Virus record (IMG/VR): IMGVR_UViG_3300008051_000017
Location: 1-23,824 of that record
Reading direction: 5' to 3' (one strand)
DNA from: a virus
DNA: 23,824 nucleotides
In this document: one piece after another, positions 1-23,824 of the stretch
Numbering within the stretch: the first letter of the stretch is position 1
Layout: each line of letters opens with the position of its first letter
Notes under the pieces: generated by a model
The model's input: the letters and a program-made list of their open reading frames with translations, nothing else
What the model was told of the DNA's origin: nothing
Database searches by the model: none
Translations under genes and position numbers: made by a program

Positions 1-120
1 CCACCTGAACCGCCACCAGAGTCGCCTCCGGTACCGGTGCTCTGTCCGTCACCTCTATTGCCACCTGAACCGCCACCAGAGTCGCCTCCGGTACCGGTGC
101 TCTGTCCGTCACCTCTATTG
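1..120. repeat. two perfect 60-bp tandem repeats inside a coding region
   Basis: Positions 1-60 and 61-120 are identical. The unit is a multiple of three and, on the minus strand, encodes a 20-residue Gly/Ser/Asp/Thr-rich unit (NRGDGQSTGTGGDSGGGSGG) in frame with the minus gene that starts at 350. The window edge coincides with a repeat boundary, so more copies may lie outside it. From position 121 only a short Gly-rich similarity to the unit remains. Confidence 0.95.
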
Positions 121-350
121 CCATCGCCACCGGCACCACCTGGTGGTGTTTCAGGCGGGGGCGGTGACCGCTTGGCTTTACTGGTGCCCTTGCCCTTTGC
201 CGGGGCACCCAGCTCAGCAATCACGCCCGCATCCACTAGGCGTTGCTCTTCGGCGGCATCCTTGGGCTTGTAGGGCTGACCAAGCTTGGCGAGAACTTCT
301 TTACCCTTTTCGATCTGCCCACGCACCACCACATATTGTTTAGCTGCCAT
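1..350 (-). CDS. head-region protein with Gly-rich repeat tail, partial (runs off left edge)
   Basis: The frame is open from an ATG at 350 to the window edge (about 116 residues, no stop) and is preceded by a strong GGAGG Shine-Dalgarno. The first ~55 residues form a small globular part (starts MAAKQYVVVRGQIEKGKEVL) that looks like a short domain common just downstream of phage capsid genes. A Lys/Pro-rich linker (SKAKRSPPPPETPP) follows, then two 20-residue Gly-rich repeats. It follows the major capsid gene on the same strand, where lambda has its head-completion gene FI, also a flexible low-complexity protein that aids packaging. An FI-like role is inferred from position only, as I see no sequence signature. 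A decoration or linker role is equally possible. Confidence 0.75.
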   Translation of the reverse strand, partial: MAAKQYVVVRGQIEKGKEVLAKLGQPYKPKDAAEEQRLVDAGVIAELGAPAKGKGTSKAKRSPPPPETPPGGAGGDGNRGDGQSTGTGGDSGGGSGGNRGDGQSTGTGGDSGGGSG

Positions 351-394
351 GATAACCTCCGCTGCTTATTTAAAAACGAATGTCTAGAAACCAA

Positions 395-418
395 TCACCC
401 CGCCATTTGGCGGGGTGA
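395..418 (-). terminator. perfect 10-bp hairpin after the capsid gene
   Basis: TCACCCCGCC (395-404) and GGCGGGGTGA (409-418) pair perfectly around a 4-nt loop, starting 2 nt beyond the capsid stop codon on the minus strand. Only a weak T-rich stretch follows (ATTGGTTT). It may be a partial terminator or an mRNA-stabilising hairpin that keeps capsid message abundant relative to the next gene. Confidence 0.6.
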
Positions 419-419
419 G

Positions 420-1460
420 TTAGACGACCTTGGCGAAGACGAAGGCGTCAGGTTCATGGAATCCGGGGATCGGTGCGGACTGCATTGATAGCCAGCGCAC
501 ACCCGCATCCTCATCGGGCCAGCTTTTGGGGTAGCGATCGACATCGAACAGACCACCTTCAATCGCTTTTACATCCTTGATCGCGCCATACAGCATGGAG
601 TTACGACTGGTGGTTGGGCCCACAATCAAGCCGCCGGCAGGAATCATCGGCTCATCTTCTAAGCCGCTGTCATCCTCTTCACCGTCCGGGGTGAACCACT
701 CTTCATACTGGTAAAGATCTAAACCAGGATCATTGAGATAACCCAAGTAAGTGACGCCGTCCGGCAACTGTTCAGGCTTGATCATTCCCATATCAACGCG
801 GCGAGTATTGAGCTTTTTCAACACTTCTTCGCTGTCCATGAAGGCATCCGCCGCTTCTGCGCTCATCACACACGCATTGGCGGTACGGCCACTCTTCTTC
901 GAGACTCGGCGCTTGTATTTACGTAAATCAGCAATGGGATCGGCACCGGCGGCAGTCCAAAGCGTGGCTTCAGTCACCATGTTGTCAGCGTCCATTTGGT
1001 AATCAATGAGGTCATTAACCCCTTCACCAATGATGGGTACCTGGCCAGTCGTTAGCGCTCGCGCAATCATCCACTCTTCGCGGCGGCTGATACGGTCATC
1101 CAGATCCTGCATATCACGGCCAAGCTGATCACCTGCACGATCCAGCGGGGTACGTGCAGAGTAGATATGCTCACCTGCCTGACGAACTAGTAACTCACCT
1201 GCAGTGGTCTCTAGCTTGGGCTTTACGTAAGCAGGTTTGTAGCTGCGCATTACAAAGCCTTGGCGATCGACCACGGTACCGGGGCGGTTGGGGCGAACGA
1301 ACGGCGCCATACGGCGGTTGCCTTTCATGATATCGATGTCGATATGCTCGGTGGTCGCCATGATGGGCGCAGCACCAAAGAAAGTCGTTGTCAGGAAACG
1401 ACGCGGACGCGGCATACGCTCCACAGCCGCAAGCATGGTGCGTAGGTCAAATAGGTCCAT
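420..1460 (-). CDS. major capsid protein, lambda gpE family
   Basis: This 346-residue protein has the length and character of lambda gpE (HK97 fold, Pfam Phage_cap_E), which forms the T=7 icosahedral shell. Recognisable parts are the N-terminal MDLFDLRTML and the segment around TTEHIDIDIMKGNRRMAPFV. The C-terminal part has an acidic insertion (DGEEDDSGLEDE) and then VGPTTSRNSMLYGAIKD. I chose ATG 1460 because GGAG lies 6 nt upstream. The frame extends to a TTG at 1472, but that codon overlaps the Shine-Dalgarno. The order protease, decoration protein, capsid matches lambda C-Nu3-D-E. The family assignment is from remembered motifs and gene order. Confidence 0.9.
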   Translation of the reverse strand: MDLFDLRTMLAAVERMPRPRRFLTTTFFGAAPIMATTEHIDIDIMKGNRRMAPFVRPNRPGTVVDRQGFVMRSYKPAYVKPKLETTAGELLVRQAGEHIYSARTPLDRAGDQLGRDMQDLDDRISRREEWMIARALTTGQVPIIGEGVNDLIDYQMDADNMVTEATLWTAAGADPIADLRKYKRRVSKKSGRTANACVMSAEAADAFMDSEEVLKKLNTRRVDMGMIKPEQLPDGVTYLGYLNDPGLDLYQYEEWFTPDGEEDDSGLEDEPMIPAGGLIVGPTTSRNSMLYGAIKDVKAIEGGLFDVDRYPKSWPDEDAGVRWLSMQSAPIPGFHEPDAFVFAKVV

Positions 1461-1514
1461 GGGGTTCTCCAAAAGGAAAGGAAAGGGTTCGCTAAGCGCT
1501 CGCTATCAGCCTGC

Positions 1515-1865
1515 TTAGTGGACGAACAGCGACCAGGGGCGCAGCGCTTTACGCACTGACGCGATGGTGTGACCTTCGCCAAGTGTTAGTGCGGCTGAGC
1601 GTAGGTCGCCGGTTAGCATCACTTCCGCTTCAACAGGGCCATCAGTGGCGTCAACGTCTTCCCAAAGCACCACGCTTGGGGACTCGCTGCCATCCGTCGC
1701 AGCGGATGCACTTAGTTTGTACTCTTCTGCAGCGGTAACTTCGCCAAGCACGCTGCCTTCTGCGAGCACTTCACCGGCGGCAATCATCACCATGGCAAAG
1801 CGAACCGGGAAATCACCACCGCGCAACTGGCTTTGACGGTGGGATGTTTGAGTCATGCCGGGCAT
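1515..1865 (-). CDS. head decoration protein, lambda gpD family
   Basis: This 116-residue protein sits between protease/scaffold and capsid genes, as gpD does in lambda. gpD-type trimers bind the expanded capsid at three-fold positions and stabilise it against DNA pressure. Family-like features are an N-terminal MTQTSHRQSQLRGGDFPVRF arm and a conserved core rich in small residues (EVTAAEEYKLSASAATDGSE). The first ATG at 1865 has AGGAG 7 nt upstream. A second ATG lies three codons later. The length is close to that of lambda gpD (110 residues). Confidence 0.85.
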   Translation of the reverse strand: MPGMTQTSHRQSQLRGGDFPVRFAMVMIAAGEVLAEGSVLGEVTAAEEYKLSASAATDGSESPSVVLWEDVDATDGPVEAEVMLTGDLRSAALTLGEGHTIASVRKALRPWSLFVH

Positions 1866-1901
1866 GGGCTTGCTCCTATCAGTAACTGGTTATGCGCGGG
1901 C

Positions 1902-2294
1902 TTACTTAGCCCAGCGCTTGGAAATGGCGTCCACCGCCTGGGCGCGCTCAGTTTCGGCAGCATCGCCATCCTTAGGCGGCGTGGTGGTACCGGCTTCAGT
2001 GCTGTCGCCCTTAATGCTTTGCAGGCTAATGCCGCGATCCGCAGCCGCTTTGAATAGCGCCAGGCCGGTGGCTTCTACGCTGTCGCCATTGGCCAGGGCC
2101 GCCGCGACTTCTTTTTCAAAGCCAGGCATTGCCAAGGCCTGAATGCCGATGCAACGCTGGCGTTCAGCCTCAGCCGCTTCAGTACGCAGCTTGTCGGTAT
2201 CGACGGTTTCAGCAGCGGCGATTTGAATTGTCTTCGGATCGGTACCGGCCTCGATCGCTGCCTGCAGCTCTGCCGTGGTTTTCACGGTGGTCAT
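1902..2294 (-). CDS. nested capsid scaffold protein (Nu3-like), in-frame internal start
   Basis: Inside the protease gene an ATG at 2294 is preceded by AGGAG at ordinary spacing (8-9 nt). It would give a 130-residue product beginning MTTVKTTAELQAAIEAG and sharing the protease C-terminus. In lambda the scaffold gpNu3 is made the same way from within gene C. The product is Ala/Glu-rich and predicted helical, as scaffolds are. The start signal is visible. The function is inferred from the lambda precedent and the position. Confidence 0.65.
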   Translation of the reverse strand: MTTVKTTAELQAAIEAGTDPKTIQIAAAETVDTDKLRTEAAEAERQRCIGIQALAMPGFEKEVAAALANGDSVEATGLALFKAAADRGISLQSIKGDSTEAGTTTPPKDGDAAETERAQAVDAISKRWAK

Positions 2295-3125
2295 AGTGAT
2301 GCTCCTGGGTTGGTTACTGGCAGATGAACCGGCCAGTTCGGCAATTAGGGATTCAAGCGAACCAAGGCGATCCGCCATACCCGCTTCGATCGCCAGCGCG
2401 CCAGTAGCTATACCGCCCTGACGGAAACGGTCGTTGACCTCTTCACGCGGGATATCGCGGTTGCGGGCCACTTTGTCGAGAAACACGTTGGCCAGCTCAT
2501 CTGTGCGCGTTTGCAGCTGCGCCCGGCCCGCTTCTGTTTCCAGGTCAGGTCGCTTGTTGGGCGCATTGCTGGAAACGATTTCGTAGCTCTTCTCACCGGG
2601 CTTGTCTTCGCGCTTACGCAGGCTCAGCACCACGCCCACGCTGCCCAGCTGTGCGGTGTCGTCCACCACCACTTCTTCAGCAGCGCTGGCAATCCAGTAC
2701 CCGGCACTAGCCGCCATACCGCTGACATAAGCAACCACACGCTTGCGGCCGCGCATGTTGTAGATCAGATCGCCCAGTTCATTGATACCGGTAGCTTCAC
2801 CACCTGGTGTATCAAACACCGGAATGATCGCTTTAATAGCCGGGTCGTCGAACGCGGTCTGAAAGTCAGTCGCCAACACTTGGGTACTGGTGGCTCCGCT
2901 GATCTCAGTGAACAAATTGGCGTAGCGGAAGATGGGACCAGTTACCGGAATAACGGCCACGCCGTCGCGCACGGTAACGTTACGCGTGTTATCAAGTGAA
3001 CGGCCCAAGCGTGCTTCCAGGGCTTCCACATCACCCTGCCGATCCGCCACGGACATGACAGTATCAAGCGCTTCGCTGGTGATCAGCCACGGGCGACCCG
3101 CCGCTAGTTCCAGTGCGGTTCTCAT
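1902..3125 (-). CDS. prohead protease, S49 (SppA-like), with C-terminal scaffold region
   Basis: This 407-residue lambda gpC-type protein has an N-terminal ClpP-fold serine protease followed by an assembly scaffold. The oxyanion region PVFDTPGGE is at ~102-110. The nucleophile is probably Ser140 in MAASAGYW. Lys191 in the NKRPDL segment, 51 residues later, is at the spacing of the Ser-Lys dyad of short S49 enzymes. From ~278 the sequence turns Ala/Glu/Thr-rich and helical, as in scaffolds. I use the ATG at 3125 because GGAG is 7 nt upstream. The ATG at 3131 is only 1 nt from that Shine-Dalgarno. It is likely to process scaffold and portal during prohead maturation. Confidence 0.88.
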   Translation of the reverse strand: MRTALELAAGRPWLITSEALDTVMSVADRQGDVEALEARLGRSLDNTRNVTVRDGVAVIPVTGPIFRYANLFTEISGATSTQVLATDFQTAFDDPAIKAIIPVFDTPGGEATGINELGDLIYNMRGRKRVVAYVSGMAASAGYWIASAAEEVVVDDTAQLGSVGVVLSLRKREDKPGEKSYEIVSSNAPNKRPDLETEAGRAQLQTRTDELANVFLDKVARNRDIPREEVNDRFRQGGIATGALAIEAGMADRLGSLESLIAELAGSSASNQPRSITMTTVKTTAELQAAIEAGTDPKTIQIAAAETVDTDKLRTEAAEAERQRCIGIQALAMPGFEKEVAAALANGDSVEATGLALFKAAADRGISLQSIKGDSTEAGTTTPPKDGDAAETERAQAVDAISKRWAK

Positions 3126-3165
3126 AGTCATACTCCAAAAGGAAAGCCCTGCTCAGTGGCAGGGC

Positions 3166-4833
3166 TTAGGCGGTGTGCTGGTTCGGTTGTGAGTCTGTTT
3201 TGGCGTCGTCATCGTGAATCTTGCCGCCAATATAGAGCGGCACGCCATCTTCATTTTTACGCTTGATCTCGCGGGCGCGGTCATTGTGAACGTCTTCCCA
3301 ATCCTCACCGTGCAGCGCCATGGTTTCCAGATGTTCGTTACTGGTGCCGTTGGCGATGCGCTCGGTCGCGGCGCGGGCGTCAATCAGTTCGTTGAGTGAC
3401 CCTAACGGCTCACCAATCCAAAGCGAGCGAACATAGGCACGGCGCTTTGCCGGGTCTCGGTACCCTTGCAGAGTGATCATGCCGTTGGCGACCATCTCAT
3501 CAATGACCAGCTCATAAATCGGCTGGCACCATTGCACAGTCAAGTGGTGGCGGCGCTGTTTTACGAATTTAAATAGCTGGTTGAATGCAGCCCGGGCAGC
3601 GGTGTAACTGGTCGAGAAGTGCATCAATAGCACTTCTGCGGGCTGATCCAGCGCGGCGCCGATCTCTTTGACGATCGCCATAAAAAATGGATCGAATTCT
3701 GGATTAGGCCGGTTGGAACTAATCGGTACCGGTTTGGCGCCTTCTTCTAAATCCCAGACTGCGCCCTCGCCTAACGTCAGGCTGTCGCCTTCCGGTTCGT
3801 GGTCCCGGTTGCTTTGCACCACTGGCCGCGCTGGCTTATTGGGATCGTTGCTCTGCGCATCCCACATTGTGGCTCCGCCACCAATGCCTTGCTCCTCATC
3901 AGTATCACCATGCGTAATGGCCACCGTGAACATCGCGCTGATTACGGCGGCGGTTAGCTCCGCTTGGCTGAACCGCTCCAGCTTCTGCAGCGCTTCCAGA
4001 ATGGGTGCCAGATAAGGAACGCCGCGAACCTGGCTTGGCCTGTCTTTTTCGTTCATCAACTGCATGATCCGCCGGCGGCCTGTTTCGGCGCCGAATACCG
4101 GTACCCAATCCCAGGTGTGCCGAGTCAGATGATCGCTTGGGTAGCCGCTGCATAACCTTACGTGAGTTGGCCTACCAAGCCGATCCAGGCGAATACCATC
4201 CTGTTCACGTTCGGTGTTCAGAGTATTTAGGGGGTTACCGATACGTTCGGCTTCCACAAGCTGCAGCTTTAGGCCAAACAGGCCACCTACCCGCTTATCA
4301 AACGGTGTGAAGCCAAACACATCGCCGCTGGCAAGCGCACTGACGAAAGCCAGCCGTTGCTGCATGTAGAAGTCCATCGTGGCTTCCGCATCGCATTCAT
4401 TTGGATCCTGCGCCCAAAGGGCGAAGCCGCGTGCCAGTTGATCATTGAGGGCATCGGTGGCATCGTCATCCAGTCCCAGCACCTTGCCGTCTACATTCGG
4501 GCGAACGGTTAACCCCATTCCCACCACGTTGGTAGCGGCGCGGCTGATCGCAGCACGGCCAATCATATGGTTGCGGTAGGCATCTCGTGACCGGGCAATC
4601 AGCGTTTCCCGCTCGCTGGTCGGTGTATCCTGCCGGGGGCTGCCCAAGCCGGGAATCCAGCTCAACATGCTACGGATCATGCGGCTTGCACCACGGTGGC
4701 GGGTCTCGCTGCCAACGTTGGCGCGGCTGCTGGGCTGGGTGGCCTTGAGGCGTTTAATCTCTTCCATCGCCTGTTGGGCTTGGGTCTCTGCCAGCTTCGC
4801 CCGGGCACCGCCTAAATTCCTCAAAATGCCCAT
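3166..4833 (-). CDS. portal protein, lambda gpB family
   Basis: This 555-residue protein belongs to the lambda-type portal family (Pfam Phage_portal_2). It forms the dodecameric ring at one capsid vertex through which DNA is packaged and to which the tail connector binds. Typical features are the segment RDAYRNHMIGRAAISRAATNVVG near residue 90 (shown here as family signature only in part), the central VEAERIGNP and a C-terminal FKFVKQRR-containing helix. The gene starts with ATG 4833, 3 nt past the gpW-like stop, so the two are probably translationally coupled. Length is close to lambda gpB (533). Confidence 0.9.
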   Translation of the reverse strand: MGILRNLGGARAKLAETQAQQAMEEIKRLKATQPSSRANVGSETRHRGASRMIRSMLSWIPGLGSPRQDTPTSERETLIARSRDAYRNHMIGRAAISRAATNVVGMGLTVRPNVDGKVLGLDDDATDALNDQLARGFALWAQDPNECDAEATMDFYMQQRLAFVSALASGDVFGFTPFDKRVGGLFGLKLQLVEAERIGNPLNTLNTEREQDGIRLDRLGRPTHVRLCSGYPSDHLTRHTWDWVPVFGAETGRRRIMQLMNEKDRPSQVRGVPYLAPILEALQKLERFSQAELTAAVISAMFTVAITHGDTDEEQGIGGGATMWDAQSNDPNKPARPVVQSNRDHEPEGDSLTLGEGAVWDLEEGAKPVPISSNRPNPEFDPFFMAIVKEIGAALDQPAEVLLMHFSTSYTAARAAFNQLFKFVKQRRHHLTVQWCQPIYELVIDEMVANGMITLQGYRDPAKRRAYVRSLWIGEPLGSLNELIDARAATERIANGTSNEHLETMALHGEDWEDVHNDRAREIKRKNEDGVPLYIGGKIHDDDAKTDSQPNQHTA

Positions 4834-4836
4834 GGC

Positions 4837-5058
4837 TTAAAACCCCACATAGCGAATGCGGTTTCGCCCACGGCCACGTGTGGCGGCTTGTTCTTTCGCT
4901 GCCAGCTTTGCGTAGTGAACTTCCATGCGCTGCAGGGTGCCCAGATCAGCGCGGGTATATTGCCGCTCTCCAAAGCGCCATGACTGCGAACCCGACAAAA
5001 TCTTATCGATCGCTTCACGCACCAGGGCCAGGCGGTCGGTGTAGGTTTGTTGGGTCAT
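4837..5058 (-). CDS. head-tail joining protein, gpW family
   Basis: This 73-residue protein lies between the large terminase and portal genes, exactly the position and size of lambda gpW (68 residues), which fills the portal channel after packaging. It shows the expected small alpha/beta pattern: an N-terminal helix (TYTDRLALVREAIDKIL), a short hairpin around SWRFGERQYTRADL and a second helix (LQRMEVHYAKLAAKEQA), then a basic tail. Its ATG at 5058 overlaps the terminase stop (ATGA). Confidence 0.85.
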   Translation of the reverse strand: MTQQTYTDRLALVREAIDKILSGSQSWRFGERQYTRADLGTLQRMEVHYAKLAAKEQAATRGRGRNRIRYVGF

Positions 5059-7052
5059 ACGCTTCGGTTCCTCATACGGCGTCCACGACGGCGGCCAGCG
5101 GTTGGCTGAGCCGGTATTTCTGCCGGTGATTCAAACAGGGTGGTTTGGGTTAGCGTCGCTTCGAGTCGATCCCAGTCGCTTGCCCTCAGCACGTGGGTTC
5201 GGCAGCTGCGCGCCGCGTGCAATGCGTACACTTCGCAATCCAGCGCTTCGTTTGGCTTGCCGGCCTTCTTCTGCCATACGCGTTTACGTGGGTTTCTCGG
5301 ATGCGGCGCTTTTACTTCCGCTGTCAGCTGTTCCCAGTAGTCGGGGCGAACATCTTGGTACCAGTGCATACGACCGGGGCCAGTGCCCTTAAGCCGTATG
5401 CGGGCGTCAATCAGATCCTTAGCTTTATGGGTACCGACGATGAACGGGCGCAGGCCGTACTTATCGGCCTTGGTGTTTTTGCTGTTCGTGTCATCCGATA
5501 TCTTGGGCCGGCTGAAGATCTCTTTATTCTCGCTATTCAGCGAGGCACCTTTAACGGCCATGACGCCGTGCCGCTGACGTGCTCGCACGTAGTGATAAAT
5601 AGCATCACTGGTGTGGCCGTCTGAGCTATCGATACCCACTGCAGAAACCCGAAGCGATGCACCACTCTCATGTTCAAAGCCGGTGGTCATGAGCTTGTCT
5701 AGCTCTTCATATACCGGATCGGCTTTATCCATCGTGTTGCCGTAGAGCTCGCCCCAGTAGATCAGCCAGCTTTCTTCGCCACGGCCCCAGGCGCGTATTA
5801 CCACCGCTAGGCGGTCGTGTTGCACATCGATACCAGCCGTGAGCAGCAAGCCACCACGAGGGATGGTTTTCTCTGCATACTCTTCGGCGCGATCCTTCAG
5901 CTCATCAACTTCCGGCGCATCACCTTTGAACTGATACGCCAGGCCCATTGAACTGTTGGTGAATACGATCAGATCGCTAAAATCGCCCTGCTCAGCGTTG
6001 TGCTGTGCTGAAAGCCACTTCTCCATCAGCTTCGCGAAGCGTGAATCGGGGAATGTGCTTAGCAACTCATTCATGTAGTAACCGGCCACACCGCGAAACT
6101 CAGCGGTGGCTACCCATTTCCCTTTACGCAGGTTTGCGTTCTTATCCCGATCGTTCCACTCGCTACCGCAATGCGGGCAGGCGTAAACGGTTTGCTCTGG
6201 CCGGAATGCGCCATAAATGGGATGCGGCTGTTCAGCCGTCGTCGGGCATACCAAGTTATCGAAACTCAGCTCGTGCGATTCACCACAGTGATGGCACGGC
6301 ACCAGGCAGCGGCGCTTGTCGCTCAGTTGCATTTCCGCTTCGATAGAAGAGATACCCGCGATGGTGGGCGTTCCACCGATGATGTACTTCTTACGACCCC
6401 GGCCGTAGGTTTTGCCACGCTCTTTGAGCAGCAGGATCGAATCACCCTGCCCCTTTAGATTTAGGTTGCAGTCGTCAGGCTCTTCGACAAAGCCGCGGGG
6501 GCTGGGAGTCGACTTCACCGACGATGGTGAATTGGAACCCACCAACTTCAGGAAGCCGCCCGGGAAGCGCTTGAACTGCTGGCGTTGCTGCAGCTTTCGC
6601 GAGCGTAGGTCTATTTTGTTGCGCAGCCGTGGTGTTGCTTCCACCATCGGCTCAAATTTTTCCGCCACATACTCTTTAGCGGCACCGTCTTTCGGAAATA
6701 GGCCGATGATCGGCGAGGGGTCAATGTCGATCCAGCGGCCTAGCGCATTACCCAGCACACCGGATGTCCACGCGACCTGCGCTGATTTCTGACAGCACAC
6801 TTCTTCAACGTTGGGATCGTCGATGGCTTCCAGTGGTCCACCTGGAAGTGCAAGCGCGGGCGTTACGTGGATGCTGTATTTACCAGGTCTGGCTGTTTCT
6901 ACCTCACTCATCCAGCGGTGTTTGTTTGCCCAATCCATAGTGCCAATACGTTCTGGCGGGGCCCACTTTTTTGCCAACTTGCTTGCCCATCGCGCAGCGT
7001 TACGCTTCAGCGCTCTCCGCATCTTCCGGTTCAAGTTGGCTGCTGGATTCAT
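5055..7052 (-). CDS. terminase large subunit, lambda gpA family
   Basis: This 665-residue DNA-packaging motor and nuclease belongs to the GpA family (Pfam Phage_GPA). The ATPase region carries the lambda-type P-loop variant KSAQVAWT (residues 89-96). A Cys-rich part (CHHCGE ... CPHCGS, about residues 255-300) looks like a zinc-binding insertion found in this family. The nuclease half contains the acidic segment GIDVQHDRLAVVIRAWG. It cuts concatemers at cos and pumps DNA through the portal. Its 5' end overlaps the small subunit by 53 nt in another frame, and its stop overlaps the gpW-like start. Confidence 0.93.
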   Translation of the reverse strand: MNPAANLNRKMRRALKRNAARWASKLAKKWAPPERIGTMDWANKHRWMSEVETARPGKYSIHVTPALALPGGPLEAIDDPNVEEVCCQKSAQVAWTSGVLGNALGRWIDIDPSPIIGLFPKDGAAKEYVAEKFEPMVEATPRLRNKIDLRSRKLQQRQQFKRFPGGFLKLVGSNSPSSVKSTPSPRGFVEEPDDCNLNLKGQGDSILLLKERGKTYGRGRKKYIIGGTPTIAGISSIEAEMQLSDKRRCLVPCHHCGESHELSFDNLVCPTTAEQPHPIYGAFRPEQTVYACPHCGSEWNDRDKNANLRKGKWVATAEFRGVAGYYMNELLSTFPDSRFAKLMEKWLSAQHNAEQGDFSDLIVFTNSSMGLAYQFKGDAPEVDELKDRAEEYAEKTIPRGGLLLTAGIDVQHDRLAVVIRAWGRGEESWLIYWGELYGNTMDKADPVYEELDKLMTTGFEHESGASLRVSAVGIDSSDGHTSDAIYHYVRARQRHGVMAVKGASLNSENKEIFSRPKISDDTNSKNTKADKYGLRPFIVGTHKAKDLIDARIRLKGTGPGRMHWYQDVRPDYWEQLTAEVKAPHPRNPRKRVWQKKAGKPNEALDCEVYALHAARSCRTHVLRASDWDRLEATLTQTTLFESPAEIPAQPTAGRRRGRRMRNRSV

Positions 7053-7554
7053 AGTTACTCAGTGTGCTTAACGCATCCTCGATATGACGGCGGATCACAG
7101 ACACATCCACCTCTTCGCCCAAAATTGCTGTTAGCTCAGCAGCCAACGCATCGGGCATGTTAAACAACAGCTCAGCGCGTGCGGCTTCCACCAGGGCGTC
7201 ATACTCAACGTCTAAATCATCGGGCATGACTAGAACGTCATCTTCTTTCAGCATCTCGCGTTCGAGCTGATCACCGCGCAAACGGTCAAGGCGATCTTTG
7301 GCAGACTCGCGGGTAGTGTCATTTGCACGAACCATTAGCCAGGCCAAAACCTCAGCCGGTGAATACTCGTTGCTGGCACCACGGCCAGCGGACACCGCCA
7401 CCGGTAAGCCCTTTTGCTGCCAGTCAGTCAGCGTCCTTTCGGAGACTTCAAGCAGCTCAGATAACGCCCGCTTGTTTAACGATGCGGGCAAGCCAGCAGC
7501 GTGCCAGTTAAGCAACGCCAGCTGACAAACGTTGATCAACTCAACTGACGTCAT
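7000..7554 (-). CDS. terminase small subunit, Nu1-like
   Basis: This 184-residue protein lies directly upstream of the large terminase. A winged helix-turn-helix is visible around residues 28-55 (LSELLEVSERTLTDWQQKGL), as in lambda gpNu1, which binds cosB and recruits gpA. The middle is a charged helical stretch (RESAKDRLDRLRGDQLERE) and the C-terminus is acidic. The ATG at 7554 has only a weak AGG upstream. The long overlap with the next gene is normal for Nu1-A pairs. Confidence 0.85.
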   Translation of the reverse strand: MTSVELINVCQLALLNWHAAGLPASLNKRALSELLEVSERTLTDWQQKGLPVAVSAGRGASNEYSPAEVLAWLMVRANDTTRESAKDRLDRLRGDQLEREMLKEDDVLVMPDDLDVEYDALVEAARAELLFNMPDALAAELTAILGEEVDVSVIRRHIEDALSTLSNYESSSQLEPEDAESAEA

Positions 7555-7670
7555 GCTGCTAACCTATTGATGAGATTAAAAGTAAGGAAGCCATGCACAC
7601 TTTTTAGCTGCACGAATTCCGCGGCTATGTTCCCCCGTATACCGCGCTGCCTAGCCAGAAGGACCCACGG
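7555..7670. other. intergenic region in the position of cos
   Basis: This 116-bp stretch without a gene lies between Rz1 and the small terminase, where lambda carries cos. It holds one imperfect dyad, CGCGGCTAT (7620-7628) and ATACCGCG (7639-7646), around a C-rich centre. lambda cosN is also a GC-rich imperfect dyad. Assignment rests on position, symmetry and the lambda-type terminase. The cut site cannot be read from the sequence. Confidence 0.35.
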
Positions 7671-7949
7671 TTATTGCTCACCCGCCGACCCAGGCTTTAG
7701 CAACAGCTGATACACCGACTCACGGTCAGCATTGGCACGGCGCCGCAGTGATTCATAGTCTGCAAGCAACTGGAGCAGATCGCGGTTATGCGACACACGA
7801 CGCCTGGGCTCACTCAGTGGCGTCACTAGATGTGGCGGCACTTCCGGCATCACCAGCACCGGCACTGTCACCGGCTTCGGGGAGCTCGCGCACCCAGTCG
7901 CCAACAACAGCAGGCAGAGGCTGCCCAGCCCAATCACTAGTCGTTGCAT
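7671..7949 (-). CDS. Rz1: spanin outer-membrane lipoprotein, Rz1-like
   Basis: This 92-residue protein has a lipoprotein signal: MQRLVIGLGSLCLLLLATGC with a LATGC lipobox, so Cys20 should be lipidated and the protein anchored in the outer membrane. After it comes a Pro-rich stretch (PKPVTVPVLVMPEVPPH), typical of Rz1. The gene starts inside the Rz-like gene in another frame (7810-7949), the classic Rz/Rz1 arrangement, but extends well past it. It is longer than lambda Rz1. With Rz it forms the spanin that fuses inner and outer membranes at lysis, which also supports a Gram-negative host. Confidence 0.82.
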   Translation of the reverse strand: MQRLVIGLGSLCLLLLATGCASSPKPVTVPVLVMPEVPPHLVTPLSEPRRRVSHNRDLLQLLADYESLRRRANADRESVYQLLLKPGSAGEQ

Positions 7950-8241
7950 CGTCTCTCTCCAGTTGCTGGGCCGTCTTGCGCATCATGTCTACTAGCTCAG
8001 TGTCACGCTGCAGTTGCTCATCACGTGCTGATAGCACCGCACTCAGTGTGTTGATCTGCTCACGCTGCCAGCGCTGGTGTTCCTGCAGGATCTCCACCTG
8101 ATCGTTTGCCCGAGCTAATCGCGTTTCGGTTGCCGATAGTTGCAACGCATACTGCCGCGCCTGCATGCCAGCAAAGATCGTGATGCCCAACAGTCCAGCG
8201 ACCATCCAGCCAGACAAGTTGCCTAAGATGCGCTTAATCAT
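7810..8241 (-). CDS. Rz: spanin inner-membrane subunit, Rz-like
   Basis: This 143-residue protein has an N-terminal membrane anchor (about residues 5-25, LSGWMVAGLLGITIFAG). A long periplasmic coiled coil follows (SATETRLARANDQVEILQEH and onwards), then a Gly/Ala/Ser-rich tail. This is the i-spanin pattern. I chose ATG 8241 because it overlaps the holin stop as ATGA. A GTG at 8250 is possible. The end overlaps Rz1. Confidence 0.8.
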   Translation of the reverse strand: MIKRILGNLSGWMVAGLLGITIFAGMQARQYALQLSATETRLARANDQVEILQEHQRWQREQINTLSAVLSARDEQLQRDTELVDMMRKTAQQLERDDATTSDWAGQPLPAVVGDWVRELPEAGDSAGAGDAGSAATSSDATE

Positions 8242-8561
8242 TTCAGCCACCGCCCGATGATCTTCTCGTAGAGCTCATCCGCTCGATTGCCAAACCACTC
8301 CGTTCCCTTGAACGCCACTACCGCGCCAAGGGCAGCTGCTAAATCAACCGGAAGGCCGAAGTAATGAAGCACTGGGAAAGCCGCCAGGGTTAAGCAGCCA
8401 CAAAGCATGGCCTCTAGCCAGCTCTTGCTGACTCTGTTGCCCGCGTGCAGGCTGCGCAACATGCCCACTAAGAACGCCAGACCCGCCGCGTAAAGCTGAG
8501 GCCAAGCGGTGGCGACATACGCAAGCAACGCCTGCCATAAGTTAGGGTCGCGTCCCGGCAT
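8238..8561 (-). CDS. holin, lambda S family
   Basis: This 107-residue protein matches lambda S in length (107) and topology. Three hydrophobic stretches are visible, around residues 20-36 (YAAGLAFLVGML), 48-66 (WLEAMLCGCLTLAAFPVL) and 71-85 (VDLAAALGAVVAF), and the C-terminus is charged (YEKIIGRWLK). It forms the timed inner-membrane holes that release the amidase. Unlike lambda S, no clear dual Met start is present at the N-terminus (MPGRDPNLW). Confidence 0.82.
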   Translation of the reverse strand: MPGRDPNLWQALLAYVATAWPQLYAAGLAFLVGMLRSLHAGNRVSKSWLEAMLCGCLTLAAFPVLHYFGLPVDLAAALGAVVAFKGTEWFGNRADELYEKIIGRWLK

Positions 8562-8586
8562 GAGAAGACTCTTTATTGAATGAATG

Positions 8587-9165
8587 TCACGCCGCCCGCG
8601 CCGCGTCCGCGATCACGCCTGCTACTGCCTCAACCAGCGCGTCGTAATACTGTTTGAACTGATACAGGTCGTTAGCGTTGGAAAGGAAAAACAACTCAAA
8701 GATGATGCCGCCACCGCCAGACACGAAGGCCAAGCGCTCGTGATACCCAGCGTTCTCAGGCTTAGCCCCACGGTTGGGAATGCCTAACAAACCAGCAGTT
8801 ACACGGCAGAGCTCAGCGCCCAGGGGCTTGTTATGAGCGCGGGATAACGTCTCAACACCCGTTGCACCAGGGCCACCGCCATTTGTATGAAACTCAATGG
8901 CAATATCACAGCCTTGAGCAATTCGAACAGCCTGGCGCAACGGCAGGTTTTCGCCGGGTTCACCGTCTAACACATGGCGTATACCCAGGCTGGCTAACCG
9001 CACGCTAACGTCATCACGGAACAGCTGAACGATATCGGCCTCTTTATAGCCATTAGCCACGATCCCCGGCACCGTATCGCTATGCCCTGCTGAGAGCATC
9101 ACCGTGTTGCGCTGGGGTGGCCGCTGGGGCACTGCTTTGACGTGATCAATCCACCGCATGCCCAT
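8587..9165 (-). CDS. endolysin, N-acetylmuramoyl-L-alanine amidase (Amidase_3 type)
   Basis: This 192-residue zinc amidase cleaves the bond between MurNAc and the stem peptide. The Amidase_3 pattern is clear: SAGHSDTVPG with the first His ligand (about residue 28), a Glu ligand in NGYKEADIV, and the His of IAIEFHTNGGG (about 95). A probable catalytic Glu lies near the end in IIFELFFLSN. There is no signal peptide, so release depends on the holin. ATG 9165 has AGGAGG upstream. It is the first gene after two terminators, as expected for a Q-dependent lysis cassette. Confidence 0.88.
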   Translation of the reverse strand: MGMRWIDHVKAVPQRPPQRNTVMLSAGHSDTVPGIVANGYKEADIVQLFRDDVSVRLASLGIRHVLDGEPGENLPLRQAVRIAQGCDIAIEFHTNGGGPGATGVETLSRAHNKPLGAELCRVTAGLLGIPNRGAKPENAGYHERLAFVSGGGGIIFELFFLSNANDLYQFKQYYDALVEAVAGVIADAARAA

Positions 9166-9187
9166 GGCCTACCTCCTAAAATTAAAA

Positions 9188-9217
9188 TGCCCCGCATAAC
9201 CGAAGCTATGCGAGGCA
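9188..9217 (-). terminator. terminator-like hairpin upstream of the lysis genes
   Basis: An 11-bp stem with one mismatch pairs 9188-9198 with 9207-9217 around an 8-nt loop. Read on the minus strand it ends in GGGGCA followed by TTTTAAT, a plausible intrinsic terminator. It sits just before the amidase ribosome-binding site. Confidence 0.6.
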
Positions 9218-9262
9218 CCGCCCACCACGGACGGGAGCTCATTGGTCTAGCGCCCAACAAAA

Positions 9263-9286
9263 AGCCCCAGCACGGTGGCTGGGGCT
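9263..9286 (-). terminator. strong intrinsic terminator between Q-like gene and lysis genes
   Basis: AGCCCCAGC (9263-9271) and GCTGGGGCT (9278-9286) form a perfect 9-bp stem with a 6-nt loop, followed on the minus strand by TTTTT. It is oriented to stop late transcription before the lysis genes, the position of lambda tR'. Together with 9188-9217 it makes a tandem block that Q would have to override. Confidence 0.8.
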
Positions 9287-9425
9287 TCTAGGTGGAGGCG
9301 CATCTATCAGACGATAGCTGAATCTTGAACCTGGACTGCAATGGCATCAAGCGCTTTGTAATGCCAAACAAAAAAACTCTTTTTTACATTGGGCATAGTT
9401 GGGCAAGCATCGAAATGAACAACGC

Positions 9426-9803
9426 TTAAGCTCTTTTAATCTTCCTGCTACGGCTCCTCAACACCTCTCTAAGCTCAATATGCAGCTTGTTGAGGCGATG
9501 ATAGTAGGTACGCTCAGTAAGCCCCAGGCGCTGCGCTTTATGTTCGTTATAGCCTTCCCAGTGGTAATGCTCCCAAGCCAGAACCTGCAGCTCATTACTC
9601 AGGCAGCCAATGCCCTCATACACTTCCCAGGCCAGATCATCGATCACACCATGACCCAACGGGTCGCGGCTTCCCTTAGGGCCGCCGTCAGGCATCACAC
9701 CCTTGAACTCGATCAGCTTGCCCAACGGGCTGCACTGACGCAGGGCACAGCATTTCCATTGATCGGCCCAATGCTTCAGTAGTTCGTCCATTGCTTTAAT
9801 CAT
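9426..9803 (-). CDS. late antiterminator, phage Q-like
   Basis: This 125-residue protein looks like the short Q-type antitermination proteins of lambdoid phages (Pfam Phage_antitermQ). The C-terminal half holds a sigma-region-4-like helix-turn-helix (EHKAQRLGLTERTYYHRLNK, about residues 88-107), followed by a basic tail (RSRSRKIKRA). The N-terminal half has a Cys pair (KCCALRQC). Position supports it: it is the last early gene, and the late genes behind it start after two terminators. ATG 9803 has AGGAG at good spacing. A second in-frame ATG at 9791 lacks a comparable signal. Confidence 0.72.
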   Translation of the reverse strand: MIKAMDELLKHWADQWKCCALRQCSPLGKLIEFKGVMPDGGPKGSRDPLGHGVIDDLAWEVYEGIGCLSNELQVLAWEHYHWEGYNEHKAQRLGLTERTYYHRLNKLHIELREVLRSRSRKIKRA

Positions 9804-9847
9804 TGGTTTGCTCCTGCTTTCGGCCTGGTGGGTAGCCTTAGTTCTAA

Positions 9848-10231
9848 TTAGCGGGCTTGGCGCTCTTCTCGCTCACGCTGACCATAATGATAGGCCTCTT
9901 GCTCCTGGAGCATTGCCTTGGTGAAAAGCGGCTGCATCAATCGCATTGCTTCCAAGTAATCCCCTAAATCGTCTTTAACCAACAACACCCAAGGGAAATC
10001 GCCGTTAGCACTTTCGATTTGGAAAAAATAAGCATAGCTACGAAGGCCAGTATTCAAGCGAGAAGGCTTGCAGGGAGCATACAAGGCATAAGCCCCTTCA
10101 ACCTGTTCAATCTCCTCCCAGCCAGCTTGCTCCAGCAGATCACCCCGTTCCAAGGGCTCGCTGTCAAAAAGCTCAATCACTTCCTCGCACAACTTCACTA
10201 ACTTTCCGTCTTGTAGGTGATAAACGCTCAT
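9848..10231 (-). CDS. unknown 127-residue phage protein
   Basis: I do not recognise a family. It is a soluble, mostly acidic protein ending in a Glu/Arg-rich helix (QEQEAYHYGQREREERQAR). It contains a well-formed alpha/beta centre (SYAYFFQIESANGDFPWVLL). ATG 10231 has AGGAG at proper spacing, so it is probably a real gene. It lies between the repeat-rich region and the Q-like gene and would be transcribed with the replication genes. Confidence 0.7.
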   Translation of the reverse strand: MSVYHLQDGKLVKLCEEVIELFDSEPLERGDLLEQAGWEEIEQVEGAYALYAPCKPSRLNTGLRSYAYFFQIESANGDFPWVLLVKDDLGDYLEAMRLMQPLFTKAMLQEQEAYHYGQREREERQAR

Positions 10232-10250
10232 TAACGATCTCCTATTGGGT

Positions 10251-10496
10251 TGTCACATATGTCACCTGATCAAAAATCAATCATGTGACAAAAAAAGTCT
10301 TTTAAATCAACCGTGTCACATTAGTCACATATGTCACATATAAATATTAATAAAAACATGCGCGCGCACGCGCGCGTGCGCATACATGTAGATATCATAT
10401 GTGACACTGGTGACACTGGTGACACGATTGATTAATAAGTAGTTTTTCTAACTGGAACATGTGACAGCACTGGTGACACAGCAACATCTTGTGACA
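10251..10496. repeat. TGTCAC/GTGACA iteron-like array with dyad symmetry (candidate replication origin)
   Basis: The 273 bp between genes are AT-rich and packed with one hexamer. TGTCAC on the plus strand is at 10251, 10260, 10314 and 10332, with a degenerate AGTCAC at 10323. The inverse GTGACA is at 10285, 10401, 10410, 10419, 10461, 10473 and 10491. Many are spaced exactly 9 bp. The triplets 10314-10337 and 10401-10424 are mirror images about ~10369, and the match extends outward (AATCAACCGTGTCAC against AATCAATCGTGTCAC). The array lies just downstream of the helicase/primase genes, like initiator-binding iterons in satellite phage P4. An operator or partition role is possible. Confidence 0.7.
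10356..10390. other. 35-nt alternating purine-pyrimidine tract with 18-bp palindrome
   Basis: Purines and pyrimidines alternate without a break over 35 nt, mostly GC/AC steps. Inside is a perfect palindrome at 10364-10381 (GCGCACGCG/CGCGTGCGC). Such tracts can adopt Z-DNA or extrude a cruciform under negative supercoiling. It lies at the symmetry centre of the surrounding iteron array. Confidence 0.85.
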
Positions 10497-10504
10497 AAGC
10501 ATAG

Positions 10505-11956
10505 TTAAATCTCCACGCTAGGATCCACACCAGGCCGCAAATAAGGACGAATCCTTTTATTGGTACCCGGTATACGCTGCTGAGGCTGCTTTAGCCAGCC
10601 AAGGTGTCGCATAACATCACCCACCCGCCGCTGTTCCTGCTTACCCTGCCTCGACACATCCAGCCGCAGCGCATGCGCCATAAGCTCACTCGTCGTGATC
10701 TTGTTAATGTACGCTGCACGCGCCTGGCCCGTTCGCCAATCAGGATAAGCATTGGCAGCCGCTCGCCCATCCAAGTAGTCCGTGATCCGTTCTTCCCAAG
10801 GGTCTTCAAGGTAGCGCTGATCCTGTTCAATAGCAGCCTGGCTTTCTGGAACCTTCCACCAAGCAAACCCCTGATCGTAGCGATGCACAGCCTCGGCCCA
10901 TAGCTGCTCACGCCATCGCCGGATATACCCCACATCTGCCTTACGGCAGGCCACAGGTAAGAAGCGTCTCGCGCCTGTAGAGTCGATCAAGTACTCAGTA
11001 GCGTTTGTGGTACCGATGAAGATGCACTGCCGGGGGTGACTCACAGCCCTTTGCGCATAGGGTGGTCGAAATTTATCATCGCGCCGCGTAATCGCCATCT
11101 TTACCATGGTGATGTTGGCTTTAGAAAACGACTGTAGCTCCCCGATCTCGACCGCCCAAGCCCCTTGGATGGTCAAGAAGAAATCCTTGTTGTCAGGTGC
11201 CTCAGAAAGCTCCACGTACCACTGCGCACCAAACAGCTCACGAATGCAGGTCGACTTCCCCAGACCTTGCCCACCCTCCAAAATGATCATCTCATCGACC
11301 TTACAGCCGGGGTCACGAATACGAGCCACCGCAGATACCAGCATGGAAATACCTAGGTGCTGGCTATAGTCGTTATCGTCAGCCCCAAATGCATCGGGTA
11401 TCAGCCTAGCCAATCGAGAACAGCCATCCCACGACGGTAGTTGATCCAAGAAGTTCTGCACCGGGTGATAGCGGTTTTCGTCCGCCACCGTCATCGCCGC
11501 CTTATCGGCGATGTTCACTTGGCCAATCGGAATCGACATTTTCTGCTGAAGCCAGACCAGCGCATGGCCTGCATCCGCATCACGCCATTTACCCTTTTCC
11601 CCACATGGGAAAGGCGGCGCCCGCAGCTTATCAACGTCCTGGGTGAACTGATTGAACGCCAACATCCCTTTCCATTCAGGGTGATGTTTGAACACAAGGT
11701 AAGCATTAGACAGCTCGCCTTTAATCGCCCCTGTCTCGCTACGCCGTAACAAATGCAGCCACTCATCATCTGGAAGGTCTTCCCCCCCAACATCCGGCTT
11801 GCGCGAAGTGGGTGCTTCTCGCTCACCTGCCGTAAGGCTAGCGTTGGGGGGTAATGCATTTTCTTGGCTATCGTTTGCAGCTTCCAAGGCAGCAAATAAC
11901 TGCTGCCTAACAGCATCCAGGCCATGGGCAACATGCAGATCATTCCAGTCAGCCAT
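10505..11956 (-). CDS. phage replicative helicase, VapE/virulence-associated E family
   Basis: This 483-residue protein has a P-loop ATPase of the VirE/VapE family (superfamily-3-like phage helicases). Walker A is GGQGLGKS at residues 228-235. Downstream are the acidic segment WAVEIGELQSFSK and the sensor-like IFIGTTNATEYL with STGARRFLPV, hallmarks of the family. The N-terminal ~110 residues are a linker and accessory part. Its first residues (DWNDLHVAHGLDAVRQQL) resemble the segment that follows the Toprim domain in fused primases, so the pair may be a split primase-helicase. Its ATG overlaps the primase stop by 1 nt (TAATG). It probably unwinds the phage origin during replication. Confidence 0.88.
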   Translation of the reverse strand: MADWNDLHVAHGLDAVRQQLFAALEAANDSQENALPPNASLTAGEREAPTSRKPDVGGEDLPDDEWLHLLRRSETGAIKGELSNAYLVFKHHPEWKGMLAFNQFTQDVDKLRAPPFPCGEKGKWRDADAGHALVWLQQKMSIPIGQVNIADKAAMTVADENRYHPVQNFLDQLPSWDGCSRLARLIPDAFGADDNDYSQHLGISMLVSAVARIRDPGCKVDEMIILEGGQGLGKSTCIRELFGAQWYVELSEAPDNKDFFLTIQGAWAVEIGELQSFSKANITMVKMAITRRDDKFRPPYAQRAVSHPRQCIFIGTTNATEYLIDSTGARRFLPVACRKADVGYIRRWREQLWAEAVHRYDQGFAWWKVPESQAAIEQDQRYLEDPWEERITDYLDGRAAANAYPDWRTGQARAAYINKITTSELMAHALRLDVSRQGKQEQRRVGDVMRHLGWLKQPQQRIPGTNKRIRPYLRPGVDPSVEI

Positions 11957-12990
11957 TACGCAGCCTCCTCATTCAGCTGCGGGAACACCGCCACCGCATG
12001 CATGGCTTGCGCGATCTCCTCGGCTTTCTTGCGACCTGGGTTGTCCTTCACTTGCGGGTCATCATCACCGCATATCACCAAGCGCGCCTGTTGATATAGC
12101 TGCCCAAGCAGTGGCACAACGCGCTGCAGGTTACCCGCATCAAGAGCAACAGCCACCGGCCACCCCGTCGCCATATGAATACTTGCAGCAGTGGCATAAC
12201 CCTCAGCCACCGCCACAACGTCAGCTTCACTCGCATCGCCAATCCGGTGCCATGTGCCCGCCTTGCGGCCATACTTCGGAAACAACTTCGTGCCATTAGG
12301 CTTGATCAACTGAATGGACACCACTTTGCCGTTCGCATCTCGCAGCGGCACCACCACATCGCCCTGCTGAATGCGCATAAATGAGATATGGTCGGGGCGC
12401 GGCTGGGGCAGCTCCTCGAAGAACCGCTTCACCTCCATACCCGGCCATACGTCTGCCCGTTGCGCCTGGTCGTCAATGCTGATCACCACCGAGCAACGCG
12501 GAAACCACACGCCAAACGCCCCCACCTGCTTGGCATCCAGGTAATCGGATTGCCCTTCCCGCACACAGTGCTTTTTGATGAAGTGGCGGCACGCCATGGC
12601 CACTGCGTCACGCATCGCCTCACGGCGCTTTTCATCGGCCTCAATCTCAGCTTGGCGCGCTTTACGTCGTTCTTCCTGCTCTGCCTTCATCCGCTTGCGA
12701 TCGGCGGCAGTCATCTCTTGGCGTTCCCGCTTCCAGCCGTGCTGCTGTGCATAGTGAATGATGGTGCCCATGCGGTTGTTGCCCACCTGCAAGCTACGCC
12801 AAACGCTTTGTGCATCTTTGGCGTTGTAGCTCTCCCCGCCTTGGCTCCACTCATCCCATGCAAAAAAGCCGTCATCACCGTATTCGGTTTTGACGGCATT
12901 GCCGATGTTCACCCAGGTATCACGGTCATCAGCGGGGATGTGTGTCAGCGCCAAGCGCAGCTCATCAACAGTTAGAAGATCACGCTGCAT
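11956..12990 (-). CDS. phage primase, PriCT_2 plus Toprim domains
   Basis: This 344-residue primase-like protein starts with a PriCT_2-type domain (about 1-85: DDRDTWVNIGNAVK ... WDEWSQGG ... VWRSL), a fold usually C-terminal to primases. A charged helix (about 95-130) follows, then a Toprim domain (about 255-340). Toprim residues are Glu263 in VAEGYATAAS and the Asp cluster 309-311 in VICGDDDPQ. No CHC2-type zinc finger is seen. The start at ATG 12990 is fixed by GGGGAGG 7 nt upstream. Upstream in-frame codons to 13017 lack such a signal. It works with the helicase encoded by the next, overlapping gene. Confidence 0.87.
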   Translation of the reverse strand: MQRDLLTVDELRLALTHIPADDRDTWVNIGNAVKTEYGDDGFFAWDEWSQGGESYNAKDAQSVWRSLQVGNNRMGTIIHYAQQHGWKRERQEMTAADRKRMKAEQEERRKARQAEIEADEKRREAMRDAVAMACRHFIKKHCVREGQSDYLDAKQVGAFGVWFPRCSVVISIDDQAQRADVWPGMEVKRFFEELPQPRPDHISFMRIQQGDVVVPLRDANGKVVSIQLIKPNGTKLFPKYGRKAGTWHRIGDASEADVVAVAEGYATAASIHMATGWPVAVALDAGNLQRVVPLLGQLYQQARLVICGDDDPQVKDNPGRKKAEEIAQAMHAVAVFPQLNEEAA

Positions 12991-13099
12991 GGAACACCTC
13001 CCCAGCAACGCAACCATTTAAGGGTGGGCACTCATAATGGTCATGAAGTAAGCTTTGAGTTGCGAACACCAAGCCCACTACACAAACCAAGGAGTGCCC

Positions 13100-13216
13100 A
13101 TGACAACTGATCGTCGTGATCAACCAAAAGTACCGGATTATCGACCGCCCGCTGATGAAGGCCGTGGTAAAGCGCAAGTGCCTACTTCCCGGCGACCGAA
13201 ACCCAAAGGCCAGTAA
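13100..13216 (+). CDS. 38-residue Pro/Lys/Arg-rich small protein, first gene of reversed cassette
   Basis: This small open frame starts at ATG 13100 with AAGGAG 5 nt upstream. The product is hydrophilic and disordered, beginning MTTDRRDQPKVPDYRPPADE and ending RRPKPKGQ. There is no TM segment and no known family. It is the first of three plus-strand genes with equal 21-nt gaps, each with its own Shine-Dalgarno, inside an otherwise minus-strand region. Confidence 0.6.
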   Translation: MTTDRRDQPKVPDYRPPADEGRGKAQVPTSRRPKPKGQ

Positions 13217-13237
13217 CGTTAATACTGAGGAGACATA

Positions 13238-13726
13238 ATGGAAGAAGCAGAAGACGTTCCACGTGACCGGAGTGACATGGAATGGGAAATGAGATTTGCC
13301 ATTTGTCTCCTCAGCCGATACCGAAATTTGGCACGCAATGCTGATTTGGCATTGACTCTGATTACTCTGGTTGGGCTTAGCAGCGCCGCCGGTGCCATCT
13401 TCAAGAGCAGCCCACCACTGGCAAGCCTGGCGGGCGTACTGCTGACATTTACTAGCATCCTGCAAATCGTTTACAAGCCCGCAGAAGCTAAGGTGCACGC
13501 TGCCGTCAGCCGAAAAATGTACACCGACCTCTGGAGCGAGACTTATAAGCTCTCTGATGAGGCCTTTGATAGCCGCCTGATCAAGCTGCATGGCGAGGAT
13601 ATTGGTGTTGTTGAAGGGCTTCGCCTTGTCGCTGAGATTGACACGGCCCGGCAACTGAACCTGAAAGATAAAAAACTCATAAAGCAGCTCACGCGCTGGA
13701 ACAAATTCCTGCGGTTGTGTAGCTAA
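13238..13726 (+). CDS. SLATT-like two-TM protein (candidate defence or exclusion effector)
   Basis: This 162-residue protein has a cytosolic N-terminal helix. Two closely spaced membrane segments follow, at about 36-55 (DLALTLITLVGLSSAAGAIF) and 59-79 (PPLASLAGVLLTFTSILQIV), then a long helical cytosolic tail (KMYTDLWSETYKLSDEAF ...). This is the layout of SLATT proteins, which are predicted membrane effectors in nucleotide-dependent defence systems. I judge it by topology and length, without a profile match. GAGGAG 5 nt upstream supports ATG 13238. A long open frame on the opposite strand here has no plausible start signal. The location, opposed to the flanking genes, is typical of a moron expressed from the prophage. 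Confidence 0.72.
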   Translation: MEEAEDVPRDRSDMEWEMRFAICLLSRYRNLARNADLALTLITLVGLSSAAGAIFKSSPPLASLAGVLLTFTSILQIVYKPAEAKVHAAVSRKMYTDLWSETYKLSDEAFDSRLIKLHGEDIGVVEGLRLVAEIDTARQLNLKDKKLIKQLTRWNKFLRLCS

Positions 13727-13747
13727 CCAATCACCACTGGAGCGTTC

Positions 13748-13879
13748 GTGAAGAAAAATAACACAAAGGCTAGACGTTACATTATCCAAGCCAAACTGAT
13801 TAAGAAGAAGGCCGCAGCGCGGCGGGGGGCTGTTAAGAGGCAGATTCCAGGCAACAAAAGGCCTGGCCCAAAGAAATAG
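13748..13879 (+). CDS. 43-residue very basic small protein, third gene of reversed cassette
   Basis: A GTG start at 13748 has TGGAG upstream and begins 21 nt after the SLATT-like stop. The product is about 40% Lys/Arg (starts MKKNNTKARRYIIQAKLIKK, ends NKRPGPKK) and may bind nucleic acid or acidic lipid. It ends 14 nt before the convergent DksA-like gene. No family is recognised. The Shine-Dalgarno, spacing and composition make it more likely than not a gene. Confidence 0.55.
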   Translation: MKKNNTKARRYIIQAKLIKKKAAARRGAVKRQIPGNKRPGPKK

Positions 13880-13893
13880 CGTTGGTAACATCA

Positions 13894-14100
13894 TCACCGC
13901 TTCTCCCTTCTGGTCTGGCACGGCACACACGTAGCAACCCCTGGCAAGCGCTCACGCCGAGCAGCGGGGATCTCCTCGCCGCAGTCCTCACACTCAGTTA
14001 CCTCAGTACCGCCTAACGGCTGGACTGCTTGTTGGCGAGCCTTCAGCACCTGCTCTAACCGCCATTCCATATAGTCGTTAGCAATATCGGCCTTATCCAT
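13894..14100 (-). CDS. DksA/TraR-type C4 zinc-finger protein
   Basis: This 68-residue protein has the TraR pattern: an N-terminal helix (MDKADIANDYMEWRLEQVL), then a four-Cys finger CEDCGEEIPAARRER with a second pair CVPCQ. TraR-like proteins enter the RNA polymerase secondary channel and mimic DksA with ppGpp, shifting host promoter use. GGGAGG precedes ATG 14100. The gene overlaps the CII-like gene by 8 nt, so it belongs to the cro-side early operon. Confidence 0.88.
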   Translation of the reverse strand: MDKADIANDYMEWRLEQVLKARQQAVQPLGGTEVTECEDCGEEIPAARRERLPGVATCVPCQTRREKR

Positions 14101-14602
14101 GGCTCACCTCCCCATCAAACCGTTGAGCGCTCACTAGCAGCGCCTGCACCGCGCCAAACAACTGCCCTTTCAGCTTTTCCAGCTCAGCGCGCTCATGATC
14201 GCGATAAACACCATCGCGGCGGTGCTCACTGATACGCGTCAGCAGCTCAGACACTTGGCTAGATAGGTTCGCCACCGAGTTAAGCAACTGCTGCTCGCTG
14301 CAGTCGGTCGTTGCCTCCTGATATTCAAACCAGTGAGCACCCGGCACTAGCGACAATAACGAATCCAGAATGCGCGGGTCGCGTGTGGCTTCCAGTACGT
14401 GCTCAAGATCGTCGATCGACAGTTTATGGTTGTCGGCGTTGGGGTTAAGGCGATGTTGCAGGGTGGTGGCAGGCAAGCCGTACACGGCCGCAATGGCCTT
14501 ACCACCGCCTGGGTAATCACGCGCCGCGTGATACATCGCTAAATTGAGGGGCAGGATTTCGCGCTCAGCGCGCTCCCGTGAGGTGGGCCAGATCTTAGAC
14601 AT
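14093..14602 (-). CDS. CII-like phage regulator (CP76 family)
   Basis: This 169-residue protein resembles the phage regulatory CII family (Pfam Phage_CP76). A helix-turn-helix lies at about 33-55 (GGKAIAAVYGLPATTLQHRL), then the family-typical LSIDDLEHVLEATRDPRILDSL, then a C-terminal coiled coil. It is downstream of cro on the same strand, as lambda cII is, and probably activates lysogeny or replication genes. The start at 14602 has GGGAG upstream, and both lie in a small hairpin (14600-14628). Confidence 0.78.
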   Translation of the reverse strand: MSKIWPTSRERAEREILPLNLAMYHAARDYPGGGKAIAAVYGLPATTLQHRLNPNADNHKLSIDDLEHVLEATRDPRILDSLLSLVPGAHWFEYQEATTDCSEQQLLNSVANLSSQVSELLTRISEHRRDGVYRDHERAELEKLKGQLFGAVQALLVSAQRFDGEVSHG

Positions 14603-14628
14603 GGCATTACTCCCGAAACGTTGCCATG
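14600..14628 (-). promoter_or_regulatory. hairpin sequestering the CII-like start codon
   Basis: On the minus-strand mRNA, CATGGCA pairs with TGCCATG over 7 bp around a 15-nt loop. The last three bases of the stem are the start codon of the CII-like gene, and its Shine-Dalgarno (GGGAG) is in the loop. This could make translation of the regulator weak or conditional. Confidence 0.5.
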
Positions 14629-14692
14629 CAACCCACCCGCCAATCGGTTATATTGGGGATGTGTCGCATTTCATTGCATTGGTTTGCGCACA

Positions 14693-14730
14693 GCAGAGCG
14701 GGCCTGTGGTGGGCATCTAAACCGCTCTGC
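14693..14730 (-). promoter_or_regulatory. 38-nt structured RNA element, promoter-distal copy (nutR/putR-like position)
   Basis: A perfect 9-bp stem (GCAGAGCGG with CCGCTCTGC) encloses a 20-nt loop. On the transcribed minus strand the loop carries CCCACCACAGG. It lies between the cro-like and CII-like genes. Its architecture equals that of 14737-14774 and 16500-16537. Confidence 0.65.
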
Positions 14731-14736
14731 ACCTTC

Positions 14737-14774
14737 GCCGGGGAGTAAACCTGTGGTGGGAAGATCTCCCCGGC
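14737..14774 (-). promoter_or_regulatory. 38-nt structured RNA element, promoter-proximal copy (nutR/putR-like position)
   Basis: A perfect 9-bp stem (GCCGGGGAG with CTCCCCGGC) encloses a 20-nt loop with CCCACCACAGG on the minus strand. It starts 18 nt after the cro-like gene and is separated from its sister hairpin by 6 nt. The stem sequence is unrelated to the sister's, while the loop motif is the same. Confidence 0.65.
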
Positions 14775-14791
14775 ACCTCTAAAGCTGCTGG

Positions 14792-15025
14792 TTAGGCGGC
14801 TTTTTTGTTTAATTCTTCTTCAGTAACACCGTAATGCATTAGCACCTCAGATAAAGAAACCTGACCGGCACTCTCACGTGCTAACGCCCTCATAAATTTG
14901 AGGCTTGCACCCCGAGTAGGACCAATAACATGCGTCTTGAGGTACTTAGAAGATGTACCCAACGCGATTGCATACTTTTCTAGCCCCGCCTCATCAAGCG
15001 ATTTTAAGTAGTCAGTTAACATCAT
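14792..15025 (-). CDS. Cro-like repressor
   Basis: This 77-residue DNA-binding protein is divergent from cI. It has a helix-turn-helix-like segment KYAIALGTSSKYLKTHV (about 17-33) in the Cro/YdaS-like style. Size and position match Cro, which shuts off the repressor promoter to favour lytic growth. Two adjacent ATGs begin the gene (15025 and 15022). The upstream AAGTGAG is a weak Shine-Dalgarno. Confidence 0.8.
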   Translation of the reverse strand: MMLTDYLKSLDEAGLEKYAIALGTSSKYLKTHVIGPTRGASLKFMRALARESAGQVSLSEVLMHYGVTEEELNKKAA

Positions 15026-15064
15026 CTCACTTAGCCCGTGGCTATGGGTTACCCCTTAAGAATT

Positions 15065-15078
15065 ACACCTATAGATGA
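15065..15078. promoter_or_regulatory. degenerate repressor operator (cro side)
   Basis: ACACCT-AT-AGATGA has one good half-site and one degenerate half-site of the CACCT/AGGTG dyad. It lies in the cro leader, between the clearer operators and the cro start. Confidence 0.45.
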
Positions 15079-15086
15079 ATATTGCA

Positions 15087-15101
15087 ACACCTTCTAGGTG
15101 C
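15087..15101. promoter_or_regulatory. repressor operator
   Basis: CACCT-TCT-AGGTG is a perfect 5-bp dyad with a 3-nt spacer in the cro-cI intergenic region. The same half-sites recur at 15104-15116 and upstream of the plus-strand early operon. Confidence 0.75.
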
Positions 15102-15130
15102 TTCACCTGTGAGGTGTATCAGCAGATAAT
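15102..15130 (+). promoter_or_regulatory. proposed cI promoter (pRM-like) giving a leaderless mRNA
   Basis: TTCACC (15102-15107) and GATAAT (15125-15130) are separated by 17 nt. The -10 ends 6 nt before the cI ATG at 15137, so transcription would begin at or next to the A of the start codon. No Shine-Dalgarno exists upstream of this ATG, as in lambda's leaderless cI message. Confidence 0.55.
15104..15116. promoter_or_regulatory. repressor operator overlapping the cI promoter
   Basis: CACCT-GTG-AGGTG is a perfect dyad. It covers part of the -35 element and the start of the spacer of the proposed cI promoter, so its occupant (probably Cro, or CI at high level) would block repressor synthesis. 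Confidence 0.75.
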
Positions 15131-15136
15131 CCAACA

Positions 15137-15814
15137 ATGGACATATTCACAAAGCGATACCAAAACCTGCGCGCCGTCATGGACGCAAGGAAAATGAAAC
15201 TAAAAGACTTGGCCAGTGCGATTGATCGTAGTGAAAGCCAGTCCAGCAGCTTTGCGGGTGCAAATCCTCAAAAAAATATCGGCGAGAGAATGGCCCGCCG
15301 CATTGAAGAAAGCTTATCACTAGCCCCCTACTCGCTTGACCAAGACGACTTCCAAGTATCAGAACAATCAAACGTATACACCATCACTCGCCATACCGAT
15401 GCGGCAGTTATAGCCGACATAACGCACATGCTGCCGGTCGTGGGCATGGCCAGCGCTGGGAGACTTATGGAGAGTGTTGAAGACGCAGAAATTGAGGAGT
15501 ACGTACCAGCACCAGGTCCATGTGGTAAAAACTCATTTGTGCTGCGCCTAGATGGCGTCAGCATGCTGCCCGACTTCAAACCAGGCGACAGGATTGTCAT
15601 TGATCCCGACGCAGAATGGGTAAGCGGCGACTTCGTTTACGCCTGCAGAACCGATGCTGGCTGCTCTGATGTGGGCACCTTTAAAAAGATCATCTTCGAA
15701 GAAGGCGAATATTATTTATGCGCTGCCAACGAAGACTGGCATCCGCGATACACCAAGCTGGAGAAAGGGTGGAAGGTAGTCGGCAAAGCCCGATATCAAG
15801 TTAAGCTCCTATAA
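15137..15814 (+). CDS. cI: prophage repressor, CI/LexA-type with S24 autoprotease
   Basis: This 225-residue repressor has an N-terminal helix-turn-helix (about 17-40, MKLKDLASAIDRSESQSSSF) and a C-terminal S24 protease-like dimerisation domain. The self-cleavage site is Ala107-Gly108 (MASAGRL), the nucleophile Ser142 (DGVSMLP) and the general base Lys183 (GTFKKI), so it should be inactivated by RecA-stimulated autocleavage on DNA damage. It is divergent from cro and flanked by CACCT/AGGTG operators on both sides. It maintains lysogeny by silencing both early promoters. The start has no Shine-Dalgarno, which fits a leaderless transcript. Confidence 0.93.
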   Translation: MDIFTKRYQNLRAVMDARKMKLKDLASAIDRSESQSSSFAGANPQKNIGERMARRIEESLSLAPYSLDQDDFQVSEQSNVYTITRHTDAAVIADITHMLPVVGMASAGRLMESVEDAEIEEYVPAPGPCGKNSFVLRLDGVSMLPDFKPGDRIVIDPDAEWVSGDFVYACRTDAGCSDVGTFKKIIFEEGEYYLCAANEDWHPRYTKLEKGWKVVGKARYQVKLL

Positions 15815-15829
15815 AACAAGGGGAACACC

Positions 15830-16447
15830 ATGGGAGAGTTTGATTACTTAAAGCGCTTCAACAGTGCGCGAGTTCAAAGCAGAAACATGGATGAACTCAT
15901 TGGCTTATCAAGAGGCATGCTAGCGGACGGTAAAATCGTTCAAGAAGAAGCTGAGTTTTTACAACGTTGGCTGCATCAAGCACAAGATATGGGTGACGAT
16001 CCTATCTACCGCATTCTCACATCGCGACTTGAAATGATGTTAGCCGATGACGTACTCGATGCTGATGAATCGCAAGAGCTACTTGAAATGCTTCAAGCTC
16101 TTACAGGTGATAATGGCAAACCCACCAACTATCGCCGACCTTCTCATCTTCCCCTGAATGATCCACTTCCTGATATCGACTTCCAAGATCGCGGTTTCAC
16201 CTTCACAGGCGTCATGGCCTTTGGTCCCAGAAAAGAATGCCAAGCATTGGTAACTGAACGGGGAGGCAAAGCTCTACCTGGTCCATCCAAAAAAGTGCAC
16301 TACTTAGTTATTGGCACTATTGCGAATGAGCATTGGGCACATAGCAGTTATGGCCGAAAAATAGAGCGCGCTTTAGAAATTCGTGAGTCAGGGCACCCAC
16401 TTGCCATCATTAATGAAGATCATTTCATTAGTTTTGCGATGAAATAA
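15830..16447 (+). CDS. TerB-like/BRCT-domain protein next to the repressor
   Basis: This 205-residue protein has two parts. Residues ~20-92 form a helical acidic region like TerB/DnaJ-adjacent domains (LIGLSRGMLADGKIVQEEA, LADDVLDADESQELLEML). Residues ~120-205 are a BRCT domain, recognisable from FTFTGVMAFGPRKECQALV, GGKALPGPSKKVHYLVIG and the closing helix, as in the C-terminus of NAD-dependent DNA ligase. There is no catalytic ligase part. It begins 15 nt after cI with AAGGGGAA upstream and is somewhat AT-richer than the structural genes. Cotranscription with cI implies expression in lysogens: a lysogenic-conversion or defence gene is possible, but no function can be assigned from sequence. 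Confidence 0.82.
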   Translation: MGEFDYLKRFNSARVQSRNMDELIGLSRGMLADGKIVQEEAEFLQRWLHQAQDMGDDPIYRILTSRLEMMLADDVLDADESQELLEMLQALTGDNGKPTNYRRPSHLPLNDPLPDIDFQDRGFTFTGVMAFGPRKECQALVTERGGKALPGPSKKVHYLVIGTIANEHWAHSSYGRKIERALEIRESGHPLAIINEDHFISFAMK

Positions 16448-16451
16448 CCAA

Positions 16452-16472
16452 AGGTGTTACACCTGGCAGGTT
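16452..16472. promoter_or_regulatory. overlapping repressor operators upstream of the plus-strand early operon
   Basis: CACCT-GGC-AGGTT (16460-16472) is a near-perfect operator. It is overlapped by the outward-facing pair AGGTGT-T-ACACCT (16452-16464) sharing one half-site. Its right end touches the -35 TTGACA of the early promoter. Confidence 0.65.
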
Positions 16473-16502
16473 GACAAACACCTAAAGGTGTACAAAACTC
16501 AT
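16471..16502 (+). promoter_or_regulatory. early promoter (pL-like) with operator between -35 and -10
   Basis: TTGACA (16471-16476) is a consensus -35. The operator CACCT-AA-AGGTG (16479-16490, with ACACCT/AGGTGT arms) lies directly behind it, in the spacer. The -10 is poor and its exact position is uncertain (AAAACT at 17-nt spacing, or TACAAA at 14). A repressor bound there would block RNA polymerase, as at lambda pL. Confidence 0.65.
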
Positions 16503-16537
16503 TGTCGTAATCCGCCCACCACGGAGCCACGACAATG
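16500..16537 (+). promoter_or_regulatory. 38-nt structured RNA element at the nutL-like position
   Basis: A perfect 9-bp stem (CATTGTCGT with ACGACAATG) encloses a 20-nt loop with CCCACCACGG. It starts about 24 nt after the -35 box. The 3' arm contains the ATG of the first gene and the loop contains its GGAG, so the hairpin could also control translation. Length and architecture equal those of the two elements at 14693-14774. Confidence 0.65.
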
Positions 16538-16726
16538 CCAACCAATGCCCAACCATGCCGGGTGTACATGCACCCGGCCGCAGGTAACAGCCACATCGCC
16601 ATTCAGGCCATGCAACACGTCACAGGACGCGTTGCTGCCCGCCTGACTGGCACCAAATCCCGCACCATCTATTTGCTCACCCCTGAAGAAGCGGCGCGCT
16701 ATCGCCGCGCAGGCGGTGCTGCATGA
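16535..16726 (+). CDS. unknown 63-residue protein, first gene of the early plus operon
   Basis: This small protein begins MPTNAQPCRVYMHPAAG and ends RYRRAGGAA, and has no recognised family. GGAG lies 8 nt upstream of the ATG, but both are within the 16500-16537 hairpin. The stop overlaps the next start (ATGATGA). First position after pL is where lambdoid phages place N or small regulators. It is not Arg-rich at the N-terminus, so it does not look like an N protein. Confidence 0.65.
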   Translation: MPTNAQPCRVYMHPAAGNSHIAIQAMQHVTGRVAARLTGTKSRTIYLLTPEEAARYRRAGGAA

Positions 16727-16974
16727 TGACTACCAGCCAAGAACGCCTCGTTCGTCGCCTTATCAAAATTGGCGGCAAGCTAACACTCCAGGGCGGCATT
16801 CAGATTGAATGCACCCGCGCACCCACAGAAGCGCTCTGGTGCGTTGACCAGCTGAGCATTCGCAAAAGCGACAAAGTCATCACTCAGTATCGCCGCTGGC
16901 AGGGTCGCGACCTTTACCCAGCAGTTGCGTCACGCCTTGATTCATTGCTAGCTGATCAAGAGGTGGCCGCATGA
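16723..16974 (+). CDS. unknown 83-residue early phage protein
   Basis: This is a small soluble protein with N-terminal basic residues (ERLVRRLIKIGGKL) and a Trp-containing centre. No family is recognised. It overlaps both neighbours by 4 nt, which indicates translational coupling. The codon-level continuity and the overlaps are the main support. Confidence 0.65.
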   Translation: MMTTSQERLVRRLIKIGGKLTLQGGIQIECTRAPTEALWCVDQLSIRKSDKVITQYRRWQGRDLYPAVASRLDSLLADQEVAA

Positions 16975-17300
16975 ACACCGTCACCCAACTCCCCACCCCA
17001 GTGCTAACGCAAGCGCACCGCGATGCGATGGCGTACATCCAAAATCTAGCCATCACAATCAGCCAGCAAGGGATCTATGCCGTATTTATCGATTACGACG
17101 GCAATGTCCAATGGCTGGATATCAGTTGGATACACCACGCGAAAATAAACAACAGCAATTATCAATCAGATGGCAGCCACCGCATCAAGCTACCGGGAAG
17201 AATGCCCGATCAGGGCCACCGCGCTTTAGCGGAACTACAAACGCTCGCCCGCGAGCTAGAAGCGCTCCTCATCCCACCCACTGGAGGAACCGCCGCATGA
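16971..17300 (+). CDS. unknown 109-residue early phage protein
   Basis: This soluble alpha/beta protein contains GIYAVFIDYDGNVQWLDISW in the middle and a C-terminal helix (HRALAELQTLARELEALL). No family is recognised. GAGGTGG precedes its ATG, which overlaps the previous stop. Its own stop overlaps the start of the KilAC gene. Confidence 0.65.
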   Translation: MNTVTQLPTPVLTQAHRDAMAYIQNLAITISQQGIYAVFIDYDGNVQWLDISWIHHAKINNSNYQSDGSHRIKLPGRMPDQGHRALAELQTLARELEALLIPPTGGTAA

Positions 17301-17617
17301 ACGCCCCCCAACACCCACAGCACGCGCGCGTGCTTGGTAAGCGCTACACGCTGCAAGAAGCCGCTGCGCTGCTAGGCACTGGCCGCAACACGTTGTGCAA
17401 GCAGATGAGAGAGATCGGCATGCTGGATGCTTCCAACGTGGCCACCCGCCCGCACACATCAACAGGCCGCTTGGTGGTTGAGCTAAAAGCCTATGAAAAC
17501 CCAGGGCTAGGCACCGAACGGATCTACGGTAAAACACTGGTCACAGAACGCGGCCTGCTCTACATCGCAAATCGCTTGAACATCCGCATCCAGCGTGAAG
17601 CCGCCAACGACAGCTGA
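17297..17617 (+). CDS. stand-alone KilAC-domain antirepressor-like protein
   Basis: This 106-residue protein corresponds to the C-terminal KilAC domain of phage antirepressors (Pfam ANT/KilAC). It starts with a DNA-binding motif (YTLQEAAALLGTGRNTLCKQM, about 16-36) and ends with a wing (YGKTLVTERGLLYIANRL). The usual N-terminal Bro-N or Rha domain is absent. I use ATG 17297, which overlaps the preceding stop and has GGAGG upstream, rather than further-upstream codons. It may modulate the repressor/Cro switch. Confidence 0.8.
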   Translation: MNAPQHPQHARVLGKRYTLQEAAALLGTGRNTLCKQMREIGMLDASNVATRPHTSTGRLVVELKAYENPGLGTERIYGKTLVTERGLLYIANRLNIRIQREAANDS

Positions 17618-17702
17618 CCTATAACCCCTTTTCGCGACGTTGCCGAAGCAACGCCGAAAACCAGGCCAAACGGCCACACCACCACGAAAGAGGAAACCAA
17701 TC

Positions 17703-18062
17703 ATGGCTAACGAACCTACCTCAACCGATATTAACGCCCTGCTAGACGACCTAGACGCCGGCATCTTCCGCGAAAAGCTGGCCCGCGCCCTCAGCGATGC
17801 CGCCGCAGGCTGCGTTCAACACGGCAAAGCTGCCGATGTCACTATCAAGTTCAGCTTGAAACAGATCGCGGACAGCTCACAGGTCGATTGCGCCCACAAG
17901 CTCAGCTACGTGGTGCCCACCGCCAAGGGCAAGCGCTCTGAAGAGAACACCACCAAAACGCCGCTATACGTAGGCCGTGGCGGCAAGCTCACGTTATTCC
18001 CTGAGAACCAGGGCAAGTTCGACTTCCAGCCGGACGCCCAAAGTAATACTCAGCGCGCCTAA
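17703..18062 (+). CDS. unknown 119-residue phage protein upstream of Acb2
   Basis: This protein begins MANEPTSTDINALLDDLDAG, with an N-terminal helix and a C-terminal beta-rich half (KTPLYVGRGGKLTLFPENQG). I recall similar proteins beside DUF2303 genes in other phages, but no function. ATG 17703 has AGAGGAAA upstream. An earlier in-frame ATG at 17640 has no good signal. Confidence 0.72.
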   Translation: MANEPTSTDINALLDDLDAGIFREKLARALSDAAAGCVQHGKAADVTIKFSLKQIADSSQVDCAHKLSYVVPTAKGKRSEENTTKTPLYVGRGGKLTLFPENQGKFDFQPDAQSNTQRA

Positions 18063-18101
18063 TCAGCGCTCTGGCACCAACCATCAACAGGTAAAAAAAC
18101 C

Positions 18102-18344
18102 ATGGATAACCAACACCGCAAGATCAAAGGCTATCGCGAACTGAGCCAGGAAGAGATAGACCTCATGAACGAAGTTAAAACCAAGGCTGAAGAAGTCGGG
18201 CAGCTTATTGGCAAGCTTGAAAGCTTGAACGCTGATACTGGAGGCCATGCAATTGACATGCGCTGGGTAAACATCGCCCGCACCAACCTGCAGCAAGGCT
18301 TTATGGCATTAACGCGCTCAGTCGCTAAGCCAGACTTTTTTTAG
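18102..18344 (+). CDS. acb2: Acb2-family anti-CBASS cyclic-nucleotide sponge
   Basis: This 80-residue protein has the helical-hairpin Acb2/Tad1-like signature: KGYRELSQEEIDLMNEVK near the N-terminus and a C-terminal MRWVNIARTNLQQGFMALTR followed by SVAKP. Acb2 proteins form hexamers that bind cyclic di- and trinucleotides made by CBASS synthases (and may affect other cyclic-nucleotide defences), so the effector is not triggered. Tyr11 and Lys26, which I recall as nucleotide-contact positions in the Pseudomonas phage PaMx33 Acb2, are present at the same numbers. It is expressed from the early plus operon, in time to counter abortive infection. AGGT upstream of the ATG is a modest Shine-Dalgarno. 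Confidence 0.88.
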   Translation: MDNQHRKIKGYRELSQEEIDLMNEVKTKAEEVGQLIGKLESLNADTGGHAIDMRWVNIARTNLQQGFMALTRSVAKPDFF

Positions 18345-18369
18345 TAACAGCGCCTAACCAGCGCTAACA

Positions 18370-18392
18370 CCCACCAACGCAAACCAATGCAA
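18370..18392 (+). repeat. duplicated leader segment (also at 19261-19288)
   Basis: The segment CCCACCAACG plus CAAACCAATGCAA occurs here and again at 19261-19288. The second copy has 5 extra bases (GAGAG) that create the ribosome-binding site of the gene at 19283. Here the ATG leads to a stop two codons later. Confidence 0.8.
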
Positions 18393-18404
18393 TAAGGAAT
18401 GACT

Positions 18405-19205
18405 ATGGACCACCAAGCTATCGAAAAGATTGAAGCCCTTGTTCACGCGGCCACCATCGGCAACCCGGGCACGTTTGAGCCCACCATGCTGGTACCGGAA
18501 GGCTACAAGCTGCAGTCGCTCGAAGCGTATATGGATAACCCCACACGCTTCCGTGGCAGCTTTACCACCAGCTCCATTGAAGACTATGGCAACTACGTCA
18601 ATGCAGAAGATGAAGCCCGCGTATTCGTTGACATCGACGCCATGCGCGCCAAGGCCTTTTTTGATCTAGGCAACCCAGCAACACCAGGCCACGGCGACCA
18701 CACCGCCAGCCTACGTTTAGAGAAAACCGGCGCATATGAAGCCTGCCTGCAAGCAAACGGCTCAAGCTTCGCTCAAAAAGAGCTAGCCCACTGGATCGAA
18801 GACTGGCACCACTGCATCACCGGGATCGACAGCAACGGTGAAGATCTCAGCGCTAAGCAGCTCGCCAACGCCGTGCGCAAAATCGAGATCAAAGCCACGC
18901 AAGAACGCAGCCATGAAGAAGGCGACTGGAACACCAAGCGCTCAGGCATGGACGCACTAGACGCCACCGCTGGAACCGCCACGCCGGACATCATCCGCTT
19001 CCACTGCCTGCCTTATGAAGGGTTGACCTACCGCACGTTTGAGATGCGCGTTTCTATCCTGACCGACGACATCAAGCCCAAGCTGAAGCTGCGAATAATC
19101 GGGCTGGAAACCGCGCAAGAGGAAATGGCGAAAGAGTTCAAGGAAGTGCTGCAGAACGAACTGGAAGAAAGCACCACCTTATTACTGGGCTCATTCAGCA
19201 AGTAA
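18405..19205 (+). CDS. DUF2303/YfdQ-like phage protein
   Basis: This 266-residue protein resembles the YfdQ/DUF2303 family of phage early genes, of unknown function. Recognisable parts are MLVPEGYKLQSLE, ARVFVDIDAMRAKAFFDLGN, ASLRLEKTGAYEA and the WIEDWHHCITG segment. I start at ATG 18405 because AAGGA is about 8 nt upstream. The ATG at 18399 is only 1-2 nt from that signal. A three-codon mini frame (ATG CAA TAA at 18387) sits just before it. In other phages it often neighbours Acb2-like and exonuclease genes. Confidence 0.8.
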   Translation: MDHQAIEKIEALVHAATIGNPGTFEPTMLVPEGYKLQSLEAYMDNPTRFRGSFTTSSIEDYGNYVNAEDEARVFVDIDAMRAKAFFDLGNPATPGHGDHTASLRLEKTGAYEACLQANGSSFAQKELAHWIEDWHHCITGIDSNGEDLSAKQLANAVRKIEIKATQERSHEEGDWNTKRSGMDALDATAGTATPDIIRFHCLPYEGLTYRTFEMRVSILTDDIKPKLKLRIIGLETAQEEMAKEFKEVLQNELEESTTLLLGSFSK

Positions 19206-19228
19206 GGCGACTCACCAACCGCACGACC

Positions 19229-19260
19229 ACCCCGCCGCCACCCACCACGGGCGGCGGGGT
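19229..19260 (+). promoter_or_regulatory. very stable intergenic hairpin with CCCACCACG loop
   Basis: An 11-bp perfect GC-rich stem (19229-19239 with 19250-19260) encloses the 10-nt loop ACCCACCACG. No T-run follows, so it is not a standard terminator. It lies between the DUF2303-like gene and the next gene and could stabilise or process the mRNA. Its loop motif is shared with the 38-nt elements, but its geometry differs. Confidence 0.6.
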
Positions 19261-19282
19261 CCCACCAACGGAGAGCAAACCA

Positions 19283-19528
19283 ATGCAAACTGCACAGCCC
19301 ACAAACCAGACGTACCTTCAGTATCCACAATTCCGCTTCATCGAGTTCAACAAGCGCCGTCAAATGCGCGGCGCCGAGTGCGCCCGTATCGAGATCATCT
19401 ACGCAGAGGGCGATATGGATTGCATCTGGATGAGCGCGGGTGACCTGCAAAACAACATTCGCACGTGGGGCCCACACGCAGCACTGACCGAAGCCCTCAA
19501 GGCCTACGGGCAAGGGGGCCGGGGATGA
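19283..19528 (+). CDS. unknown 81-residue phage protein
   Basis: This small soluble protein begins MQTAQPTNQTYLQYPQF and has a central RIEIIYAEGDMDCIWMSAG. It ends in ALKAYGQGGRG, a tail repeated by the micro-gene at 20276. GGAG precedes ATG 19283. No family is recognised. Confidence 0.68.
   Translation: MQTAQPTNQTYLQYPQFRFIEFNKRRQMRGAECARIEIIYAEGDMDCIWMSAGDLQNNIRTWGPHAALTEALKAYGQGGRG
19502..19528 (+). repeat. 27-bp direct repeat at a gene end, copy 1 (copy 2 at 20321-20347)
   Basis: The last 27 bases of the 81-residue gene are identical to 20321-20347. Both copies end in GGGGATGA, where the stop of one gene overlaps the ATG of the next and the G-run serves as ribosome-binding site. Confidence 0.95.
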
Positions 19529-19746
19529 AAGCCCTTATCAAAGCGGCCCGCATCCAGCAGCTCAAGAAGCGCGCCCGCCGCCTGTACATCGCCTATGTAG
19601 AAGCCCACGACCACCTTGGTTGCGGCCACCACCTGGCGGACCATCTCACCGGCGGCCGCCGCAAGCGGCTCGCCAAAGCATTCAACGCCACCGTGGACCG
19701 GCTAGAAGCCCTTGGCGCTAACCCACCTAAGGAGCGTCTGCTATGA
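19525..19746 (+). CDS. unknown 73-residue basic phage protein
   Basis: This very basic, helical protein (starts MKALIKAARIQQLKKRARRL) contains a His-rich DHLGCGHHLADHL turn. No family is recognised. The ATG overlaps the previous stop at the 27-bp repeat, and its own stop overlaps the exonuclease start. Confidence 0.65.
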   Translation: MKALIKAARIQQLKKRARRLYIAYVEAHDHLGCGHHLADHLTGGRRKRLAKAFNATVDRLEALGANPPKERLL

Positions 19747-20279
19747 CTCAAATTATCGATATCAGCATCGACTTAGAAACGCTTGGCAAATCCACGAGTG
19801 CCATCATTTTGGCGATTGGCATCGCTGACAGTAACGGCATTGGTTTTACTGTGATGCCAAGCGTCGCTGAGCAGCTCCAGGAAGGCCGAACTTTAGATGA
19901 CGATACGCTCCTGTGGTGGCTAGTCCAGAGCGACGCAGCACGCAACGCTTTGAAAGGGCCTCGCGTAAGTCTTAAATCAGCTCGCATGACTATCACTGAT
20001 TTCTTTAGCGAAGCCATAGAGCACTACGATGAATATAGAGTTTGGGGCAATTCTCCCAGCTTCGATTGTGAGATTCTAGGCAGCTTTCTTGGCTGCAAGC
20101 CATGGCCTTTTTACCTTGAGCGGGATGTACGTACTGCCCGTGAAATACTGGAAAGTCGCACCAAGCCGACTACACCGCATTCTGCGCTTAGCGACGCCCA
20201 AGCGCAGCTTGAAGATGTGTTGCGTTATCGCCAAAAAAGGAAGGCGCCCTGGGCAATAGAGCCAGAGGTGGGCAAATGA
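19743..20279 (+). CDS. DnaQ-fold 3'-5' exoribonuclease-like protein
   Basis: This 178-residue exonuclease of the DEDD superfamily is probably of the Rv2179c-like phage type. Exo I is DISIDLETLG with Asp10/Glu12. Exo II is WGNSPSFDCEIL with Asp108. Exo III is HSALSDA with His146 and Asp151 (DEDDh class). These are two-metal 3'-5' nucleases acting on RNA or DNA. The early-operon position suggests a role in recombination, host nucleic acid turnover or anti-defence. ATG 19743 overlaps the previous stop, and its stop overlaps the micro-gene at 20276. Confidence 0.85.
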   Translation: MTQIIDISIDLETLGKSTSAIILAIGIADSNGIGFTVMPSVAEQLQEGRTLDDDTLLWWLVQSDAARNALKGPRVSLKSARMTITDFFSEAIEHYDEYRVWGNSPSFDCEILGSFLGCKPWPFYLERDVRTAREILESRTKPTTPHSALSDAQAQLEDVLRYRQKRKAPWAIEPEVGK

Positions 20280-20347
20280 ATCAACAGCATTCACATTGGC
20301 GCGCTCAATATGCTCTAAAAGCCTACGGGCAAGGGGGCCGGGGATGA
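20276..20347 (+). CDS. 23-codon micro-gene or gene-end remnant
   Basis: ATG 20276 overlaps the exonuclease stop, and the frame ends at TGA 20347, overlapping the next start. The product begins MNQQHSHWRAQY and ends ALKAYGQGGRG, the same tail as the 81-residue protein at 19283. It is probably the relic of a deletion or duplication, kept because it couples translation to the following gene. Confidence 0.5.
   Translation: MNQQHSHWRAQYALKAYGQGGRG
20321..20347 (+). repeat. 27-bp direct repeat, copy 2
   Basis: Identical to 19502-19528. The two copies bracket the basic 73-residue gene and the exonuclease gene, so recombination between them would excise both cleanly. Confidence 0.95.
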
Positions 20348-20925
20348 GCTACGAAGCATGGCGTATTTCATTTCAAAACTCTGAGCAAGCCGCGAAAGCG
20401 GCCTTTGAAGATGCGCAACGGTACGAACGGCTGTTCGTCATGGCGATCGGCAGCGTCGTCGAGCTTGCCGAAGCGGCTGGCGTTCGCAAGGAAGACCAAC
20501 TGATGGGCGGTACCGCCCAGGCACTGGACGCGATCGAGAAGCTTAAAGCGCGGCGGGACAAGTGGAAAGCTCGAGCGCTAGAGGCTGAACAGTGGAACCG
20601 GGAGATGGTCGCAAAGGCTGCCAGTAACCACCTGGAAGGCTATCGAGAACTTGGCCGTAGAGCCGCCACCGCTGAAGCGGCCCGCGATGAATTAGCCAAC
20701 CACGTAACCAGCTTGCGGGAAGACGTTGCCAATCTGCTCAGGCTCGTCGCAAAGATCCGCGCTGCCGCAGGCGACCCCCACGGCAAGCTGATGCAGCCAG
20801 AACTGATTAAACACATTGCCACGCTCAACGCCCACCATATTGCTGCCCCCAGCAATATGGTCAGCGGCCCCAGCTCCACCGCCTGTGATGATCAATACCA
20901 GGCGCAACCGGAGGCAGACCAATGA
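20344..20925 (+). CDS. unknown coiled-coil phage protein, Ead/Ea22-like style
   Basis: This 193-residue, mostly helical protein has extended Ala/Glu/Arg heptad-like stretches (about 15-45 and 75-145, for example NREMVAKAASNHLEGYRELG and EAARDELANHVTSLREDV). The C-terminal ~45 residues look disordered. It resembles the accessory coiled-coil proteins common in phage early operons. The Ead/Ea22 comparison is by style only. The start at ATG 20344 has a G-run just upstream and overlaps the micro-gene stop. An upstream in-frame ATG at 20296 would read through the repeat in another frame and is less likely. Confidence 0.68.
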   Translation: MSYEAWRISFQNSEQAAKAAFEDAQRYERLFVMAIGSVVELAEAAGVRKEDQLMGGTAQALDAIEKLKARRDKWKARALEAEQWNREMVAKAASNHLEGYRELGRRAATAEAARDELANHVTSLREDVANLLRLVAKIRAAAGDPHGKLMQPELIKHIATLNAHHIAAPSNMVSGPSSTACDDQYQAQPEADQ

Positions 20926-21128
20926 ATGCCGTGCTTATAGCTGCGATCGGCATCATCGGCGGTGCCTATCTTACGTCACTGATTGTAGATGAGCGCAGCC
21001 CGATACTACCCGACCGACTTGTCACTGCAGGCATTGGGGCTTTTATAGGCCTGATCAGCGTTGCCGTCATTGCTGGCGGCTGGCACCTTGCGGCCCTGGT
21101 GTTCGCCATGATGGAGGGCGCCCAATGA
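20922..21128 (+). CDS. small two-TM membrane protein
   Basis: This 68-residue protein has two hydrophobic segments: about 3-21 (AVLIAAIGIIGGAYLTSLI) and about 35-62 (TAGIGAFIGLISVAVIAGG ...). The short loop between them carries charged residues (VDERSPILPDR). No family is recognised. It may be a membrane accessory such as an exclusion or lysis-modulating protein, but no evidence singles one out. It overlaps both neighbours by 4 nt. Confidence 0.68.
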   Translation: MNAVLIAAIGIIGGAYLTSLIVDERSPILPDRLVTAGIGAFIGLISVAVIAGGWHLAALVFAMMEGAQ

Positions 21129-21529
21129 AATTCTCAATGAACGGCTTCCGCCGCCAACTTAGCGGCGATATTCAAGAGCTTCGCTTCCAGGTCAACAACG
21201 TCATTAACGATGAGTGGTATAGCAAAGAAGAGCTAGCCGAAGCTTTGAACGCTGTTATCCAGCATAGCAATGTATTGAACTGCATATATTCATCCACTGA
21301 TCCCGACTTCACAGACATGAGCGATCTGGAAGTTGAGCACCTTGAGCGGGATGAAGAGCACCAGGAGGAAGAAGCGACCCGAGAATCAGCACTCTGCTCA
21401 GAATGCGATGGAGATGGTGCTGTTTTTGGTGTTGAGTGCTGTATCTGCGATGGCAAAGGAAGATTAACTGCTGAAGAAGCAACACAGTTCTACAACGAGC
21501 GTAGCCAAGTCGAAGGGGATGCCCTATGA
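21125..21529 (+). CDS. unknown protein with DnaJ-like Cys-rich finger
   Basis: In this 134-residue protein the first ~85 residues are acidic and helical. Residues 91-112 form CSECDGDG then CCICDGKG, that is CxxCxGxG followed by CxxCxGxG. This is one half of the zinc-binding repeat of DnaJ, probably holding one Zn through Cys91, Cys94, Cys105 and Cys108. There is no J domain. Such short fingers occur in small phage proteins of unknown role. It overlaps both neighbours by 4 nt. Confidence 0.72.
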   Translation: MKFSMNGFRRQLSGDIQELRFQVNNVINDEWYSKEELAEALNAVIQHSNVLNCIYSSTDPDFTDMSDLEVEHLERDEEHQEEEATRESALCSECDGDGAVFGVECCICDGKGRLTAEEATQFYNERSQVEGDAL

Positions 21530-22272
21530 AAGAACACGGCCTACTATTTAACACCGCGATGGTGCAAGCCTTCCTCGAAGACCGCAAAAATCAAACTCGC
21601 CGCGTGGTCGATGCTCATAACTCCCTAGTAGATGGCAACGGCATCAGCAAAAAGCGCTGGAATGAATCTGGCTTCGACCTCGCCAACGCGATGATCGACA
21701 ACGGCCCATCGCCAGCAGGCAACCCAGGCCCTTACCTCAAAGCCACTTGCGCGGAAGGCACTACCCACCGGATTTATTCACGCGTGCAACCAGGTGATCG
21801 AATTTGGGTGAAGGAAACCACCATCAACGTTGAAGATCATGGTTATATTGGCCCGGTATACGTCGCCTCAGAAAACGGGCAAGCCATATTAGATAGTGGC
21901 TTACGCCCCGCCCCTGACGATTTTGCCGATGTAGATCCGCACGATATTAAGCTGCGTTCCAGCATGTTCATGCCTAAAGCCATGGCACGACTGGTGTTTG
22001 ATGTGGTGAGCATTCGTCTTGAGCGGTTGCAGGATATTAGCAACGAGGATGCTGTAGCAGAGGGAATCGGCACCCCATTAGATATGCGGTATGCGTCCTT
22101 AGATGCGTTCAAGTCACTTTGGGAATCCATTAACGGCTCCAATTCATGGGAAGCAAACCCACCGGTGTGGATTTACGATCTACAGCCCGTTGGCATTAAC
22201 CCCGCAACGATGCCAAGCCAAAGCATACTCGCTGAATGCACACTATCAGGAGGCAGCCATGCTACCGATTGA
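21526..22272 (+). CDS. phage ASCH/PUA-like "morphogenetic" family protein
   Basis: This 248-residue protein has the opening typical of a widespread lambdoid early-gene family (LLFNTAMVQAFLEDRKNQTRR). Next come VQPGDRIWVKETT, MPKAMARLVFDVVSIRLERLQDIS and the closing LWESINGSNSWEANPPVWIY. These blocks recall ASCH/PUA-like RNA-binding folds. Databases often call the family morphogenetic, without clear function. It overlaps the xis-like gene by 14 nt. The family recognition is from memory of the blocks. Confidence 0.75.
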   Translation: MKEHGLLFNTAMVQAFLEDRKNQTRRVVDAHNSLVDGNGISKKRWNESGFDLANAMIDNGPSPAGNPGPYLKATCAEGTTHRIYSRVQPGDRIWVKETTINVEDHGYIGPVYVASENGQAILDSGLRPAPDDFADVDPHDIKLRSSMFMPKAMARLVFDVVSIRLERLQDISNEDAVAEGIGTPLDMRYASLDAFKSLWESINGSNSWEANPPVWIYDLQPVGINPATMPSQSILAECTLSGGSHATD

Positions 22273-22552
22273 TCACGTCACGATAGAGCGCTTTGCCGAG
22301 CTCACCGGCTACAGCGAGTTTGCCATTAGATCAAAGATCAAGCGTGGTGATTGGCGACTAGGTGATCAGTTCTTTAAAGCGCCGGACGGTCGGATATTAA
22401 TGTCATTAGAAGGGTATGCACGATGGGTAACAAAGGGAGCAGTTACGAAGGGGTCCGGATCGCTTCGACCAGCAGTATCGAAATCGACTTCTACTACCAG
22501 GGCACCCGCTGCCGCGAACGGCTCAAGCTCCAGCCCAGCCCCGCTAACCTGA
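22259..22552 (+). CDS. excisionase-like protein
   Basis: This 97-residue protein starts with a winged-helix excisionase/MerR-like motif (TIERFAELTGYSEFAIRSKIKRGDW, seen here as residues 8-32 in part) and ends that domain with MSLEGYARWV. The tail (about 58-97) is low-complexity Ser/Thr/Ala/Pro. AGGAGG precedes ATG 22259. The last 130 nt overlap the integrase gene in another frame, like lambda xis and int. It probably bends DNA at the attachment site and turns the integrase towards excision. Confidence 0.8.
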   Translation: MLPIDHVTIERFAELTGYSEFAIRSKIKRGDWRLGDQFFKAPDGRILMSLEGYARWVTKGAVTKGSGSLRPAVSKSTSTTRAPAAANGSSSSPAPLT

Positions 22553-23580
22553 AAAAAGCGGCGCAACATCGCGCCGCTGTAATTTCATCGATCGACACCG
22601 GCACGTTTGATTACCAAATCACTTTCCCCCGCAGTAAGAACGCCCGCAAGTTCATGCGCCAAGATCGGCTAGACAATTACCTGCGGCAGTGGCTAAACGC
22701 TAAGCGCCCTAGCTTGAAAGCGTCCACGATCAAAACCTATGACACCATCATCGAGCGGCTACTGATACCTGAGATGGGGCATTTGCTGCTGGCAGAGGTT
22801 ACGCGGCCGCTGGTACGTAACTGGCTAGCGTCACTCTCCTGCGGCAACAAACGCCTCAGCAACATTCTTATGGTACTGCGTTCGGCACTCAGTGATGCCA
22901 TGCATGATGAGCTGCTCGATACCAACCCTTTGCAGGGCTGGCACTACCGGTTAAAAGAAGCACCAGGCCCCAAGAAAGGGCCAGACCCATTCACGCGTGA
23001 AGAACAGGAGGCGATCCTCTCGGCCACACGCCCCGAGGTGCGACCGCTGTTTCAGTTTGCGTTCTGGACTGGCTTGCGCCCTAGCGAATATATCGCCCTG
23101 GAGTGGGGTGACATCGATTGGCACCGCATGGAAATCATCGTAAACAAATCCATCACCACCGCTGCCAAGGGAGAGGCAGAAGATACGAAGACCTCAGCAG
23201 GCAGGCGAACGGTCGCGCTGTTACCGCCTGCGGCCGAGGCGTTAAAGCAGCAAAAGAAATACACGATGCTCCACCCCAGCGGACGCATCTTCCTGTGGCC
23301 ACGTAGCCAGAAGGTGTTTAGCGGTGATAGCGACATACGCGAAAAGCTCTGGCGCCCCGCCGTGATACGTTCCGGCGTTCGGTACCGTACGCTCTATCAA
23401 ACGCGGCACACTTTCGGCTCAATGATGCTGTCAGCAGGAGAACCCTTAGCATGGGTTAGCAAACAAATGGGGCACCGTGATGTAGTATTCACCGCCAGGA
23501 CATACGCGCAGTGGATACCGAACACGTCACCAGAGCTGGGATTGAGAGCAGTCGAGATGTTTGGGGGTAGTCAGCTTTAA
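22423..23580 (+). CDS. int: phage integrase, tyrosine recombinase
   Basis: This 385-residue enzyme has an N-terminal arm-binding domain (about 5-60, YQGTRCRERLKL), a core-binding SAM-like domain (about 80-170) and a catalytic domain. Catalytic residues are Arg219 (TGLRPSE), Lys256 (DTKTSAGRR), Arg328 (QTRHTF), His351 (MGHRD) and nucleophile Tyr361 (ARTYAQW). The first His of the HxxR box is Tyr, usual for this subgroup. AAGGG lies about 9 nt upstream of the ATG. It is the last prophage gene. 26 nt after its stop begins the tRNA-derived attachment region, confirming site-specific integration. Confidence 0.95.
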   Translation: MGNKGSSYEGVRIASTSSIEIDFYYQGTRCRERLKLQPSPANLKKAAQHRAAVISSIDTGTFDYQITFPRSKNARKFMRQDRLDNYLRQWLNAKRPSLKASTIKTYDTIIERLLIPEMGHLLLAEVTRPLVRNWLASLSCGNKRLSNILMVLRSALSDAMHDELLDTNPLQGWHYRLKEAPGPKKGPDPFTREEQEAILSATRPEVRPLFQFAFWTGLRPSEYIALEWGDIDWHRMEIIVNKSITTAAKGEAEDTKTSAGRRTVALLPPAAEALKQQKKYTMLHPSGRIFLWPRSQKVFSGDSDIREKLWRPAVIRSGVRYRTLYQTRHTFGSMMLSAGEPLAWVSKQMGHRDVVFTARTYAQWIPNTSPELGLRAVEMFGGSQL

Positions 23581-23605
23581 GTCAGCATGTTAGGGTAAGT
23601 ATCTG

Positions 23606-23653
23606 AATTGGTGTGGTACAGAGAAAGTTCGAGTCTCCCCATCCGCACCAATT
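23606..23653. other. prophage attachment site (att) in a tRNA 3' end
   Basis: GTTCGAGTCTCCCCATCCGCACCA (23627-23650; T-loop, T-stem and acceptor strand with CCA) is the 3' end of a tRNA gene. The expected 5' T-stem partner is mismatched in the phage-derived sequence before it, so this is a fragment. The isotype cannot be read. AATTGGTGTGG (23606-23616) and CCGCACCAATT (23643-23653) form an 11-bp inverted repeat with one mismatch, which may mark integrase core binding or be chance complementarity. The whole tRNA should be at the far end of the prophage. Confidence 0.75.
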
Positions 23654-23824
23654 TAAAGGTCTTCACCTTCGAAAAATTCGGTAGCTTTATGCTAACCGAA
23701 TTTTTTTTGCTTTCCGACTCTAACATTACTCAACTAGCTGACCCCAACCTCTTTTTGAGCTACGTTAGCAGTTATCAATGCCACTTTGATTTGAGAAGGA
23801 TCTCAACCCATGGAATGGCTTAAA
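23654..23824. other. host flank beyond the prophage, no clear gene
   Basis: Apart from the terminator, I see no gene in these 171 bases. At the very end ATG 23810 with AGGA upstream could start a host gene, but only five codons remain in the window. Confidence 0.6.
23672..23708 (+). terminator. intrinsic terminator in host DNA, probably of the tRNA operon
   Basis: AATTCGGTAGC pairs with GCTAACCGAATT (one bulge) around a TTTAT loop, preceded by A5 and followed by eight T. It would have ended the tRNA transcript before the prophage inserted. Confidence 0.82.

Follow-up and report, generated by a model that had tools for sequence, protein, structure and literature searches.

A putative antisense small RNA with matched target sites in related Halomonas and Pseudomonas phages

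In phage lambda, the short OOP RNA is antisense to cII itself and ends in a terminator, and pRE is a CII-dependent antisense promoter at the start of cII. Another lambda antisense RNA that depends on CII, aQ, lowers the expression of Q. The nut sites of lambda contain boxA, which is bound by NusB-S10, and boxB, a small hairpin with a GNRA-like loop; the gene for the Arg-rich N protein follows nutL. The put RNA of HK022 acts on polymerase without a protein factor. The putL and putR sites lie just downstream of pL and approximately 270 nt downstream of the pR start, respectively; each put RNA is approximately 70 nt long with two stem-loops, and putL and putR are similar in sequence (PMC9378689). 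The c4 RNA of phages P1 and P7 and the sar RNA of P22 are phage-encoded and base-pair with a phage mRNA in the region of its ribosome-binding site, displaying the complementary parts in loops (PMC12197685).

Here we describe a phage locus whose nearest known systems are c4, sar, OOP and the CII-dependent lambda antisense RNAs. Its anatomy, its conservation, the matched sites and the start-codon geometry are all visible in the sequences themselves. As with c4 and sar, there is complementarity to ribosome-binding regions of phage mRNAs that is kept by matched changes. Those systems have one described target (ant), whereas the window has at least four candidate targets; the locus does not belong to the c4 antisense RNAs proper and has no Rfam family match. 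The likeness to lambda pRE/aQ lies in a putative antisense promoter that, with its CII-type site, is located where cII starts, and in Q being among the candidate targets. However, the RNA predicted here is short and terminated, several genes would be its targets in trans, and the conserved site differs from the lambda sequence TTGC-N6-TTGC. With OOP it would share being a short antisense RNA at cII with a terminator, but it overlaps the leader and matches distant genes. The locus is set apart from all of these by the number of its candidate targets and by the concerted drift of putative seed and targets.

The window, i.e., the whole stretch of 23,824 nt that we analysed, comes from an IMG/VR virus record (IMGVR_UViG_3300008051_000017), and among named phages Halomonas phage vB_HmeY_H4907 (H4907) is the nearest. 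The gene order is late genes, a Q-like gene, VapE/primase, a DksA-like gene, CII (CP76 family) and cro, after which the opposite strand carries cI, pL and the early operon. The DksA/TraR-like gene (13894-14100, minus strand) comes after cII in nearly all phages of the group. Low-complexity coding repeats occupy positions 1-220 at this end of the contig, which may be an edge of the assembly.

Hairpins at pL and between cro and cII

The window contains three 38-nt hairpins, each with nine perfect pairs and a 20-nt loop, exactly as an earlier note on this DNA had described them; their sequences were reproduced. E1 (14693-14730) and E2 (14737-14774) lie between cro and cII and E3 (16500-16537, plus strand) at pL, and the nutR- and nutL-like placement given in that note is right. 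Read on the minus strand as arm/loop/arm, E1 is GCAGAGCGG/TTTAGATGCCCACCACAGGC/CCGCTCTGC and E2 is GCCGGGGAG/ATCTTCCCACCACAGGTTTA/CTCCCCGGC, while E3 reads CATTGTCGT/AATCCGCCCACCACGGAGCC/ACGACAATG on the plus strand. The three stems are unrelated, and each loop holds CCCACCAC(A)GG on the strand that had been claimed (minus, minus and plus, respectively). Perfect stems of at least 9 bp with loops of 10-30 nt occur only six times in the whole window, and E1-E3 are three of them. The motif recurs in a fourth hairpin (19229-19260, plus strand; 11 bp, loop ACCCACCACG) upstream of the gene at 19283. The 8-9 nt (G)CCCACCAC in the E3 loop is complementary to the GUGGUGGG loops that E1 and E2 present on the plus strand. 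E3 carries the Shine-Dalgarno sequence GGAG in its loop region, and its 3' arm ends in the start codon.

With the CII alignment as query, bacterial genomes yielded 80 prophage loci, which come from Halomonadaceae and Pseudomonas. Phages and prophages of both groups have the same loop (core CACCAC), on different stems, at equivalent positions, and viral relatives have hairpins at the same places with compensatory changes in the stems. Double-sided changes are found in 26 of the 76 predicted pairs among 45 aligned leaders. CCACCA is the commonest 6-mer in the loops of perfect stems of at least 8 bp (26 related loci; 18 different stems). CACCAC falls in stems of at least 7 bp in 8.7% of its occurrences in the 80 prophage loci, compared with 0.9-3.0% for eleven comparison 6-mers. 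The cro-cII leaders of prophage loci hold up to five CACCAC/T motifs where 0.35 are expected per 340 nt, and the named P. aeruginosa phages LPPA36 and vB_Pae_U5 (U5) have the same leader pattern. The hairpins are a conserved RNA family. The earlier idea of structured RNA elements with a constant loop and changing stems is borne out, compensatory stem changes being seen in related phages.

An Rfam search gave no gathering-level match in eight loci and no relevant match in the window. Loci L012-L015 are without E1/E2-like hairpins, and the regions scanned in the Pseudomonas phages Lodos, SC_9 and KT1, which have related CII or weakly similar small proteins, contain no such hairpins. A whole-genome screen of phages for CACCA hairpins was too noisy for site counts. 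In L075, L067, L090 and approximately ten relatives as well as L083, all Pseudomonas prophages, the pL loop and the loop at approximately -173 are both of a non-CACCAC (TACCAC) type; pairs of these two loops comprise 51 CACCAC/CACCAC, 13 matched variants and 2 mixed, mostly from one clade. A hairpin of the type CCGCC-CACCAC-GG stands opposite the Q-like/lysis gene interval (window 9223, plus strand; L124 27007, plus strand), its loop reading GTGGTG on the late-mRNA strand. Pseudomonas cro-cII leaders (e.g., L056 7793-7880) have two CGGA-tetraloop hairpins between the CACCAC hairpins; on the antisense strand these loops are UCCG, a UNCG loop. A reading of them as RsmA/CsrA-type GGA loops was rejected, as they are CGGA tetraloops (sense) and not clearly ANGGA.

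The pL promoter (TTGACA-17-AAAACT; 16471-16499, plus strand) ends at the base before E3. All 89 loci compared share the layout TTGAC-17-(-10), hairpin, Shine-Dalgarno, start codon, with the -10 of pL ending at or next to the hairpin; in many Pseudomonas members a GC-rich stretch precedes the start in pL promoters. Because the -10 abuts the hairpin, at standard spacing, transcription would start inside or after the 5' arm of E3, and at least the upstream part of this arm is probably not transcribed from pL. The outer stem would then shut the ribosome site only in readthrough RNA from the repressor side.

These observations bear on the earlier note's proposal of antitermination, with the hairpins acting on RNA polymerase in the manner of nut or put sites. 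Sites after pL and between cro and cII, as for putL and putR, and a small gene at the N position speak for it, and the position relative to pL, cro and cII is what the hairpins have in common with HK022 put and lambda nut. Structure, site number and start-codon geometry differ, and we regard such sites as a very improbable explanation. E3 is one hairpin with a stem unrelated to the others, the loop alone being shared in the window, as against two stem-loops per put RNA; the loops are CCCACCA or CACCACA, unlike that of boxB. The probable absence of the E3 5' arm from pL transcripts counts against antitermination, as does an extra copy inside the pL operon (19229). Further sites stand at translation starts within this operon and at the Q-like gene. 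There, a sequence of 10-13 nt that comes after the hairpins and that we call box2 (GCAAACCAATGC in the window) overlaps start codons, with the Shine-Dalgarno between hairpin and start. Finally, the window has no sense-strand intrinsic terminator between E1/E2 and cII.

Where lambda has N, the first pL gene of the window encodes a small basic protein of 63 amino acids, HPA (16535-16726, plus strand; phrog_13491). Its family provides the first pL gene in 89 loci (phrog_13491 match in 30 of 33 members) and is the sole pL gene common to nearly all these phages. The earlier statement that no N-like Arg-rich gene is evident has to be qualified accordingly: a small basic protein does occupy this place. 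In a class-wide search of 274 genomes, HPA turned up in only two, including the centre genome.

Anatomy of the plus strand opposite the leader

Opposite the cro-cII leader, the plus strand has the look of a gene for a small RNA of approximately 147 nt (approximately 14659-14807). Just before the cII start is a conserved site, GTTGCCATGCAAC (14620-14632, plus strand), the proposed binding site of a CII-like activator at an antisense promoter. The -10 of this putative pRE-like promoter, TATATT (14649-14654, plus strand), follows 28 nt after the TTGCCA start, and the RNA would be expected to start near 14659-14661. Nearly all aligned loci have TTGCCA/TGCCATGC and, approximately 28 nt further on, a -10; in Pseudomonas loci the -10 is 31 nt from the start of GTTGCCAGTG. 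Relatives show -10 variants (TATATT, TATGAT, TATCAT, TACATT) at similar spacing, near-constant in most loci, and the promoter pattern had no match in PG1, U5, LPPA36 and L116. We rejected the lambda CII site TTGC-N6-TTGC as the promoter signal: its exact copy (14674-14687) is the seed itself, and it is not kept in L029 and others.

Four stem-loops are predicted. Stem-loop 1 (14660-14692, plus strand), whose stem is kept with changed sequence in relatives, displays in its loop a 12-nt seed, GCATTGGTTTGC (14676-14687, plus strand), the complement of box2 GCAAACCAATGC; exact or near-exact complements of it stand at four gene starts. E1 and E2 would form stem-loops 2 and 3, each with the loop GUGGUGGG on the plus strand. 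Stem-loop 4 is an intrinsic terminator, AAAGCTGCTGGTTAGGCGGCTTT-TTTG (plus strand; 14781-14807, or 14781-14803 in a shorter delimitation), at the 3' end of cro. Neither this terminator nor the recurrence at gene starts of the 12-nt sequence next to E1 figures in the earlier note. By the rule of our script, 83 of 95 loci have an antisense intrinsic terminator; in several Halomonadaceae prophages the terminator is without a clear U-run.

The earlier note had E1 and E2 acting on the minus strand. The acting strand is probably the opposite one, because it is the plus strand that has the promoter-like sequence and the terminator and that folds with the lower energy. The fold of 14660-14807 (plus strand) has -67.5 kcal/mol (z -4.36); for the leader region on the minus strand, taken between somewhat different limits, z is -2.99. 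All 13 Halomonadaceae sequences of one comparison fold more stably as the antisense strand, as do all 6 Halomonadaceae leaders and 62 of the 73 Pseudomonas leaders of another; in the Pseudomonas leader L056 the z-scores of the two strands are nearly equal. In minimum free energy folds, CACCAC is in hairpin loops in 302 of 329 cases on the sense strand, compared with 167 of 329 for its complement on the antisense strand. The G-U pairs of two Pseudomonas leader hairpins, approximately 285 and 47 nt before cII, fit the sense strand (approximately 25:2 and 32:1, respectively), and the latter hairpin overlaps the proposed antisense promoter. Because these two hairpins favour the sense strand, a role for that strand keeps some weight.

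The G-U bias would be expected if a phage RNA-binding protein, perhaps HPA, recognised the CCCACCA hairpins and box2 on sense-strand mRNA and so repressed translation of its own and other genes, the cII leader being a further site. We consider this unlikely, even with a loop core (ACCA) that is constant across genera and with HPA so widely shared. The AlphaFold model of HPA has the element order E-H-H-E-E-H, and several of its weak Foldseek matches are KH domains. None of the Foldseek E-values is better than 0.38, the pLDDT of a second model is a poor 67, and HPA has no Pfam match; the KH-domain reading was rejected on these grounds. In L083, moreover, the loop type at pL tracks the leader and not the protein type. 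Base pairing is also the simpler explanation for the exact matching of variable bases within each phage and for the switch in phage PG1, to which we now turn.

Matched sites at gene starts

One copy of box2 lies in the leader beside E1 (14676-14687, read on the minus strand) and is not at a start codon. The others stand at gene starts. The start of the HPA gene has GCCAACCAATGC, with one change (16537-16548, plus strand). A 12/12 match to GCAAACCAATGC precedes the DUF2303 start at 18399 (18379-18390, plus strand), with CCCACCA just upstream, and another lies over the start codon of gene 19283-19528 (19275-19286, plus strand). The start codon of the Q-like gene (9426-9803) is overlapped by GCAAACCAATGA, which matches at 11/12 positions (9800-9811, minus strand); upstream of this gene, the sequence reads as a short hairpin, GGC-TACCCACCAG-GCC (9822-9837, minus strand). 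The homologue of the Q-like gene in H4907 is annotated as an antitermination protein. A CCCACCA loop is found at at least three of these four box2 targets, i.e., the first pL gene, DUF2303, gene 19283 and the Q-like gene.

We ranked gene starts by their longest identity to the cro-cII leader of the same phage, cII being trivially first where included. In the window, cII is followed by DUF2303 (16 nt), gene 19283 (14 nt) and the Q-like gene (11 nt), with 9 nt for the first pL gene. In H4907, DUF2303 has 14 nt and the first pL gene 13 nt. In LPPA36 only two genes stand out, the first pL gene (15 nt) and one other (11 nt). Duplex energy alone ranks targets poorly in GC-rich genomes. Stutzerimonas phage PG1 (L126) has the same layout at 22674-22868 and in the cro-cII leader, with another shared loop, CCCACTTACCAC, and another box, GGACACAGCA. 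Its ranking is headed by the first pL gene (15 nt; GGACACAGCACAGCA) and the DUF2303 homologue YfdQ (14 nt; ACCCACTTACCACA), followed by the gene after YfdQ (12 nt) and YfdP (11 nt). Judged by these replaced motifs, PG1 is a natural specificity variant.

Leader and gene starts share a phage-specific box in other phages as well: GCACACCAATGC in L011 (four sites), GCAACCACATG in L039, GCACACCAAATG in L046, GCACACCACATG in L037 and GCAAACCAAATG in both L065 and L111. When boxes were permuted across phages, none of 20,000 permutations was as good for the first pL gene, with p = 5e-5 for the gene after DUF2303 and p = 0.0026 for the Q start, on site lists that were partly read off by eye and with related phages that are not independent. 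With a looser score for the first pL gene region in 17 phages, again none of 20,000 permutations was as good, with the same caveats on site lists and relatedness.

Could the matches be a by-product of shared descent and of codon or ribosome-site preference, with no trans-acting factor? Many loci are close relatives and box2 sits at ribosome-binding regions, as such a by-product would have it. Yet the leader copy is away from any start codon, close relatives (L011 and the window) differ by matched variants at several sites at once, the permutation tests favour the true pairing, and hairpin plus box2 recur before unrelated genes. We give this possibility hardly any credence. Base pairing is most likely the link between leader and gene starts, because the variable bases are matched at scattered sites in each phage and because PG1 has replaced both motifs.

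A proposed circuit and its meaning

We think it likely that a trans-acting antisense small RNA is made from the plus strand, with E1 and E2 within it, and acts on several phage mRNAs. A CII-type site and promoter would drive an RNA of approximately 147 nt that is ended by the intrinsic terminator. Stem-loop 1 would display the seed, and stem-loops 2 and 3 the GUGGUGGG loops. The target mRNAs would each offer a CCCACCA(C) loop at the translation start and then box2 around or just before the start codon, so that loop-loop contact and seed pairing together would keep the ribosome from entering. In the window, the first pL gene (through E3), DUF2303, gene 19283 and the Q-like late regulator are the candidate targets. 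We infer that the RNA is expressed, that CII controls it, and that it pairs with and represses these mRNAs in the cell; controlled by CII, it would turn down several lytic genes together when lysogeny is chosen. Across approximately 100 related phages of Halomonas and Pseudomonas, the matching sequences change together, a pattern suggesting that several phage genes are under the simultaneous control of one RNA.

More tentatively, and at somewhat under even odds in our own estimate, a single CII-switched small RNA may set lysis versus lysogeny through joint silencing of DUF2303, Q, the first early gene and a further pL gene. Seed and targets might then be a phage-specific barcode that drifts in concert, letting related phages share one cell without cross-control. 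If the proposal is true, a widespread, unannotated regulatory RNA would be part of the lysis-lysogeny circuit in a large phage group from Pseudomonas and Halomonas, and CII-like (CP76) regulators would gain a second output besides the repressor gene. The group would also provide a natural series of co-evolved RNA-target pairs.
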